From Archaeoglobaceae archaeon (lineage in GTDB: Archaea > Halobacteriota > Archaeoglobi > Archaeoglobales > Archaeoglobaceae): a DNA stretch of 64,000 nucleotides. This document shows positions 1 through 64,000 of this stretch, piece after piece. The notes under the pieces are model-generated. The model searched no databases and had not been told where the DNA came from. It was given only the letters and a program-made list of their open reading frames with translations. Both the position numbers and the translations under genes were made by a program. Numbering within the stretch: the stretch's first letter is position 1; each line of letters starts with the position of its first letter. The stretch covers positions 1 through 64,000 of the forward strand of contig JAVYOO010000011.1 in the NCBI GenBank assembly GCA_038734275.1, read 5' to 3'.

Positions 1-26
1 GACTCAATTCTGAACCACATCGATGG

Positions 27-164
27 TCATCTGGAATTACTCGAGATACTTCGAAGTTTTGCAGTAGCTCTTGGCATTTCAGCGGTCTTGGTGTATACAA
101 GCTTCGGTTCAAGAATTTTCAGGGCTTCAAGGTAAATTCTAATCTCTTTCTCGTAGGGAATCAT
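27..164 (-). pseudogene. Truncated MNT-type nucleotidyltransferase remnant (45 codons)
   Basis: A 45-codon frame begins at an ATG that overlaps the 3' end of the HEPN gene, where a minimal nucleotidyltransferase (MNT) partner normally starts. The first 23 residues (MIPYEKEIRIYLEALKIL then EPKLV) look like the helical N-terminus of archaeal MNT proteins. The GS(x)ARG...DxD active site that should follow is absent: the frame changes character after LVY and stops at 27-29. Another frame stays open from about 114 to the window edge, but I do not recognise it. The likely reading is a gene cut by a rearrangement just after its start. A genuine short protein is the alternative. Confidence 0.4.
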
Positions 165-555
165 AAGCAACGCCTTTAACGAATTCCAAAATTTTTTCAG
201 CGGATTTTAAAGCCTCTTCTGCGTCTTCTTCATCGTAAAATTCAAAAGGAGAACCTTCAACGTGGGCATCTGGATATCTTGTTGGAATATAGTGCCTGTC
301 AAGGATTTTTGCTTTCCTTGTAATCTCCTCCGGAACTTTAATTCGCTGGGAAAGTGTTTCGAGCAACTTTTTGAGCGAGTGACCATAGGCCATTATTCCA
401 AGTCCATAAAGCAAGCCCTTAATTGCGAATTCTGCAGACTGATGAGCTTTAAAACACGCCCAAGAATAATCTCCAGCATTTTTATCTCTTTCAGCACTTT
501 TAAGCGTCTGTTCCGCCTGCTTTATCCATCTCTTGAACTCTTCTTCGTCAAACAT
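139..555 (-). CDS. HEPN domain protein
   Basis: A 138-residue all-helical HEPN protein. The N-terminal pattern (acidic start, KQAEQTLKSAERDK, WACFKAHQSAEFAIKGLL) and the C-terminal RYPDAH followed by AEEALKSAEKIL are typical of the HEPN half of archaeal MNT/HEPN pairs, which act as toxin-antitoxin or nucleotide-modifying modules. In those pairs the HEPN protein binds the small nucleotidyltransferase encoded next to it. Here the downstream partner frame overlaps the last 26 bases but seems truncated, so the HEPN gene may be an orphan. The ATG at 555 is the only good start. Confidence 0.85.
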   Translation of the reverse strand: MFDEEEFKRWIKQAEQTLKSAERDKNAGDYSWACFKAHQSAEFAIKGLLYGLGIMAYGHSLKKLLETLSQRIKVPEEITRKAKILDRHYIPTRYPDAHVEGSPFEFYDEEDAEEALKSAEKILEFVKGVAYDSLRERD

Positions 556-746
556 CCTTATTATTTTTTCCGTGAGTTATAAATCTTTTGACGTGACTTT
601 TATAGGGTTTTTGAGATAATTTTAGTCCTGCTGTGCAGTTTAGCCAAGGCTAATTTTGAGTATAATAGAAAACCGAATTTTGAAATACTGTAATCCACAA
701 ATTCAATATATAATGCTTTTAGATTTAACCACAAGACTGAAAGAAG

Positions 747-756
747 TTTATAAATA
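747..756 (+). promoter_or_regulatory. TATA box of the ferredoxin/PfkB transcript
   Basis: TTTATAAATA lies about 25 bases upstream of the ferredoxin ATG at 776, the usual archaeal TATA-to-start distance. It predicts a leader of only a few bases, or a start near 772. Confidence 0.6.
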
Positions 757-775
757 GCGAGTGCTGAGGAGTTTC

Positions 776-946
776 ATGCCAGCGGTAGTTGACAAACTAA
801 AATGCGATGGGTGCGGAACTTGCGTTGATGAATGCCCAGTGGGAGCAATAGAGCTAAATGACTACGCAAGCGTCGATGCGGACATTTGCACAGAATGTGG
901 AAGCTGTGTAGATGTTTGCCCAAACGAGGCGATCACGCTTGAGTAG
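776..946 (+). CDS. 2[4Fe-4S] ferredoxin
   Basis: A 56-residue bacterial-type ferredoxin that carries electrons between soluble oxidoreductases. Two complete cluster motifs are visible, CDGCGTCVDECP and CTECGSCVDVCP, each supplying three cysteines to one cluster and one to the other. A GTG at 761 would give a longer form, but the ATG at 776 has GAGG just upstream and starts at the usual ferredoxin N-terminus (MPAVVD). The stop overlaps the next gene by a few bases, so the two are probably cotranscribed. The redox partner is not evident from the neighbours. Confidence 0.92.
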   Translation: MPAVVDKLKCDGCGTCVDECPVGAIELNDYASVDADICTECGSCVDVCPNEAITLE

Positions 947-1835
947 TGTAATTGGTTTTGGAGCTTTAAATCTTGACAAGATATACAGAGTTGACAAAAT
1001 TCCTGGAAAAGACGAAGAGGGTTTTGTTCGTAGTCTCGAGCTCTCTCCAGGTGGTAGCGCTGCGAATACGATTGTCGGACTTGCAAGACTTGGAATAAAA
1101 AGTGGGTATATAGGGAAAGTTGGAAACGATTCTGAAGGTCGAATTTTGCTTGAAGACCTTAAAAAAGAGGGAGTGGAAACACAAGCTGTTATCAGGGCTG
1201 AAGGCAGAAGTGGAACTGCTATCATCCTGGTAGATGACGCTGGAAACAGAGCAATTTTGGTAGACCCGGGTGTTAATGATACGATAAGCTATGAGGAAAT
1301 AGAGCTTGAGTTTGTGAAAAAGTTTAGAGTTCTTCATCTCACGTCTTTTATTTGCAAGAATGGGGAAGATTCCCTCAAATCTCAAAAAAGAATCGTTGGG
1401 GAATTTGAATTAGTAAGTTTCGATCCCGGAATGCCTTATGCTGAGAGAGGTCTTAAAGATATGCTCCCACTTCTTAGAAGAACCACGATCTTTCTTCCAA
1501 ACAGAATTGAAATTGAGAAAATGTTTGGAATGGACTACAGAGCTGCAGCCGAGGAATGTCTTAATCTTGGAATTGAAATTGTAGTGGTTAAACTCGGTTC
1601 AGAAGGTTGCTGGGTAAAAACAAGTCAGAAGGATTTTTCAATGAAACCCTTTATGGTTGAAGTTGTCGATACCACCGGCGCGGGAGACGCTTTCAACGCT
1701 GGATTTCTCTATGGATATCTGAAGGGTAAAAGTTTAGAGGATTGTGCAAAGTTTGGAAACTACGTCGCTTCACTCTGCATACAGCACGTGGGAGCGAGAA
1801 GTGGGTTACCTTCGAAACTACCAGAAAGTATCTAA
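939..1835 (+). CDS. PfkB/ribokinase-family carbohydrate kinase
   Basis: A PfkB-fold kinase of about 298 residues that phosphorylates a sugar or nucleoside at the expense of ATP. It shows the N-terminal signature GGSAANT with FGALNLD, and near the C-terminus the signature DTTGAGDAFNAGF that holds the catalytic Asp and the anion hole. The substrate cannot be read from sequence. The start is uncertain. TTG at 939 has GAGG about ten bases upstream and gives a family-like N-terminus (MSSVIGFGALNLD). The ATG at 912 would add nine unlikely residues and a much larger overlap with the ferredoxin gene. Confidence 0.85.
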   Translation: MSSVIGFGALNLDKIYRVDKIPGKDEEGFVRSLELSPGGSAANTIVGLARLGIKSGYIGKVGNDSEGRILLEDLKKEGVETQAVIRAEGRSGTAIILVDDAGNRAILVDPGVNDTISYEEIELEFVKKFRVLHLTSFICKNGEDSLKSQKRIVGEFELVSFDPGMPYAERGLKDMLPLLRRTTIFLPNRIEIEKMFGMDYRAAAEECLNLGIEIVVVKLGSEGCWVKTSQKDFSMKPFMVEVVDTTGAGDAFNAGFLYGYLKGKSLEDCAKFGNYVASLCIQHVGARSGLPSKLPESI

Positions 1836-1880
1836 GTAGTAGGCTGAGTAAGCTTTTTAACACCTTTATCTATTTGGGAC

Positions 1881-3227
1881 ATGGATATCGCAAAGCTAGT
1901 CGGAATTGTTTTGATATTCGTTTCACTACTTCCAGTCTCTGCCCTGACGATAAGCTATGAGATATCTCCCGAGATTGTCTTGCCGAACGGTTATGCGGAT
2001 TGTGTTATCACCTTGAGAAACACCGGAGTAAGTCCAATAACGATTGATTCAATCTCGTTTCTCTCTGCAACGATAGAATTCGAACCATCTCACGTTCAGC
2101 ATGTGGGGAACTTGTCGCCTGGGGGTTCATATACTATAAAGATCTCGATGAAGTCTTCTGCAGTTGGAAGACAAAATGCACAGATGGTGGTTTCTACAAG
2201 TGAGGGCTCTTTCTCCCAGATAATAGAACTTCTTGTTGATGACCGTTTCCCGGAGGTTTCGCTATCTTCACCGCTTTACAGGGGAGAAGTAAATTATGCT
2301 AAACTTTTTGTGGCAACTCCTGTTCTGATAAAGAATCTTCGAGTAGAGGCACTTTTCAACGCAACTCCCAAGACCTTTTTTGTAAGTGAGCTTGTGGGAG
2401 CAACCAGTTTTCAGTTTAGATTGGGTGAGGAATTAGAGTTCATGAATTTCAAAATCTCCTTTTATAATGGTAGAAGTTACCATGAAGTTGAGAGAACTAT
2501 AAGAGTTGAATACATACCATCAAAGGGGGTTGCTATAAGTCTACAACCATCAAAGGACGTGCTTTTCATTGGTGAGGCTGTTAATCTAAGCGTTGAAATC
2601 ACAAATATGCGAAATGATGACATTTACAACGTCAGGATTCAGCTTTTAGGCAACGGAAAATTCTCTCAAAGTGAGGCAAAAATTGACAAAATATCTGCAG
2701 GAGAGAAGAAGACTCTGAATTTTATTTTTAGCCCAAGAGAGAGTGGAAATACCAGTATAGTGGCGAGAATGTCTTTCGAAGACTTCTTCGGAAATAAGTA
2801 TGAGAAAAGCGAGAGGTTGACATTAAATGTTCTGGAATCATTTGTATTGCAGGTAATAAACGTTCAAAAAGTCTTTAGTGCAGGAAAAACAAAAATTTCA
2901 GGTGAAGTAGTTAATTATGGACATAGGAGTTCTCTAAACACGAAAGTCTCTGCAATTTGTGATGGTGAAAAAGCGGACTATTATATAGGCGAGATAGATG
3001 CAAAGGATTATGAAACGTTCGATTTGGAAATCTTATGCGATAACGCAACTCTTCTGCTTACGTGGTGGAATGATGCTGGGGATAGTTTTTTGGTTTCTGA
3101 GATAGTAAGGATAGGAAAAGTGGAGAAAAAAGAAGAGAATCCAATTCCGCTTTATATAACCGCAATAGCATCCGCTTTGGTTTTGGTTTTCGTGGGATAT
3201 GTAGTCTATAGAGCGCGCAAAAAGTGA
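1881..3227 (+). CDS. Exported, membrane-anchored protein with repeated beta-sandwich (COG1361/CARDB-like) domains
   Basis: A 448-residue surface protein. The first 22 residues form a signal peptide ending near VSALT, and the C-terminus is one transmembrane helix (LYITAIASALVLVFVGYVVY) with a basic tail, so the body faces outside. The body has at least two Ig-like segments of the S-layer-related COG1361 or CARDB/NEW3 type. Phrases such as VITLRNTGVSPITI, LSPGGSYTI and ISAGEKKTLNF are characteristic. It lies four bases upstream of an FtsX-type permease, so the two probably form one envelope complex. There is no enzymatic motif. Confidence 0.75.
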   Translation: MDIAKLVGIVLIFVSLLPVSALTISYEISPEIVLPNGYADCVITLRNTGVSPITIDSISFLSATIEFEPSHVQHVGNLSPGGSYTIKISMKSSAVGRQNAQMVVSTSEGSFSQIIELLVDDRFPEVSLSSPLYRGEVNYAKLFVATPVLIKNLRVEALFNATPKTFFVSELVGATSFQFRLGEELEFMNFKISFYNGRSYHEVERTIRVEYIPSKGVAISLQPSKDVLFIGEAVNLSVEITNMRNDDIYNVRIQLLGNGKFSQSEAKIDKISAGEKKTLNFIFSPRESGNTSIVARMSFEDFFGNKYEKSERLTLNVLESFVLQVINVQKVFSAGKTKISGEVVNYGHRSSLNTKVSAICDGEKADYYIGEIDAKDYETFDLEILCDNATLLLTWWNDAGDSFLVSEIVRIGKVEKKEENPIPLYITAIASALVLVFVGYVVYRARKK

Positions 3228-3231
3228 TCAA

Positions 3232-4356
3232 ATGTATTTCGAGCTTGCAAAGAGAAACTTGCAAAGAGCAAAGATTAGAAGCATTCTCGCAGTGGTGGGG
3301 ATTTTAATTGGAGTGATGGCAATCTCTGCAATAGGTATCTTTGGTGAGAGCCTGAAGTCTGCAGTTCTGGAAAACTTTGAAGATATTGCAAACGAACTGG
3401 TTGTAAGCCCAAACTACCAGAAAGGCTACCGATACATAGATGAGAAGGATATTGAGAAGATTAGGAAGATTCCTGAAGTTGAAAGTGCGATGGCAGTGAA
3501 GTCGGATTATCTGCTGGTGGTTCTTAAAGATGAAAAAACATACACAACTGTCTACGGCTTGAGAGAAGAAGAAGTAAAGACGCTATTCAGGGTTGAGAAG
3601 GGTGTTATAGATCTCAATAAGGGCTGCGTAGTTGGCAAATCTTTCGCAGAGCTCTATGAATTGAAGACGGGCTTCAAAATTCTTGTTAATGGTGTTGAGT
3701 TCAAGGTTGCTGGAATTCTCGAGGATGCGGGAATGCGATATGATATTAATCCAAATTTTGCGGTTATTTTGTCTGAGGGTAGTTTTGGAAAGGTATCCAG
3801 TGCGGGTTATTCCAGTGTTATAGTAAGAGCAAAGGAAATTGGAGCAGTTGGGAAGGTAAAGGAAGAAATTGAAAGGAGACTGAACACTAAGGAAGAAAAA
3901 GTTACCGTTTTTGAAATGAAAATGATTCTTGACGTAATAAATCAGGCTTTTAATCAGATAAATTTGTTCCTCATGGCGATTGCGAGTGTTTCATTGCTGG
4001 TTGCAGGTGTCAGTATACTCAACATTATGCTAATGTCAACGATCGAAAGAACCAAGGAGATAGGCATAATGAGGGCAATAGGTGCCCAGAGAATAGCAGT
4101 TCTTAGGATATTTCTGCTTGAAGCTCTCGTTCTGGGGCTCATAGGAAGCCTCTTGGGTTCGATTCTCAGCGTAATAGCAGGGTATGGAATAAACTATCTT
4201 ATACTCAAGGAGACGAAATACGTCTTTCAGCTGTCAACAATTGGCTATATGGCTCTTGGGTTTAGTGTAGGTATAATTACTTCTGTGTTGAGCGGTCTCT
4301 ATCCAGCTTGGAAGGCGAGTAGACTTGAGCCTATTGATGCGTTGAGGTTTGAATAG
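3232..4356 (+). CDS. FtsX/MacB-type ABC transporter permease
   Basis: A 374-residue permease of the COG0577 family. It has an N-terminal helix after MYFELAKRNLQRAKIRSILA, a periplasm-like extracytoplasmic MacB core domain (about residues 45-235), then three transmembrane helices near the C-terminus. The ERTKEIGIMRAIGA coupling segment typical of MacB/LolC permeases is clear. Such proteins pair with a LolD-like ATPase to move lipids or proteins, or to transmit force, but no ATPase gene is adjacent. Its 3' end overlaps the convergent histidine kinase gene by 26 bases. The product likely works with the exported protein just upstream. Confidence 0.85.
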   Translation: MYFELAKRNLQRAKIRSILAVVGILIGVMAISAIGIFGESLKSAVLENFEDIANELVVSPNYQKGYRYIDEKDIEKIRKIPEVESAMAVKSDYLLVVLKDEKTYTTVYGLREEEVKTLFRVEKGVIDLNKGCVVGKSFAELYELKTGFKILVNGVEFKVAGILEDAGMRYDINPNFAVILSEGSFGKVSSAGYSSVIVRAKEIGAVGKVKEEIERRLNTKEEKVTVFEMKMILDVINQAFNQINLFLMAIASVSLLVAGVSILNIMLMSTIERTKEIGIMRAIGAQRIAVLRIFLLEALVLGLIGSLLGSILSVIAGYGINYLILKETKYVFQLSTIGYMALGFSVGIITSVLSGLYPAWKASRLEPIDALRFE

Positions 4357-5752
4357 TTTTTAGCCTTATTACAAAGGTAGCTCCACGTGGTTTCGTATCT
4401 TCCACCCAGACTTTTCCTCCATATCTCTCAACTATTTTCTTTACGATATAAAGCCCAAATCCAAGCCCCGCTGTCTCTCCATAGCGGAAACCTTCCTTAA
4501 ACAGCTCTTTCTTGATTTCTTTTGGAATTCCAACTCCATAGTCGATAACTCTAATCTCTGCTTCCCCATCTAATTCGCTGAGCACGATCTCTATTCTGTC
4601 AGTCCCGCTGTGTCTCACAGCATTCTCTACAAGGTTTTCGATCGCTAAGGAAATCTCATCTCCCGCAAGGGCTGTGCAAGATCCTTTTATTGTTATTGGG
4701 ATATCGTAATTTGATTTAATCTCTTCTACGACATTTCGCATCTCTATTGGTTTCAAATTGGCACTTTCCGTTGTAACAGTTTTTTCCAACGACCCAATCT
4801 TTTCTATATATTCTCCAGCTTCCTTTACACCTTTTATGGCTTTTTCAAGGTATTCCTTTTGATTTGTCAACTCATAAACTTCTACGTATCCAGAAATCAG
4901 CTGGAGTTTCTTCAGCACATCATAGCGAAGTGCTCGACTCATCAGTCTGAAAGCTTCTTTCATGTCATTCATTTTATCGAGAAGTTGTGCAAACTTCCTT
5001 CTTTCCTCTTCAAGGATATCAAAGCTGAGAACCTTTACCTTTTTGCCATGCAGATCGTATAGATAGAAGACTAAGATTGAAAGAGAGAGGTTGTAAAACA
5101 TTGCTGGGAGTGTAAAGAACTCTGTAATATGAAGATAAATCTTTGCCGGAAATTGAAGCAGGTATGTCAGTGACACCATGAGCCAGTAATTGGCGGTTTC
5201 GGTGTTGAAATACAAAGCCAGGAGGGATAAGAATACAAAAACAACGAAGAGGTCCAGGAACATCATCAGGGCAATAATTTGAGGGACAGGATTTGTCAAA
5301 ATTGATATTAGAAGTGCAGAAGAAACAACCACTGGCAATGCAAGTTTCTTGGGGGTGATAAATTTCATCTCACGCTGGAGTTTTTGGACACCGTAGCCAA
5401 GAATCGGAAAATAGGCCAGGATGCATGGAAGAAAGTTCATGATATTTAGAGGGGTGCGTGTGATTATCGAGGTGTAGAGGTAAAGGAAATAGATTAGCAT
5501 TAAAAACAGGGTTATTGTTAGATTTTTGGTGAACCTTTTTGCTTCCCCTTCGGCGTTTCGAAATATTAATGTTGAAATTAGGCATGAAAGAATGATTGCT
5601 GAGACTCCATAGAGTATTATTAAGAATTGTGCAATCATTAGTTCTTCATGGAGATTCAGAATTCTTAGGAGCGGTATCGAAGCTGGCGGCACGAGGGAGA
5701 AGAAGAGCAGAAATATTGCGATGTAAACTTTAAGGTCAAGTTTCAGAGCCAT
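4331..5752 (-). CDS. Membrane histidine-kinase-like protein with Tyr at the phosphoacceptor site
   Basis: A sensor of about 473 residues with a seven-helix hydrophobic N-terminal half (residues 8-235), a short linker and a kinase core. The ATP-binding domain is complete: N box LAIENLVENAVRHSG, D box DYGVGIP and GLGFGLYIVKK. In the dimerisation helix the usual R-H-D-x-x-N is R-Y-D-V-L-K at residues 276-281, so the phosphorylated His is replaced by Tyr277. It may be an ATPase-type or allosteric sensor rather than a classical kinase. The ATG at 5752 fits a TATA box 25 bases upstream. Longer starts at 5767 or 5887 would run into the promoter. No response regulator is nearby. Confidence 0.82.
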   Translation of the reverse strand: MALKLDLKVYIAIFLLFFSLVPPASIPLLRILNLHEELMIAQFLIILYGVSAIILSCLISTLIFRNAEGEAKRFTKNLTITLFLMLIYFLYLYTSIITRTPLNIMNFLPCILAYFPILGYGVQKLQREMKFITPKKLALPVVVSSALLISILTNPVPQIIALMMFLDLFVVFVFLSLLALYFNTETANYWLMVSLTYLLQFPAKIYLHITEFFTLPAMFYNLSLSILVFYLYDLHGKKVKVLSFDILEEERRKFAQLLDKMNDMKEAFRLMSRALRYDVLKKLQLISGYVEVYELTNQKEYLEKAIKGVKEAGEYIEKIGSLEKTVTTESANLKPIEMRNVVEEIKSNYDIPITIKGSCTALAGDEISLAIENLVENAVRHSGTDRIEIVLSELDGEAEIRVIDYGVGIPKEIKKELFKEGFRYGETAGLGFGLYIVKKIVERYGGKVWVEDTKPRGATFVIRLKTIQTSTHQ

Positions 5753-5771
5753 GAATGTTATACCCATTCGA

Positions 5772-5783
5772 GTATTTAAAAAT
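5772..5783 (-). promoter_or_regulatory. TATA box for the histidine-kinase-like gene
   Basis: Read on the minus strand the box is ATTTTTAAATAC, centred about 25 bases before the ATG at 5752. This predicts a leaderless or very short-leader transcript and argues against longer N-terminal starts. The divergent thioredoxin reductase gene has its own AT-rich element near 5789-5799. Confidence 0.5.
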
Positions 5784-5823
5784 TTACCCAAAAATTTATG
5801 TGGGTTGTGACTTAAATTAAACA

Positions 5824-6735
5824 ATGTTTGATGTTGCAATCGTTGGTGGTGGACCTGCAGGGCTAACAGCAGCCATTTACTGTGCAAGATATGGGCTGAA
5901 AACCGTCTTTTTCGAGACCTTTGATCCAGTTTCGCAACTTTCTCTGGCTGGAAGAATAGAAAATTATCCGGGATTTGAAGGTAGTGGTATGGAATTGCTC
6001 GATCGTATGAAAGAGCAGGCTTTAAAGGCCGGTGCGGAAGGCAAAGTGGAAAAGATCGAGAAAATCATAAAAAAAGGCAGTAATTTTGTTCTAATTGGTG
6101 AAAATGAATATGAGGCAAGAGTGGTGATAATAGCCACCGGTGGAAAGCATCGCGAGGCAGGGGTTGAGGGTGAGGCTAAGTTTATAGGAAAAGGTGTTAG
6201 CTACTGCGCAACTTGTGACGGAAATTTATTCAGGGGGAAGAGGGTCATAGTCTATGGAAGTGGTAAGGAGGCGGTTAGCGATGCGATATATTTGCATGAT
6301 CTTGGTTGCAAAGTTTTTCTAATCTCAAGATCTCCTTTGAGGGTCGAGAAGGCTCTGATGGATGAGCTTGAAAAAAGAGGTATTGAAGTGATTCTGAATG
6401 CAAATATGAGAAAAATTGAAGGTGATAGAAGGGTCGAAAAAGTAATTTTATTTTTGAGAGACAAAAAAGAGGAGCGAACAATGGATATTGATGGCGTTTT
6501 CATTGCAATTGGTATGCGACCTGCAACAGATCTTGTAGCAGAGCTTGGAGTAGAGCGAGATTCATTGGGCTATATTAAGGTTGATAAAGAGCAAAAGACA
6601 AATGTTGCTGGAGTTTTTGCTGCTGGTGACTGCTGTAGCAACCCCCTAAAACAGGTGGTCACCGCTTGCGGTGATGGAGCGGTTGCAGCATTCTCAGCTT
6701 ATAGATATCTTAGAGAGCAATCTGTCGATTTTTAG
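5824..6735 (+). CDS. trxB: Thioredoxin reductase
   Basis: A 303-residue low-molecular-weight thioredoxin reductase that passes electrons from a nicotinamide or related cofactor through FAD to a redox-active disulfide. The FAD Rossmann motif GGGPAG lies at residues 8-13, the catalytic CATC at 128-131, the second dinucleotide motif GSGKEA at 145-150, and the C-terminal FAD motif is VFAAGDCCSN. Length and order match the family. Some archaeal members use F420H2 or lack NADPH specificity, which is not decidable here. The last 42 bases overlap the convergent cobQ gene. Confidence 0.93.
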   Translation: MFDVAIVGGGPAGLTAAIYCARYGLKTVFFETFDPVSQLSLAGRIENYPGFEGSGMELLDRMKEQALKAGAEGKVEKIEKIIKKGSNFVLIGENEYEARVVIIATGGKHREAGVEGEAKFIGKGVSYCATCDGNLFRGKRVIVYGSGKEAVSDAIYLHDLGCKVFLISRSPLRVEKALMDELEKRGIEVILNANMRKIEGDRRVEKVILFLRDKKEERTMDIDGVFIAIGMRPATDLVAELGVERDSLGYIKVDKEQKTNVAGVFAAGDCCSNPLKQVVTACGDGAVAAFSAYRYLREQSVDF

Positions 6736-8100
6736 CCTTTTTTCAACTTCATCTGCAAGAAAATCAAATTTGTTTTCGAATTCGAGCTTCACCCCTAAAT
6801 ATTTTCCAATGGCTTTGATCAAATTTTCGTTCCAGAAAAGTCCGTGCAGATAAGTGCCCCAGCACATTCCATCATCGCTCTGGCACCCGTCATCCTCGAA
6901 AATGGGTTTCTTTGAAATGGTTATCCCTTTATGAATCTCATATCCCCAAACAGTCTCACCTCTAATGCTTCTGATAATTTCAGCATCCCCCGTAACTTTT
7001 TTAGAAACTTGCACGGTTTTTTTCTTGTATCTCTCAAATTTCGTTTCCGCTTCGAGCAGTCCAAGCCCTCTAACTCTTTCAACACCGTGTTCTACACCAA
7101 AATCGACAAGTTCTTTTCCCAGCATCTGGTAGCCACCGCAGATACCGATTATCAGCTTTTTTCCGGCAATCTTTTTTATGTGGTCGAAAATTGGCGAAGA
7201 TTTCAAAGTCTTTAAGTCTGCAATTGTGTCCTTGCTACCTGGAATTATGAGAATTTCGCATTCTGGAATATCATTTAGACCAACAAAACTTGCGATTTTT
7301 CTCAGGGGTTCAAAGTCTGTGAAATTCGAGATTCTTGGAAGTCTAACAATTCCGATTAAGCCAGAACCCTTCCAATCTTCGATATTAAGAGAATCTTCTG
7401 AGGGAAAATCGGAATCCAGGAATGGGATAACCCCGATAACCGGAACACCACAAAGCTCTTCAAGTCTCCTTATTCCATTACCAAGGAACTCTTCGTATCC
7501 TCTTAGTCTGTTTATTATCAGCCCAACAACCATTTTCCTTACATCTTCAGGTAGAAGTTGGTAGGTTCCATAAAGTGAAGCGAAAACACCACCACGATCT
7601 ATGTCGCCTACTATTAATATTGCAGGCTTCGCATATCTCGCAATGTGAATGTTTGCAAGGTCTCTGTCGTAAAGATTGATTTCAGCCATCCCTCCTGCCC
7701 CCTCTATTACAATTACCTCAAATTCTTCAGCGAGACTGTCGTAGGCTTTTTCAACAACTCTCCTTAATTCAGGAGTTTTTTTGTAGTATTCCCTAGAATC
7801 GAGATCCCCGACCGCTTCTCCGAGAATCACAAGTTGAGAAATGAAATTTCCCTTTGGCTTTAGCAAAATTGGATTCATTCTTTCATCTGGTTCAATACCA
7901 GCTGCAAAAGCTTGCATTGCCTGAGCAATTGCAATTTCTTTTCCATTCTTCGTAACAAAAGAATTTAGACTCATGTTCTGGGCTTTGAATGGCGCCACTT
8001 CGTATCCTTTTTTTGCAAGTATCCTGCAGATTGCCATGGTTAACAAAGATTTACCAGCACTACTTGTTGTTCCACCAACCATTATCGCTTTCATTGCCAT
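6694..8100 (-). CDS. cobQ: Cobyric acid synthase (CobQ/CbiP)
   Basis: A 468-residue glutamine-dependent amidase that converts adenosylcobyrinic acid a,c-diamide to cobyric acid in B12 synthesis, amidating four side chains. The N-terminal ATP-binding P-loop-like region (GTTSSAGKS, residues 10-18) and the C-terminal class I glutaminase domain with nucleophile Cys321 in GICGGYQ and His419 in GTYLHG are intact. Two ATGs (8100 and 8094) are possible. The second gives an ATGA overlap with the ubiX stop. It is the last gene of a cetZ-ubiX-cobQ operon, and no other cobalamin gene is adjacent. Confidence 0.93.
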   Translation of the reverse strand: MAMKAIMVGGTTSSAGKSLLTMAICRILAKKGYEVAPFKAQNMSLNSFVTKNGKEIAIAQAMQAFAAGIEPDERMNPILLKPKGNFISQLVILGEAVGDLDSREYYKKTPELRRVVEKAYDSLAEEFEVIVIEGAGGMAEINLYDRDLANIHIARYAKPAILIVGDIDRGGVFASLYGTYQLLPEDVRKMVVGLIINRLRGYEEFLGNGIRRLEELCGVPVIGVIPFLDSDFPSEDSLNIEDWKGSGLIGIVRLPRISNFTDFEPLRKIASFVGLNDIPECEILIIPGSKDTIADLKTLKSSPIFDHIKKIAGKKLIIGICGGYQMLGKELVDFGVEHGVERVRGLGLLEAETKFERYKKKTVQVSKKVTGDAEIIRSIRGETVWGYEIHKGITISKKPIFEDDGCQSDDGMCWGTYLHGLFWNENLIKAIGKYLGVKLEFENKFDFLADEVEKRLKIDRLLSKISIS

Positions 8101-8639
8101 CTCTTGTAATCAACTTCAATTCCAAGCTGTTCCATTATTCTTGAAACTGTGAAATCCACGAGTTCTTCAAGATTTTTTGGTTTTGAATAAAAAGATAAGA
8201 CTAAGGGATAAATGATTGCACCAAGCTCAGAAAGTCTTAAAAGAGCTGAAAGATGGCCTTTATGCAATGGAGCTTCTCTAACCGCAACAACGAGCCTTCT
8301 TCCTTCTTTTAGAGTCACGTCTGCAGCTCTTGTTATCAGGTTGTCCGTAATTCCGTATGCTATACTCGATGCAGTCTTGATACTGCATGGCACGATTGCC
8401 ATTCCATCGTGTCTGAAGCTCCCGCTTGAGAAAGGAGCGTAGATTTCATCTTCGTCATAGAACTTCGTTGCTATGGTTCGCAAATAAGTTTCATCAAATT
8501 CGGTTTCACTTTTCATCGTTATTTTCGCCGCTCTCGAAGCGATTGCATACACTTCTATCCCTTTTGAGATTAGCTTTTCAATGAGTCTAATACCAACTAT
8601 TTGACCGCTTGCTCCGGTTAGTGCAACAATAAGTTTCAT
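8091..8639 (-). CDS. ubiX: UbiX-family flavin prenyltransferase
   Basis: A 182-residue flavoprotein of the UbiX/Pad1 family. It prenylates FMN to make the cofactor of UbiD-type decarboxylases used in quinone or aromatic acid metabolism. The N-terminal VALTGASGQIVGIRL phosphate-binding loop and the conserved central PCSIKTASSIAYG segment are typical, as is the REAPLHKGHL stretch. It overlaps the cetZ stop by four bases (ATGA) and cobQ at its 3' end, so the three genes are translationally coupled. No ubiD gene is seen in this window. Confidence 0.93.
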   Translation of the reverse strand: MKLIVALTGASGQIVGIRLIEKLISKGIEVYAIASRAAKITMKSETEFDETYLRTIATKFYDEDEIYAPFSSGSFRHDGMAIVPCSIKTASSIAYGITDNLITRAADVTLKEGRRLVVAVREAPLHKGHLSALLRLSELGAIIYPLVLSFYSKPKNLEELVDFTVSRIMEQLGIEVDYKRWQ

Positions 8640-9805
8640 ATAAGCGGTTCAATATCTTCATCGAACAGATTTATTGTCTTCTCGACCCTTTCCTTTTCTG
8701 CACTTTCGATCCCTTCCTTTGCTTCAATCGCAAGTTGTTGCAACTCTTTTACCCTGGGAGCTTCGGTTACGTTGGCAAGAACAACTAAAGCTGCGACGTA
8801 TTTTGTTCTCCTTGTAGGATAGTCTCCCGCTCTTACTTCAACCCCGGCAATTTGCTCTTCAAGCCAGATCTTTGCCTTCTCGAGTCCTTTTCTGTCGAGA
8901 TGCTCTGGAGGACCTGCAACCAAAATTAGCGCCCTTTCTGCACTACTTATGTTACATGGTAATGTCAACCTTCCAAGTGCGGCCCTTCTGACGAGAGAGG
9001 CTATTTTTATAGCCTTGTCACCTTCAATCGTTTCAATTTCCTCTTTTTTCTTCTTTCTGAAGAATGGCAACCCTTTTTTTGAATCAGTTTCGGCTAAACT
9101 TGTTGCATAACCAATTGATGTGATTCCGCCACCTTTTAGAGTATTTATAACCTCGCTGCTGTCCACAACCATTTCTCCTACCAAGTCTTCTTCTATTGGT
9201 TCTCCCGCTCTTGCAAGTAAAGCGATTCTTCTAACTATTTCTTCGTTTATCTTTGCGAAAGAATCCTTGAGACTCATTCCCTCAAATTTCCATGCTCCAT
9301 TATCAAACAGAATGAGATTATCAACGTATTTCATCAGGGAAATCATGCTTCTTGCTGCATTCAAAGAGTAAAGCTTTCCTTCTTCAGGTGCAGGAAGAAT
9401 TCCAAATGCGTATACCGGCTCAGAATACATCTCGGAAAGATGCTTTGCAAGAACTGGTGCACCTCCACTCCCCGTTCCACCACCAAGACCAGCTAAAATG
9501 AGAAAGGCGTCCAAATCATGAGTTCCCCTTTCGTCAATAGCATTTAGAATCGTTTCGATTTCATCCTGGGTTATTTTGGCCCCCATTTTGTTATCCGTTC
9601 CTACACCGTGTCCTTTAACTACTGTTTGGCCGATTAAAATTCTGTCCTGCATCGGAACATGTTTTAGGCCTATTAAATCTGTTCTTGCAGTATTTACAGC
9701 AAGCCATCTCATTCTAATATTTGATCCTCTTCTTTTTTCATTCTCGATAAGCATGTCAAGAATCTTCCCGCCAGCCTGCCCAAAGCCTATGACGAAGAGC
9801 CTCAT
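8636..9805 (-). CDS. cetZ: CetZ-type tubulin/FtsZ superfamily GTPase
   Basis: A 389-residue cytoskeletal GTPase. The tubulin signature GGGTGSG lies at residues 108-114. The N-terminal FGQAGGKI and NTARTDL segments and the KMGAKITQ loop fit the CetZ family rather than FtsZ1 or FtsZ2. CetZ proteins control cell shape and motility in haloarchaea, and their role in Archaeoglobales is less clear. It is the first gene of an operon with ubiX and cobQ. The ATG at 9805 has GGGGT just upstream. The acidic C-terminal tail (LFDEDIEPLI) may be a partner-binding tail. Confidence 0.9.
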   Translation of the reverse strand: MRLFVIGFGQAGGKILDMLIENEKRRGSNIRMRWLAVNTARTDLIGLKHVPMQDRILIGQTVVKGHGVGTDNKMGAKITQDEIETILNAIDERGTHDLDAFLILAGLGGGTGSGGAPVLAKHLSEMYSEPVYAFGILPAPEEGKLYSLNAARSMISLMKYVDNLILFDNGAWKFEGMSLKDSFAKINEEIVRRIALLARAGEPIEEDLVGEMVVDSSEVINTLKGGGITSIGYATSLAETDSKKGLPFFRKKKKEEIETIEGDKAIKIASLVRRAALGRLTLPCNISSAERALILVAGPPEHLDRKGLEKAKIWLEEQIAGVEVRAGDYPTRRTKYVAALVVLANVTEAPRVKELQQLAIEAKEGIESAEKERVEKTINLFDEDIEPLI

Positions 9806-9863
9806 TTTGACCCCTTAAAACATAATTTCACTTTTTATTTAAATTTTTTGCATGTAGAAAAGA

Positions 9864-9873
9864 CTATATTTAG
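9864..9873 (+). promoter_or_regulatory. TATA box of argC
   Basis: CTATATTTAG lies 24-28 bases upstream of the argC ATG at 9892, the expected archaeal spacing, and predicts a nearly leaderless transcript. Confidence 0.5.
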
Positions 9874-9891
9874 CAACTCAAACTCAGTGGT

Positions 9892-10890
9892 ATGAAAATT
9901 GGAATTATTGGTGCGAGCGGTTATACAGGGGGAGAACTCCTAAGACTCCTTGCTATGCACCCAAAAGCAGAAGTTTCTGCAGTTTCATCAAGGAGATTTG
10001 AGGGAAAGGAAGTTTGGAGGCTACATAGCTTTCTTAGAGGGTTCTATAATATTAAATTCTGTGCTCCGGAAATCAAAAACTTCTCTGATTGTGATGTCGT
10101 GTTTACTGCGGTCCCGCATGGAGAAGCGATGCTTTATGTTCCTAAATTGCTGGAGGTCGGTATAAAGGTTGTGGATCTGTCTGCAGATTATCGATTACCG
10201 AAGGAAGTTTACGAAAAGACCTATGGCAAGAAACATACTGGCTATCTGGAGGCAGTTTATGGTTTAACGGAACTTCATCGTGATGAAATAAGAAGAGCAA
10301 AGCTCGTGGCAAACCCGGGATGCTATCCAACTGGCACTGTTTTAGCTGTGGCGCCACTTGCAAAGCTTGAATTAATTGAAAAAGTTGTATTTGATTGCAA
10401 GAGCGGAATTACTGGTGCAGGGGAGAGTCCGTCTGAATTCACGCATTATCCAAACTTGCACGAGGCGATAGTTCCTTATAAAGTGACAGATCACAGACAT
10501 TTTCCTGAAATTATCCAGGAACTTTCGAGATTTCAGCAAGATGTAAGGGTTTATTTTACTCCCCAGGTATTTCCCGGTTCGAGGGGGATTCTAACAAATG
10601 CACACGTATTTATGAGAGGAGAGCTAACAAGAGAAGAGCTTTACAGGATATATGAAGATTTTTACAGAGACTGCTACTTCATAAGACTTCAGGAGGAGGT
10701 AAAGTTGAGCCAGGTAAGGGGAAGCAATTTCTGCGATATAGCTCTTTATCCTGCTGGCGAGAGAGTGGTAGTAGTCTCGGCAATCGATAACATGGTTAAA
10801 GGTGCAAGCGGGCAGGCAATACAGAACATGAATTTGATGTTTGGCTTGGATGAGCGAACTGGACTGAAAATTCCGCCCCTCTTTCCATGA
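9892..10890 (+). CDS. argC: N-acetyl-gamma-glutamyl-phosphate reductase (ArgC type)
   Basis: A 332-residue NADPH-dependent reductase that converts N-acetylglutamyl phosphate to the semialdehyde, the third step of arginine synthesis. The N-terminal Rossmann motif GASGYTGGE, the catalytic Cys144 in NPGCYPTG and the downstream SGITGAGESPSE and HRHFPEI segments are all present. In some archaea the same family also serves LysW-linked lysine synthesis; the classical HRHFPEI region supports ArgC but does not exclude dual use. It stands alone here, and argH lies 27 kb away. Confidence 0.92.
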   Translation: MKIGIIGASGYTGGELLRLLAMHPKAEVSAVSSRRFEGKEVWRLHSFLRGFYNIKFCAPEIKNFSDCDVVFTAVPHGEAMLYVPKLLEVGIKVVDLSADYRLPKEVYEKTYGKKHTGYLEAVYGLTELHRDEIRRAKLVANPGCYPTGTVLAVAPLAKLELIEKVVFDCKSGITGAGESPSEFTHYPNLHEAIVPYKVTDHRHFPEIIQELSRFQQDVRVYFTPQVFPGSRGILTNAHVFMRGELTREELYRIYEDFYRDCYFIRLQEEVKLSQVRGSNFCDIALYPAGERVVVVSAIDNMVKGASGQAIQNMNLMFGLDERTGLKIPPLFP

Positions 10891-10930
10891 AAAAATTTTT
10901 TAGTTGAGAGCCCGCAAAGAGGAAATGGAA

Positions 10931-11143
10931 ATGGTAAAGATCAATGTAGGCAAGAAAGGAATAACGGAAAGCTTAATAAACGAAATAAATCTCCAACTTG
11001 AAAAGAGGGGAATAGTGAAAGTTAAACTGCTCAGGAATTTCGAGAGTAGGAGCAATAGGAGTTCGGTAGGTGAAGAGTTGGCCAAAAGGCTCGGATGTAA
11101 GGTTAAAGACGTGAGGGGATTTGTTATAACTTTGGAGAGGTGA
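10931..11143 (+). CDS. YhbY/CRM-domain RNA-binding protein
   Basis: A CRM-domain protein of about 70 residues, related to YhbY, which binds pre-ribosomal RNA. The core is recognisable: [17 protein letters not shown] followed by IVKVKLL and ending in [20 protein letters not shown] at 10918-10922 is well placed for the ATG at 10931. In-frame TTG 10904 and ATG 10925 are alternatives that restore a few residues of the usual N-terminal helix. It overlaps or abuts the S19e gene and opens a ribosome-biogenesis run, which fits its job. Confidence 0.8.
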
Positions 11144-11148
11144 ATCTG

Positions 11149-11589
11149 ATGAGTGTATACGATGTGCCTGCAGAACTGCTCATAAACAGGGTTGCACAGA
11201 AGCTAAAGGATGCTGTGTCTCCGCCGGAGTGGGCTAAGTTTGTCAAGACAGGAGTAAACAGGGAAAGGGCTCCGGATCAGCCCGACTGGTGGTATATTAG
11301 ACTTGCATCCATATTCAGGAGGATCTACATCGATGGGCCCGTAGGGATCGAGAGACTGCGATCCTACTATGGAGGCAGAAAAAGACGTGGAGTTAGACCG
11401 GCGCACTTTGCTAAGGGAAGCGGGTCAATAGTGAGAAACGCTCTGCATCAGCTGGAGCAACTGGGTTTTGTTAAGAAAACTCCCAGGGGAAGAGTTTTAA
11501 CTCCTGCAGGTAGAGCTTACTTGGACAAAATAGCAGCGGAGTTGAAGTCAGAATTGTCTCAGAAGATTCCAGAACTGAGTAAATACTGA
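11149..11589 (+). CDS. rps19e: Ribosomal protein S19e
   Basis: A 146-residue small-subunit protein, required in eukaryotes for 18S maturation and shared only with archaea. Hallmarks are the N-terminal [18 protein letters not shown], the [16 protein letters not shown] block, the [14 protein letters not shown] block, and the winged-helix C-terminus with [17 protein letters not shown]. The ATG at 11149 has GGAGAGGTG six bases upstream, so I prefer it to the GTG at 11140 inside that site. It sits in the archaeal S19e-PDCD5-L39e-L31e-aIF6 cluster. Confidence 0.96.
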
Positions 11590-11600
11590 GGTGATGAGCC

Positions 11601-11927
11601 ATGGACGAGCTGGAGGAAATAAGAAGAAGAAAACTTCTTGAGATGCAAAGGCAAAAGGAGCTTGAGGAATTGAGAAGACAGGAAGAGCTTAGAAGACAGT
11701 ATGAAGCTCAAAAGCAGGCTATACTACGAACAATACTCGAGCCAGAGGCAAGGGAAAGACTTGGAAGGTTAAAATTAGCTCATCCAGAAATTGCTGAAGC
11801 GGTAGAAACCCAGCTCGTCTATTTGGCTCAGGCTGGAAAGATTCAGGGAAAAATTTCAGACAATATGCTTGTTGAGATTTTGAAAAGGGTTCAGAAAAAA
11901 AGAGAAACCAAAATTGTTAGGAAGTGA
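11601..11927 (+). CDS. PDCD5-family DNA/RNA-binding protein
   Basis: A 108-residue homologue of eukaryotic PDCD5/TFAR19, a small helical protein that binds nucleic acid or chaperonin. It has a long charged N-terminal helix ([20 protein letters not shown] and onward) and a three-helix core with [19 protein letters not shown] and [12 protein letters not shown], both characteristic. It lies between S19e and L39e, the conserved place for this gene in euryarchaea. The exact function in archaea is unknown. Confidence 0.92.
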
Positions 11928-11931
11928 TGTT

Positions 11932-12084
11932 ATGGGTAAGAAAACTCTTGGAGTTAAATTGAGATTGGCCAAGGCATTGAAGCAGAACGTTCGCGCTCCA
12001 GTTTGGGTTACCATAAAAACAGGAAGAAGAGTATTCGGCAGTCCCAAGAGGAGATACTGGAGAAGGAGGAAGCTGAAAGTCTGA
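11932..12084 (+). CDS. rpl39e: Ribosomal protein L39e
   Basis: A 50-residue basic protein lining the ribosomal exit tunnel. The frame [19 protein letters not shown] continues to the ending [13 protein letters not shown], matching L39e along its full length. It is too short for ordinary gene-length cut-offs, so it is easily missed. It starts four bases after the PDCD5 stop, with GAAGTGATGT as the upstream context, and ends nine bases before L31e. Confidence 0.95.
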
Positions 12085-12093
12085 GGTGAGCGG

Positions 12094-12360
12094 ATGGCGA
12101 ATATTCAGGTTGAGAGAATTTACTCCTTAAGACTAAGGCAGAAACTCGTCCGATACCCTCGGTGGTTGAGGGCCAAAAAAGCTACAAGATATCTCAGAAA
12201 CTTTCTGAGCAGACACATGAAGGTTCCACCTGAGAATGTAAAACTTGATGAAAAAGTTAACGAGTTTCTGTGGAGCAGAGGAGCAAAATGGGCTCCAGCG
12301 AGAATCAGAGTCAGAGCGGTGAAGTTTGACGATGGAATTGTTGAAGTAGAACTTGCATGA
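12094..12360 (+). CDS. rpl31e: Ribosomal protein L31e
   Basis: An 88-residue large-subunit protein near the tunnel exit. The family sequence is clear: ERIYSLRLRQK, RWLRAKKATRYLRNFLSRHM and APARIRVRAVKFDDG. GAGGTGAG precedes the ATG. The stop overlaps the aIF6 start (ATGA), so the two are translationally coupled. Confidence 0.96.
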   Translation: MANIQVERIYSLRLRQKLVRYPRWLRAKKATRYLRNFLSRHMKVPPENVKLDEKVNEFLWSRGAKWAPARIRVRAVKFDDGIVEVELA

Positions 12361-13007
12361 GGCTTTTAGCCGTTCACGGAAGCCCCCTTATCGGATTATA
12401 TGCAAAAGTTTCGGAGAATTTTGCAGTAATAGGTGTATCTGACGAGAAGTTCGAATCTTCTTTAAAGGAAACTCTTGGTGTTGAGACAGTGGTGACCACG
12501 ATTGCAGGATCAGAACTTGTAGGATCAATGATTGCGATGAACTCAAATGGATTGGTTGTTAGCAGTAGCGTTACAACCAAAGAACTTGAAAAGCTTGAGA
12601 GCAAGTTTGAAGTTAAAGTTGTGGATACACCAATGACATGTTTGGGAAACAATTTTTGTCTAAATGACAGGGGAGGTATTGCTCATCCAGAGATGGCCAA
12701 TCACATTGTAGAAGAGATAAGCGATTTTCTTAACATAGAGATAGTTTTGGGAACAATTGGGGGAATAAAAACAGTCGGGATGGCAGGGGTAATAACGAAC
12801 AGGGGAGGAATAGTGCATCCTAACACAAATGAATGGGAATTAAAAAAGATCAAGAGGGTTATGGGCATAGAAGCTTTGAAAGGAACCGCCAATTTCGGCA
12901 ACGACATGGTTGGTTCGAGCATCATCGCAAATTCAAAAGGATACATAGTTGGTAGGGATACTACCGGTTTGGAGTTAGGAATTATAGATGAAGCTCTGTT
13001 TCCGTGA
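12357..13007 (+). CDS. eif6: Translation initiation factor aIF6
   Basis: A 216-residue ribosome anti-association factor that binds the large subunit and blocks joining until released. The five-fold pseudosymmetric repeats are visible as recurring GS.I..NS.G..V motifs, for example GSMIAMNSNGLVV and GSSIIANSKGYIV, together with CLGNNFCLNDRGGIAHPEM. It lies directly between L31e and LX, the conserved archaeal order. Confidence 0.96.
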   Translation: MRLLAVHGSPLIGLYAKVSENFAVIGVSDEKFESSLKETLGVETVVTTIAGSELVGSMIAMNSNGLVVSSSVTTKELEKLESKFEVKVVDTPMTCLGNNFCLNDRGGIAHPEMANHIVEEISDFLNIEIVLGTIGGIKTVGMAGVITNRGGIVHPNTNEWELKKIKRVMGIEALKGTANFGNDMVGSSIIANSKGYIVGRDTTGLELGIIDEALFP

Positions 13008-13016
13008 GGTGGTCGT

Positions 13017-13193
13017 ATGTTCGAGATAAAAGGATCTTTTAAAGATGTAGACGGCTGGAAAAAGTTTAAAAAAGTAATTAAAGCTGAGAGTGAGAAACTT
13101 GCTTTGGAAAAGCTCTTTTCAATAATAGGGAGCAATCACAAGGTTAAGAGGCATCTCATAAAAGTTGAAGAAATAAAAAAGGTGGGTAAATGA
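13017..13193 (+). CDS. rplX: Ribosomal protein LX (L18Ae/L20e family)
   Basis: A 58-residue large-subunit protein. The frame starts MFEIKGSFKDVDGWKKF and includes EKLALEKLFSIIGSNHKVKR, the family core for LX. It is preceded by GAGGTGG, and its stop overlaps the prefoldin alpha ATG by four bases. Its short length makes it easily missed. Confidence 0.93.
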   Translation: MFEIKGSFKDVDGWKKFKKVIKAESEKLALEKLFSIIGSNHKVKRHLIKVEEIKKVGK

Positions 13194-13597
13194 GCATCGA
13201 AGAGAAAGTTGCAGTTCTCCAACAACTACAAAAGGATTTCGAACTTTTGCAAAGGAGATTGGTTGAACTGGAACTTATTGCGAATGAGTATAGAAAAGCA
13301 ATCTCAACTTTGGAATTTTTAAAAACTGCTGAGAAAGAAATTAACGCCCTCGTGAGCCTTGGGGGAGGCGTTTACGCTTATTCAGACATAAGAGACTGCA
13401 AAAAAGTTTTGTTGGAGGTTGGTTCAGGGATAGTTGTTGAAAAGGACGTCGATAGTGCCCTCGACTTTATTAAAAAGAGGCTGGAAGAAGTTGAGAAATC
13501 AAGTGCAGACACAACAAACACTCTCAGGGGAATAGTTCTTGAAGCATCAAAGATCCAGCAGGAAATAGCGGAGCTTTCAAAGAAGAAAGAGGAATGA
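13190..13597 (+). CDS. pfdA: Prefoldin alpha subunit
   Basis: A 135-residue subunit of the hexameric jellyfish-shaped chaperone that hands unfolded proteins to the thermosome. It has two long coiled-coil helices (residues 1-50 and 90-132) flanking a beta-hairpin pair with LVSLGGGVYAYSDI and VLLEVGSGIVVEKD, which is diagnostic. It is translated from an ATGA overlap with LX and is followed two bases later by ftsY. Confidence 0.95.
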   Translation: MSIEEKVAVLQQLQKDFELLQRRLVELELIANEYRKAISTLEFLKTAEKEINALVSLGGGVYAYSDIRDCKKVLLEVGSGIVVEKDVDSALDFIKKRLEEVEKSSADTTNTLRGIVLEASKIQQEIAELSKKKEE

Positions 13598-13598
13598 G

Positions 13599-14540
13599 AT
13601 GTTTAAGGCACTTAAGGAGAAACTTCAGCAGTTAAAAGAAAAAATAGATATTGGCAGTGTTGGGGAAAAAGTATCCGCCTTGGCAAGTGGAGAGGTTTTA
13701 ATCTCGGAAGAAAAAGTCGATGAGATTCTTGATGAGCTTGAAGTCATTCTGCTCGAAAGCGATGTTGCATTTGAAGTGGTGGGTGAAATAAGAGAGAAAC
13801 TAAAGGCAAGACTTTCTGGAAAAAGGAAGAAAATTGGAGAAAGTCTTTACAACATAGTTGAAAAAGAGCTGAAGGCAGTTCTGATTGAGATCCTGCAAAA
13901 AAATCAATTCGACTTTGATGAGTTTGTAGAGCGGAGGATTAAGGATAAAAAACCTTTAAACATAATATTCGTTGGGGTAAATGGCACAGGAAAAACGACG
14001 ACGATTGCAAAGGTAGCAAAGAGGCTCATGAACAAATACAGCGTTGTGATCGCTGCTGGAGACACTTTTAGGGCGGGAGCGATAGAGCAAATTGAGGAGC
14101 ATGCAAAGAGACTTGGAGTTAGACTTATAAAGCACAATCCCGGCTCTGATCCCACTGCGGTCATATTTGACGCCTTGAAGCATGCAGAGAGTAGAGGCAT
14201 AGATATTGTTCTCGCGGACACAGCCGGAAGAATGCACACCAAAAAGAATCTTTTAGATCAGCTTGAGAAGATAAAGAGAGTCACTAAACCGGATCTGATC
14301 ATTTTTGTTGATGAGACCATTGCGGGAAATGATGCTGTTGAAAGAGCAAGAATGTTTAATGAAATGGTTGGGATTGACGGTAGCATTCTAACCAAGATCG
14401 ATGCAGATCCAAAAGGCGGAACTGCAATCTCGATCAGCTATGTAACTCAAAAACCGATTCTTTTTCTGGGAACAGGGCAAAGTTATGAGGATTTGGTAAA
14501 GTTTGACCCTCACTGGCTTGTTGAAAGGATCTTTTCATGA
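13599..14540 (+). CDS. ftsY: Signal recognition particle receptor FtsY
   Basis: A 313-residue GTPase that receives SRP-ribosome complexes at the membrane. An N-terminal helical N domain (residues 1-110) precedes the G domain: P-loop GVNGTGKTT at 126-134, the SRP-specific DTFRAGAIEQ at 155-164, DTAGR at 207-211, and TKIDADPKGG towards the end. The acidic A domain seen in bacteria is very short, as usual in archaea. It lies next to prefoldin and overlaps cofC by four bases. Confidence 0.96.
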   Translation: MFKALKEKLQQLKEKIDIGSVGEKVSALASGEVLISEEKVDEILDELEVILLESDVAFEVVGEIREKLKARLSGKRKKIGESLYNIVEKELKAVLIEILQKNQFDFDEFVERRIKDKKPLNIIFVGVNGTGKTTTIAKVAKRLMNKYSVVIAAGDTFRAGAIEQIEEHAKRLGVRLIKHNPGSDPTAVIFDALKHAESRGIDIVLADTAGRMHTKKNLLDQLEKIKRVTKPDLIIFVDETIAGNDAVERARMFNEMVGIDGSILTKIDADPKGGTAISISYVTQKPILFLGTGQSYEDLVKFDPHWLVERIFS

Positions 14541-15181
14541 AATTCGTGATACCTTTCAAACCCGTAAATCCAAAATCCAGACTTAGCGATGTTTTAAGTG
14601 AAGAAGAGAGAAAAAGATTTGCGGAATTGATGTTGATAGATGTAGTCAATGTTCTAAAAAAACTTGATCTTGAAATAAAGATAGTCTCATCCTCGAAACT
14701 AAATCTCGATCTTGGGGTCGAGCTTGAAGAAGATAACAGACCTCTGGACGATTGTGTGAACTCTGAACTTGAAGAAGTTCCAAAGGCAATCGTGATGTCA
14801 GATTTACCTCTTTTAAATTCAGAAACAATTGAAAGGTTTTTGGATTGTAAAGAAGACGTAGTAATTGCTCCTGGTAGAAAAGGAGGAACAAACATGCTTC
14901 TCGTTAGAAAAAAAGGATTCAGAGTTTCTTATCATTATTGCAGTTTTATAAAACATTTGAATTTTGCAAAATCTCTCGGTTTTAGCTATCGAATCTTTGA
15001 TTCTTTCTACTCATCCGTGGACATAGACGACAGAGGAGATTTGCTTGAGCTCATGATCCATGGTGAGGGAAAACTTTCAAAGGCATATTTGGAAGAACTT
15101 GGATTTCGCGTAAAGTTAGAAAAAATTCCAAAGTTGCAAAGAGTTAAGAAAAAATCCAGACAATCTTTAGTTCTGCGATAG
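14537..15181 (+). CDS. cofC: 2-phospho-L-lactate guanylyltransferase CofC
   Basis: A 214-residue nucleotidyltransferase that activates 2-phospholactate (or phosphoenolpyruvate) with GTP during coenzyme F420 synthesis. The N-terminal IPFKPVNPKSRLSDVLSEEER is diagnostic, with the later MSDLPLL metal-binding segment and APGRKGGTNMLLVR. The presence of CofC implies F420-dependent metabolism, as in Archaeoglobales and methanogens. It overlaps ftsY (ATGA). A run of eight T after the stop (15182-15189) may end the long operon. Confidence 0.92.
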   Translation: MKFVIPFKPVNPKSRLSDVLSEEERKRFAELMLIDVVNVLKKLDLEIKIVSSSKLNLDLGVELEEDNRPLDDCVNSELEEVPKAIVMSDLPLLNSETIERFLDCKEDVVIAPGRKGGTNMLLVRKKGFRVSYHYCSFIKHLNFAKSLGFSYRIFDSFYSSVDIDDRGDLLELMIHGEGKLSKAYLEELGFRVKLEKIPKLQRVKKKSRQSLVLR

Positions 15182-15212
15182 TTTTTTTTACAAAGAATAA
15201 AACAAGAAAGCG

Positions 15213-16172
15213 ATGGAAGAGTTTGAGATCTGGGTCGAAAAGTATCGTCCTAAAACACTTGACGAAGTGGTTGGACAGGAGGAGATCATAAAAAGGCTAA
15301 AAGGCTACGTTGAGAGGAAAAACATTCCTCACATGCTTTTTTCAGGTCCTCCTGGCACAGGAAAGACCGCAACAGCAATAGCTTTGACAAGAGACCTGTT
15401 TGGAGATGTTTGGAGGGATAACTTTATCGAAATGAACGCAAGCGATGAGAGAGGAATTGATGTAGTTCGGCACAAGATCAAGGAATTCGCAAGAACCGCT
15501 CCGCTTGGTGGAGCACCTTTTAAAATTATATTTCTCGACGAAGCCGATGCATTGACTGCAGACGCTCAGGCTGCACTCAGGAGAACAATGGAAATGTTCT
15601 CAAAGAGCTGTAGATTTATTTTAAGCTGTAATTACGTGAGCAGGATAATAGAGCCAATTCAAAGCAGATGTGCTGTTTTCAGATTTAAGGCTGTATCCAA
15701 AGAAGCGATGAAGAAAAGATTGCTTGAAATCTGCCAAAAAGAAGGGGTAAAGATTACCGAAGACGGAATTGAGGCAATTCTATACATTTCTGGTGGAGAT
15801 TTCAGAAAAGCGATAAATGCTCTCCAAGGTGCGGCAGCAATTGGAGAAGTCGTTGATCGAGAGAAAATCTTCCAGATCACTGCAACCGCTCAACCAGAAG
15901 AAATTGCTCAAATTCTTGAAACTGCCCTTAAGGGCAACTTCGTCGAAGCTCGTGAAAAGTTAAGCAAGCTTATGCTTGAATACGGCATGAGCGGTGAAGA
16001 CGTGATTGCACAGCTCTTCAGAGAGATCACTTCTTCAAACATGAATGAGAAGCTGAAGGTTCTGTTAATCGATAAACTGGGCGAGATAGATTTTAGACTG
16101 ACTGAGGGAGCAAACGAAAGGATCCAGCTCTCTGCATTTCTGGCTTACGTTTCAACGCTTGCAAAGAAGTGA
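15213..16172 (+). CDS. rfcS: Replication factor C small subunit
   Basis: A 319-residue AAA+ clamp-loader subunit that opens and loads PCNA with RfcL. Seen motifs are EKYRPKTLDEVVGQ, Walker A GPPGTGKTATA, Walker B FLDEADALT, the sensor segment SCNY and the SRC arginine-finger motif in IQSRCAVFRF. No intein interrupts it. It overlaps taw3 by one base at the stop/start junction (TGATG). Confidence 0.96.
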   Translation: MEEFEIWVEKYRPKTLDEVVGQEEIIKRLKGYVERKNIPHMLFSGPPGTGKTATAIALTRDLFGDVWRDNFIEMNASDERGIDVVRHKIKEFARTAPLGGAPFKIIFLDEADALTADAQAALRRTMEMFSKSCRFILSCNYVSRIIEPIQSRCAVFRFKAVSKEAMKKRLLEICQKEGVKITEDGIEAILYISGGDFRKAINALQGAAAIGEVVDREKIFQITATAQPEEIAQILETALKGNFVEAREKLSKLMLEYGMSGEDVIAQLFREITSSNMNEKLKVLLIDKLGEIDFRLTEGANERIQLSAFLAYVSTLAKK

Positions 16173-16732
16173 TGTGGTCTGCTTATAAAAAAGAAAAGCT
16201 TGAGAGCTATGAGGAAGCAAAAAGGGAATCAAAGCTTGACGATGATATAATACCGATCCTTGAAAAAATAAATGAAAAAGAAAACTTCGTTACACTTTCA
16301 AGCTGTAGCGGTAGGATTGCGGTAATAGATCTGGAAAACTTTGGAGAAAAGCTAAATTCTGAATTTATTGGGAAATGGCATCGCAGGGTTGAATTTGGCG
16401 AAGTTTTGGAATGCGTTAAAAAGTGCCAGAGACAGGGATGGCTTATACAGTATCCCCCGATCATACACGTCGCATGCAAAGATCTTGAATCCGCCAGAAA
16501 ACTAATGAAAATTGCAAACGATGCTGGATTCAGAAGAAGTGGACTTATTTCTTTGCAAAACTTTGTTGTAGAGATCGCCTCTCTTGAAAGATTAGAACTA
16601 CCAGTGGCAATTGATGGCAAAAAGATCATTGAAGATAACTATCTTCGCATTGCGGTTGATTTAGCGAACAAAAAGCTTGAAAGTGGAAAGAGAAAACTCA
16701 AAAGACTCGAGATTTTTATTTCTTCCTTGTGA
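16172..16732 (+). CDS. taw3: tRNA(Phe) wybutosine-synthesis methyltransferase Taw3
   Basis: A protein of about 186 residues in the TYW3/Taw3 family, which N4-methylates the 7-aminocarboxypropyl-demethylwyosine base at position 37 of tRNA-Phe. The family motif FVTLSSCSGRIAVID is near residue 45, and a second conserved stretch, HVACKDLESARKLM, follows. The ATG at 16172 (TGATG with rfcS) is preferred over GTG 16169. Its last 17 bases overlap the convergent DUF373 gene. Confidence 0.9.
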   Translation: MWSAYKKEKLESYEEAKRESKLDDDIIPILEKINEKENFVTLSSCSGRIAVIDLENFGEKLNSEFIGKWHRRVEFGEVLECVKKCQRQGWLIQYPPIIHVACKDLESARKLMKIANDAGFRRSGLISLQNFVVEIASLERLELPVAIDGKKIIEDNYLRIAVDLANKKLESGKRKLKRLEIFISSL

Positions 16733-17750
16733 ACAGTAGACCAATTGCGGAAACGAATAGCGCTGCAAAAACCGCTGCTGCGAATCTGTAAATCGAGTCT
16801 CTTATTTCTGGGTTGATCAGATATCCCGCGGTTCCCCAGATAATAAGACCAATCGAAATAGTTATAAACGCTGATGTGAAATGCCTTCCAACCTTTCTCC
16901 CTTCGCTGAAGGCATCTATTGCCCTTGCAATCGCTATTGCTACTCCAGAAAGGGTTATCCAAGCGATGCTATAAAATATGAACGTTGCAATTGCGATATG
17001 TGGGGTTGTCTGGGCAATGGACGCGTTGAAGCCATTTGCAAGACCTATCAGCATCAAAATGCCTGAACCAAGATAAAACACAAAAGAAAGTCTGCCTTCG
17101 CTTACACTTCTGCGAATTCCCTCGAAAAAGGAAGCAAGGGCTTTATCCAGCCCATAGGCTTTTCCAACAAAATATATGCCTAAGAACAAGATTATTCCGC
17201 CAACACCCCATTCAGGATGCTGTATCAGCAGAAAGAAAGAATAAACAAGAAAAATTATTCCAATTGGGGCAAGCGTAACTCTTGCGACTTTTGGCTCATT
17301 AAACATTCTTCTTAGCATGAAATAAGTGCTTTCGAGTGTTTTGCTCTGCTTAACAACAACTCTATGAAGCAGATCTACCTTAAATCTCGAATAAACAAGT
17401 GGCATCACGAATTCGTCTTCAGAACCATCTGTTACGACTATAACACTTTCTGGGTTTATATTTACCATAATGCTGTCGAGCTGTTCAGCTATTTTGCTGT
17501 CAGAAACTTTACCAACATTTTTGTCTCCAGTGACCACGACGACTTCGCAATCCTCTCCCTTTTCGACAAGTTCATCGTGTATCTTTACCGCAGAGAACAT
17601 TGCATTTGCATCTGAGTCTTCGGGATCCGCCAAGACAAGTCTAACAGCTGCCTGAAGAACGTTCTCACGCCCAATAACAGGAGAAGCTATCCCAACTTTT
17701 TGTCCAAGATCGTCATCTCTATCTATCGCTATTATAACCTTCTTTGCCAC
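16716..17750 (-). CDS. DUF373 family membrane protein
   Basis: A 344-residue protein with a soluble N-terminal domain (residues 1-150, IIAIDRDDDLGQK and VVTDGSEDEFVMP) followed by six or seven transmembrane helices. This architecture defines the archaeal DUF373 family, of unknown function. The acidic DRDDD and GSEDE clusters could bind metal, which is inference. It starts at GTG 17750 and is transcribed alone; its end overlaps taw3. Confidence 0.88.
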   Translation of the reverse strand: MAKKVIIAIDRDDDLGQKVGIASPVIGRENVLQAAVRLVLADPEDSDANAMFSAVKIHDELVEKGEDCEVVVVTGDKNVGKVSDSKIAEQLDSIMVNINPESVIVVTDGSEDEFVMPLVYSRFKVDLLHRVVVKQSKTLESTYFMLRRMFNEPKVARVTLAPIGIIFLVYSFFLLIQHPEWGVGGIILFLGIYFVGKAYGLDKALASFFEGIRRSVSEGRLSFVFYLGSGILMLIGLANGFNASIAQTTPHIAIATFIFYSIAWITLSGVAIAIARAIDAFSEGRKVGRHFTSAFITISIGLIIWGTAGYLINPEIRDSIYRFAAAVFAALFVSAIGLLFTRKK

Positions 17751-17779
17751 AATTCAAATTAGCTAAAAAATATATAAGA

Positions 17780-18928
17780 TTATCTCAGCTTCCCGAACAT
17801 CTCTCTTGCAATCGTGTTAAGCTGAACTTCCTTTGTCCCTTCGTAGATTTCTGTTATCTTTGCATCCCTCAGGAATCTCTCGACTTCGTATTCAGCAATG
17901 TATCCATAGCCACCATGCATCTGCACTGCTTCATCGCAAACCTTCACAGCCAGCTTTCCTGCGAGATACTTTGCCATCGAAGTCAACGCTGGATCCGGCT
18001 TCTTCGCATCAAAACTCCATGCTGCTTTGTAAACAAGCAATCTTACCGCTTCAATTTCAGCCCTTAAATCCGCTATCCTGTGCTGTAGTGCCTGAAAAGC
18101 TCCTATTGGCTGTCCAAACTGCTTTCTCTGCTTCATGTAGTTGACTGCCCTATCAAAAGCTCCTTGGGCTATCCCCAATGCCTGAGCTGCAATCTCGATT
18201 CTGCTCTCGTTGAAGAATTCCAGAACCTGATAGAAGCCTCTGTTTAGAGTCCCTATTATTGCGTCATCGCCAACTCTTAGATCTTTGAATGCAACTTCCG
18301 CAGTCGGAGATGCCCTTATACCATGTTTACCCTTAATTGGGGTTACCTTAATCTCATCGCACTTCTTTGCAAGGAAAAGAGTGAAACCGCGATATCTTGG
18401 TTGTGTTTCTTCAGTCACCGCTAATATTATGAAGTAATCCGCAATCGGGGCATTGGTTATGAATGTCTTGGCACCATTGATCACCCATTCATCTCCATCT
18501 TTTACCGCTCTTGTCCTTATTGCGGTCAAATCACTTCCAGCCTCAGGTTCAGTGTAGCAACCAGCGGTAATTGCCTTTCCCTTAGCAACCTTTGGCAAGA
18601 CTTCCTTCTTTTGCTCTTCGCTTCCGAACATCATCAAAAGCTCGCATGAGAAGTCCGAGAGAATAACCGCACTTCCAATTGTGCTATCCGCTCTGCAAAA
18701 CTCTTCTGCGATTATTATGTTCTCAAGGCAACCCATTCCCGCACCGCTGTATTCCTCTGGAAAGTGAATTCCAATGAATCCGAGTTCGCATGCTTTTTTC
18801 CAGATCTCAAAAGGAAATTCTTCTTTTTTGTCAAACTCCTCAGCCTTTTCTTTTAAGAATTCCTTCGTAGCAAACTCTCTCGCAGCTTTCCTTATATCTT
18901 CCTGTTCTTGTGTAAACTCGAAGTTCAT
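17780..18928 (-). CDS. Acyl-CoA dehydrogenase
   Basis: A 382-residue FAD enzyme that forms the alpha-beta double bond of an acyl-CoA in beta-oxidation or amino acid degradation. Family signatures are CYTEPEAGSDLTAIRT, KTFITNAP, QFGQPIGAFQALQHRIADL and the C-terminal EIYEGTKEVQ, whose Glu is the catalytic base position. Substrate chain length cannot be read. Archaeoglobales encode many paralogues for fatty acid oxidation. No ETF or other beta-oxidation gene is adjacent. Confidence 0.93.
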   Translation of the reverse strand: MNFEFTQEQEDIRKAAREFATKEFLKEKAEEFDKKEEFPFEIWKKACELGFIGIHFPEEYSGAGMGCLENIIIAEEFCRADSTIGSAVILSDFSCELLMMFGSEEQKKEVLPKVAKGKAITAGCYTEPEAGSDLTAIRTRAVKDGDEWVINGAKTFITNAPIADYFIILAVTEETQPRYRGFTLFLAKKCDEIKVTPIKGKHGIRASPTAEVAFKDLRVGDDAIIGTLNRGFYQVLEFFNESRIEIAAQALGIAQGAFDRAVNYMKQRKQFGQPIGAFQALQHRIADLRAEIEAVRLLVYKAAWSFDAKKPDPALTSMAKYLAGKLAVKVCDEAVQMHGGYGYIAEYEVERFLRDAKITEIYEGTKEVQLNTIAREMFGKLR

Positions 18929-19061
18929 GGAAACCCTTGCATCTCTTGCTTAATTATTTTTTCATTTTTAGTTCCCAACTTGATTTGAATAATAACCGCA
19001 CCTTAGATAAATTGGAAAAACTTAAAAAGCTAAAGACCCGATTTCGGAAAGAGGTGAGATA

Positions 19062-20336
19062 TTGAGGACAATTGAGACCGCTTTCGTTTCAATAACGCTC
19101 GTCTTAGTGCTATTAGGGTTTGCTGGAGCTTACTTGATGCACTTTCCACCTTTGATACCTGTAGAGCTTCCAGTGGAGCCTTTTGAGTCCGCTTTTGGTG
19201 TCCCATGGCGATATCTCGTAGCCCTATATGTGTTCCTCGTGCTCTTGGGCACCGCTGCAATTGCTTCAGCTGCAGAAGTGCTACACATTAAAGAACTTGA
19301 AGCAATCGTAAAAGACGCGGTTGTTATTGCAATTCTCTCGATAATTGTCGGTTTGATCACGATCTCGGTAGATTTAGAACGAATTGAAAGAGGTGCTTAT
19401 GCGGTTTTGGGTCATGCAAATCCAACAAGCGTGATGTATTGGATGATCATGTTTTACATTCTTGAAGTAGTTCTCTTGATAATTGAAGCTTGGTTCTACT
19501 TTAGGAGCGATCTCGTTAAGCAAGGTGAACTGAAAGGAATTAAGGGAACAGTTGGCAGAATTGTCTCTCTACGTTTTGTAGGAGAATACATAAATAACAA
19601 GTATTTACAGTCTCCAGGCTTAAATAAACTTGCGAAGTATCTAACTTCAACTGACAAAAAGCTTGATCTGGAAATTGCAAGACCCATTGGGGTTGTAGCA
19701 CTGATCACCGCAATTCTCGCATACAGCAACCTCGGCGCTTTGTTTGCGGCAAGCTACATTCCGTTATGGCATGACGCAATAACTCCGATTTACTTTGTGG
19801 TCACAGCGATTGTTGGCGGATCTGCAGTTCTTATCCTTGCGACGATCGTTACTTCATGGGCTAAGGGTTCTAATGAAAAGATGTCCGCATTGCCAGTCTT
19901 GAAGAACATTTTGGGGGTAGCACTTGCGATAGCGATTCTGTTCACAGCTTGGAGAGTTGTAATTGTTGGTTATCCAGGTGTAAATTACTTTGCATCCCTC
20001 TCAGTCCAGAATCTGATGTTTGGTGAGTATATCTTTAATTTCTGGGTCATTGAAGTTCTCTTGGGCATGTTTATCCCGCTACTTCTTCTGATATTTGCGG
20101 GTAAGAATGTGAGAGCACTGTTAGCTTCATCGCTTCTCGTAATCGCTGGAATCTTTACTTACAGATACGACTTCCTGTTTGCAGGGCAGGTTGTGAAGAA
20201 TATTTCTGGGATCGCAATACCAACTCATCCGCATCCCTTCGAGATCATGTTCACTCTCGGTGCCTTGGCACTTGTAATGCTTGCCTACTATGTGGTATAC
20301 AAGATTCTGCCAATGGAGGTGGAGCATGCATCGTAG
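19062..20336 (+). CDS. NrfD/PsrC-like integral membrane quinone-interacting subunit
   Basis: A 424-residue polytopic membrane protein with ten or so hydrophobic helices. Placed directly before a 16-cysteine ferredoxin, it fits the NrfD/DsrP/PsrC family, which exchanges electrons with menaquinone. It starts at TTG 19062, with GAGGTGAG ending five bases upstream, and begins directly with the first membrane helix. Its last 11 bases overlap the ferredoxin-like gene. The family assignment rests mainly on topology and neighbours, since motifs are weak. Confidence 0.8.
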   Translation: MRTIETAFVSITLVLVLLGFAGAYLMHFPPLIPVELPVEPFESAFGVPWRYLVALYVFLVLLGTAAIASAAEVLHIKELEAIVKDAVVIAILSIIVGLITISVDLERIERGAYAVLGHANPTSVMYWMIMFYILEVVLLIIEAWFYFRSDLVKQGELKGIKGTVGRIVSLRFVGEYINNKYLQSPGLNKLAKYLTSTDKKLDLEIARPIGVVALITAILAYSNLGALFAASYIPLWHDAITPIYFVVTAIVGGSAVLILATIVTSWAKGSNEKMSALPVLKNILGVALAIAILFTAWRVVIVGYPGVNYFASLSVQNLMFGEYIFNFWVIEVLLGMFIPLLLLIFAGKNVRALLASSLLVIAGIFTYRYDFLFAGQVVKNISGIAIPTHPHPFEIMFTLGALALVMLAYYVVYKILPMEVEHAS

Positions 20337-21036
20337 AGAGTTTTTGAAGTGCTTGGCTGCAATTCCGATTTTGCCAGGTTTCAAAATCGTAATTCCATCG
20401 GGAAGAACGAGGGAGATGGTTGAAAGCCGCGATGCCAAGCAATTCGCAATGGTTGTTGATGTGAACAAGTGCATTGGTTGCGGAAAATGCGTAATCGCAT
20501 GCAAGACCGAAAATCATGTGCCCATGGAAATGCCAATCTCAAGAACTTGGATTGAGGGGTATCTTGATGGCAAAAAAGTTGTGATGAACACAAACGAAAA
20601 TCCATTCCTCAATGCAAAAGCCAAAAAGGGTTTTTATGTTCCCAAATTATGCAATCACTGTGCAAACGCTCCATGCGTTAATGTTTGCCCTGTTTATGCA
20701 AGATTTCATACGAAGGAAGGAATAGTGCTTGTCGATAAGGAGACGTGCATTGGCTGTAAGTATTGCCTCACTGCTTGCCCCTACGGAGCCACATTTGTGC
20801 ATCCCGAAGAGAAGGTGACTGATAAGTGCACATTCTGCTATCACCGCCTTAGGAAAGGCTTGTTGCCCGCATGCGTTGTTGCATGCCCAACTGGAGCGAG
20901 AACTTTCGGTGCCCTCGAAGAGGGTAGCAGGGTTTATGAGCTGATTAAGAAGAACAGAACCACGGTGCTTAAGCCCGAAGCGGGAACTCTCCCAAGGGTT
21001 TTCTATTTGAATCTTGACACGGTGGTGGAGCTATGA
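20326..21036 (+). CDS. Tat-exported 4x[4Fe-4S] electron-transfer subunit (DsrO/NrfC/HybA-like)
   Basis: A 236-residue iron-sulfur protein. It begins MHRREFLKCLAAIPILPGF, a twin-arginine signal, so it works on the outer face of the membrane. Sixteen cysteines in four groups (49/52/55/59, 109/112/117/121, 141/144/147/151, 168/171/183/187) predict four [4Fe-4S] clusters, as in DsrO, NrfC and DmsB. The ATG at 20326 has GGAGGTGGAG upstream. Its partners are the membrane subunit before it and the cytochrome after it. Confidence 0.92.
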   Translation: MHRREFLKCLAAIPILPGFKIVIPSGRTREMVESRDAKQFAMVVDVNKCIGCGKCVIACKTENHVPMEMPISRTWIEGYLDGKKVVMNTNENPFLNAKAKKGFYVPKLCNHCANAPCVNVCPVYARFHTKEGIVLVDKETCIGCKYCLTACPYGATFVHPEEKVTDKCTFCYHRLRKGLLPACVVACPTGARTFGALEEGSRVYELIKKNRTTVLKPEAGTLPRVFYLNLDTVVEL

Positions 21037-21458
21037 AGATCTCAACCGCTATATTTATTGGAGCGATCCTGATCTACGGTTTAGTTCTTGCTTACACTTT
21101 CCTTATTTCACCGTTCATAAAAGAAGAGAGCGTTGTTCTTGCCATTGAAGAAGAAATGGGCAAGGAAGCGATTTACGTGCAAAGCGATGTTTGCAAGCAA
21201 TGCCATCTCGAGACCTTTACAGCACTATCGCTTGGCAACCACTCAACTGTGGAATGTGCAAGCTGTCATGGAACGGGCAAGGAACATGCCAAGCTCAGAA
21301 CTGCACAAAGCATAGTGGTTGAAGACACAAGAGATGCATGCATGGTTTGCCACAAAAAAATTGCTGGCAGAAACATCGCAGTCGTCGAGGACAACCACGG
21401 AAGTGGCGTCAGATGCTCCTACTGCCATGAACCGCATTCCGCAAACATCCCACAATGA
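21033..21458 (+). CDS. Membrane-anchored tetraheme c-type cytochrome
   Basis: A 141-residue protein with an N-terminal membrane helix (residues 4-27) and four CxxCH heme-binding sites: CKQCH 54-58, CASCH 75-79, CMVCH 103-107 and CSYCH 128-132. Additional His residues (for example in GNHST and DNHGSG) can act as distal ligands. It overlaps the ferredoxin-like gene by four bases and the trmJ gene by four bases. Together with the two genes before it, it forms a membrane electron-transfer module similar in order and topology to DsrP-DsrO-DsrJ, but DsrJ has three hemes. Confidence 0.93.
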   Translation: MKISTAIFIGAILIYGLVLAYTFLISPFIKEESVVLAIEEEMGKEAIYVQSDVCKQCHLETFTALSLGNHSTVECASCHGTGKEHAKLRTAQSIVVEDTRDACMVCHKKIAGRNIAVVEDNHGSGVRCSYCHEPHSANIPQ

Positions 21459-22156
21459 TCCATGTCGTGCTTGTTGAGCTCAAAATTCCCGAAAACATCG
21501 GTTTCATTGCCAGACTTGTTAAGAATTTCGGATTCGAAAAGCTTTACCTATACAGATGCAATGTAACCGAAGAGAGCTTTAAAACCTCCGCACATGCAAG
21601 GGATGTGCTCGAAAATGCTGTAGTAGTCGAGGATCTGTTTTCTTTTCTTTCAAAATTCAACCTGATCGTCGGCACCACTGGGATCTCTGGAGGAGACTAT
21701 CGTTTCCTTAGAAAGCCATTGCTTACTCCAGAAGAGCTAATGGATTACATTGAAGGCGAAGTCGCGGTGCTATTCGGTAGGGAAGACTTTGGATTGCTCA
21801 ATGAAGAGCTTGAAAGATGCCATATACTTGTGAAGATTCCAACGAGCGAAGAATACCCAGTAATGAATGTAAGCCACGCGGCAGCAATTCTGCTTTACTT
21901 TCTGAGCAAAAAGAAGACTGAGAGCGTGGAGAATCTGGCAAAAGCTGAAGAGCTCGAGATCTTAATTAAGAAAGTCGCTGAACTCCTTGAGCATGTGAGC
22001 TTTCCGAAGCAGAGAGAAAGAAGAGAGCTTGTAACTCTAAGAAGGGTGCTTGGGAGGGCAAGGCTAAGAGACTATGAGCTTCAGACTCTCTTCGGCATCT
22101 TCGGCAGAGCTCTGAGCACGATCGAACGGCTGAAGAAAAATATTAATACTAAATAG
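21455..22156 (+). CDS. trmJ: TrmJ-type SPOUT methyltransferase (tRNA 2'-O-methylation at position 32)
   Basis: A 233-residue SPOUT enzyme that methylates the ribose of nucleotide 32 in tRNAs. The N-terminal VVLVELKIPENIGFIARLVKNFG and the knot segments VAVLFGREDFGLLNEEL and IPTSEEYPVMNVSHA are diagnostic of the TrmJ/LasT group. A C-terminal helical extension (residues 165-230) probably mediates dimerisation. Its start overlaps the cytochrome stop (ATGA), which may only reflect compact packing. Confidence 0.88.
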   Translation: MIHVVLVELKIPENIGFIARLVKNFGFEKLYLYRCNVTEESFKTSAHARDVLENAVVVEDLFSFLSKFNLIVGTTGISGGDYRFLRKPLLTPEELMDYIEGEVAVLFGREDFGLLNEELERCHILVKIPTSEEYPVMNVSHAAAILLYFLSKKKTESVENLAKAEELEILIKKVAELLEHVSFPKQRERRELVTLRRVLGRARLRDYELQTLFGIFGRALSTIERLKKNINTK

Positions 22157-22165
22157 ATTTTAATT

Positions 22166-23515
22166 GTGAAAACTTTGATCCTTGCTGGCGGTAAGGGAAC
22201 AAGGCTCTGGCCTTTAAGCAGAGAGTTGATGCCGAAGCAGTTCATAAAGATCTTCGATAACTCGACACTTTTTCAGAAGACCGTTGAGAGAGCTCTACTC
22301 TTTTCCAAACCTGAAGAGATATTTATAGTCGCAAATAAGGAGTATAAATTCAGGATTCTCGACGATCTTGCGGATTTAAGCGTTGAAATACCCATGGAGA
22401 ACATATTTTTGGAGCCAAAGGCGAAAAGCACCCTTCCAGCGATCTTTTGGGTTCTAAAAGCCAATTCCGGAAAATTCGCAGTTTTGCCTTCAGATCATCT
22501 GATCGAAGTCAACGAGGATTACAAGAGGGCTTTTAGATCTGCAAAGAAGCTTTCTGACGATTACTTGGTCACATTCGGGATTAAGCCAACAAGAGCGCAC
22601 ACGGGCTACGGCTACATAAAGCCCGGAAATGAAGCTGGAGATGGCTTTATCGTAGACGAATTCAAGGAAAAACCGGATCTCGAGACTGCAAAGCAATACG
22701 TGCAGAGTGGCTACTACTGGAATAGCGGAATGTTCCTATTTGACTCAGCCATTTTTGTCGAGGAAGTCAAAAAACTTGCTCCGGATGTGTTCAAAGCATT
22801 TGAGTCCGACAATATCGAAGAGATTTACGAAGAGCTTCCGGAGATCTCTGTGGACTACGGAATACTTGAGAAGTCCAAAAAAGTAGCTGTTGTTCCACTT
22901 GCAACGAAATGGAGCGATCTTGGAAGCTTTGACTCTCTTTACGAAGTGCTGAGTAAAGATGAGCACGGAAATGTAAGCATTGGAGAAAAACCCCTTGCCT
23001 TGGACTCAAAAAAGAACCTTGTTATTAGTCAGAAGCTAACAGCAATGATTGGTGTTGAAAATCTGATCGTAGTGGATACAGAAGACGCTTTGCTCATTTC
23101 TAAAATGGGCGAATCCGAAAAAGTCAGAGAACTGCACAAGGTTCTTTCTAAAAAGGGCGATAAGAGGATCGTTGTTCACAGAACCGCCTACAGACCATGG
23201 GGCTCCTATACTTTGCTCGAAGAAGGGGAGCGCTATAAAATAAAGAGGATCACAATCAAGCCCGGAAAAAGGCTAAGTCTGCAGAGACATTATCACAGGA
23301 GCGAGCACTGGGTAGTCGTTAAAGGCACTGCAAGGGTGCTTTTCGACAACAAGGAAATTCTTCTTCGCCCCGGAGAGAGCACTTTCATACCTGCGGGCGT
23401 TTTGCACAGGCTTGAAAATCCCGGCAAGGTGGATCTTGAAGTTATAGAGACGCAAATCGGAGAATACCTTGAAGAAGACGACATAGAAAGAATTGAGGAT
23501 GACTATGGCAGATGA
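22166..23515 (+). CDS. manC: Mannose-1-phosphate guanylyltransferase / mannose-6-phosphate isomerase
   Basis: A 449-residue bifunctional enzyme that makes GDP-mannose for glycolipids, glycoproteins or mannosylglycerate. The N-terminal nucleotidyltransferase domain has GGKGTRLWPLSRELMPKQF and FAVLPSDH. The C-terminal cupin isomerase domain has RPWGSYTLLEEG, RHYHRSEHWVV and the final ETQIGEYLEEDDIERIEDDYGR-type ending in two parts. It starts at GTG 22166. The stop directly abuts the stop of the convergent gene. Confidence 0.94.
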   Translation: MKTLILAGGKGTRLWPLSRELMPKQFIKIFDNSTLFQKTVERALLFSKPEEIFIVANKEYKFRILDDLADLSVEIPMENIFLEPKAKSTLPAIFWVLKANSGKFAVLPSDHLIEVNEDYKRAFRSAKKLSDDYLVTFGIKPTRAHTGYGYIKPGNEAGDGFIVDEFKEKPDLETAKQYVQSGYYWNSGMFLFDSAIFVEEVKKLAPDVFKAFESDNIEEIYEELPEISVDYGILEKSKKVAVVPLATKWSDLGSFDSLYEVLSKDEHGNVSIGEKPLALDSKKNLVISQKLTAMIGVENLIVVDTEDALLISKMGESEKVRELHKVLSKKGDKRIVVHRTAYRPWGSYTLLEEGERYKIKRITIKPGKRLSLQRHYHRSEHWVVVKGTARVLFDNKEILLRPGESTFIPAGVLHRLENPGKVDLEVIETQIGEYLEEDDIERIEDDYGR

Positions 23516-24151
23516 TCAGCTCTTTGAGCTGAGCAATGAGATCAGTATTGATTCAACTTCCCCAAGGTTCTTGGAGATTTTTCTTATCTCCTCAACGCTC
23601 AACTCTCCTTTTTTGTCCGCTACCGCATCTACAAACATTCCCCTGCTAACAATTTCGCCAAATTTTCTTGGAGGCAGAAGAGCAACAACTCTTCTACCTG
23701 AGGTTAGTGCTTCGGAATTCGTTATAACTTCGAGCTTGAAGCCACAATCGACGAGGCAAAGCCAAAGGCGGTCAAGCTTTCGTTTCGAGATCACATCGCC
23801 AGCAAAGAATCTAACCGCTTCGTAGATCTTCGCAATCTCACCCCTCTTCATGAGCTCTGGAAGCTTTTCAATATATTCAAGCCAGTAGTCTGCTGTTGTC
23901 CCAGCAAAATCGTTCTGCTGAATCTCCTTCCTTAATTTTGATGCCAAATCCGCAATCTTTTTAAGTTCTTCCAGCTTCGCAACTTCTTCTGCAGGCATGT
24001 AGCTGAACTTTACGATCTGTAATGCACTTGCTATCTCTTCGATCTTTGCCATGAACTCCTTCCTTTTTGGAATTCTCAGAGAATTCGAAAGCCTCTTTAT
24101 TTCTTCAATACCCTTCTCAGCAAGCTGGATTCTGTAATCTTTCGGTTCCAT
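23516..24151 (-). CDS. Predicted RNA-binding protein with C-terminal EMAP-like domain (COG2517 type)
   Basis: A 211-residue protein. Residues 1-125 are helical and charged. The C-terminal part has LEVITNSEALTSGRRVVALLPP followed shortly by RKFGEIVSRGMFVDA, which resembles the OB-fold tRNA-binding (EMAP/Trbp111) domain fused to methionyl-tRNA synthetases. This arrangement matches the archaeal COG2517 group of predicted RNA-binding proteins. Substrate and role are unknown. It is transcribed alone, and its stop abuts that of manC. Confidence 0.75.
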   Translation of the reverse strand: MEPKDYRIQLAEKGIEEIKRLSNSLRIPKRKEFMAKIEEIASALQIVKFSYMPAEEVAKLEELKKIADLASKLRKEIQQNDFAGTTADYWLEYIEKLPELMKRGEIAKIYEAVRFFAGDVISKRKLDRLWLCLVDCGFKLEVITNSEALTSGRRVVALLPPRKFGEIVSRGMFVDAVADKKGELSVEEIRKISKNLGEVESILISLLSSKS

Positions 24152-24236
24152 TTGCTATGCTCGCTAATTCAGGATATGAATTTTTTGATTAAATTGCTTG
24201 GGCAATCTATTTTATTCCCATTTCGGACACTTAAAC

Positions 24237-24674
24237 ATGCAGATTGGTGTAATTGGCAGTGGATCTTGCGATGAAGAAACCTATAAACTTGCTTACAGAG
24301 TTGGTGAGCTTATTGCAGAGAGGGGCTGTATTTTGATCAACGGCGGGCTTGGCGGTGTTATGGAAGCAAGTGCCAGGGGGGCAAAGAGTAAAGGCGGAAT
24401 AACGGTCGGAGTGCTTCCGAGGGGAGTTGAGGAGGCGAACCCATACATTGACATAAAGATTGCGACGAACATGGGACATGCGAGGAATATGATCATCGTG
24501 CATTCAAGCGATGCTTTAATTTCGATTGGCGGAGAATATGGAACGATTTCTGAGCTTGCAATAGCCCTGAAAGAGCGAAAGCGTGTCGCATCTTTAAAGC
24601 CTCCAGTGATTCTGAGAGGGATGAAGATCTTTGAGAATGCAGAAGAGGCTGTGGACTACGTGCTCAGCGATTAA
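24237..24674 (+). CDS. TIGR00725-type Rossmann-fold nucleotide-binding protein
   Basis: A 145-residue protein of the LOG/molybdenum-cofactor-carrier-like superfamily. Visible are the N-terminal IGVIGSGSCDEETY, the GGLGGVMEASARGAKSKGG phosphate-binding region and IGGEYGTISELAIALK. The biochemical role of this subfamily is unknown; relatives bind nucleotide monophosphates or molybdenum cofactor. The ATG at 24237 starts at the expected residue; upstream in-frame codons are not conserved-looking. Confidence 0.87.
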   Translation: MQIGVIGSGSCDEETYKLAYRVGELIAERGCILINGGLGGVMEASARGAKSKGGITVGVLPRGVEEANPYIDIKIATNMGHARNMIIVHSSDALISIGGEYGTISELAIALKERKRVASLKPPVILRGMKIFENAEEAVDYVLSD

Positions 24675-24680
24675 AGCTGA

Positions 24681-25052
24681 TTACCGCTCAAGGATTTTTA
24701 GCTTTAGCCCGTAGTCTCTAAAGATTTCGAAGCCCTCGTCACAGGTTAAAATAATTTTATCCTTTGCGATTGCAGTTGAGGCTAAGAGCAAGTCCTTAAC
24801 ACTGGGAATTTTTCCCTTTTCCTTCAGGTCTCGGTAAATTTTGCCAGCGATTTTTGCAGAATTCTCGCAAAACTCAACTTTTGGTAGCTTTTCGATCATA
24901 ATTTCCTCTCTTTCTTTCAGTTTTCCGCAATAAAGCTCGAAAACAGTTATTGTGGCTATAAAATAATTCAAATCTCTTGGCAGTGCATTTAGAATCTTCG
25001 CATTGCCCTTAAATAGCTCAATGATCAAACTCGAATCAAGGATTCCATCCAT
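24681..25052 (-). CDS. vapC: VapC-type PIN-domain toxin
   Basis: A 123-residue PIN-domain ribonuclease. The acidic residues that bind metal are seen in [12 protein letters not shown], in [14 protein letters not shown], in [13 protein letters not shown] and in LTCDEGFE. It overlaps the upstream antitoxin gene by 28 bases, the usual VapBC layout. It is expected to cleave a specific RNA when freed from its antitoxin. Confidence 0.9.
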
Positions 25053-25249
25053 TTTCTCACATCCTCAATCTGTTTTTCAAGCTCTTCCGCTTCCTCTTTG
25101 CTCCTCGTTCCGAATCCTATCATTAAAATATCAAAGTTTCCCTTACTGCCAATCAGATCCCTTATAACTTCCGAAAAGCTCCTATTATTCTTAATCTTTG
25201 CGAGTTTCTCGTAAACATCGTCTGCGATCGTTATCGTTTTCATATTCAT
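25025..25249 (-). CDS. vapB: VapB-type antitoxin
   Basis: A 74-residue antitoxin of the archaeal UPF0330/DUF217 type. It has an N-terminal beta-strand [18 protein letters not shown] and helices with [14 protein letters not shown], forming a ribbon-helix-helix-like DNA-binding fold. The charged C-terminal helix ([19 protein letters not shown]) should wrap the VapC toxin. ATG 25249 (or 25243) is chosen because a longer frame would run into the tRNA promoter region. The pair is probably autoregulated. Confidence 0.87.
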
Positions 25250-25370
25250 GCATGCACACACGAATATATAAGATTTTGGACTTTTAACCTTTATAATTTC
25301 AAGGTGCCAAGAAGTTGAAAAGACTCGGATAAGAAATTCCTTGAGTTTTGAAGACAGCAATATGAAAATA

Positions 25371-25506
25371 TGGGGTCGGTGGGATTTGAACCCACGACTT
25401 GCGGGTCTCTTCGGGTCAGCGCTCCAATGGGTCATCACCGCTCAGCAGACCCACAATTCATCACACCACTGGAGCCCGCCGCGCTTCCTGACTACGCCAC
25501 GACCCC
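25371..25506 (-). tRNA. tRNA-Trp (CCA) with a 62-base intron
   Basis: On the minus strand GGGGTCG (from 25506) pairs with CGACCCC, followed by discriminator A at 25371. No CCA is encoded. The D arm is GCGT...GCGC, the T arm is GTGGG-TTCAAAT-CCCAC, and the anticodon stem is GCGGG/CCCGC with loop CTCCAG-A, giving anticodon CCA. An intron (25407-25468) interrupts the loop after position 37, the standard archaeal site. The intron carries C/D-box motifs (separate entry). Confidence 0.95.
25407..25468 (-). ncRNA. C/D-box guide RNA embedded in the tRNA-Trp intron
   Basis: Reading the intron 5'-3' on the minus strand there is a C box (GTGATGA), D' box (CTGA), C' box (GTGATGA) and D box (CTGA). The sequence before D (CCATTGGAGCG) pairs with GCTCCAGTGG spanning the anticodon, placing the fifth base opposite C34. 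The sequence before D' (TTGTGGGTCTG) pairs with AGACCCGCAA, placing the fifth base opposite C39. This matches the known euryarchaeal arrangement in which the intron directs 2'-O-methylation of positions 34 and 39. Confidence 0.9.
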
Positions 25507-25606
25507 TTTGGAAATTCATTGATGAGCAGAAATATAACTATTTTGGTTTGCCTATAATGTAAAGATCAGCGAAAAATTTCATAAAAGTTTCTCCTGAGAA
25601 TTTCTG

Positions 25607-26140
25607 ATGAAGATCGCTGGCATCGATGTTGGCATTAGGGCTTGCAAACTTGCGATCATTGAAGATCAGCTTGTCTACGTTGGCGATTACGACAAAGAAA
25701 AATTAAAGGGAGTTGTTGCGGTTGGAATAGATGCTCCACTCTCTTTTCCAAAAGTAGGAACGCTTAGAGAATGCGAGAAAAAATTGCTAAAGCTTGGAAT
25801 TAGACTTTTCCCTTCTGGAGCAAAATTTTTTAGAGATATAGCTCTCAAAGGCATAGAGATCGCAGAGGAGCTGAGAAAAGAAGGAATAGCAGTATTTGAG
25901 GTCTATCCTTTTGCTACAAGAGTTATGATGAAAATAGCACCAAAATTGAGGAAAAGAACAAAAGAAGGTCTTTCTGAGATCATAAGAGAACTTCAAAGGT
26001 TTATAGCGATCCCTGAGCTTACACATGACGAAGTTGATGCGGTGATCTCTGCTTTAACCGTTAGAGAGTTCTTGGAAGGTAGAGGTTTTATTTTGAGCGG
26101 AGAAGACGGAGAAATAATTCTGCCAACAGAAAGGAATTAA
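25607..26140 (+). CDS. DUF429 family protein, predicted RNase H-fold nuclease
   Basis: A 177-residue protein starting with MKIAGIDVGIRACKLAII, a beta-hairpin with the first Asp of an RNase H-like fold. A second acidic residue lies in VGIDAPLSFP and a third set in THDEVDAVISAL, the usual DUF429 pattern. Family members are predicted nucleases without known substrate. It sits next to tRNA-Trp and before a Cys-rich and a Brix protein. Confidence 0.8.
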   Translation: MKIAGIDVGIRACKLAIIEDQLVYVGDYDKEKLKGVVAVGIDAPLSFPKVGTLRECEKKLLKLGIRLFPSGAKFFRDIALKGIEIAEELRKEGIAVFEVYPFATRVMMKIAPKLRKRTKEGLSEIIRELQRFIAIPELTHDEVDAVISALTVREFLEGRGFILSGEDGEIILPTERN

Positions 26141-26164
26141 TATCGTGAGGCGAAAAGTGATTAA

Positions 26165-26734
26165 ATGAATGAGCGTGGACTTGTAGATCTTTTTGCTGCG
26201 ATGAACTCTCTTTCAGGCTCCGCTTATGAGTGCAAATACTATCCATGCCATTTTGAGGGACAGGATTGCTCTTTATGTTTTTGCATCTTTTACCCTTGTT
26301 TGCTCTACAGATTTGGCGAGATCGTTATTTCCCAATCTGGAAAGCCCGTATGGAGCTGTAAGGATTGCTTCTGGATCCATAAAAAAGAAAACGTGGAGGA
26401 AGTTGTAACATACTTCTCTGCTTTTCCAAGGCAGATCTTGGTTGAAGCGGACTGGTTCTTTTTCAGTAGAGCTTTTCAGGAGATCCTATTTGGCAGGGAG
26501 CTTGGTTATAAAATTGGCAAGGCATACAACCTAATGCCAGCGAACTTTTACGGGTTTAATTGTAGAAACGCAGAAAACGGATTATTTTTGGCTGTGAAGA
26601 TCGAAGAGGGATTTTTAGATCTTCGTGAAGTTAAAGACTTCGAGGATTTGAGAGATGAGATTTTAATTCCGCAGAAGTCTGCCAACGTCCTTAGAGGTTT
26701 TGACGGAACAAGATACATAGAATGCGAGCTATGA
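26165..26734 (+). CDS. Cysteine-rich small domain protein with C-terminal extension
   Basis: A 189-residue protein. Residues 20-80 form the Cys-rich small domain (PF04071-like): YECKYYPCHFEGQDCSLCFC, then FYPCL and WSCKDCFWIH, with nine or more cysteines likely binding zinc or an iron-sulfur cluster. The C-terminal half (85-189) is unrecognised. The domain is often found near cobalamin or archaeal metabolic genes, and its function is unknown. Its stop overlaps the Brix gene start. Confidence 0.72.
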   Translation: MNERGLVDLFAAMNSLSGSAYECKYYPCHFEGQDCSLCFCIFYPCLLYRFGEIVISQSGKPVWSCKDCFWIHKKENVEEVVTYFSAFPRQILVEADWFFFSRAFQEILFGRELGYKIGKAYNLMPANFYGFNCRNAENGLFLAVKIEEGFLDLREVKDFEDLRDEILIPQKSANVLRGFDGTRYIECEL

Positions 26735-27177
26735 TCTTAACAACTTCAAGAAAGCCGAGCAGAAAGACAAGAAGCTTTGCAAAAGCTCTTTCGAGATTTT
26801 TAAACTGGCAATATGTTCAAAGGGGTAAAATAAGTTTAAAGGAATTTGAAAATGAGTGTATCTGCATGATTTCTGAAATTAAGGGAAATCCTGCCTTTTT
26901 AAACTTTTACGAGTATGGGGAAAAAGTTCTTGAGGTATTTTTTTCAGTTAGCAATATAAAAAAAGTGAAAATTGATAGGGGCGAGGTTATTTATTTTGGA
27001 ACAAATTACAACTTTTTCCGCGCTCTTCCGGCCAGTTTGCTTGAGAAATTTGATAAAAGGCCGTATTTTCCTAAAAAGATAGTAGAAAAAGGCAACGAAC
27101 TTGTTTTCTGTATCGGCGAAGAGCCAATTTTCAAAATAAAGGTTCTAAGTGTTAGGAGATTTGACCAAAATCTATAA
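26731..27177 (+). CDS. Brix-domain ribosome biogenesis protein
   Basis: A 148-residue archaeal Brix/IMP4-like protein, the stand-alone rRNA-binding domain used in pre-rRNA maturation. It starts MILTTSRKPSRKTRSFAKAL, the diagnostic sigma70-like N-terminus, and ends KIKVLSVRRFDQNL. ATG 26731 overlaps the preceding stop (ATGA); ATG 26722 would add three residues. Its last 26 bases overlap the convergent BFN gene. Confidence 0.87.
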   Translation: MILTTSRKPSRKTRSFAKALSRFLNWQYVQRGKISLKEFENECICMISEIKGNPAFLNFYEYGEKVLEVFFSVSNIKKVKIDRGEVIYFGTNYNFFRALPASLLEKFDKRPYFPKKIVEKGNELVFCIGEEPIFKIKVLSVRRFDQNL

Positions 27178-27589
27178 AACCCTCAGGTATTTCCTCAAGT
27201 CCCGCTTCATCCAGAACTTTTGGAGCTATGAAAATTGGACAAGGGATTCGAAGAGCAATTGCGATGCTATCGCTTGGTCTGGCGTCTATTTCGATCTCTC
27301 TATCATCCTGCTTTATCACAATTCTCGCGTAAAATGTCGTGTCTATTAGATCGTCAATAACTACTTTTTCAACTTTTCCATTCAATTTTGAAATCACATC
27401 CACAAGCAAGTCATGCGTCATTGGCCTCGGTGGTAGATAACGGTTTAAAGCAGAGTATATGGATGCAGCTTCCGCAAAACCGATATAGATCGGTAGAACT
27501 CTTCCATCTTCTGCCCTTAGGACCACTACTGGGGATGATGCAAATTTCGACTTCGCGATGAAAACGCCAAATACCTCCGCTATTAGCAC
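27152..27589 (-). CDS. Bifunctional nuclease (BFN/DUF151) domain protein
   Basis: A 145-residue protein of the DUF151/BFN family, described in plants and bacteria as a nuclease with DNase and RNase activity. Diagnostic parts are LRAEDGRVLPIYIGFAEA, RPMTHDLLVDVI and the C-terminal DARPSDSIAIALRIPCPIF. It starts at GTG 27589. It is transcribed away from lysE with only a short gap, probably in one transcript. Confidence 0.9.
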   Translation of the reverse strand: MLIAEVFGVFIAKSKFASSPVVVLRAEDGRVLPIYIGFAEAASIYSALNRYLPPRPMTHDLLVDVISKLNGKVEKVVIDDLIDTTFYARIVIKQDDREIEIDARPSDSIAIALRIPCPIFIAPKVLDEAGLEEIPEGFIDFGQIS

Positions 27590-27612
27590 AAATAAAATTT
27601 TGTTTGAATGTA

Positions 27613-28251
27613 TTAAAGCTTTGTCATCAACTCTGAGAGATGCAGTTCAGTTATCGCGAATGATATGTAGTCTAAGCCGAAAAATAGAACGAGAACACCC
27701 AAAAAAATCAGTAATACCCTATATGCTCCAAGCGTTATCCCCTTAAAGGATGTAACATAGGCTAAAAAGCTTAGAAAGGCGAAATCAATCCAAATATGTG
27801 AGGCAAATAGAACAGCGATGCCCAAGCTTCCAAAGTTTAGAATAGCCTCACTAATCAACGCACTACCGACTCCTGCCCACCAGGCTATGAAAAAAGGATT
27901 AAGAGCTGTTAAAGCGATACCCGTTATAAATGGAGAAAATCTCGACTCTTTCATCGAGATTTCACCAATTTCAAAGGCGCTTTTTAACGTTAGAATACCA
28001 AAAAACAAAAGGAAAAGACCACCTATTAATGCCAGTGGTTTTATAATTTCCAAAATCTCTCCTGAAAATGAAATAAAAAATGCAATTATGATAACAAGAG
28101 AGAGTTCTACGAAAAAGTGTCCACTGCTTACCATAAACCCACCTTTCCATCCCTCTCTGACTCCAATCGCAGCTGTTGCAGCGCTGAGCGGTCCAGGGGC
28201 TAAAGCGCCAGAACTGCTAATTAGTATGACTTTAAGGATGAAATCGAACAC
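27613..28251 (-). CDS. LysE/RhtB-family amino acid exporter
   Basis: A 212-residue membrane protein with six predicted helices. The N-terminal SSGALAPGPLSAATAAIGVREGW motif, read in two parts, carries the LysE family proline-glycine signature, and ALTALNPFFIAWWAGVG is the central repeat-like helix. Members export amino acids or related metabolites by proton exchange. The substrate is not known. It starts at GTG 28251 and precedes the BFN gene in the same direction. Confidence 0.87.
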   Translation of the reverse strand: MFDFILKVILISSSGALAPGPLSAATAAIGVREGWKGGFMVSSGHFFVELSLVIIIAFFISFSGEILEIIKPLALIGGLFLLFFGILTLKSAFEIGEISMKESRFSPFITGIALTALNPFFIAWWAGVGSALISEAILNFGSLGIAVLFASHIWIDFAFLSFLAYVTSFKGITLGAYRVLLIFLGVLVLFFGLDYISFAITELHLSELMTKL

Positions 28252-28285
28252 TTAATAATTTGGCATTTAAGAAATAAAAGTTTTT

Positions 28286-28549
28286 TCAAATTTTCCTTAC
28301 CGAATAAACAAAGAGAAATCGACCGCGCCCTTTTTTAAATCCGAGATTCTCAGTGCTCATTCTCTTCTCAATTCTAAATTCTTTTTGTATTTTTGAGATA
28401 AACATTCTTGCGTCCTCCACATTGTCAAAGAAAATATCCACTCCAAATTTTGTTTTAATAACTTCAGATTTAAGTTCTTCTGCTTTTTTAATCAATTTTG
28501 AAATTTCAAAATCGTCAAAGCCCCTTAGTTGGATCTTTGCTGGATGCAT
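28286..28549 (-). CDS. Small NMD3-domain-like protein
   Basis: An 87-residue protein of uncertain family. The pattern GVDIFFDNVEDARMFISKI then GFKKGRGRFLFVYSVRKI resembles the C-terminal domain of archaeal NMD3, the 60S/50S export or assembly adaptor, but the zinc-binding N-terminal part is missing. That relation is my inference. ATG 28549 lies inside the mptE 3' end (35-base overlap); GTG 28558 and TTG 28570 are alternatives. It follows mptE and ileS in the same operon. Confidence 0.6.
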   Translation of the reverse strand: MHPAKIQLRGFDDFEISKLIKKAEELKSEVIKTKFGVDIFFDNVEDARMFISKIQKEFRIEKRMSTENLGFKKGRGRFLFVYSVRKI

Positions 28550-29141
28550 CGAGCACACCCTCAATTTCAAGGATCTTTCTCGCCCATTTAAGTTTTTTCA
28601 ACTTCAAACCCTCTCCTTTTTCAAAGTCAAATCCATAAAGGATAATTTTTTTTGCTCCAAATCTTTTTGCTAACAGAACCGCTCTATCTCCATCTGTGAA
28701 ACCCCCAAAATTGTAAACTCTGTCGAAAGGTTCACATTGTGTAGTTGCAACGAATTTTTCCACCCTTGGCACGATCTCTCTAAGCCTGTGGATGTTATCG
28801 CCATGAGCGTGAAAGACTAAAATACATCCCGCTTTCTCCAGTTTTAAAATTTTATCAAGCCCCTCTTCTAAATCAGTCACATGAATCCTCGGTATAATAT
28901 CTACTTTTTCTATAGCTTTTCCCGCAGTAATCACAAATTCTTGGCGTATTTTTTCTCCCCTGTAAGCCCCACCTATCACCGCAACTTCCTGATCTTTTAT
29001 ACATTCCAAGACTTTACAGTGAAGAAGCTTCCCATGTCCAAGCTCTGAGATTAGTCTTGCCGCCTCCTCATCTCGCGCCCTTGAGAAATTAAAATCTCTG
29101 AGTATTTCCTCGTAGATCTTTAGCCACTCTTTCAGCTCCAT
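28515..29141 (-). CDS. mptE: 6-hydroxymethyl-7,8-dihydropterin pyrophosphokinase MptE
   Basis: A 208-residue DUF115 protein that activates 6-hydroxymethyl-dihydropterin in archaeal pterin (tetrahydromethanopterin) synthesis. Seen are AVIGGAYRGEKI, IPRIHVTDLEEG, VFHAHGDNIHRL and NFGGFTDGDRAVLLAKRFGA, all family hallmarks. It overlaps the ileS 3' end by 10 bases and the next small gene by at least 35 bases, so all three are cotranscribed. Confidence 0.9.
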   Translation of the reverse strand: MELKEWLKIYEEILRDFNFSRARDEEAARLISELGHGKLLHCKVLECIKDQEVAVIGGAYRGEKIRQEFVITAGKAIEKVDIIPRIHVTDLEEGLDKILKLEKAGCILVFHAHGDNIHRLREIVPRVEKFVATTQCEPFDRVYNFGGFTDGDRAVLLAKRFGAKKIILYGFDFEKGEGLKLKKLKWARKILEIEGVLDASSKDPTKGL

Positions 29142-32100
29142 CTCTTTATACCGATTTTAATCTTGAGGTCTTCAATTTCCCACTCTTTAACGTAACCTTC
29201 TGGATTTGCGAATTTGAGCTCTCTGGATCGCGTCTCGTTCTTAATATACTCTATCCAGCCTTCAAGAAGCTTTGGATCGATTTCAACGTAGCTAATTATG
29301 AACTCCTCAACGTTTAAATTCAACTCTTTCCTCATTTGCTGAATTCTTCGCACAACTTCTCTTGCGTAGGCCTCCCGTAACAGATTCTCGTCAAGAGCTG
29401 TATTGATATAAACCCTTCCGTGGCTGAATTCTGCAACTTGGTATCCTTCGGGTATCCTCTCCTCAACTATGAGATAATCCCGAGTTAGTTTTAAACCTTC
29501 GAACTCTATTTCTTCAGGGACTTCCCTTAATTTTGAAACAAATTCAGCAAAATCTTTTGCCTTTCCTTTAAGTATGGGACCAATCTTCTTAAAGTCCGGT
29601 TTTATGGTTACAATCAATGGGAATTTTTCAACAAACTTCACTTCTTTAACATTGCTTTGCTTTGCAATTATCTCTATGAAATTTTCGAGCCCCTTAACAT
29701 TGGTTTCGACAATCATTTCTCTTAGAGGCCATCTAAGCTTTATTTTTGCCTTACTTCTTGCACTATTTCCCGCCTCTACAATTTCTCTTGCAATCTTCAT
29801 TTTCTCTTCGAGATCTCTGTCAATCCACGCCTCATTTGGAATGGGGTATTCTTCCATGAAAATGCTCTCCTTGCCATCTCTAAAGTTCTTTATAAAGTTC
29901 TGATAGAACCATTCACTGAGAACAGGGGCAAAAGGTGCAATTATGCGGAGCGATTTATCGATAACTCTGAACATGGTTTCGTAAGCGGAAAGCTTTCTTT
30001 TTGACTCCGCTTCTTCCCATACTCTTGCTCTGATTAGCGGGATATACCATCTGCTGAAGTCCTCAATTATGAACTCAAAAAAGCTCTTGACTACCCTGTG
30101 AAGCTGGAATTTCTCCATAGCAGAAACCGCTTCAGCATTAAATCTTTCAAGTCTTGAAAGAATCCACCTGTCTTCAAGGCTTAATTCAACATCTTTTCCA
30201 GCTCTGAATTTATCGATGGTCATGTAGGTATGGGCGAACCTGATTGTGTTCCACAGAATGTTAATATTTCTCAGCACGTTTCTTGCTTCCTCCCAGCTGA
30301 ACTTTAGATCTTCCCAAACCGCAGAGCTTAGCACATAGAGTCTGAAGCAATCAATCCCAATCTGACCAATCACTTCCTCCGGCTCAACTACATTGCCGAG
30401 GCTTTTGCTCATTTTTCTTCCCGTCTCGTCTAAGGTGAAACCGTGCATTAAGACTGCTTTGTAAGGAGCTTTATCGAAGCAAATAATAGAAGTTCCGAGT
30501 TGTGAGTAGAACCAGCCCCTCGTTTGGTCATGTCCTTCGGTTATGAAATCTGCGGGCCAGAGTTCGAATTTTTCAGTCTTTAATGGGTATTCTATGCTCC
30601 CCCAGCTTGCTACTCCACTGTCGAACCATACATCAAAGACATCCTTAACCCTGCTCATCTCTCCGCCACATTCGCAGGAAAACTTTACTTCATCGATTTT
30701 AGGTCTATGTAAGTCAAGATCGTTACTCCACTTGATTTCGTTAATACTTCCTAAAACTTTCATTCTACCGCATTTTTCGCATATCCAGATCGGCAGTGGA
30801 ATTCCCCAGTAGCGTTGTCGGCTAATGCACCAATCCTTAGCATTGCTTATCCAGTCTCTAAACCTTGCACTTCCTGCCCATTCTGGAATCCATTGAACTT
30901 TCTCGATCTCTTCAAGCATCTTATCTTTTAGCTCTGTGATCCTGATAAACCACTGTTCGGTTGCCCTAAAAATGATTGGCGTTTTACATCTCCAGCAGTG
31001 TCCATATCGATGGAAAATTCTCTCTTCGGCCATCAGCAAATCTTTTTTCAATAGGTCTTCTATTATTACTTCGTTCGCTTCTTTAACGCTCAGACCTGCA
31101 TACTTTCCTGCCTTCTCTGTAAAAATGCCTCTATCGTCAACTGGATTGAAAATTTCGAGCCCGTATTTCAAGCCGAGTTCAAAGTCTTCAACACCATGTG
31201 CCGTAGCAACATGAACACAACCGGTGTTCTCTGCAGAAACAAAGTCTGCAAGCACAATTTTATGCTTGATGTTTGCCTGAAGCGGAACCTCTTCTGCTAA
31301 GGGATGTTCGTATTCTAATCCTTCAAGTTCCTTTCCGGAGAAAGTATTCAAAACTTCCCATCTTTCATAGCATTTTGCAAGAACATCCAGTAGACTTTCT
31401 GCTAAGATTACCTCTTCTGAAATTCCATTTCTATACGCTCTGACCCTCGCATATGTTAAATTTGGATTTACTGCAACAGCTACATTTGCCGGTATTGTCC
31501 ACGGGGTTGTCGTCCAGATCAGAACATATCCGCCATCTTTAAGTTTGAATTTGACAAAGATCGAAGGATCTTCCCGATCAGCATACTCTACTTCTGCTTC
31601 AGCAAGAGCAGTTTCACAACGTGGACACCAGTTCACGACCATTAATTTTTTCTCAAGAAGCCCTTTTTCGTGTGCTTTTTTAATAGCAAACCATGCGGAG
31701 TTTATGTATTCTGCTTTTATGGTCATGTATGGTTTTTCCCAGTCCATCCATACTGCCAATGCTTTGAATTGTTCAGTCATCATATCTTTGTTTTTCAAAG
31801 CATATTCCATGCACTTCTCTATGAATTTCCCAACACCAAAGCTCTCTATGTCCTTTTTACTCTTAAATCCGAGCTCTTGCTCTACCTTTACCTCGATGGG
31901 CAATCCATGCATGTCCCAGCCGGGAGTGTCGGTGGGGGAAAAACCATTCATTCGAAGATATCTAAGGATGGTATCTTTGATAATTTTGTTCCAGGCTGTT
32001 CCGAGATGAATTCTGCCTGTTGTATAGGGCGGTCCATCAAGGAAATAGAATTTTTTACCCATCTTGGCCTTTATTTTTTCATATATTTTGTTTTCTTTCC

Positions 32101-32167
32101 AGAAGCTTATAACTTCGGCCTCAACTTTTTCAGGAGAGTAGGATGGTGGGATCATGTGAAAGGACAT
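29132..32167 (-). CDS. ileS: Isoleucyl-tRNA synthetase
   Basis: A 1011-residue class I synthetase. The HIGH motif appears as HLGT in GRIHLGTAWNK near residue 57 and the second signature as KMSKSLGNVVEP. The CP1 editing domain (GGYVLIWTTTPWTIPANVAV) and the anticodon-binding helical domain with the C-terminal region are all present, and the length is normal for archaeal/eukaryotic-type IleRS. ATG 32167 is used; MIPPSY at 32155 is an alternative. It is the first gene of an ileS-mptE-small protein operon. Confidence 0.96.
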   Translation of the reverse strand: MSFHMIPPSYSPEKVEAEVISFWKENKIYEKIKAKMGKKFYFLDGPPYTTGRIHLGTAWNKIIKDTILRYLRMNGFSPTDTPGWDMHGLPIEVKVEQELGFKSKKDIESFGVGKFIEKCMEYALKNKDMMTEQFKALAVWMDWEKPYMTIKAEYINSAWFAIKKAHEKGLLEKKLMVVNWCPRCETALAEAEVEYADREDPSIFVKFKLKDGGYVLIWTTTPWTIPANVAVAVNPNLTYARVRAYRNGISEEVILAESLLDVLAKCYERWEVLNTFSGKELEGLEYEHPLAEEVPLQANIKHKIVLADFVSAENTGCVHVATAHGVEDFELGLKYGLEIFNPVDDRGIFTEKAGKYAGLSVKEANEVIIEDLLKKDLLMAEERIFHRYGHCWRCKTPIIFRATEQWFIRITELKDKMLEEIEKVQWIPEWAGSARFRDWISNAKDWCISRQRYWGIPLPIWICEKCGRMKVLGSINEIKWSNDLDLHRPKIDEVKFSCECGGEMSRVKDVFDVWFDSGVASWGSIEYPLKTEKFELWPADFITEGHDQTRGWFYSQLGTSIICFDKAPYKAVLMHGFTLDETGRKMSKSLGNVVEPEEVIGQIGIDCFRLYVLSSAVWEDLKFSWEEARNVLRNINILWNTIRFAHTYMTIDKFRAGKDVELSLEDRWILSRLERFNAEAVSAMEKFQLHRVVKSFFEFIIEDFSRWYIPLIRARVWEEAESKRKLSAYETMFRVIDKSLRIIAPFAPVLSEWFYQNFIKNFRDGKESIFMEEYPIPNEAWIDRDLEEKMKIAREIVEAGNSARSKAKIKLRWPLREMIVETNVKGLENFIEIIAKQSNVKEVKFVEKFPLIVTIKPDFKKIGPILKGKAKDFAEFVSKLREVPEEIEFEGLKLTRDYLIVEERIPEGYQVAEFSHGRVYINTALDENLLREAYAREVVRRIQQMRKELNLNVEEFIISYVEIDPKLLEGWIEYIKNETRSRELKFANPEGYVKEWEIEDLKIKIGIKRWS

Positions 32168-32284
32168 GTCTTCAAAGATTAAAAACTTTAACTAATCTAT
32201 AGGGTTTAGCAGGATTAAGTGCGAAAATGAGAAAATTTTATATTTTAGAGCAAAGCAACATGGTAATAATTGTAAGGTGTAGGT

Positions 32285-32791
32285 ATGGATCTAAATACAG
32301 AGAAAATTATAAAAGAGAACAATGAAAAAACTCAAGAATTAGAGGCAAAAGTAAGAGAATTGGAGAGAAGGCTCAGATACTACGAAATCAGGGAAATATA
32401 TCAAGGATTGCTTCCTGAGGAACTTCTTCAAAAGTTATTGGAACTTCCACCTGAAATGGTGGTTATAGGCAAGTATTTCAAGGAGAGATCTGCCAAAAGC
32501 ATGAAATCAGAGAAAGCCTCAAAACACATGGAAGATGGTAGGATGCTGCCAGAACCTAAAAGCGTTGAAATGAAATTAAACGGAATCAAGGCAAAAATTG
32601 GGAGTGATCTGAATTTTACACAGAAATACGACTTCAACGGTAGCGTGGCTGAGGGAGACTATGTAATTCAAAAAGAGAGTGGGGCAACTCTCGGAGTTCT
32701 GCCATACTCTAAACCGGGTTTTGTTGTTGTGCCAACTTGGGTGAGAGAAAGGATTAAGGTAAATGATTTTGTGGAGGTGGTGAAGAGATGA
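32285..32791 (+). CDS. Coiled-coil protein of unknown family, partner of the HAMP protein
   Basis: A 168-residue protein I do not recognise. Residues 5-42 form a charged coiled coil (ENNEKTQELEAKVRELERRL), followed by an amphipathic helix (LLPEELLQKLLELPPEMV) and a predicted beta-rich C-terminal domain (residues 95-168). There is no membrane segment. It overlaps the downstream HAMP sensor gene by four bases (ATGA), which implies coupled translation and possibly a complex, with the coiled coil docking on the HAMP coiled coil. The start context GGTGTAGGTATGG recurs at 34029-34038. Confidence 0.65.
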   Translation: MDLNTEKIIKENNEKTQELEAKVRELERRLRYYEIREIYQGLLPEELLQKLLELPPEMVVIGKYFKERSAKSMKSEKASKHMEDGRMLPEPKSVEMKLNGIKAKIGSDLNFTQKYDFNGSVAEGDYVIQKESGATLGVLPYSKPGFVVVPTWVRERIKVNDFVEVVKR

Positions 32792-33786
32792 AGTTAACAC
32801 CCAAAATCGTTATAATAGTTCTGCTTGCGAGCTTTGTGCCCCTTTTACTCCTAGCCCAGCTTACGGTGATGGGTGTTGCGGAATTCGGTGAAAATGCAAG
32901 AACGGGGGTTATAAATGTAAGTCAGGTCTATATTGTTAAGGCGGGAGAAGAAGCAGTAAAAATGAAAACTGATGAACTTTCCAAAAAGTTGGAACTTTAT
33001 TTGAGGAGTAAACTGAGAGAAAATCCCAATTTGACAACAACAGATCTTCTGAAAGATCCTGATTTCTTGGAGATCGCTTCTAGAAGATGGGGAATGGGTG
33101 AATACACTTGGGTTATGGGTGCGGGATTCGTTGGGGGCGAGTGGAGAGTAATAACCTTGGTTTATCCTACACTTTCAAAAGATAAATGGGGAAAGGACAT
33201 CAAGTATGATCTCAAATGGAACGAAAGTATGCCGGATTTCTACAACTTAACTATGAAAGCCGTGGGATATCCCGCGCAGATTATATGTGACTACTATACT
33301 TGGATTGAGCCAGAAACGAACGAGACTGTTGAAAAATACGGATGTTATCAGCAAGTGTTGTTGCCAACGCCGATTTACGATCCTTATATAAAGTCAAGAG
33401 TGGTAATAATGGCGGGCACCGGAGCATACATAGACGGGTATTTCAAGTATCTTACTCAAAGTCCGGGTAATCCCGCTGAGAACATTGCCAGCGAAGTGAC
33501 AAAAAGCATAGAAAAGGCTAAAGAGCAGGTTTACATGAACTTAATTATAGCCTTTGTCGTGGCAGTAGTATTCGTAGGACTCATTGCCTTCTTTACAATC
33601 ACAAGGGTAGCAAAACCAATTGTTGAGTTGAGCAAGACCGCAGACAAAATAAGTGCTGGAGAAGTCGATACCGAGGTTCCATTCAGGAATAAGACTGATG
33701 AGATTGGAATATTGGCGAACAGTATAGAAAGGCTGAAAAGAAGTTTGAAGGTGGCAATGCAGAGCTTAGAAGAAGCTTTAAAGTAA
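32788..33786 (+). CDS. Membrane sensor with extracellular Cache-like domain and terminal HAMP domain, no output domain
   Basis: A 332-residue protein with helix 1 at residues 7-28, an extracytoplasmic domain of about 210 residues (tryptophan-rich, with SRRWGMGEYTWVMGAGFVGG and VYPTLSKDKWGKD, Cache-like in outline), helix 2 near 250-272 (LIIAFVVAVVFVGLIAFFTI) and a HAMP domain (residues 272-325: PIVELSKTADKISAGEVD, NKTDEIGILANSIERLK). It stops there: no methyl-accepting, kinase or cyclase module follows. Signalling probably passes to the coiled-coil partner encoded upstream. Confidence 0.82.
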   Translation: MKLTPKIVIIVLLASFVPLLLLAQLTVMGVAEFGENARTGVINVSQVYIVKAGEEAVKMKTDELSKKLELYLRSKLRENPNLTTTDLLKDPDFLEIASRRWGMGEYTWVMGAGFVGGEWRVITLVYPTLSKDKWGKDIKYDLKWNESMPDFYNLTMKAVGYPAQIICDYYTWIEPETNETVEKYGCYQQVLLPTPIYDPYIKSRVVIMAGTGAYIDGYFKYLTQSPGNPAENIASEVTKSIEKAKEQVYMNLIIAFVVAVVFVGLIAFFTITRVAKPIVELSKTADKISAGEVDTEVPFRNKTDEIGILANSIERLKRSLKVAMQSLEEALK

Positions 33787-34035
33787 TTTTATAATTATTA
33801 TATAATAATTTTATTAATTATTTTCTTAAATTCTTAGGCTGGGTGAATAATATATTTTTGCAGTTTAATAACAGAAAATGGTATGTTAGAACATTTCTAT
33901 CAGTTTTAATAGAGCGAGAGAAAAGTTTAAATCTGGAAGGAAAGAAAGATTTAGACTCTATGTGGGAATGGAAGATAGCAATGTTAAACCATGAGTATCA
34001 TGGAGGTGCAATGATATATTTTCCGGGGTGTAGGT
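33787..34035. other. AT-rich intergenic region after the HAMP gene
   Basis: About 250 bases of very AT-rich sequence. 33787-33835 is almost pure A/T and could terminate the HAMP transcript. The rest has no convincing gene. A 68-codon frame (33843-34049) lacks a good start and family, so I left it out. Confidence 0.5.
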
Positions 34036-34242
34036 ATGGTATCGTATGAATCCCTTCTTCGCGAACTTAAAAAGGAGATTGGTCCAATCGCAAAAATCTT
34101 TTTGGATAAAGCTATGCAATCTCTTGGTATTACAGAAGTGGATGAGGAGAACTACAAAGACGTGCTCGAGGTACTAAAAATGAACAGTTCAATCAGGGAA
34201 TATGTTAATGAAGTCGAAAGAAGAATTGAGAAACTTAGCTAA
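34036..34242 (+). CDS. Small helical protein of unknown function
   Basis: A 68-residue, all-helical, acidic protein (MVSYESLLRELKKEIGPIAK, then LEVLKMNSSIREYVNEVE). I do not recognise the family. GGTGTAG just upstream can serve as ribosome binding site, and the same 13-base start context is used by the gene at 32285. Its 3' end overlaps the convergent DUF2226 gene by eight bases. Its proximity to the HAMP sensor suggests a linked role, but that is inference. Confidence 0.6.
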   Translation: MVSYESLLRELKKEIGPIAKIFLDKAMQSLGITEVDEENYKDVLEVLKMNSSIREYVNEVERRIEKLS

Positions 34243-35122
34243 GTTTTCTCCCTATTTTCTCTTCTATTTCAGAAATCAACGTATTTATCTTTTCTCTTGG
34301 TATAAACATAACGAGTGATCTCAGGCTCTTCTCCAGTTCACTTCTTTTATCCAGAAGTTCTTCATAACTATTGCATGATTCTATAATGCTTACGGCTTTT
34401 TTAGACGGTTTTCCAACTTTTGAAGTAATCAATTCTATAAGTTCCTTCTTGAGTTTATTAAAATCTACGGTGGTTTCTTCCATTCCAAGAGCGTTTGAGA
34501 TCAGAAATTCTATCTCTTCTTCGGCGGGCTTTTTAATACCATATTTCTGTAAAATTTTCTCTCTTTCTTCAGCTACTGTTCTAGAAACTTTAGATACTTC
34601 TTCGATTTCTAAAGCCAGCTCTGAGTTGCCTAACGAATTTTGAATTATTTTTTTGATCTCCTCGTTTTCTGGAGGAGTGATACCATATTTTTCGAGAATT
34701 TGCTCCCGGTCTATTTTTTTTGGACCTTCTTCGATTTTTGGAATTACAGGAGCACTAACTGAGCTCGTGTCTTCTTTTATTTTCTTTTTAATGCCTGCTT
34801 CTTTTATCAGAGCGATCTGATTTAGCTCGAGTGTTTTTTTAACTTGTATGGTATCAAGCGGATATATTTCAACAACTGAGTTATCTAATGTTAAAAGTTC
34901 CGAGAGAGCTGTATCGCCATAGATACTTGACTTACTTCTTATTTTTATAATCTCTGCTGCAGTTATTTTTCCACTGTCAAATAGAACTTCACCAGAGCAA
35001 AGTTCAAGCTTTTTAAAGGCTACTTTGATATAACCACTAAAATTTGAAGCTGAGAGGTTCTCGAGTATCTTTTCGAATTTTCCCTTTTCTATTTTTGCCA
35101 ATGTCGTTTTGGGGAGTATCAT
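34235..35122 (-). CDS. DUF2226/PATAN-like protein with an internal repeat
   Basis: A 295-residue protein. The N-terminal 100 residues (NFSGYIKVAFKKLELCSG, GEVLFDSGKITAAEI) resemble the DUF2226/DUF4388 (PATAN) domain linked to signalling. A 28-residue unit is repeated: REQILEKYGITPPENEEI (from residue 139) and REKILQKYGIKKPAEEEI (from 187). Each is followed by an I..SLG/ALG helix. A helical C-terminus follows. It lies two bases after the Roadblock gene, so the two are cotranscribed and probably interact. Confidence 0.75.
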   Translation of the reverse strand: MILPKTTLAKIEKGKFEKILENLSASNFSGYIKVAFKKLELCSGEVLFDSGKITAAEIIKIRSKSSIYGDTALSELLTLDNSVVEIYPLDTIQVKKTLELNQIALIKEAGIKKKIKEDTSSVSAPVIPKIEEGPKKIDREQILEKYGITPPENEEIKKIIQNSLGNSELALEIEEVSKVSRTVAEEREKILQKYGIKKPAEEEIEFLISNALGMEETTVDFNKLKKELIELITSKVGKPSKKAVSIIESCNSYEELLDKRSELEKSLRSLVMFIPREKINTLISEIEEKIGRKLS

Positions 35123-35124
35123 AA

Positions 35125-35466
35125 TTACACCATCGAAGCCTTCTCAACTGCCTTTTTCATTTCTATCTTCAAAAGCCCATAATTCGTTTTTATGTCTGCC
35201 ACGACCCCCAATATAAAGTTTCCCGCTTTTGAAACCAGTATTCTTTCCTTTTTACCATCGAGTGTGATTAGATCTGGAGTATCAGAGCTAAGTTTCTCGC
35301 AAATCTCTGATGCTTTATTGTATATCTCCACAACTAAAGCGGCGCATATCTCGTCGTCAATCGTCCCCAAAGACTCGGATTCAATTAGAGTCCCTTCAGG
35401 ATCAGCTATATATACTCCCTTGACACCATTAATTCCAAGCAGATCTGCTATTATGTTCTCGAACAT
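35125..35466 (-). CDS. Roadblock/LC7 domain protein
   Basis: A 113-residue Roadblock/LC7 (MglB-like) protein. It has the fold's order of helix, KGVYIADPEGTLIESES strand pair, long helix, and KERILVSKAGNFILGVVAD strands. Such proteins form dimers that act as GTPase regulators or scaffolds in cell polarity and signalling. No Ras-like GTPase gene is adjacent. It is followed by the DUF2226 gene. Confidence 0.82.
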   Translation of the reverse strand: MFENIIADLLGINGVKGVYIADPEGTLIESESLGTIDDEICAALVVEIYNKASEICEKLSSDTPDLITLDGKKERILVSKAGNFILGVVADIKTNYGLLKIEMKKAVEKASMV

Positions 35467-35539
35467 CTGGGATCCCTCTCATTATTATGGTGAACAAACA
35501 AGTATATAATACTTATGACCATGTATTGAAAGATAAAAA

Positions 35540-36184
35540 TTATAAAAATTTTGAAGCAAAAGTCTCCGGCATGCTTTTACAATCCTTAGCAAAACTGCAA
35601 ACTTTACAGTAGTTCGATTCGTTTTTCTCAGGCAAAAATCCGTTTTTAATCATTTTTAACCTCTCTATTAGTTTCAACGCCTTTCTCCGAATTCCAATGT
35701 TTGCTTCCGCGGTTCTAATCTCTCCGGAGTATGCGTAGTAAACGAGACTTTTATTCATTCTTGTTATCAAAGCTGTTACCCCCGCTTTTATTAGATCTGG
35801 AAACCAAACTCCTTCATTAGGGGCATTTAACGAGACAAAAAGCGGGAATCTATCATCATTGAGCTCAACTATCTCATCAACAGCCAAAGATACTCCAAGT
35901 TCTTCTGAAGTGAAAACAACGTCCCAGTCTACGCTCTTGAGCTCTTCCAAGCTTTTGCTAAGAACAAACTTTTTTAGAGCGGTTTCAAATACGTCCTCAT
36001 TGAACAATTCATTCATCGCTTTAATCCTCTGTTTTGCCCAATCTACTCCGAAACCTCTTCTCAGGCTAAGATAAATCTCTCTCACAGCCTGTTTTTCTGA
36101 AAATCCTCTCTCTCCATAGTGGTATCTGTAATAAGCCAGCCTTGGACATGTAAGATAGCTTGTGATATGGCTTAACTTGATCAC
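35540..36184 (-). CDS. Cas4-like (DUF83/PD-(D/E)XK) protein with an altered active site
   Basis: A 214-residue stand-alone relative of Cas4. The N-terminal ITSYLTCPRLAYY (Cys13) and C-terminal YCKVCSFAKDC (Cys193, 196, 202) give the four-cysteine [4Fe-4S] frame. The motif II acid is present in VDEIVEL (Asp104), but where Cas4 has E-x-K (VEYK) this protein has VSLN at 117-120, so metal-dependent cleavage is unlikely. No CRISPR array or cas gene is in the window. A structural or DNA-binding role is possible. Confidence 0.72.
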   Translation of the reverse strand: MIKLSHITSYLTCPRLAYYRYHYGERGFSEKQAVREIYLSLRRGFGVDWAKQRIKAMNELFNEDVFETALKKFVLSKSLEELKSVDWDVVFTSEELGVSLAVDEIVELNDDRFPLFVSLNAPNEGVWFPDLIKAGVTALITRMNKSLVYYAYSGEIRTAEANIGIRRKALKLIERLKMIKNGFLPEKNESNYCKVCSFAKDCKSMPETFASKFL

Positions 36185-36238
36185 AGCAAAAGTTTTGAAA
36201 GGGGATAAAAATTTTATTTAGGGCAACTAATCTGAGCA

Positions 36239-36778
36239 ATGAGATTGATAGCCACATCTGATACTCATCTTCAAGAACCTCGGATTCCCGAAAAATTACT
36301 TGATCTTATCGAATCCGCTGATCTCGTGGTTCATGCTGGCGATTTTGAGAGTTACGAGGTATACAAAAAGTTCTCCGATTACAATCTTGTGGCAGTGAAA
36401 GGGGACAACGATGATTCAGGGATCATGGAAGAATTACCAGAAGTTGCAGAATTTAGAGTGGGTAAGCTGAGGATAGGAGTTGTGCATAGGGGGAATTACA
36501 TAAACAATTTCGATGATCTTTTTTATAGGGCAATGGAACTTGAAGTCGATTTGCTAATTTTCGGGCACATTCATAGATTTGTTTTTGAAAAGCTTAAAGA
36601 TCGGGCAATTCTCTGTCCTGGAAGTCCTACTCAGCCAAGAATGTCCTTTGCGAGCTGCGCAGAGATCTTGGTTGAGGGAGAAGAGATAAAAGTTAAGTGC
36701 CATGCGGTTCAACCAATTTTTTGTTCTTTTGGAGGTGAAGAACTTGAGGCTCTTTGTTGGCGACGAGAAAATTTATGA
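36239..36778 (+). CDS. YfcE/MJ0936-type metallophosphoesterase
   Basis: A 179-residue calcineurin-like phosphodiesterase. Metal-binding motifs are SDTHLQEPRIP, VVHAGDFES, VKGDNDDSG, VVHRG and FGHIHRF, followed by CPGSPTQPR. The usual VHG is VHRG. The physiological substrate of archaeal YfcE proteins is unknown. It is the first gene of a phosphoesterase-moaE-argH-gatD run whose members all overlap. Confidence 0.88.
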   Translation: MRLIATSDTHLQEPRIPEKLLDLIESADLVVHAGDFESYEVYKKFSDYNLVAVKGDNDDSGIMEELPEVAEFRVGKLRIGVVHRGNYINNFDDLFYRAMELEVDLLIFGHIHRFVFEKLKDRAILCPGSPTQPRMSFASCAEILVEGEEIKVKCHAVQPIFCSFGGEELEALCWRRENL

Positions 36779-37406
36779 AGAGTTGAAAAAATCAGCGAAG
36801 GCGGTTTTTATAAAAAGAGAAGGATCGGAATTGTTAGCAGAATCCGAAGACTTTAGAATATCTGCAAAGCCGGAATTGATTTTAAATTTGCTTGAATTCT
36901 TTGCAGATCTTGGCTACGATTTTGCAATTCTCCAAGCCAATGAGGAGATTGTAATCGTCGAAGAAAAGTATGGATTTAAAATCCCAACCTTTGGAGAGCG
37001 CAATACTCTAAAAGTTCCAGAATTTGAAACTCTGAAGTCGATTGTTGAAAAAACAAAGAAGAATGCGGACAAATGCGGGGCGATAGGGATCTTTGTTGGA
37101 TTTGTTCGCAAAATTGAAAACGAAAAGATTGTTAAAAGGCTTGAATATGAAGCTTTTGATGAAATTCTTTCTGAAAAAATTGCTGAAGTCGAAAACAAAG
37201 TCAGAAGTTTTCCAGGAATTGCGAACGCAAAGCTTTATCACAAACTCGGCAAACTTTTGCCGGGTGAGGACATTGTCTATATTGCGGTTGCTGGAGAACA
37301 CAGAAAAGACATCTGGGAGCCTTTGATGAACGCTGTGGAACTTATGAAAAGCGAATTGCCAATCTGGAAAAAAGAAGTTTATGAAGACGGAGAGAGGTGG
37401 ATTTAA
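36744..37406 (+). CDS. moaE: MoaE-type molybdopterin synthase large subunit with N-terminal extension
   Basis: A protein of about 220 residues. The C-terminal 120 residues are MoaE: GAIGIFVGFVR, LEYEAFDE, IYHKLGKLLPGED-like (LYHKLGKLLPGEDIVYIAV), GEHRKDIW and PIWKKE with the active-site lysines. The N-terminal 100 residues are an extra domain of unknown role, seen in some archaeal homologues. Start TTG 36744 has GGAGGTGAAG at 36731-36740 upstream; GTG 36735 lies within that site. It converts precursor Z to molybdopterin together with MoaD and overlaps the phosphoesterase gene. Confidence 0.8.
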   Translation: MRLFVGDEKIYEELKKSAKAVFIKREGSELLAESEDFRISAKPELILNLLEFFADLGYDFAILQANEEIVIVEEKYGFKIPTFGERNTLKVPEFETLKSIVEKTKKNADKCGAIGIFVGFVRKIENEKIVKRLEYEAFDEILSEKIAEVENKVRSFPGIANAKLYHKLGKLLPGEDIVYIAVAGEHRKDIWEPLMNAVELMKSELPIWKKEVYEDGERWI

Positions 37407-38857
37407 TGCTTAGAGAAGGAAGATTTGGCAGAGAGATGGATTCAAAAGCCTTAAGGTTTTCGAGCTCGATAGAGCACGATGTTAACATCTTTCGCTACGA
37501 TTTGCTTGTGGATCTTGCTCATACGCTCAATCTTCTCAGGAGCGGTTATCTGAGCAAAGAAGATGCTCAGGCAATCATAAAAGCTCTTAGCGAGATTTCA
37601 AAGCGGGGCTATGAAGATTGGGATAAATACGAAGACGTGCATGAAGCGATTGAGGCAGAGATAACGCGAAGAACTCAGGCAGGCAAAAAAATGCACACTG
37701 GAAGATCGAGAAATGACGAGGTTGCAACTTGCTTAAGACTTTTTGCGAGAGATCATCTGCTTGAATTAGCTGAAAAGCTAATAGCTCTTCAGGAAGCAAT
37801 CTTAAAAATTTCTGAAAACGATGCAATAATGCCCGGGTTCACTCACTTCCAGTTTGCACAGCCCACGAGGCTTTCACATCATCTGCTAATGCTCTTCGAT
37901 CTATTTGAGAGGGATTTCCAGCGTGTAATCGAAGCTTTCAGAAGGGTGAACAAATGTCCTCTTGGCTCATCAGCGTTTGCAGGAACAAGCTACAAACTCG
38001 ATAGAGAATTTACAGCTAAAATTTTGGGATTCGATGACATTTTGGAACACAGTGAAGATGCGGTTGCATCGAGGGATTTTTTGATAGAATCGGTGAACGT
38101 CTGCGTTTCAGCGCTTCTCAATATAAGCAGAATTTGTGAGGAGATAATCTTGTTTGCAACTCTTGGCTTTGTTGATCTTCCGAACGCTTATTCTTCGACT
38201 TCTTCAATAATGCCACAGAAGAAGAACCCCGACATCGCGGAGCTTTTGAGAGCGAAGTGCGGAAAAATGATTGGACTTCTGACTTCTGCTATGAGCATTT
38301 ACAAGGCTTTGCCATTCAGCTACAACAGAGACTTTCAGGAGATGAATCCGATTTTATACACAGCCTTGAAGGAAACAATAGAAGCGGTGGAAGTCTTTAC
38401 TGGAATGCTTTCTGGGATGAGGTTCAGAAAAGATTTCATGGAGCAGAAAGCTCGAGAAGGTTTCACGACAGCAACGGAGCTTGCAGATATGCTTGTAAAG
38501 GATTTTGGGATTCCTTTTAGAGATGCTCATCGTATTATTGCGAGATTAGCTTCTGAGGGCAATTACAGCCCCTCTGCAAAAGACATAGAGCGAAGTGCTA
38601 AGGAAATTGGCTACGAAATAAGAGTTTCGGGCGAAAGAGTTGCAGAAGTTACAAAATTGGAGAACATAGTAAACGGAAGAAAGACAATCGGCGGAACCGC
38701 AAAGGAAGAAGTGGATAGAATGAGAGCAATGAGAAAGGAAAAGGTTTTAAGCGAAAGAAGAGAGCTTAAAAGGATCAAGAGGAGAATTGAAAACGCTCTT
38801 AAGCTTATGTGGGCTGAGATTGAGACTCTTGGGGTGAAATTTGATGCTAACTGGTAA
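37406..38857 (+). CDS. argH: Argininosuccinate lyase
   Basis: A 483-residue lyase that splits argininosuccinate into arginine and fumarate. The signature SSIMPQKKNPDIAELLRAK is intact, as are HTGRSRNDEVAT and THFQFAQPTRLSHH. The ATG at 37406 overlaps the moaE stop (TAATG). It overlaps gatD by 14 bases. With argC at 9892 this shows a functional arginine route. Confidence 0.95.
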   Translation: MLREGRFGREMDSKALRFSSSIEHDVNIFRYDLLVDLAHTLNLLRSGYLSKEDAQAIIKALSEISKRGYEDWDKYEDVHEAIEAEITRRTQAGKKMHTGRSRNDEVATCLRLFARDHLLELAEKLIALQEAILKISENDAIMPGFTHFQFAQPTRLSHHLLMLFDLFERDFQRVIEAFRRVNKCPLGSSAFAGTSYKLDREFTAKILGFDDILEHSEDAVASRDFLIESVNVCVSALLNISRICEEIILFATLGFVDLPNAYSSTSSIMPQKKNPDIAELLRAKCGKMIGLLTSAMSIYKALPFSYNRDFQEMNPILYTALKETIEAVEVFTGMLSGMRFRKDFMEQKAREGFTTATELADMLVKDFGIPFRDAHRIIARLASEGNYSPSAKDIERSAKEIGYEIRVSGERVAEVTKLENIVNGRKTIGGTAKEEVDRMRAMRKEKVLSERRELKRIKRRIENALKLMWAEIETLGVKFDANW

Positions 38858-40061
38858 AAGGGTCAGAATCAGGGCGAAAGGAAAGATCTTCGAAGGCATA
38901 GTTATGCCAAGCTTTACAGGAAGTTTGGTTTTAAAGCTTGACAGCGGTTACAATGCGGGATTTCATGAATATGAGCTTTTAGAAGTGCTCGAAGAGTTGA
39001 AAGCTCAGCCAAGAAAGATCGGGATTGCAAGAAGAGAAGATCTACCCGATATCAAGATTATTTCGACAGGTGGGACAATTGCAAGCAGAGTTGATTACAG
39101 AACTGGAGCGGTTACAAGCCAGTTTACAGCTGAAGAAATTGTTTCCGATGTCCCGGAGATTTCAGAAATTTGCAACGTGGATGCAGAGCTTCTCTACAAT
39201 ATTTTGAGCGAGAACATGAAGCCAAACAACTGGATTGAGCTTGCGAGACGGGTTTATGAGTCGCTAAAGAAATATGAGGGCGTCCTTATCACGCACGGCA
39301 CGGACACAATGCAGTATTCTGCTTCAGCTATCGCTTTCATGCTTTCTACTCCCAAGCCCGTAGTTTTTGTAGGAGCCCAGAGAAGCAGTGATAGACCAAG
39401 CAGTGATGCGGTGATGAATTTGCTCTGTTCAGCGAAGCTTGCGGTAAGCGATGTTGGTGAAGTGCTTGTATGCATGCATGGCTCAACAAGCGATGACTTC
39501 TGCTATGCTCATAGAGGCGTGAAGGTTAGAAAAATGCACACATCGCGAAGAGATGCATTCCAGAGTATAAATGCCAAACCCGTCGCTAAAATAGACTATC
39601 CTTCGCTTAACGTTGAATGGCTATCTTGGAGATTCAGAAGAGGGGAAAGAGAGCTCAGGCTCATAGACAGACTTGAAGAAAAAGTCGTTTTAATAAAGTT
39701 CTTTCCAGGACTTAAGAGTGACATAATCGACTACTACCACTCTAAAGGCTATCGGGGTTTCGTTATCGAAGGAACTGGACTCGGGCATGTTTCTACGGAC
39801 TGGATAGATACTCTTAAAAGGATTTGCGAAGACTCTTTGGTTGTTATGACTTCCCAGTGTCTTCATGGCAGAATTTGCGACAGAGTCTACGACACCGGCA
39901 GAGATTTGCTCAAAGCTGGCGTTATTGAAGGCGAGGACATGCTCCCTGAAACAGCGCTTATTAAGCTTATGTTCCTCCTTGGAAACTACAGCCTTGAGGA
40001 AGCAAAGAATCTCGTGAAAAAGAACCTTGTTGGGGAGATCGAGCCGAGAAGCACTTATTGA
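38844..40061 (+). CDS. gatD: Glutamyl-tRNA(Gln) amidotransferase subunit D
   Basis: A 405-residue asparaginase-like subunit of the archaeal GatDE complex, which generates ammonia to make Gln-tRNA(Gln). An N-terminal SH3-like domain (residues 1-60) precedes the amidase: STGGTIASRVDYRTGAV with the catalytic Thr, ITHGTDTMQYSA, and GTGLGHVSTDW. The N-terminal extension distinguishes it from plain asparaginase. GatE is not in the window, while gatB of the other amidotransferase is at 58039. Confidence 0.94.
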   Translation: MLTGKRVRIRAKGKIFEGIVMPSFTGSLVLKLDSGYNAGFHEYELLEVLEELKAQPRKIGIARREDLPDIKIISTGGTIASRVDYRTGAVTSQFTAEEIVSDVPEISEICNVDAELLYNILSENMKPNNWIELARRVYESLKKYEGVLITHGTDTMQYSASAIAFMLSTPKPVVFVGAQRSSDRPSSDAVMNLLCSAKLAVSDVGEVLVCMHGSTSDDFCYAHRGVKVRKMHTSRRDAFQSINAKPVAKIDYPSLNVEWLSWRFRRGERELRLIDRLEEKVVLIKFFPGLKSDIIDYYHSKGYRGFVIEGTGLGHVSTDWIDTLKRICEDSLVVMTSQCLHGRICDRVYDTGRDLLKAGVIEGEDMLPETALIKLMFLLGNYSLEEAKNLVKKNLVGEIEPRSTY

Positions 40062-40077
40062 ATTTTGGGATCAAAAA

Positions 40078-40089
40078 CTTAAATTTTTA
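40078..40089 (+). promoter_or_regulatory. TATA box of the fdhD-like gene
   Basis: CTTAAATTTTTA lies about 28-35 bases before the GTG start at 40113, giving a leaderless or very short leader transcript separate from the gatD operon. Confidence 0.5.
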
Positions 40090-40112
40090 AAACCTCTCAT
40101 CCAGCACAGCCT

Positions 40113-40772
40113 GTGATCAGAGAGATCGGCAAAACGCTTGAAATTGCTCTTGAGAAAGAAGTGGAATTCGTGATAAATGGTAAGGCTTATCGGAAGTTAT
40201 GCACTCCGCTGATGCTTAAGGAATTTGCAGTCGGTTTTCTGGTTTCTGAAGGGATTGTAAAATCTCTGAAAGATATTAAAGTGGACGTCTATGGTGATAG
40301 GATCGTTGCTGAAGTCTTGGGGGACACTTCTGATCTAAATTTGGTTTTTTCTGGGTTTTTGAGAAAAGTAAAGCCCTCTAAGATTGAATCAAGAAGGAAA
40401 TTCAAAATTGATGTGCTAAAAAAGCACCTTGAGCTTATCGAGATCGAAGAATACAAAAAAACACGTGGCTATCATGTTGCGGTTGTAGTCAATGAAGACA
40501 AATTTTACAGAGCCTACGATGTTGGCAGACACAATGCAGTCGACAAGGCTATAGGCATGGCTTTGCTAAATAACGCAGAGCTTGGAAACTCTTTCCTTTT
40601 GCTCTCAGGTAGAATTTCAAAGGAGATTGCCTTTAAATGTGCGAATGCTGGCATCCCGCTTGTCGTTTCGAAGGCAGCAATTTTTAGCTCTGCAATTGAA
40701 TTCTGCAAAGAAGTTGGACTTTCTGCGGTTTCATTTGCAACCAACATAGCGGTAGGGGATGCGATTGAGTGA
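40113..40772 (+). CDS. fdhD: FdhD-like protein lacking the sulfur-transfer cysteines
   Basis: A 219-residue FdhD homologue. FdhD moves sulfur from a cysteine desulfurase to the molybdenum cofactor of formate dehydrogenase. Family landmarks are LKEFAVGFLVSEGIV, YDVGRHNAVDKAIG, LSGRISKEIAFKCANAGIPLVVSKAA. In the loop that normally carries C-x-x-C (about residues 80-95, LRKVKPSKIESRRK) there is no cysteine. It may act as a molybdenum-cofactor chaperone rather than a sulfurtransferase. A molybdopterin gene (moaE) lies 3 kb upstream. It starts at GTG 40113. Confidence 0.85.
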   Translation: MIREIGKTLEIALEKEVEFVINGKAYRKLCTPLMLKEFAVGFLVSEGIVKSLKDIKVDVYGDRIVAEVLGDTSDLNLVFSGFLRKVKPSKIESRRKFKIDVLKKHLELIEIEEYKKTRGYHVAVVVNEDKFYRAYDVGRHNAVDKAIGMALLNNAELGNSFLLLSGRISKEIAFKCANAGIPLVVSKAAIFSSAIEFCKEVGLSAVSFATNIAVGDAIE

Positions 40773-40805
40773 AAGTTTTTTAAAAAGTCTGCGGTGCGTA
40801 ATATT

Positions 40806-41714
40806 ATGCTTGTGAAGGTATACTTCCCTGACGGTCATCTTGAGAAGCCGATCTGGGATGCGCTCATCACAGCAGGATACAAGCTTGGAAAAAGCGAAAG
40901 AGGTTATCTGATCGATGTAGATCATCCCATGCTCATCTTCAAGCAGGTTAGACCACAAATAATGCCGCTCTACGTAGAGCTTGGAAAAGGAGATGGGGCG
41001 ATCACTGGCGGAGACATTCTTGAGAACTGGAAACTCAAAATGGAGCTTGAAAATGTTGTCGTTCTCGATTATCTGCCACTTCGACCAACAAAGCTCGTTG
41101 CAGCCATTTCTGAAGAAGTTTATCCCGACGTTAAAAGCATTGAAGATTTTAAGGCAGTCGTCGGAAACAAGAAGATTTACATAGCTTCTGAATTTCCAGA
41201 GATCGCAAAAGAATATGCCAAGAAGAACAATTTGAATGCAGTTGTCTTTGATCCAATTGGAAAAACCGAAGCGTCGATATTGCCCCCTATTCCTGAGGCG
41301 GATCTGATAATCGAGGTAACCGAGTTTGGAACAACTTTGAAGGAAAACAAGTGCAGAATAATCGATGTGTTAAATGGACAGGTAAAATCAGTTTTTATAG
41401 CAAATAGAGCCTCTCTAAAGGAGAAGGAAAAAAAAGAAGTCCTTGAGAATTTACTTACAGACATAAAGGAAGTTATAGAGTCGAGAAACCTTGTAAGTCT
41501 TTACTTCAATGTTCCAGAGAAGAGCAACCTTGATAAGATAATCGAGTATCTGACTTCTCAGGGCTTCGATCCAACGATATCTCCGCTGGCAAAAGGAGCT
41601 GCGGCTGTGCACATAATTGTAGACAGATCAATGGTGAAATTCCTGAAGCCAACACTCAGGAGCATGGGGGCAAAGAGAATAGGCACATCGCCAGTAATTA
41701 CCTTTGGAGATTGA
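40806..41714 (+). CDS. hisG: ATP phosphoribosyltransferase HisG-like
   Basis: A 302-residue protein of the long HisG form, which catalyses the first step of histidine synthesis. It has the catalytic domain with GKGDGAITGGDILENW and VDHPMLIFKQVRPQ, a second periplasmic-binding-like lobe, and a C-terminal PII-like regulatory domain (residues 225-302) that would bind histidine. The N-terminus (MLVKVYFPDGHLEKPIWDAL) matches HisG loosely, so divergence is moderate. ATG 40806 is preferred over GTG 40794. Confidence 0.82.
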   Translation: MLVKVYFPDGHLEKPIWDALITAGYKLGKSERGYLIDVDHPMLIFKQVRPQIMPLYVELGKGDGAITGGDILENWKLKMELENVVVLDYLPLRPTKLVAAISEEVYPDVKSIEDFKAVVGNKKIYIASEFPEIAKEYAKKNNLNAVVFDPIGKTEASILPPIPEADLIIEVTEFGTTLKENKCRIIDVLNGQVKSVFIANRASLKEKEKKEVLENLLTDIKEVIESRNLVSLYFNVPEKSNLDKIIEYLTSQGFDPTISPLAKGAAAVHIIVDRSMVKFLKPTLRSMGAKRIGTSPVITFGD

Positions 41715-41717
41715 TTT

Positions 41718-42491
41718 TTAAAACTCGAATTCACTACCAACTCCTGTGGGCTTGTATTTATCCCCGAAGGCTCTTGCAATTATCATTTCAGCCTTCAAGC
41801 CGGTGCAGTGTGTTGGTGCAATTAGATCGACTTTAACGCTTTTCAAAACCTCTAAGATCTTATCTTCTGTGTAGGCTATTAAATGCGTTCCACCGATTAT
41901 GAATTTAACTTCGTCGCTGGCAACTTCTTCAGCCCATTTTATAGTATTTCTGAGCCCAGAATGACAGCAACCCAAGAGTAGCACAACTCCTTTATCGGTT
42001 TTTATTGCAAGGCTCTGATCGTCTTTTATCTCGTCCCTCTCCTTCATTCCGTCTCTAATTGCAAAGGAATCCTTTAAAGTTGCTGTTTCGAATTCTCTTG
42101 GAATCTCTCCAAGAGCCCAGATTCCTTTTGAGACTTCTAATGGTTCTTTGTGCTCTACAAAATCGAAGTAGTTCAAGATCAGTTCTTTCTGGAATGGGAG
42201 CCCTATGAATCTGCCTTCAAAAAATCTTGGCAAGAATACGTCGGGGTGAGCGTAAATCGGAACCTTCTTTGGAAAAGGGTAAAGGGCGGTGGTGTGATCG
42301 TAATGTCCGTGGCTAAGGACTATCTTATCTGGCAGAGGCTTTTGCAACATGATCAGATTATTTATTGCAGTCCCCATGCCGACATCGAACATAATGACTT
42401 CTTTGCTCTCTATTAAAGCTGAGAATCCCCATTCTGCCTTTAATGGCTTTGGAGCTATTATCTTGTTGTCGGCAAGTATCGTAATCTTCAT
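41718..42491 (-). CDS. Metallo-beta-lactamase-fold hydrolase, RFA-P/dihydropterin synthase-like group
   Basis: A 257-residue MBL-fold protein. The metal motif SHGHYDHTTAL, the later His in GCCHSGLRNT and GTHLIAY, and THCTG at the end fit the COG1237 group annotated as 7,8-dihydropterin-6-methyl-4-(ribofuranosyl)-aminobenzene 5'-phosphate synthase-related. True RFA-P synthase is another family, so the substrate is open. Its stop lies three bases from the hisG stop. Confidence 0.8.
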   Translation of the reverse strand: MKITILADNKIIAPKPLKAEWGFSALIESKEVIMFDVGMGTAINNLIMLQKPLPDKIVLSHGHYDHTTALYPFPKKVPIYAHPDVFLPRFFEGRFIGLPFQKELILNYFDFVEHKEPLEVSKGIWALGEIPREFETATLKDSFAIRDGMKERDEIKDDQSLAIKTDKGVVLLLGCCHSGLRNTIKWAEEVASDEVKFIIGGTHLIAYTEDKILEVLKSVKVDLIAPTHCTGLKAEMIIARAFGDKYKPTGVGSEFEF

Positions 42492-42495
42492 CGAA

Positions 42496-43176
42496 TCACC
42501 TGCCGAGTATCATTAATCTGAATCGATCTGCAGATCTTGCTGCAGCGTTTGCTATGTAGCCCAGATGAACTACCCAAGTATCCATGAGGTAAACGTCTAA
42601 TGGGTTCAAATTTTCGGAATTAAATAATAATTTGTGTAATTTAATTTGCACTTCATCGCATTCATGTTCCAGACTTTCGATTTCTTTTACTATTTCCAGA
42701 ATTTCATGAACTTCTTTCTTGTCAAAAGATGTTTCAACAAGATTTTTTATGTGTGCAACCATGGCCTCGTATTCGTTTACACACTCCATAATCTGAGCTA
42801 AGAGAATTTTGAATTCCATTGCGATCTTGCTATCCATTTTAATTCTCCTGAAGGTCAGCATGTGACCAACATGTTCGCAATTGTTGATTATATCGTCTTG
42901 AGTTTTCAGAAATTCAAGCAGATCCTGCCGATCGATTGGTAGAATCAGAGATCTTGTTACATGTGTCCTTATTTCTTCCTTAAGTTCGTCAGCCTGGCTT
43001 TCTAATTCGTCAATTTCGTCTTTTAACTTCTCAACAAGATCGAAGTTGCCTTTTTCATAGGCTTCAAATTGTCTCTGTAAAATTCCCACAGCCCTACCAC
43101 ACAGAATAGCATGTTTGACAAGGGTGGGGAAGGGGGAATATCCAAATACTTGCCCCACTGATCTAAAGAACTTCAT
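42496..43176 (-). CDS. DUF47/PhoU-like phosphate transport accessory protein
   Basis: A 226-residue all-helical PhoU-fold protein. E-x-x-x-D metal-binding patterns recur ([37 protein letters not shown]). Such proteins accompany Pit transporters and regulate phosphate uptake. ATG 43176 overlaps the pit stop (ATGA), so it is cotranslated with Pit. A longer frame to 43245 runs inside pit. Confidence 0.9.
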
Positions 43177-44189
43177 ACGAACACCACCAGTATCGTATAT
43201 ATGCCTATTGAGAGCATCATAGCGATCGGAAGGGTTAGTATCCATGAGAATATAATTTTTTGGACTACATTAAGGTTTACACCCGATATACCTCCAGCGA
43301 GCCCAACGCCAATCACGCTTCCCACAAGTGTATGGGTTGTTGATATTGGCAATCCTAAGGCAGACGCTGACAAAACCGTGGTTGCAGTTGCGAATTCTGC
43401 GGAAAACCCTCTTGTGAATGTTAACTGGGTTATCTGCTCTCCAACCATCTTTATAACTCTATAACCCCAAGTAGCTACACCCAGTGCGATTCCAAGACCT
43501 CCAAATGCCAGGATCTCTCTTGGAATCTCATAATATCCATCTCCTCTTAATCCAAAGATTGCAGCCATTGGTCCGACTGCATTTGCAACGTCGTTGCTTC
43601 CATGTGCAAAAGCAACGTAGCAGGCTGTGAACACCTGAAGGTATCTGAAGACATTTTCGACTTTTTCAGCTCGAAATTTTCTAAATAAGAATACCCTTAT
43701 CAATGAAAAAGTAAAAAAAGCTAAAATAGCTCCTGTAATTGGTGATATTAGCCAGCTGAGCATGATTTTAATCAGCTCACTCCATTTTATGGCATTTAAG
43801 GTCAAATGTCCCTGTGAAACAGCTGCAATTCCAAAACCTAGCATTGCACCGACGATTGAGTGCGTTGTAGAAATTGGTAGATTAAGATAGGTAGCAATCG
43901 TGATCCACAGCCCTGCTGAAAGTAATGCGGCGATTGAGCCATAAACAACAAGCTGTGGGTCGAGAATTTCTATTGGGACTATTCCCTTAGCTATGGTTTT
44001 GACAACGTTCTTGCCAAAAAAAGTAGCACCCAAAAATTCCAGTATTGCAGCCACAATAATTATCTGTCTCAAAGTTAGAGCTTTGCTCCCGTAAGAAGTC
44101 GCCATTGAGTTTGCAGCATCATTCGCGCCGATATTCCAGGCGACATAGAAAGCAGAGATGACTCCAAGGATGATCAGAATATCAATCAT
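43173..44189 (-). CDS. pit: Pit-family inorganic phosphate transporter
   Basis: A 338-residue cation-coupled phosphate permease. The two inverted signature repeats are visible, [20 protein letters not shown] and [16 protein letters not shown], each followed by an LPISTTH helix ([11 protein letters not shown] and [11 protein letters not shown]). About ten helices are expected. ATG 44189 is chosen because upstream residues run into the shared promoter region with hxlB. It is followed by its DUF47 partner. Confidence 0.93.
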
Positions 44190-44236
44190 AGCGTGAAATT
44201 GGGATATACTTATTAAGCCTTTCGAAAACAAAGTTC

Positions 44237-44782
44237 ATGCAGAGGTTCATTGACATAATCATTGAGAATGTCCGGAGTATAAATTTAGAGCGCTCAAAGA
44301 TAGATGAGTTTATCACTCTCCTTGATGGAGCCAATGCAGTATTTGTTCTTGGCATAGGGAGAAGTGGTTTTGTTGCAAGAGCTTTTTCAATGCGGCTAAT
44401 GCATCTTGGCTACCGTTCGTTTGTTGTGGGTGAAACCATAACACCCAGAATCGGAAAAGGAGATTTACTTATAGCGATTTCTGGCAGTGGGGAAACGGGA
44501 TACGTAGTTGCTTTTTCTAAAAAGGCAAAGGATTTGGGAGCAAAAGTCATTGGAGTCACTTCTTCAGAAAATTCAAGCCTTGCAAGACTTTCAGATCTAG
44601 TCATAGTGCTTAAAAGCAAATTTGGAAAGGAAATAGCAAATATTGCCCCACTCGGAACAATCTTCGAATTAACAGCAATGATTTTCTTCGATTCGATGGT
44701 TGCTGAGATCATGGAAAGAAAGAAATTAATGGAAGAAGATTTAGCAAAAAGGCACTCAATTGAGAATGAGGTGGTTATATGA
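44237..44782 (+). CDS. hxlB: 6-phospho-3-hexuloisomerase (SIS domain)
   Basis: A 181-residue SIS-domain isomerase that interconverts 3-hexulose 6-phosphate and fructose 6-phosphate in the ribulose monophosphate pathway, which archaea run in reverse to make pentoses. Seen are FVLGIGRSGFVARAFSMRL, LIAISGSGETGYVV and the C-terminal EEDLAKRHSIENEV. It overlaps the M42 peptidase gene by four bases. The partner hexulose-phosphate synthase is not in the window. Confidence 0.88.
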   Translation: MQRFIDIIIENVRSINLERSKIDEFITLLDGANAVFVLGIGRSGFVARAFSMRLMHLGYRSFVVGETITPRIGKGDLLIAISGSGETGYVVAFSKKAKDLGAKVIGVTSSENSSLARLSDLVIVLKSKFGKEIANIAPLGTIFELTAMIFFDSMVAEIMERKKLMEEDLAKRHSIENEVVI

Positions 44783-45825
44783 TAGAGCTGATAAAGAAGC
44801 TGAGCAATGCTCATGGTATAAGTGGTTTTGAAGACGAATTGAGGGAGATAATAAAAGCTGAAGTGGAGAGATTTGCCGATGAAGTCAGAGTAGACTCGAT
44901 GGGAAACCTAATAGCAACAAGAAATGGTTCTGAGCTCGAAATGATGATCTCCGCTCACATGGATGAGATAGGTTTTGTAGTAAAGCAGATCGATGATAAG
45001 GGCTTTATAAGATTCGCACCAATAGGTGGCTGGTTTTCGCAGATAGCTCTAGCCCAAAGGGTAATTTTATATGGAAAAAAGAAAGTTCATGGGGTTATAG
45101 GCTGTAAGCCCCCACATCTGATGAAAGATGAAGAGAGAAAGAAGGCCATTGAGATCAGCGACATGTTTATCGATGTGGGTGCTAAGAACAAAGAAGAAGT
45201 CTTTAATCTCGGAATAAACGTTGGAACTCCGATTGCCCTTGATAGAGAAGTTGCGATGCTTGCCAACAACAGAATCACAGGTAAGGCTTTTGATAACCGT
45301 GTGGGCCTGGCAGTTGCGATCGAAGCCTTTAGAAAGAGCAAAAGCAGGGCAACAATTCAATTTGTAGCCACTGTTCAGGAAGAGGTTGGGTTAAAGGGTG
45401 CCAAAACTTCTGCTTTTTCAATTGAGCCCGACGTTGCAATTGCAGTGGATTCCTGTGTGTCTGCAGATTTTCCAGGGAGTGAAAGTGCTCATATGGACAT
45501 TGGATTAGGGAGAGGGCCAGTTATCACAGTGGTTGATGCTTCGGGGCGGGGATTGATAGTCTCACAGACTGTTCTCAGATGGCTAAAAGAAACAGCTGAG
45601 AAATACCGGATTCCTTATCAGCTGGAAGTTGCTGAAGGCGGAACAACGGATGCAAGTGCAATAAATCTAACAAAATCTGGAATACCTGCAGGGGTGATAA
45701 GCATACCGGCGAGATACATCCACAGTCCCGTGGAGGTAGTGGATTTGATCGACGTCGAAAATGCGGTTGAGCTTGTGGTAAGGGCTACTGAAACCGTGGA
45801 AGAATACTTCGGAGTGAGAAAATGA
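44779..45825 (+). CDS. M42-family aminopeptidase (TET type)
   Basis: A 348-residue metallo-aminopeptidase that probably forms a dodecameric tetrahedral particle degrading peptides. Metal and catalytic residues are in SAHMDEIGFVV (His), GKAFDNRVG (Asp), TVQEEVGLKGA (Glu pair), AVDSCVS (Asp) and PARYIHSPVEV (His). The whole family length is present. It overlaps hxlB and ino1 by four bases each, so the three genes are translationally coupled. Confidence 0.92.
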   Translation: MIELIKKLSNAHGISGFEDELREIIKAEVERFADEVRVDSMGNLIATRNGSELEMMISAHMDEIGFVVKQIDDKGFIRFAPIGGWFSQIALAQRVILYGKKKVHGVIGCKPPHLMKDEERKKAIEISDMFIDVGAKNKEEVFNLGINVGTPIALDREVAMLANNRITGKAFDNRVGLAVAIEAFRKSKSRATIQFVATVQEEVGLKGAKTSAFSIEPDVAIAVDSCVSADFPGSESAHMDIGLGRGPVITVVDASGRGLIVSQTVLRWLKETAEKYRIPYQLEVAEGGTTDASAINLTKSGIPAGVISIPARYIHSPVEVVDLIDVENAVELVVRATETVEEYFGVRK

Positions 45826-47006
45826 AGCTCTGGATGATTGGGGCATATGGCATTGTATCAACCACAGCCATGGCAGGTGCAAAGGCTATAGAAAATGGAT
45901 TGGTGGATAAGACAGGACTTGTGACAGCTTTGCCTTATTTTAAATTGCTTGACGAAGTGGTCCCATTTGAGTTCGATTTCGGAGGTCACGAAATCCGCAT
46001 GCTACCAAATGCCTTTGTAGCCCTAAAAGAGCACTGGGATCAGAACAAACACTTTGAATATGAACTACTCGAAAAAGTTCAGAAAGATCTAAGTGAGATT
46101 GTTGCAAAAAAGGGAACTGCATTGAATTGTGGTAGCGGGCTCATGGCTTTGGGAAGTCTTCAAACTCTTGAAGACGAAAATTTGAGCTTGAGAGAAATTG
46201 TGGATAGGATTTGCAGGGATATGAAGGAATTTGCTGACAGGAATACGGTTGTTGTTAATGTGGCATCCACTGAACCTTTGCCAAAATTGAACGAGAAGTT
46301 TCACACAAGTATTGAAGGCTTTGAAGAAATGCTCGATGAGGATAGAAAAGAGTTTGCGACCGCCAGCATGCTTTATGCTTATTCTGCTATTAAACTTGGA
46401 CTTCCGTATGCAAACTTTACTCCAAGCGTTGGTTCTTCAATTTTGGCCCTGAAAAAGCTTGCTGAAGAGAAAAATGTGCCCCACGCTGGGAATGATGGCA
46501 AGACCGGAGAAACTCTTGTTAAAACTACGCTTGCACCCATGTTTGCGTATAGAAATTTGAAGGTTGAGGGCTGGATGAGCTACAACATCTTGGGAGACTA
46601 TGACGGCAAGGTTTTGGCTGCAAAGGATAACAAAGAGAGCAAAATATTAAGCAAGGATAGGGTTCTTGAAAAAGCCTTAGGTTATACCCCCTTTAGCATA
46701 ACCGAGATTGAGTTTTTCCCAAGCCTTGTTGATAACAAAACAGCATTCGACTTTATACATTTCCGAGGATTTTTGGGTAAGCTTATGAAGTTCTATTTTA
46801 TATGGGATGCAATAGATGCGATCGTTGCAAGTCCACTCGTGCTGGACATCGCCAGACTTTTAATATTTGCAAAGAAAAACGGAGTTGGTGGTGTGGTCAA
46901 GGAACTTGCATTCTTTTTCAAGAGTCCAATGGACTGTGAAATTGTTAACACTCACGAACAATTCGAAATACTTAAAAAATGGTTTAATCAACTTGCAAGG
47001 GCGTAG
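45822..47006 (+). CDS. ino1: myo-Inositol-1-phosphate synthase
   Basis: A 394-residue NAD-dependent synthase that converts glucose 6-phosphate to inositol 1-phosphate, the precursor of archaeal inositol phospholipids and of the thermoprotectant di-myo-inositol phosphate. The glycine-rich start IGAYGIVSTTAMAGAKAI, the core TPSVGSSI, AGNDGKTGETLVKT and GWMSYNILGDYDG are diagnostic. Length matches the well-studied A. fulgidus enzyme. The last 19 bases overlap lonB. Confidence 0.95.
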   Translation: MKLWMIGAYGIVSTTAMAGAKAIENGLVDKTGLVTALPYFKLLDEVVPFEFDFGGHEIRMLPNAFVALKEHWDQNKHFEYELLEKVQKDLSEIVAKKGTALNCGSGLMALGSLQTLEDENLSLREIVDRICRDMKEFADRNTVVVNVASTEPLPKLNEKFHTSIEGFEEMLDEDRKEFATASMLYAYSAIKLGLPYANFTPSVGSSILALKKLAEEKNVPHAGNDGKTGETLVKTTLAPMFAYRNLKVEGWMSYNILGDYDGKVLAAKDNKESKILSKDRVLEKALGYTPFSITEIEFFPSLVDNKTAFDFIHFRGFLGKLMKFYFIWDAIDAIVASPLVLDIARLLIFAKKNGVGGVVKELAFFFKSPMDCEIVNTHEQFEILKKWFNQLARA

Positions 47007-48853
47007 TTATACTCCTTGAATTTTTCGATCAGCTTTATCTTCTTCTCGCTATCTGCTAAGGCATGTTCAAGAACTTCTTCAATTCTCGAAACTGGTATGA
47101 TTTCGATTTTTCCTTCATGTTCTGAGTCGAGCAAAACATCGTCAGAATTTCCCTTCGGAATTATGACCTTCTTTAATCCTGCCTGAATTGCTGCCTCGAT
47201 CTTCTGAGTCACACCACCAACTGGAAGCACATCACCACGCACGGAAAGACTTCCTGTCATCGCAACAGATTGATCTACCGGAATATTCTCTATTGCAGAG
47301 ATTACAGCAGTTGCAACACTTATGCTTGCTGAATCACCTTCAACACCCTCATAAGTGCCGACAAACTGGATGTGAATGTCGAAGTTCGACGTGTCCTTTC
47401 CTATTATCTTCTTTATGATTGCTGAAACGTTCATTACAGCCTCCCTTGCAATTTCCTGAAGCCTTCCAGTTGCAATAACCTTTCCTTCGGATTTGCTCAT
47501 TGCTGGCGTTATTTCCGCAATTATTGGTAGAACTATTCCTGCACTTTCGCCAATAACTGCAAGACCGTTAACTCTACCGACTTCATAGCCCTCTGTAAGG
47601 AAAAGCTTGTAGTCCTTTCTTCTCTCTATGTATCTGTCCGCGAGTTGTTCTTCCACAGTCTTTGCAATTTTCTTTGCCTTAAGCACGTGTTCAAGTCTAA
47701 CAATCTCAGCCCCTTCACTTTTGGCTATGTCTCCAGCAGTCCTTATCAATCCTCCCAGTTCTCTAAGTCTAAGAGTTAGGTGGTTTCTTCTTCCCGCTCT
47801 TCTCATCGCCTCTCTTACTATTTCGGCAACTGCGAACTTGTCAAAATGTGGAATCTTACCGTCTTTAACAACTTCCTGAGCAACGAACCTTACAATTTTC
47901 TGTCTGTTCTCTGGAGTATCGGGCATTGTGTCGTTCATGTATATCTCGTAGCCATATCCTTCAATTCTGCTTCTTAGAGCGGGATGCATTCCCATCAGGG
48001 CATCAAGGTTTCCAGCAGCTACAAGAATAAAATCACACGGCACGGGCTCGGTGCGAACCATTGCACCGCTACTCCTCTCGCTCTGACCAGTAATCGGAAA
48101 CTTTTTGTCCTGCAAAGCTGTCAGCAGTTTTTGCTGTGATTCAATTGTAAGGGTATTAATCTCGTCAATGTAAAGAACACCTTTATGAGCTCTGTGGATC
48201 GCTCCGGCTTCAACTCTTTCATGTGCAGGAGTCTCAAGGCCACCGCTCTGGAAGGGGTCATGTCTCACGTCTCCGAAAAGAGCTCCTGCATGTGCTCCTG
48301 TTGCGTCTTCGAATGGGGCAGTCTTTCTTTCAGAGTTATCGACCAACAGCTTGGGAACGTTTCTTTCTTCTCGTGGAATAAAATATCTCGAGACCATTAA
48401 AAGAAGTAAACCTGCTATCAATCCCCAGATAAAATTTTTAGGATCCACTATAGCGACATACAGAATTACCATGAAAATCAGAGTAATTACCATGAAATTC
48501 CTTGCCTGCGCTTTTTTCATTGCTTCCTGTTTGTAGGCTTCGACAATTTCTTTACCTTTTCCTGCAGGAACGAGTTTTATCTTTGGCTGGTTTGGATCTT
48601 GGGGATTCGGGTAGCAGAGTATATCTTCAAGCTCTTCCTTGGGCAAAAGCTCTGCCATCGCCTTTGCAAGCATTGATTTTCCTGTGCCTGGAGAGCCAAT
48701 GAGCATTACATGTCTTTTTTGAACTGCAGCCTTCTTTATCGCTTCAACAGCGTGATCTTGCCCGATAACTTGATCAATTAATTTTTCTGGAACTTTTATC
48801 TCCCGTGTATCCTCAAACTCCAGACCGCCCAGCAGTTCTTTTATCTCGTTCAT
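46988..48853 (-). CDS. lonB: Membrane-bound archaeal Lon protease (LonB)
   Basis: A 621-residue ATP-dependent protease, the length known for A. fulgidus LonB. The AAA+ domain has GSPGTGKSML (residues 53-62) and VLYIDEINTL. Two transmembrane helices (about 119-158) are inserted in the AAA+ module, anchoring it to the membrane. The protease domain carries the Ser508 (EGDSAS) and Lys551 (GGVTQK) dyad. ATG 48853 is preferred; the longer frame to 48895 adds residues inside the upstream intergenic region. Confidence 0.96.
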   Translation of the reverse strand: MNEIKELLGGLEFEDTREIKVPEKLIDQVIGQDHAVEAIKKAAVQKRHVMLIGSPGTGKSMLAKAMAELLPKEELEDILCYPNPQDPNQPKIKLVPAGKGKEIVEAYKQEAMKKAQARNFMVITLIFMVILYVAIVDPKNFIWGLIAGLLLLMVSRYFIPREERNVPKLLVDNSERKTAPFEDATGAHAGALFGDVRHDPFQSGGLETPAHERVEAGAIHRAHKGVLYIDEINTLTIESQQKLLTALQDKKFPITGQSERSSGAMVRTEPVPCDFILVAAGNLDALMGMHPALRSRIEGYGYEIYMNDTMPDTPENRQKIVRFVAQEVVKDGKIPHFDKFAVAEIVREAMRRAGRRNHLTLRLRELGGLIRTAGDIAKSEGAEIVRLEHVLKAKKIAKTVEEQLADRYIERRKDYKLFLTEGYEVGRVNGLAVIGESAGIVLPIIAEITPAMSKSEGKVIATGRLQEIAREAVMNVSAIIKKIIGKDTSNFDIHIQFVGTYEGVEGDSASISVATAVISAIENIPVDQSVAMTGSLSVRGDVLPVGGVTQKIEAAIQAGLKKVIIPKGNSDDVLLDSEHEGKIEIIPVSRIEEVLEHALADSEKKIKLIEKFKEYNYALAS

Positions 48854-48887
48854 CTTCACAAATAGTATTTCACCAAAGTTAAAATAT

Positions 48888-49271
48888 CTATCCAAATTTA
48901 CACACTTTAAGGAACCATACCTCGAGTTTTAAACAGCGTTCTGCTTCGCATTCAAGTTCTAAACAGCCATAACATGGTGGAAGCCTCGCAATTTGCTCCA
49001 TTCTGTCCATTACTGTTCTTAAATCGAGCCTATCCTCTTCCGCTTTCTTCTCTTCGAATTTTGAAGAAACTATTTTGAAAGTCTTTACACCGTCGACTAC
49101 CACTTCAACTCTTCGAATTAATCCCTCTTTTTCGAGCTTTCTCAAAATCCTTGAGCACTTACTACTGTCGATTTTAAGCTCTTTCCACAAATCCTTCTGT
49201 AAAATCTCTCCTTTTTGGTCAAGAATTTTCAAAATTTCTTCTCTTGTATCTACAATCTGAAAATCGGTCAT
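48888..49271 (-). CDS. Winged-helix protein with C-terminal four-cysteine cluster
   Basis: A 127-residue protein. Residues 8-72 form a winged helix (LDQKGEILQKDLWKELKID, CSRILRKLEKEGLIRRVE), and the tail carries Cys100, 103, 108 and 113 in PPCYGCLELECEAERC, a plausible iron-sulfur or zinc site. The layout recalls the archaeal RPC34-like wing-helix proteins with an FeS cluster, but that is only inference. It is cotranslated with LSm (ATGA overlap) and lies 34 bases upstream of lonB. Confidence 0.8.
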   Translation of the reverse strand: MTDFQIVDTREEILKILDQKGEILQKDLWKELKIDSSKCSRILRKLEKEGLIRRVEVVVDGVKTFKIVSSKFEEKKAEEDRLDLRTVMDRMEQIARLPPCYGCLELECEAERCLKLEVWFLKVCKFG

Positions 49272-49489
49272 TCTTGTGGCTTTATAATTACCACGTTGTT
49301 TCCTCTGAGCACAATTTCGCCAAGATTTCTGAGTTTCTCATCTCCCTTGCATTCCATTGCGTTCGTTAGGAAGAGGTTCATATATTCGTCCACTCCTTCA
49401 AGCTTGCCAACTAATTCGTGTTCTTCACCTTTCATCTCCACTCTGATCACTTTTCCGATAAGGGACTTCACCATTTGGTTCGGTAGCAT
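49268..49489 (-). CDS. Sm-like archaeal protein (LSm/SmAP)
   Basis: A 73-residue Sm-fold protein that forms heptameric rings binding U-rich RNA. Both Sm motifs are visible: VRVEMKGEEHELVGKLEGVDEYMNLFL in outline (KLEGVDEYMNLFLTNA) and GEIVLRGNNVVII, the RG-containing Sm2 motif. GGGAGGTG lies six bases before ATG 49489. The frame from 49498 starts within that site. It is the first gene of an LSm-wHTH-lonB run. Confidence 0.93.
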   Translation of the reverse strand: MLPNQMVKSLIGKVIRVEMKGEEHELVGKLEGVDEYMNLFLTNAMECKGDEKLRNLGEIVLRGNNVVIIKPQE

Positions 49490-49514
49490 CTTTATCACCT
49501 CCCAAAGTGAAAAA

Positions 49515-49523
49515 AGTATATAT
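49515..49523 (+). promoter_or_regulatory. TATA box of the sugar epimerase gene
   Basis: AGTATATAT lies 25-33 bases upstream of the epimerase ATG at 49548, giving a leaderless transcript. It is interlocked with the divergent LSm promoter at 49531-49539. Confidence 0.5.
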
Positions 49524-49530
49524 CAACTAC

Positions 49531-49539
49531 CTATAAAAG
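49531..49539 (-). promoter_or_regulatory. TATA box of the LSm-wHTH-lonB transcript
   Basis: On the minus strand the box reads CTTTTATAG. It is about 45 bases before ATG 49489, so the transcript would start near 49508 and include the GGGAGGTG site. Confidence 0.4.
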
Positions 49540-49547
49540 CTTTGCTG

Positions 49548-50456
49548 ATGATTCTTGTTACGGGTGGCGCGGGGTTTATAGGGAGTCATCTCGTTGATAG
49601 GCTTGTAGAAATTGACAGAGTAGTTGTTCTTGATAACCTTTCAACCGGTAGAAGGGAATTTGTTAACGATGACGCAGAATTACACGTCGTGAATCTTGCA
49701 GAAGATGATTTGACCAATTTTTTAAAAGGTGCAGATGAAGTTTGGCATTTGGCAGCAAATCCAGATGTAAGGATGGGTGTTGATAAGCCTGATGATATCT
49801 ACAAGAACAATGTCGTGGCCACATATAGACTTCTTGAAGCTATGAGAAAAGCAAATGTGCGAAAAATCATCTTTACGTCTACATCCACAGTTTATGGTGA
49901 GGCAAAGCAAATTCCAACTCCAGAAGAGCACCCAACACATCCGATAAGCATTTATGGAGCTTCAAAACTCGCTTGTGAGGCTTTGATAGAGTCATACTGT
50001 CATACTTTTGATTTTCAGGCATACATATATAGATTTGCGAATGTTATCGGGAAAAGGAGCACTCATGGTGTTATCTATGATTTTATAAAAAAGTTGAGGG
50101 ATAATCCAGCAGAACTCGAAATTCTGGGGAACGGAGAGCAAAATAAGTCATACATCTACATCGAGGATTGCATTTCAGCAATGTTTGTCGGATTAAAGGC
50201 TAAAGGGAAAGTAAACATCTTTAACATCGGTTCTGAGGACCAGATTAAAGTGAGGAGGATCGCGGAGATTGTTGCGGAGGAGATGGGTCTAAATCCAAAG
50301 TTTAGATTTACAGGCGGAGATCGTGGTTGGAAGGGCGACGTTCCGATAATGCTTCTCTCTATAGACAAACTGAAAGCTTTGGGCTGGAAGCCAAAACTTG
50401 GAAGTGAAGAAGCGGTTAGAAAAACTGTTAGAGACCTTTTAGATGAAGAGCACTGA
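49548..50456 (+). CDS. NAD-dependent sugar epimerase/dehydratase (GalE-like SDR)
   Basis: A 302-residue extended short-chain dehydrogenase. The NAD motif TGGAGFIGSHL is at the N-terminus, the catalytic Ser/Thr are in FTSTSTVYGE, and the YGASK motif carries the Tyr and Lys. It most resembles UDP-glucose 4-epimerases; the real nucleotide sugar is unknown. The frame is open much further upstream, but the conserved start is ATG 49548. It overlaps the DUF1614 gene end by 18 bases. Confidence 0.9.
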   Translation: MILVTGGAGFIGSHLVDRLVEIDRVVVLDNLSTGRREFVNDDAELHVVNLAEDDLTNFLKGADEVWHLAANPDVRMGVDKPDDIYKNNVVATYRLLEAMRKANVRKIIFTSTSTVYGEAKQIPTPEEHPTHPISIYGASKLACEALIESYCHTFDFQAYIYRFANVIGKRSTHGVIYDFIKKLRDNPAELEILGNGEQNKSYIYIEDCISAMFVGLKAKGKVNIFNIGSEDQIKVRRIAEIVAEEMGLNPKFRFTGGDRGWKGDVPIMLLSIDKLKALGWKPKLGSEEAVRKTVRDLLDEEH

Positions 50457-51137
50457 AAATAGGACTGCAAATATTCCCGTGAGGAAAATCCCGTCAAAAG
50501 TTCCTGCTCCGCCTATGCTTATAACACCATAACCCACCTTTTCGATCTCTTTAAGATGAAGGATATCCGCTCCGAAAAGCGTTGAAAGCACACCAATGAG
50601 GAATGAAAGCTTCGGCAGAAGTATCATAGGAGCATCTGAGAGGCTAAGCGCAATATAACTCGCTATAGTTGCGATTATCGGAGGAATTAGCATCGGGATT
50701 ACTATTCCAACACCCACAATTGGTCTGGCAAATCCGTAGATTATGATGGAAGAAAGCAAGAAAGCACCAATAAGAAAGAGGGGCGAAATAAGATCGTATA
50801 TGTCCAGAAGAAGTTTCATTGAAAGAATGACTGGAATAACACACCCCCCAATATTCACCGCCACAATGAGCTTTTTTCTACTCCGGATAGAGTATATGAA
50901 TCCAAAGATCTCGTATCTCTGCACGAGCTCGATACCTCTTCTCTGGTATAGTGGAACATTGATGAGACTTCCTATTACGATCATACCGAGCAATAGAAGA
51001 GATTTTTCGCTATCAACACCGAAAAGAAGTCTGAAAACTGCAGAACCCGTGAACACAAATACGAGTATCAGAAAGGGAACAACGATAAGGATCAAAAATA
51101 GTGGTAGTATTATGGGAGGGAAAATGTAGTCCCTCAC
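50439..51137 (-). CDS. DUF1614 family membrane protein
   Basis: A 232-residue membrane protein with seven or so helices. The C-terminal GYGVISIGGAGTFDGIFLTG, with a conserved glycine-rich turn and an acid, is typical of the archaeal DUF1614 family of unknown function. GTG 51137 overlaps the PRC gene stop (GTGA), so the two are coupled. A longer frame to 51191 lies inside the PRC gene. Confidence 0.85.
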   Translation of the reverse strand: MRDYIFPPIILPLFLILIVVPFLILVFVFTGSAVFRLLFGVDSEKSLLLLGMIVIGSLINVPLYQRRGIELVQRYEIFGFIYSIRSRKKLIVAVNIGGCVIPVILSMKLLLDIYDLISPLFLIGAFLLSSIIIYGFARPIVGVGIVIPMLIPPIIATIASYIALSLSDAPMILLPKLSFLIGVLSTLFGADILHLKEIEKVGYGVISIGGAGTFDGIFLTGIFAVLFSVLFI

Positions 51138-51376
51138 ATTCTCAGCTTCCTCTTGTCGATTACAATGTAATCTTTTAGGGCATGAACGCACTCAAATGGG
51201 ATTATATACATGTCCTCTTCTTTTCTAAGCTCAGGAATTTCGTTTGTTGGCTTTACAACCAGATTCATTAATGCACCTGTTTTAAAATCAACCGTTATAT
51301 TGTAGAGAGTGCCAACAACAGTTCCGTCAGTCAAAACCACGGTTTTTCTTGAAAGACTTCTCGCCGGTATTTTCAT
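51134..51376 (-). CDS. PRC-barrel domain protein
   Basis: An 80-residue PRC-barrel protein (MKIPARSLSRKTVVLTDGTV, then NITVDFKTGALMNLVVKP). Archaeal stand-alone PRC-barrel proteins are linked to cell division or RNA metabolism. GAAGGGTGAT precedes ATG 51376. The gene overlaps the DUF1614 membrane protein start, suggesting a functional pair. Confidence 0.88.
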   Translation of the reverse strand: MKIPARSLSRKTVVLTDGTVVGTLYNITVDFKTGALMNLVVKPTNEIPELRKEEDMYIIPFECVHALKDYIVIDKRKLRM

Positions 51377-51431
51377 TTTTATCACCCTTCCGTTGGTGTG
51401 TTCGCAAAAATATAAAAATTTTGCTATTACA

Positions 51432-52574
51432 TTAAACTTCTTTACCAACTATTATCCCATCCTTTGTTCTTACGACTTCGAATTTAACGAAATCTCCAAT
51501 CTTTCTCTCGCTAATTACCGCGACACTCCAGTTATTGGAGATGCAGAGCTTTTCCCCATACATCCTACCTTCTGCAACTATTTTTCCTGAATATATCTCT
51601 CCTTTTTTGAATGGTGGCTTTAATGAAGGTCTTTTTTCAATTCCAAAATCTTCTGGTCTCAAAATAAGCTTTACACCATATTCTTTTTCATATTCAGCTA
51701 ACTTTTTATAAAATTCTTCAAAAGACATACTCTTCCCAACTCTTCTTCCAAAACGATAAGGAATATACTTCTGAATTCCGAGAGGTGGATACCTTTTCCC
51801 GGCACCGATATTCAGTGCAAACTCTATTAATTTTGGTATCTCCTCCTCATTATAGCCTGGGACCCAGACAGGGGCTATAAGCAAGTCTATTTTGCTGTTT
51901 GCAATAATTTCGGCTATTTCGAGAACTTTCTTCAGCGGGTAACCGGGATGAAGTTTTTTTGCCGTATTCTCGCTTAGGGCACTGATTGAGAGGTTTATTC
52001 TACTCATTTTTCCTTCAAGCTCGGATATTCTTTTTTCGTTTAGCGGAATTCCATTTGTCTGCATTGAAATAACCTCAACCCCCTTTATCTTGCTGGCCTC
52101 CTCAACAAAATACTCGAGATACGGATAAAGTGCGGGCTCTCCTTGTCCATCCAAATGCAATTCAATTTTATCCCCTTTGAATTCAATTAACTTTCTAATC
52201 TCTTCAATCATGTAATCCGGATCCACTATGAAGTCTGTCTTTCTCGTTTTACTCTTTCTACCTTCATCTACACTGCAGAAAACACAGTTCAGATTGCATC
52301 CAGAGATGCACCTTATCTGCAAAAGATTTGTTCCCCTGTCTATTATTCCGAATGCTGAATGCCCAAAGAGCGGTATTCCACTCTCTTTTGTAACAAAAAC
52401 CAGTTCTCTGCCGGTAATTCTATTTATGATCTTTTTGTTTTCATATGTAGAAATTATGTATTCATTTGAATATTTTTTAGAAAGCCTTTCATAGTCTTTT
52501 TTTGGAATCCTGATCTCTATTATGTTCCTAAGAACAAAAATCTTCTCTTCCTTACTTTCTCTTTCCTCTAACAT
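51432..52574 (-). CDS. Radical SAM protein with C-terminal TRAM domain (COG2100 type)
   Basis: A 380-residue radical SAM enzyme. The cluster motif is C-x3-C-x2-C in CNLNCVFC with an additional preceding Cys (CISGCNLNCVFC), followed by LHLDGQGEPALYP and SMQTNGIP. The C-terminal 65 residues (KKGEIYSGKIVAEGRMYGEK onwards) form a TRAM-like RNA-binding domain, suggesting an RNA-modifying role. The substrate is unknown. Its start overlaps the wHTH gene by 23 bases. Confidence 0.85.
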   Translation of the reverse strand: MLEERESKEEKIFVLRNIIEIRIPKKDYERLSKKYSNEYIISTYENKKIINRITGRELVFVTKESGIPLFGHSAFGIIDRGTNLLQIRCISGCNLNCVFCSVDEGRKSKTRKTDFIVDPDYMIEEIRKLIEFKGDKIELHLDGQGEPALYPYLEYFVEEASKIKGVEVISMQTNGIPLNEKRISELEGKMSRINLSISALSENTAKKLHPGYPLKKVLEIAEIIANSKIDLLIAPVWVPGYNEEEIPKLIEFALNIGAGKRYPPLGIQKYIPYRFGRRVGKSMSFEEFYKKLAEYEKEYGVKLILRPEDFGIEKRPSLKPPFKKGEIYSGKIVAEGRMYGEKLCISNNWSVAVISERKIGDFVKFEVVRTKDGIIVGKEV

Positions 52575-52800
52575 CTTCTTTCATCGATTTAAGGGTCTTT
52601 TCTCCCTCTTCTGTGAGTCTATAATTGTTACTGATAGTCGAAACAAGGCCATCATCGATCAGTTCAGTCAAAATACCTTCCAATGTGTTGAGGGGAAGCC
52701 TTATCTTTTTTGCAATCCCTTCTTTAGTCGTTTCTCCTTTCTGCAGAACTTCCATCAGTCTCAGTTTATTAGGATTCGACGCGATGGAGCCGATCTTCAC
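52552..52800 (-). CDS. Small winged-helix transcriptional regulator
   Basis: An 82-residue ArsR/MarR-like winged helix. IASNPNKLRLMEVLQKGETT is the first helical pair, KEGIAKKIRLPLNTLEGILTELIDDGLV the recognition region in two parts, and the wing is NNYRLTEEGEKTL. No ligand-binding domain is present. It overlaps the radical SAM gene, so it probably regulates that operon. Confidence 0.87.
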   Translation of the reverse strand: MKIGSIASNPNKLRLMEVLQKGETTKEGIAKKIRLPLNTLEGILTELIDDGLVSTISNNYRLTEEGEKTLKSMKEDVRGKRK

Positions 52801-52900
52801 GATCTAATTTCAGTCTCAAATATTATTAATGCTTTCTCTTCCTATGAAGTTTGGAATTTTGGGGATGTAAATTGAGTAATTGCAAATTTGCAACAAAAAC

Positions 52901-52908
52901 TTTATAAA
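52901..52908 (+). promoter_or_regulatory. TATA box of a candidate small RNA
   Basis: TTTATAAA is followed about 25 bases later by a G-rich, structured, non-coding stretch starting near 52930. No plus-strand gene follows before topA, which is transcribed the other way. Confidence 0.5.
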
Positions 52909-52926
52909 CTATCATTACAATATATT

Positions 52927-53000
52927 GTTGGGGGTGAGAGCCAAGTCGCCAACACCTCAAAAAGGGTTGGGGCAAGTTTTACCAAATTTTTGTTTATTAT
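52927..53000 (+). ncRNA. Candidate small non-coding RNA with two mutually exclusive hairpins
   Basis: Between the wHTH gene and topA is a GC-rich island in AT-rich surroundings. It can form GGGGTG (52931-52936) with CACCTC (52953-52958), or a seven-pair hairpin CCAAC-A-CC (52949-52956) with GGGTTGG (52964-52970) and one bulged A. The second is followed by T-rich DNA (52977-52980, 52986-52992), terminator-like. A TATA box precedes it at the right distance. I do not recognise a known RNA family. No tRNA, C/D or H/ACA signature is clear. Confidence 0.4.
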
Positions 53001-53021
53001 TTCTGATTTCATTAAAAGTTC

Positions 53022-55010
53022 TTAACACTCCTTTGAACTTTTGGATTTTTCAAACTCATTGTAGTTGCAAAGTGGGCAAAAAATCCAGGATTTCTTGCTT
53101 CGAATTTTGAGAATCCTAATGTCGTGATCTTTGCATGTTTTTGCTGTTACATAAATCGAACCCTTCTGTGGAAGTGGAAGACTAAATTTGCAGTCTGGAT
53201 ATCCTGAACAGCCTATGAATCTTTTTCCAGCTCTTGATTTTCTTATTAATATCTCTTTTCCGCAATTTGGACACTTTCCGATTATTTTATCCTTTTTTAA
53301 TCCTTCTTTGAGCTTAGTGGCTACATTGTCTTCATGAATATTTTTCAGAATTTCAAGGAGCATTTTTCTTGACTCTGAGACGACTTCTGACTCACTTTTA
53401 GTTCCCTCTGCAATCTTGTCCATCTCATCTTCAAGTTTTGCAGTCATTTCAGGAAGCGTTATGGTTTCTGCTTTATCCTTGAGAACATCGATAACAGAAA
53501 ATGCTATCTGGGTTGGACGATATGGATTTCCGTCTATATATCCCCTGCTAAGCAGTTTTTTAATTATCTCATGTCTTGTGGACTTAGTCCCAAGATTTAG
53601 CTTTTCCATAAGTTTTATTAGCGTTGAAGGGCTGAACCTTGGTGGAGGTTTGGTCTCTTTTTCTTGAATTTTTTTATTCATGATCCGGATGGTTTCACCA
53701 ACTCTTAGCACCGGAAGTCGAATCTCTTCAGCCTTTGAATAATTGTATATCTCTCTCCATCCGGGTTTGATGAGCTCTCTTCCTCCAGCAATAAATCTAA
53801 CACCGTTACTATCAAGTTCAACACTTCTTATTTCCCAGATAGCATTTTCGGCAAGTGTAGCAAGGAATCTTCTGACTATAAGCTCGTATATTTTCCATTC
53901 ATTTGCACTGAGTTCATTGCGTTTAGCAACTGCAGTGGGATAAATTGGTGGATGGTCCGTTGTCTCTTTTTTCCCTCTTGAAGGGACTATTTCTTTTTGA
54001 CTAAGGACAATTTTTGCTTCCTTAGCAAAATCACTATTTAAAAAAGCTTTTGCTATTTCCAAAAGGTTTAGAGACGCTGGGTAGACAGTGTTATCCGTTC
54101 TTGGATAGCTGATATAGCCATTTATGTATAAATTCTCAGCAATGCTCATTGCCATATGAGGTGGTATGAAATTGGATGCAACCCGGAGAAATTCTGTTGT
54201 GTTGAAGGGTATCGGCTTTGCCTCTGCTCGAGTAATTGATTTGAAATTCTTGACTATCGCATTCTCTCCAACTTTCGATAGGACTTTTTTTGCCTCATTA
54301 ATGTCCTTATATCTTTCAGGATGCTTTGCTAAGAAATTTTTAAGATCTATAAAAATCTCATAGTATTTTTTAGGCTTGAAATTCTCAATCTCTTTCTCTC
54401 TTTCAATTATTAGCCTTAAAGTCGGAGTTTGCACTCTACCAACACTTAGAAAATCCTTTCCAAGCCTACCAGAGCTCAAAGAAATAAATCTCGTAAGAAC
54501 AGCTCCCCATATTAGGTCAATCTTTTGTCTTGCGAGTGCTGAGTTTGCGAGATTGAAGTCAACCTTTGCTGGAGAATTGAAGGCCTTTAGTATCTCCTCC
54601 TTTGTGATGGCACTAAATCTAGCTCTATCAACTTTTAAATCATCTCTTGCTATTATCTCGAGCGCCTCAACCCCTATAAGTTCTCCTTCTCGATCGAAAT
54701 CTGTGGCAATTGTCACACGCTCTGCTTTTTTCGCAAGTTCTTTCAGCAAGGAGATTATCTCTTTTTCTTTTTCTTCTTTTATAAAATCTGCATTAATTAA
54801 ATCTAAAAGCTTTGTCTTTGTCCAGCTTCTGAATTTCTTGGGAAAATCAAGCTCTAAAATATGCCCTTTGAGCCCAATAACATATGCATCTCCTGAAGGG
54901 GAGTGATAATAAGAAATTTTGCCCTTCTTTAAAGTTTTTACATCTTTAAAAAGTATTTTGGCTATTCTTTCTGCAGCGTTCTGCTTTTCGGTGATTATGA
55001 GCCAACTCAT
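53022..55010 (-). CDS. topA: DNA topoisomerase I (type IA)
   Basis: A 662-residue type IA topoisomerase that relaxes negative supercoils. The TOPRIM acids are in TIATDFDREGELIG, the active Tyr is at residue 302 in ISYPRTDN, and SVGRVQTPTLRLI is typical. Two C-terminal zinc fingers are visible: CPNCGKEI...CSGYPDC and CKDH...CPLCNY. It is not a reverse gyrase, since it lacks the helicase part. It is last in a RIO1-KH-topA run, with KH ending one base upstream. Confidence 0.95.
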   Translation of the reverse strand: MSWLIITEKQNAAERIAKILFKDVKTLKKGKISYYHSPSGDAYVIGLKGHILELDFPKKFRSWTKTKLLDLINADFIKEEKEKEIISLLKELAKKAERVTIATDFDREGELIGVEALEIIARDDLKVDRARFSAITKEEILKAFNSPAKVDFNLANSALARQKIDLIWGAVLTRFISLSSGRLGKDFLSVGRVQTPTLRLIIEREKEIENFKPKKYYEIFIDLKNFLAKHPERYKDINEAKKVLSKVGENAIVKNFKSITRAEAKPIPFNTTEFLRVASNFIPPHMAMSIAENLYINGYISYPRTDNTVYPASLNLLEIAKAFLNSDFAKEAKIVLSQKEIVPSRGKKETTDHPPIYPTAVAKRNELSANEWKIYELIVRRFLATLAENAIWEIRSVELDSNGVRFIAGGRELIKPGWREIYNYSKAEEIRLPVLRVGETIRIMNKKIQEKETKPPPRFSPSTLIKLMEKLNLGTKSTRHEIIKKLLSRGYIDGNPYRPTQIAFSVIDVLKDKAETITLPEMTAKLEDEMDKIAEGTKSESEVVSESRKMLLEILKNIHEDNVATKLKEGLKKDKIIGKCPNCGKEILIRKSRAGKRFIGCSGYPDCKFSLPLPQKGSIYVTAKTCKDHDIRILKIRSKKSWIFCPLCNYNEFEKSKSSKEC

Positions 55011-55011
55011 G

Positions 55012-56319
<1,308 letters not shown>

Positions 56320-57123
56320 TTACCCCTTCCATCGACCTCTTCGTTCGAAAAATATGAAAAAGAGAGAAGCCGAAATCAGAAAGATAGAAATCAAAGCAAT
56401 TGGAGATTCTGAGTATTCAGCAAATTTTAGCTTTAGATAGTAGCTTCCACTCCCTTCAAGAATTACGCTGGCTTCTCTATCAAACTCTCTGATATTGTAG
56501 CTCAAATTTCTGTATTCGATAATTTCCGCAAGTGGTATGATCATCACTCTTTCAGCTGTCAAGTTTCTTTCTATCTCCTCTGAAGCGAGGGTGTATGCAA
56601 TTCTTATGCTTCCGGATCCGTTTTCTGGCACCAGTAGTGACCTAAAAGTAATTGAACTACTTGAAATATCGAGAGATAAGAAGTCGAGATTCGTTGCTAT
56701 TACCTGCAAATTGCTAAAGGCTGGCATCTGAACTTCCAGATCTCCTTCAAAATTCAAATCTCCTCTATTAGACACAACAATGATTTCGTCAACACTTCCA
56801 TTCTGATTAATTATTGTGTGGAGCATTACATTCAGGTTCTGGGTTGAATTGGTAAATCCAAGGTTGAACTCAAGCGTCTCGTTACTCTTTAAAGCGAGCC
56901 TTTTAATGAAGGTCTTGTTCAGTGCGTTTAACTCGAAGGTATAGTTTCCTTCGGGTAAGGTGAGTATTTCTCCAGATTTGACAGTTTTTTCAGCAAAGAG
57001 CCCACTTTCATTGAAAATTCTCAAATTGGCATCTCCATCGTAATTTTTTAAAATAACAACCACTTCTAATCCCTGAACTGGGATAATGAGCAACATTAAC
57101 AGGCTAAGCTCTTTTAATCGCAT
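56320..57123 (-). CDS. Exported protein with C-terminal membrane anchor
   Basis: A 267-residue protein of unknown family. It has an N-terminal signal peptide ([20 protein letters not shown]), a beta-rich extracellular part with many N-x-S/T sites for glycosylation, and a C-terminal helix (SPIALISIFLISASLFFIFF) with a basic tail. It overlaps the upstream glycosyltransferase gene by 20 bases, so the glycosyltransferase may act on envelope proteins or lipids of this kind (inference). Confidence 0.7.
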   Translation of the reverse strand: MRLKELSLLMLLIIPVQGLEVVVILKNYDGDANLRIFNESGLFAEKTVKSGEILTLPEGNYTFELNALNKTFIKRLALKSNETLEFNLGFTNSTQNLNVMLHTIINQNGSVDEIIVVSNRGDLNFEGDLEVQMPAFSNLQVIATNLDFLSLDISSSSITFRSLLVPENGSGSIRIAYTLASEEIERNLTAERVMIIPLAEIIEYRNLSYNIREFDREASVILEGSGSYYLKLKFAEYSESPIALISIFLISASLFFIFFERRGRWKG

Positions 57124-58042
57124 TCCATTCAGCCTCCTTTTTGAGTATATAATCTAAAAAAGCGGAAATTGCCGAAGCCTGAAGGACAATTGCGTAGATT
57201 ACAAGACCCAAGAAAACTTTTATTTTTGAGATTTTGCGATAATAGGCTAATAGCGCTGGAATCGAAATGGGCATGATTGGCAGGAATATTATTGGAACAT
57301 AAGTAAGCGTAAGGGCGCAGAACCACGAAATTTTTACCATTCGCTCCGCTTTTTTCATTTCTTTCCTGTATCTCCAAAGCTGCAACCCTCCGAAATACCA
57401 TCTCCTTCGCTGGCTGAAGAAATCTTTCCAGCTCATTGGAGCCTGCTCAAAAACCCTGCCCTGCACAAGTATAGCTTTAAATCCCTTTGCATGCATTCTC
57501 GTTGCGAAGTCCGCATCCTCAGCCATCGCCTTCTCGTTCAGACCCTCACGAAGCATTTCATATCTTAGCACACCAATCATTCCGTTAAACTGCTTGAAGG
57601 CACTTTTGGAGAGCAGGAAGTTTATTAGCCGATACTCTGCCTCAATTGTCTCAGAAACGAGGTTTTTTGCGTTGTAGATATAGCGTCTTGCAGAAGCGAT
57701 GTAGGCATTTTTATTCTTTAAAAGCTCAGAAATGCAGTTCTGAATGGTTTCTTTGTCAATTCTGGTATCAACATCCATTATTAGAACAAATTCTGGATTA
57801 AAATCACTGAGATAACGAACTGCATCGTTTATAGCTCCCGCCCTTTTCCCTCTCCTTCCTGTTCTTTCTAATACTTCTACACCCATGCTTTTTGCGATTT
57901 CAACTCTTTTATCGTTCTCACCATTTTTATCAATCACATAAACAATTTTATCCACTCCAAGACTTTTTACATGTCTTATGCTTTCTTCAACAACTTTTGG
58001 CTCTTCAAAGGGTGAAACTGGAACAATCACTGCGAGCTTCAT
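57104..58042 (-). CDS. Membrane glycosyltransferase family 2
   Basis: A 312-residue processive-type GT2 protein. Visible motifs are [10 protein letters not shown] at the start, [10 protein letters not shown] (DxD), [16 protein letters not shown] (ED acid) and QRRRWYFGG (the QxxRW-like motif), followed by two or three transmembrane helices. The sugar and acceptor are unknown. It overlaps gatB by four bases (ATGA) and the exported protein by 20 bases. Confidence 0.87.
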
Positions 58043-59451
58043 TCGAGCATCTTTGCGATTATCTTTGCAGTCTCTTCTGGATCCGCCCTTCCGCGGGTCT
58101 TCTTCATAACCTGCCCAACAAGGAAATTCAAAGCCTGCTTCTTTCCACCAAGATAATCCTGAACTGCTTTCGGGTTTTCCTGAATCGCTTCTCTGCAGAA
58201 CTTCTCGATCTCAGACTTTGGAATTGCAAATAGTCCTTTTTCCGCTATGATATTTTCGATTTCCCCTCCTTTGTCGAGCTTTGTTCGTATTACCTCCACG
58301 ACACCTTTTTCAGTAATTCTTTCTTCTAAAAAGAACTTCAGCAATTTGGCGAATTCCTCAGGCTTTAATTTTTCAAAGCATTCGTAGAAACTCCAGTCCC
58401 TGTAGTTTAACTCCCCTCTCAGAATGTCAACAACCCATGTTACCGCCACTTTTGGCTCAATTAGCTTAGCAACTTTTTCAAAGTAATCCGCCATCTTCAA
58501 GTCGAGAATTAAAACCTTGGCATAGTTATCAGTTATACCGTATTGCTTCTTTAGCCTCTCCCTTTTCTCCTCAGGCATTTCTGGAAGTGTGCCTTCGACT
58601 TCCTTAATCAGCTCTGAGGTAAAAACTACAGGCAAATCTGGCTCCGGGAAATAACGATAGTCCTGCTCCTCCTCCTTACTGCGTAGCGATACGGTTATTT
58701 CTTGAGCCTCGTCAAAATGCCTTGTTTCTCTAACAACCGATTTGCCCCGCTTGAGCAGATTCTTTTGCCTCAAAATCTCGTAATTCAGAGCTTTTTCAAC
58801 TCCCTTAAAGGAAGATATGTTCTTAACTTCAACTCTGCTTCCACCAGCAATCGAGATGTTTGCATCAACTCTCATTGCCCCCTCTAATTCGCCATCAAAT
58901 ACGTCAAGATACTCAAGGATCATTCTTAGCTTGTTTAGAAATATCCTTGCCTCTTTTGGTGAGCCAATTACTGGTTCTGTAACTATCTCAAGCAGTGGCA
59001 TCCCGCTTCTGTTGTAGTCGATCATGGAATAAGTTGCAGTGGTAATCGAACCTTTGTAACTGAGCTTTCCAGGATCTTCTTCGATGTGAATTCTTCTAAG
59101 TAAAATCTTCTTTTCACCGCCGTCGGATTCGATAGAAACGTAGCCTCCAAGAGCTAAAGGTCGATCGTATTGGCTTATCTGGAAGTTTTTGGGCAAGTCA
59201 GGGTAGAAGTAGTTCTTTCTGTCAAATACGGTCATTGGCTGAATCTTCGCGTTTAAAGCTAGGGCAACCTTTATCGCTGCCTTTATAGCTTCTCTATTTA
59301 TAACAGGCATCGCACCAGGCATTCCAAGGCAGACTGGACATACGTGGGTATTTGGGGGGCTTTTATGGTAATCAGTAGGACATGAACAGAAGAGTTTGCT
59401 CTTAAGTTTGTTCAGCTGAGCGTGAACTTCAAGTCCTATGACCACGTCCAT
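58039..59451 (-). CDS. gatB: Aspartyl/glutamyl-tRNA amidotransferase subunit B
   Basis: A 470-residue subunit of GatCAB, which amidates Asp-tRNA(Asn) (and possibly Glu-tRNA). It starts [20 protein letters not shown] and includes the zinc site CSCPTDYH...[25 protein letters not shown], and a C-terminal YqeY-like helical tail. The length and lack of the AspRS-like insertion separate it from GatE. ATG 59451 is preferred to TTG 59457. gatA and gatC are not in the window. Confidence 0.94.
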
Positions 59452-59485
59452 GTGCAAAAGAAATCATGAGGTTTAAAAAATTCAC

Positions 59486-61597
59486 CTATATCTGTTCTCT
59501 TCTTAGAGACAATGAATTCATTACAACGCTAAAGCTACTCATAGCCATGGCTCCCGCAGACCACTCTGGACGGAAAGGAATGCTGAAGAGAAGGAATGAA
59601 AGCCCACCCGCAAACGGAATAAGTATTGCATTGTAAAAAACCGCCCAAAAGAGGTTTTGTCTGATCTTCGCCATAATTTTCCTGCACAACTTTATCGCCT
59701 TCACGACTTCTGTCGGATCATCTTTTAGCAAAGCAATGTCTCCAGCCTCAACAGCTATGTCTTCAGCTTTTCCGATTGCAATTCCAACGTTTGCTTGAGC
59801 CAATGCGGGAGCATCGTTTATACCATCTCCAACAAAAATCACTGCATTTCCCCTTTCCTGAAAATCCTTAACGACTTTAAACTTCTCGGTCGGTAGAACC
59901 TCTGCAAAAATGAAGTCAACCGCAAGAGTTTTCCCAATCTCCTCAGCAACGCTTTTTCGATCTCCACTTACGATTCCAACCTTAAATCCCATTCTCTTAA
60001 GTTCTGCAATCGCCTTAACGCTGTTCTCCTTTAATTCATCTTTTATCACAAATTGCCCCGCAATTTTGCCTTCAACTGCTAGAAATACTCCATCTCCTTC
60101 TGCATTAATCCCCTTCTCTTTAAGAAATTCTGAATTTCCCAGAATAACCTCTTTTCCATCAATTTTAGCTAAAACGCCTTTTCCAGCAAAAACTGTGAAT
60201 TCTTCTGGCTCCAATGGTTCAATTCCTAATTCTTTAGCCTTATCCATTATTGCTCTCGCAATGGGATGATCTGAGAACTTCTCCGCTGAGACCGCAAGTT
60301 TTAGCAATTCTTCTTCTGACAGCCCATAGCTAAGGACTTTCACAAGTTCTGGCTTTCCCTTAGTCAGCGTGCCAGTTTTATCAAACAAAATTACTCTGCT
60401 TTTTGTAGCTTCTTCAATAGCCTCCGCATTTCTTATTAAAATTCCTTTCTCCGCTCCTTTTCCAAGTCCAACCGTTATAGCTGTTGGAATTGCCAAGCCA
60501 AAGGCACATGGACAGGCTATCACAATAACGCTCAGCAGAGTTGTGAAAGCAAAAAGTGAACCCTCTGCCAAGAGCCAGTAAAGGGAGCAAATGATTGCGA
60601 TTGACAACACAGCGGGTATGAAGTAAACTACAACTCTGTCTGCAATTCTCTGCACTTCTGGCTTTGAGCTTTGAGCAAGCTCCGTGATTCTTATGATCTG
60701 CGAAAGCAAGCTCTCTTCTCCGACCTTTTCAGCCTTTATTTTGAGTATTGAATTCTGGTTGACAGTCCCACCTACAACTCTGTCTCCCGCTCTTTTGAAA
60801 ACTGGCAATGGCTCGCCCGTGATCATCGATTCATCCACATAGCTCTCTCCTCCAACCACAATTCCATCTACAGGAATCCTTTCGCCCGGTTTAACGATAA
60901 CTACTTCCCCAATGCTCAAATCGGAAACTGGTATCTTTAGCTCTTCGCCATTTCTTATGACTGTTGCTTCCTTTGCCTGAATTGCTAAAAGTTTTTTAAT
61001 TGCCTCTCCCGTTCTACTCTTTGCCCTTGCTTCCAAGTATTTACCAAGGAGTAGAAAGCTCATAAGGATTACACTCTCTGGGTAGAAGTTGAAATCCCTC
61101 GGAATTAGCCTTAGTGTTGCCAATATACTCGAAATGTAGGCTGAGCTTATTCCGATCGCATACATAACCTCCATTGTGAGCATTCCTCGCCTAATAGAGC
61201 CAAATGCCTTCTTGAAGATCTCTCTGCCAGCATAAGCTATTGCAAAGCTTGCAATTGCTAATTGGATTTCGAGAGCTAAAAGATCCTTGGAGACAAAAAG
61301 AAAGACTCCCGAGATCCACGCTATGGCCAGATTTTTCTTAGCATTTCTTAATTGCTCTTTTTCATCTTCAGTTGTCTCTTCAACTCCAATGAATTTGTAG
61401 CCAATTTTTTCGATCTCATTTCTTAGATCTTCAATTCCAATCTTTGAGGGATCAAAAACGATCCGTGCTTTTTCTGTTGCCAAGTTAACGCTCACATCAA
61501 TTACTCCGGGCAATCTTTTTAGAGTTTCTTCGATTGTTTTTGCACACATTGCACAGCTCATCCCGTCGATTCTCGCAACGATTTCGTTATAGTTCAC
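59486..61597 (-). CDS. copA: Copper-type P1B ATPase
   Basis: A 703-residue heavy-metal ATPase that exports Cu(I) or Ag(I). One N-terminal heavy-metal-binding domain has CAMC (residues 15-18). The membrane motif is CPC at 362-364, the phosphorylated Asp406 lies in DKTGTLTKG, and GDGINDAP is the hinge. The last helix ends with [13 protein letters not shown], which fits P1B-1 copper pumps. A C-terminal metal domain, seen in A. fulgidus CopA, is absent. Confidence 0.94.
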
Positions 61598-61732
61598 AAT
61601 TATAGAATGCTGAGGAAAGAGTTAAACTTTTTGAAGTTTATCTATTTCTTTCAAGATGAAATCCAACTCTATTTTTGTTCATTTTATTTTTATTTTTTAT
61701 TGAAAATAATAAATTATTTTGGAAAGAGAGCT
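61598..61732. other. AT-rich intergenic stretch between copA and the small membrane protein gene
   Basis: 135 bases with long T and A runs (for example 61675-61700) and no credible gene. It holds the copA upstream region and any promoter of the small membrane gene. Confidence 0.5.
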
Positions 61733-62002
61733 ATGACGATAATAATTCTACTACTCACAATACCCATATTAATGCTGAGCATAGCAGTGATTCCATTGGC
61801 AGTGTTGATACCAGCACTCTCTTTTGGACTCTTAGCGTTTTCAATGATACTTTGTGCTTCGCAGGTTCTCATGGCCCTGCTCTCATCTATGTTCGGCTTA
61901 ATGAATGTGGCAGGAGTGGCAATGTCTTTGCTGTTTTCTTTTGTTACAACCTCAATAAACCTTGGATTGCATTTGGGACCTGTCACAGGCAATTTACAAT
62001 AA
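61733..62002 (+). CDS. Small hydrophobic membrane protein
   Basis: An 89-residue, strongly hydrophobic protein with three probable helices (MTIIILLLTIPILMLSIAVI, LIPALSFGLLAFSMILCA, MNVAGVAMSLLFSFVT). No family is recognised. GGAAAGAGAG lies just upstream of ATG 61733. The frame is open to 61607, but that part is AT-rich and reads as low-complexity, so the short form is favoured. It may be a real small membrane protein or a spurious frame. Confidence 0.45.
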   Translation: MTIIILLLTIPILMLSIAVIPLAVLIPALSFGLLAFSMILCASQVLMALLSSMFGLMNVAGVAMSLLFSFVTTSINLGLHLGPVTGNLQ

Positions 62003-62162
62003 CTTCTCGCAGACAACAATGGCCATAAATTCAACAATGGAAAATTTAAACTCTGAAGACGCTATTTTGAATTTTTATTTTTTATTTTTAGTGAAGTTTA
62101 AAACATGATCTCGAACTGAGTTGTGCTTAAATTTATTTACTTAATAGTTTTCAGAGTTCTCT

Positions 62163-63200
62163 GTGCGACTTCGAGATCTTTTCATAAAAAAGCTCTCAGA
62201 CTTTGGAGTTGAAAAAATCGGGACTACCATAAAGGAAATTTCGAAATCAAAAGATCCCATAAGAGCAATGGCACTTGCTGTAGCAAATGGAAAGGCGAGG
62301 GTTTTTAAAGGGGATGGAGGGTTACACCATTCATTTACATTAGATGGAAAAATCCAGCACCAACCACCAGAAGCTTATGTAGGAAAAAACGGTCAAATTC
62401 TCTTTTCAAAAGAAGATTTAATTAGAGAAGCTAATTTCCCATTTATTGCCATCGATTGTAGATTTTACGATCTTCATTCGGAGAAAGAAAAGAGAAAAAT
62501 CGGCTTACAGGTAGTTCAGACTCTGGGAGTTGTGAGGGAAATTATGTGGGATGAAAAGCTAATAGTTGCTGGTAAAGACTTTGGCGTTGGGGTTTACTGC
62601 GAAAGACTTGAAGATTTCTTGCTGAGCAAAGGGATCCAAGAGGTTGTTCTGCTCGATCCAAAAGGAGATAAACTGTTTGATCAGAAAAAAGCAGATTGCT
62701 ACGTTATTGGCGGTATTGTTGACAAGGCTGAGAACAGAGATCTTACTGCATTGATTGGAGAAGAGCTCGAAAGAGCGGGAATAAAATGCGATCGGAGAAG
62801 AATTGAGCTAAGAGGCGACATAGTAGGTGTGCCTGACAGGATTAACCATATCGCAGAGATCGTTTTGAAGGTTGTGCTTGAAGGCTTTGACGTTGAAACC
62901 GCAATAAGGAGTGTTCAGCCGATAACTGTGGCAAAATGGAGACTCAGAAAGGAGTTGCCGAAGAAAAGCCTTAGAGTGCGAGTTGGAGATAAAACGATCA
63001 GAGTTGTTTCGAAGAGCACATTTAAAGAATTTGACTGGCTTAACCTTCGCCTGTCGGATTTCTACGATGTTTGCAGAGAGCAGAAGCTATACGTAGTCTC
63101 CGAAGAGCTAATGAAAAAACTCATAGGGCTTGAATGGGACGAAAAAAGAAGATCTTATGTTCTAAACCAATCCAGCGAAGAATTTCTCAGCAGTCTTTGA
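62163..63200 (+). CDS. trm10: Archaeal Trm10-type tRNA position-9 N1-methyltransferase
   Basis: A 345-residue SPOUT-class methyltransferase that forms m1G or m1A at position 9 of tRNAs. Recognisable parts are FIAIDCRFYDLHSEKEKRK, YVIGGIVDKAENRDLT, GIKCDRRRIELRGDIVGVPD (in parts) and DRINHIAEIVLKVVLEGFD, in the order of archaeal Trm10. An N-terminal domain (1-80) and a C-terminal tail are archaeal additions. It starts at GTG 62163. Its last 39 bases overlap the convergent deaminase gene. Confidence 0.85.
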   Translation: MRLRDLFIKKLSDFGVEKIGTTIKEISKSKDPIRAMALAVANGKARVFKGDGGLHHSFTLDGKIQHQPPEAYVGKNGQILFSKEDLIREANFPFIAIDCRFYDLHSEKEKRKIGLQVVQTLGVVREIMWDEKLIVAGKDFGVGVYCERLEDFLLSKGIQEVVLLDPKGDKLFDQKKADCYVIGGIVDKAENRDLTALIGEELERAGIKCDRRRIELRGDIVGVPDRINHIAEIVLKVVLEGFDVETAIRSVQPITVAKWRLRKELPKKSLRVRVGDKTIRVVSKSTFKEFDWLNLRLSDFYDVCREQKLYVVSEELMKKLIGLEWDEKRRSYVLNQSSEEFLSSL

Positions 63201-64000
63201 GAATCTCTCCAGAATTTTCTCCTCGCCTTCGAAATAGCCATTCTCCACAACTATTTTTCCATCCAAGATCACCGTGTCAACGCATTCGCTTGAAGCAGAG
63301 TAAACAAGGTTTGCTACTAAGTCGTGGCATGGAGTCATTGAAACCTTGCTGAGATCGATCAGCACAAGATCTGCAAGCCAGCCAACCTCTAATTTGCCTG
63401 CTTTTATTCCAAAAGCCTTCGAAGCATTTTCTGTGGCAATTCTAAAGGCATCTACCGCCTTAAATGAGTCCGCTCCGTAATAAAATTTTTGAAGCAAAGC
63501 GGAGAACTTCATTTCCCTAAGAATGTCAAGGGAGTTGTTGCTCGCCGCCCCATCTGTGCCAAGAAGCACGTTTAGCCCAGCTTTTTTCATTTCAGGATAA
63601 TTCAAAGCTTTGCCCACACTAAGCTTCATGTTGCTCGCAGGGCAGTGCACCGCATTAACTCCACGCTTCGCCATTAGCTCGATCTCGCTTCCTTCAAGCC
63701 AGACGCAGTGTGCTGAAATTAGCCTCGGGCTAAGGAATCCAATTTCGTCCAATGCCTTTACAATTCCCTTTCCATGCTTTTTCTTGAACTCCAAGACTTC
63801 TTTCTCGGTTTCTGCAAGGTGGAAGTGCACAAATATGTTCTCTCGCTCAGCAATTTCCATTGCCCTTTGCAAACCTTCAAGGCTTACCGTGTAAACCGCA
63901 TGCGGGGCTATAGCTCTTAGAACTCTGAAGTTCTTGAGCTCCTTAAGCTCCTTTTCGACTCTTTTTAGATTAACCTCGAGCAGATCCTTGCTAAAGAAAT
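63162..64000 (-). CDS. mtaD: 5-Methylthioadenosine/S-adenosylhomocysteine deaminase-type amidohydrolase (5' end beyond window)
   Basis: The C-terminal 279 residues of an amidohydrolase; the reading frame is open to the window edge. The metal motifs are APHAVYT (usually APHAPYT), FVHFHLAET, SAHCVWL and LGTDGAASNNSLD, then VGWLADLVLIDL. In Archaeoglobales-like archaea such enzymes deaminate S-adenosylhomocysteine or 5'-deoxyadenosine. The N-terminal HxH motif lies outside the window. Confidence 0.88.
   Translation of the reverse strand, partial: FFSKDLLEVNLKRVEKELKELKNFRVLRAIAPHAVYTVSLEGLQRAMEIAERENIFVHFHLAETEKEVLEFKKKHGKGIVKALDEIGFLSPRLISAHCVWLEGSEIELMAKRGVNAVHCPASNMKLSVGKALNYPEMKKAGLNVLLGTDGAASNNSLDILREMKFSALLQKFYYGADSFKAVDAFRIATENASKAFGIKAGKLEVGWLADLVLIDLSKVSMTPCHDLVANLVYSASSECVDTVILDGKIVVENGYFEGEEKILERFSKTAEKFFAGLV

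Follow-up and report, generated by a model that had tools for sequence, protein, structure and literature searches.

The window, i.e. the analysed stretch of 64,000 nucleotides from contig JAVYOO010000011.1 of an Archaeoglobaceae archaeon (GCA_038734275.1), contains a compact block of five genes, three on the forward strand and two convergent to them. All five open reading frames reported in an earlier note on this DNA were found in the window, at the following positions:

32285..32791, forward strand: AF1504 equivalent (CC gene, gene 1), with a predicted N-terminal coiled coil, a variable linker and a putative C-terminal double-psi barrel
32788..33786, forward strand: Af1503 orthologue (sensor), with an ectodomain, two transmembrane helices, a HAMP domain, a conserved 12-residue tail and no output domain
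34036..34242, forward strand: Af1502/STAC orthologue of 68 amino acids, four-helix-bundle family, with a match to PDB 5a1q
34235..35122, reverse strand: DUF2226 protein, with a putative N-terminal domain resembling PATAN/DUF4388, a KYGIxxP...EEI...LI motif present twice, and C-terminal helices
35125..35466, reverse strand: Roadblock/LC7 protein (PF03259)

In a profile search, residues 34-332 of the sensor matched PDB 4cq4 (E 1.5e-82), the solved Af1503 structure to which its ectodomain corresponds, and PDB 4gn0 was matched at E 5.4e-29. These matches make the protein encoded at 32788-33786 the orthologue of Af1503 from Archaeoglobus fulgidus, the source of the prototype HAMP structures. The likeness to Af1503 (PDB 4CQ4, 4GN0, 2L7H) extends over the full length and covers the ectodomain, the two transmembrane helices, a HAMP domain as the sole cytosolic part and the same C-terminus, although the two proteins are only 51% identical and no MgtE gene adjoins the window sensor. 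The Af1503 domain is called the prototype HAMP structure in an excerpt of PMC3585426, and the receptor is described as being without a recognisable effector (PMC4834066). The HAMP domain spans residues 270-320 of 332 (Pfam PF00672, 36.7 bits, cut-off 25) and is the sole HAMP match in the whole genome, which is 99.46% complete. No kinase or signalling domain was found C-terminal to it, and the tail past HAMP is more conserved within the sensor family (0.88) than HAMP itself (0.76) or the ectodomain (0.67). The sensor had been described as Cache-like and as ending exactly after HAMP; HAMP is the last domain, with the end of the protein 12 residues further on, but no Cache domain was matched in Pfam.

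The next gene 3' of the sensor encodes a protein whose residues 1-66 matched PDB 5a1q (E 5.7e-24), and which by this match is the orthologue of Af1502 (STAC, PDB 5A1Q), the partner of Af1503; by homology to 5A1Q it would form a four-helix bundle. G16, P17 and A19 are invariant in the family alignment, and the LGPx(x)A motif reads IGPIA in the window copy, with I for L. In its length of 68 residues, its homology to 5A1Q and its retained GPxA motif the protein resembles Af1502 and the STAC domains of CbrA and CrbS; unlike the latter two it stands alone, with no SLC5 or kinase fusion. The gap between the sensor and STAC genes is 249 nt in the window (293 nt in G046), compared with a 4-nt overlap for Af1502, and the window STAC gene is therefore not translationally coupled to the sensor. 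An open reading frame in this interval (33843-34049) was not taken as a gene, and a search for RNA families between the two genes found none. The earlier note knew of no described system with this composition; however, the sensor and mini-protein are the published Af1503/Af1502 (STAC) pair, and the coiled-coil gene, AF1504, is part of the published Af1505-Af1502 operon.

The A. fulgidus counterpart of gene 1 sits between MgtE and Af1503 (locus L133). In the window, the stop codon of gene 1 overlaps the ATG of the sensor by 4 nt, and a long helix is predicted at residues 3-38, in agreement with the earlier description of a translationally coupled partner starting with a coiled coil. The coiled-coil call is based upon this helix together with weak coiled-coil-like matches in the profile search; heptad scoring was weak, the best single register having hydrophobic residues at 6 of 11 a/d positions. 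The gene was present in 13 of 55 family genomes, immediately 5' of the receptor gene in every one. PF02359 (CDC48_N) was matched at a loose limit by 12 of the 13 family members, the window copy being the only one with no match; three relatives scored 25.7-28.9 bits, below the cut-off of 35.1, and the family profile matched solved double-psi barrel (DPBB) chains with a best E of 3.2e-5. These profiles point to a C-terminal double-psi barrel related to CDC48/VAT-N in the family, degraded in the window copy, where alignments place the loss at approximately 14 residues, equal to one strand and one helix. Being eroded in the window, the barrel may be dispensable there. The relatives thus share with the CDC48/VAT N-domain their matches to CDC48_N and to solved DPBB constructs, whereas the gene 1 barrel is carried on a coiled-coil protein without an AAA ATPase, scores under the Pfam cut-off and bears a deletion in the window copy. 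Since the AlphaFold model of gene 1 from a five-sequence alignment was poor (pLDDT 55), the barrel was assigned from sequence profiles. A PHROGs search yielded one match only, a weak one, for gene 1.

On the opposite strand, the presence of a Roadblock/LC7 and a DUF2226 protein convergent to the sensor pair was confirmed by matches above cut-off to PF03259 (E 9.4e-14, 51.4 bits, cut-off 23) and PF09987 (E 9e-36, 124.1 bits, cut-off 22), respectively. The Roadblock protein also matched PDB Roadblock chain 7yh1 (E 1.5e-5), as well as LAMTOR2 and MglB chains. The 28-residue repeat noted earlier in the DUF2226 protein is present as two copies, 48 residues apart and identical at 16 of 29 positions; most other DUF2226 proteins among those listed contain one copy. 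The AF2 model of the DUF2226 protein had a pLDDT of approximately 90 over residues 1-100, and a fold search with it was uninformative, returning nothing at E <= 0.001, VIA Z values <=7.1 and no PATAN structure among the matches. Weak, sub-threshold matches to DUF4388 were obtained for six of nine scanned DUF2226 proteins (best E 5.6e-5), and none for the window protein. A Roadblock gene lies within 200 nt of 19 of 23 DUF2226 genes. This arrangement of a Roadblock gene beside a tentatively PATAN-like gene resembles the bacterial MglB/Roadblock-PATAN pairs, although DUF2226 is a family of its own with DUF4388 matches under threshold.

The linkage of the sensor to DUF2226 is well supported. A DUF2226 gene was found less than 1 kb from the sensor at 13 of 15 main sensor loci, or at 13 of 18 full-length or near-full-length loci when three paralogous loci (G013:C35, G002:C3, G009:C41) are counted. 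The 15 loci were drawn from 24 sensor matches as one main locus per genome, leaving out the paralogous loci, a G012 match at a contig end, the G021 receptor without an ectodomain (handled apart) and four HAMP-only matches in large open reading frames (G013:C70, G020, a second match in G001, G021:C172). A presence test of the sensor and DUF2226 across the 55 family genomes gave counts of 16/2/4/33; as these genomes are related to one another, its p-value should not be read as the probability of a function. It was scored with G012 and G021 as sensor-positive, G010 (two stops) as DUF2226-positive, and the DUF2226-like gene of G021, which was found later, as absent. The gene order was kept in four contexts with different flanks: a Cas4-like gene and a gene that we take to be IleS-like; MgtE; NAD-binding and acyl-CoA dehydrogenase genes; and flanks unique to G033. 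In comparisons between genera, whose pairs are not independent, 12 of 18 internal junctions were kept, against 0 of 12 for the two flanks. From the NG86 dN/dS calculation only dN was used, as a rough comparison, since many dS values were saturated. In a fifth context (G021), the gene that lies divergently beside the CC gene, STAC and the receptor without an ectodomain belongs to the DUF2226 family (26 bits against a cut-off of 22; hhalign 96%, with 1.6% for the runner-up among 41 open reading frames). Roadblock identity for the 104-aa gene that follows it was unsupported (hhalign 4%, fourth of 41 open reading frames). In favour of the block, the gene convergent to STAC at loci without DUF2226 comes from unrelated families. 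The block is not invariant: the CC gene was not found at the locus in G009 and G011, where Roadblock lies elsewhere. The earlier note would have counted it against its reading if the two halves (32285-33786 and 34235-35466) never co-occurred in other genomes; they do co-occur, as a convergent block kept across gene contexts and genera.

This block, whose orthology, domain content and conserved clustering are shown by the sequence comparisons above, is given an about even chance of being a single Archaeoglobaceae signalling unit, in which the output of a HAMP receptor comes from separate proteins and is relayed via CC/STAC to Roadblock-DUF2226. As the receptor is without an output domain, its output would be in trans. 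Binding among the proteins, the direction of the signal and its final target, as we infer them, would be as follows. The Af1503-type membrane receptor would bind something extracellular, shifting the state of the dimeric HAMP bundle and the conserved C-terminal tail. The translationally coupled AF1504-family coiled-coil/double-psi-barrel protein and the STAC four-helix bundle would dock on HAMP and the tail and hand the HAMP state to a complex of Roadblock and DUF2226, which would probably serve as effector or scaffold in the cytosol. The earlier suggestion that a signal passes from HAMP to a cytosolic coiled coil, and perhaps to a Roadblock/PATAN scaffold, holds in part, in that a relay via separate cytosolic proteins fits the anatomy and the halves are linked. 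Conservation of the block across contexts counts for a single unit, while the separability of its modules counts against it. The halves lie on opposite strands and so are not one transcript, and could share a process without touching. Consistent with the earlier observation that two-component genes are not nearby, the five response regulators of the genome lie on four other contigs, and none was found on the contig of the window.

A rather doubtful alternative is that a membrane transporter is under the control of the sensor and STAC, with the Roadblock-DUF2226 pair as mere neighbours. Solute transport has been proposed for Af1502, with MgtE/Af1505 in the operon (PMC4834066), and an excerpt of PMC13022988 places the STAC domain of CbrA beneath its SLC5 transporter. 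MgtE lies directly 5' of the block in G001, G003, G004 and G007, with a diverged copy on the far side in G002; however, among 15 sequences searched for it (the window and 14 loci), the four g2 loci alone had a match, with none in the window or at the loci of other genera, whereas DUF2226 stays at most loci, and at G051 and G054 neither adjoins the sensor. MgtE was rejected as a core member because all the loci at which it was found belong to a single genus.

It is also unlikely that the halves are mutually independent modules without a shared function, whose adjacency reflects inherited gene order or the overlap of their convergent 3' ends (through antisense effects or a shared terminator). 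In 10 of 12 loci the STAC and DUF2226 genes do share 4-8 nt at their 3' ends (8 nt in the window), and each half is found alone: no sensor was detected in G006, G047 and G017, which have DUF2226-Roadblock, and sensor-STAC is without DUF2226 in G054. In G051 the two modules are on separate contigs. Against this, the block was retained from genus to genus although the genes on both sides of it had been exchanged, the divergent order in G021 leaves no shared 3' end, and DUF2226 is kept in G033 though STAC was not found. A further reading, in which Roadblock-DUF2226 regulates a small GTPase in the manner of MglB/PATAN and the receptor controls the cycling of that GTPase, is quite improbable. In bacteria, genes for MglB homologues lie near those for PATAN proteins (excerpt of PMC4316618), and in archaea Roadblock proteins are found repeatedly at type IV pilus loci (excerpt of PMC4858521), but the genome of the window had no match over cut-off to PF00071, the sole Ras-family model tried, and none of the scanned neighbour genes was recognised as encoding a small GTPase.

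The Af1503/Af1502 (STAC) pair and the Af1505-Af1502 operon were already described; Roadblock, DUF2226 and a domain for AF1504 are added here. Literature searches, mostly of papers outside subscription, found nothing on DUF2226 or on a double-psi barrel combined with HAMP, for Af1502 one paper relevant by its title (PMC4834066), and among the matches listed for AF1500, AF1501 and AF1504 only unrelated subjects. The neighbours conserved beside the Af1503-type sensor in several related genera provide a short list of candidate output partners, which are small and each available from a cultivated hyperthermophile. Should these proteins bind, the HAMP structure long used as a model would acquire a biological pathway, and HAMP output would become testable in a native setting. 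Tentatively, the natural output of Af1503 may consist of separate proteins, namely the STAC bundle, a scaffold of Roadblock and DUF2226, and a coiled coil with a double-psi barrel of the VAT-N-like type. These would together make up a HAMP system without a kinase, chemotaxis domain or Ras GTPase, in which the cytosolic hub is conserved and even loss of the sensor domain is tolerated, as in G021.

All five open reading frames that the earlier note had grouped as a sensory patch were present: a coiled-coil gene (32285-32791), a sensor (32788-33786) and a 68-aa mini-protein (34036-34242), convergent to a DUF2226 gene (34235-35122) and a Roadblock gene (35125-35466). The proposed translational coupling of the first two fits a sensor start within the coiled-coil gene stop, and this 4-nt overlap was found in 12/12 loci measured. 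The sensor, the sole HAMP match in the window's genome (99.46% complete, 12 contigs), is an orthologue of Af1503 (PDB 4cq4, E 1.5e-82; 4gn0, E 5.4e-29), and the mini-protein is an orthologue of the STAC protein Af1502 (PDB 5a1q, E 5.7e-24). Receptors that have nothing but HAMP in the cytosol and are coupled to a STAC protein have already been described, as has the Af1505-Af1502 operon with MgtE at its head (PMC4834066, section 8). Contrary to what had been supposed, the composition is therefore not new for receptor and STAC; around this known receptor family lies a conserved wider partnership, for which no description was found in the literature searched.

One compared genome (G001) was taken from its sequence to be A. 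fulgidus, since its STAC is identical to 5a1q at 68/68 residues. In this genome a homologue of the window's coiled-coil gene directly precedes the sensor and is itself preceded by MgtE (PF01769, E 2.2e-36), which makes the window's gene equivalent to AF1504. By gene order, the DUF2226 and Roadblock genes would be AF1501 and AF1500 in A. fulgidus. A second Af1503-like sensor in G002 (L136:9338-10354) contains in-frame stop codons, with its STAC still open.

The earlier Roadblock (PF03259, E 9.4e-14, plus PDB Roadblock chains) and DUF2226 (PF09987, E 9e-36) assignments were upheld. In the DUF2226 structure model the N-terminal domain was confident (pLDDT ~90, residues 1-100), the middle weak and the C-terminus helical. 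The description of this protein as PATAN-like gained DUF4388 matches in 6/9 proteins scanned, but all were weak and below cut-off (best 5.6e-5), and it is therefore a lead rather than a result. By pattern search, a KYGIxxP...EEI...LI motif occurred once in most DUF2226 proteins and twice in those of the window, G046 and G047; in the genus alignment of five rows, the remaining three sequences likewise show a first copy. A Roadblock gene lay within 200 nt of 19/23 DUF2226 genes. In bacteria, Roadblock (MglB) genes are located near PATAN genes (PMC4316618). A Ras model found no Ras-like GTPase in the window's genome. Stand-alone Roadblock genes (L150:9738-10088 in G009, L151:2789-3139 in G011) adjoin a NiFe-hydrogenase-like cluster that includes a V4R-like protein.

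Among 55 Archaeoglobaceae genomes, matches were obtained in 19 (sensor), 13 (coiled-coil gene), 16 (STAC), 20 (DUF2226) and 34 (Roadblock). Co-occurrence of the two halves, on which the earlier note had staked its proposal, was found at 13/15 main loci with DUF2226 within 1 kb of the sensor (13/18 including three paralogous loci). The two main-locus exceptions are G051, with DUF2226 on another contig, and G054, in which none was found. Across the 55 genomes, 16 carried sensor and DUF2226, two the sensor alone, four DUF2226 alone and 33 neither (by genus 4/1/1/7; Fisher p 0.03, uncorrected for kinship). The full convergent order was kept in the window's genus and genus g2; G033 (g10) has the same order without STAC, and g3 (G009, G011) has sensor-STAC-DUF2226 without the coiled-coil gene and with Roadblock elsewhere. 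Flanking genes differed in every genus, and between-genus junctions, counted from gene orders in pairs that are not independent, were conserved at 12/18 internal and 0/12 flanking positions. MgtE was confined to g2 loci among 15 sequences searched; of the two, the transporter therefore varies and DUF2226 is steadier. At loci without DUF2226, genes convergent to STAC encoded AIR synthase-like, RNA 3' cyclase, chorismate lyase-like, DUF166, metallo-beta-lactamase-fold and (in G021) ALAD proteins, and no replacement partner was seen among them. Within 344 genomes of the phylum, STAC matched 16, all in the family; DUF2226 matched 24 (20 in the family and four weak others); and the sensor at E <= 1e-25 matched 20, of which 18 were in the family. 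The control Methanocaldococcus jannaschii also gave a DUF2226 match.

G021 encodes, between its coiled-coil and STAC genes, a 122-aa receptor without ectodomain (L138:6682-7050) that has the conserved tail and HAMP (39.7 bits) in addition to two TM helices predicted from sequence. Divergent from the coiled-coil gene, an orientation unlike every other locus, is a gene for a 188-aa protein that was overlooked by the 55-genome DUF2226 search and passes the DUF2226 cut-off (26 vs 22 bits; hhalign 96%, next of 41 ORFs tested 1.6%). The following 104-aa gene is Roadblock in size, yet not recognisable as Roadblock. If real, this locus represents a cytosolic part retained after loss of the sensor domain.

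A 13-member profile of the coiled-coil family matched double-psi barrels in the PDB as a second domain (7du7, E 3.2e-5; 7dvh, 1.2e-4; 7di1, 1.9e-4), all by name engineered symmetric constructs; chains named CDC48 or AAA+ ATPase reached only E 0.27-0.36. As single sequences, 12/13 members matched CDC48_N at a loose limit (best 2.6e-7), and three scanned separately scored 25.7-28.9 bits, below the cut-off of 35.1. The profile's weak matches outside the block include six ORFs of 811-1220 aa, as would be expected if these were AAA ATPases carrying an N-domain of this kind. The window's copy is the one member without a CDC48_N match; it lacks a predicted strand plus helix, ~14 residues in all, and has further small in-frame gaps. 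Between the window and G046, dN was 0.259 for the coiled-coil gene, 0.162 for DUF2226, 0.151 for STAC, 0.093 for Roadblock and 0.066 for the sensor. The barrel is probably damaged in the window's species; the reading frame is nevertheless open, and the eroded AF1504 equivalent is perhaps retained solely for translational coupling or for its coil.

The 12-residue tail after HAMP was the most conserved part of the sensor (0.88; HAMP 0.76, ectodomain 0.67; 15 of 17 aligned rows, two paralogues excluded). The coiled coil and STAC would dock on HAMP and this tail, and the signal would pass to Roadblock-DUF2226 as putative recipient. In a preprint on CbrA, STAC is set against a transporter with allosteric coupling suggested (PMC13022988), in keeping with a relay role. 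Beyond the demonstrated orthology, domain content and conserved clustering of the block, functional linkage of its genes is likely, and the chances of a trans-output mechanism are about even.

The sensor-STAC gap (33787-34035) measures 249 nt in the window and 293 nt in G046, and both gaps carry a near-identical GAGAGAAAAGTTTAAATCT stretch, possibly a STAC promoter. Two further features of the window were recorded:

25371-25506, reverse strand: tRNA, missed by ARAGORN, with an intron holding an sR3-type box C/D RNA (25414-25468)
35540-36184, reverse strand: orphan Cas4-like protein adjoining Roadblock (39.7 bits, below the Cas4 cut-off of 65)

The Cas4-like gene occupies the same place beside Roadblock in three relatives of the window's genus.
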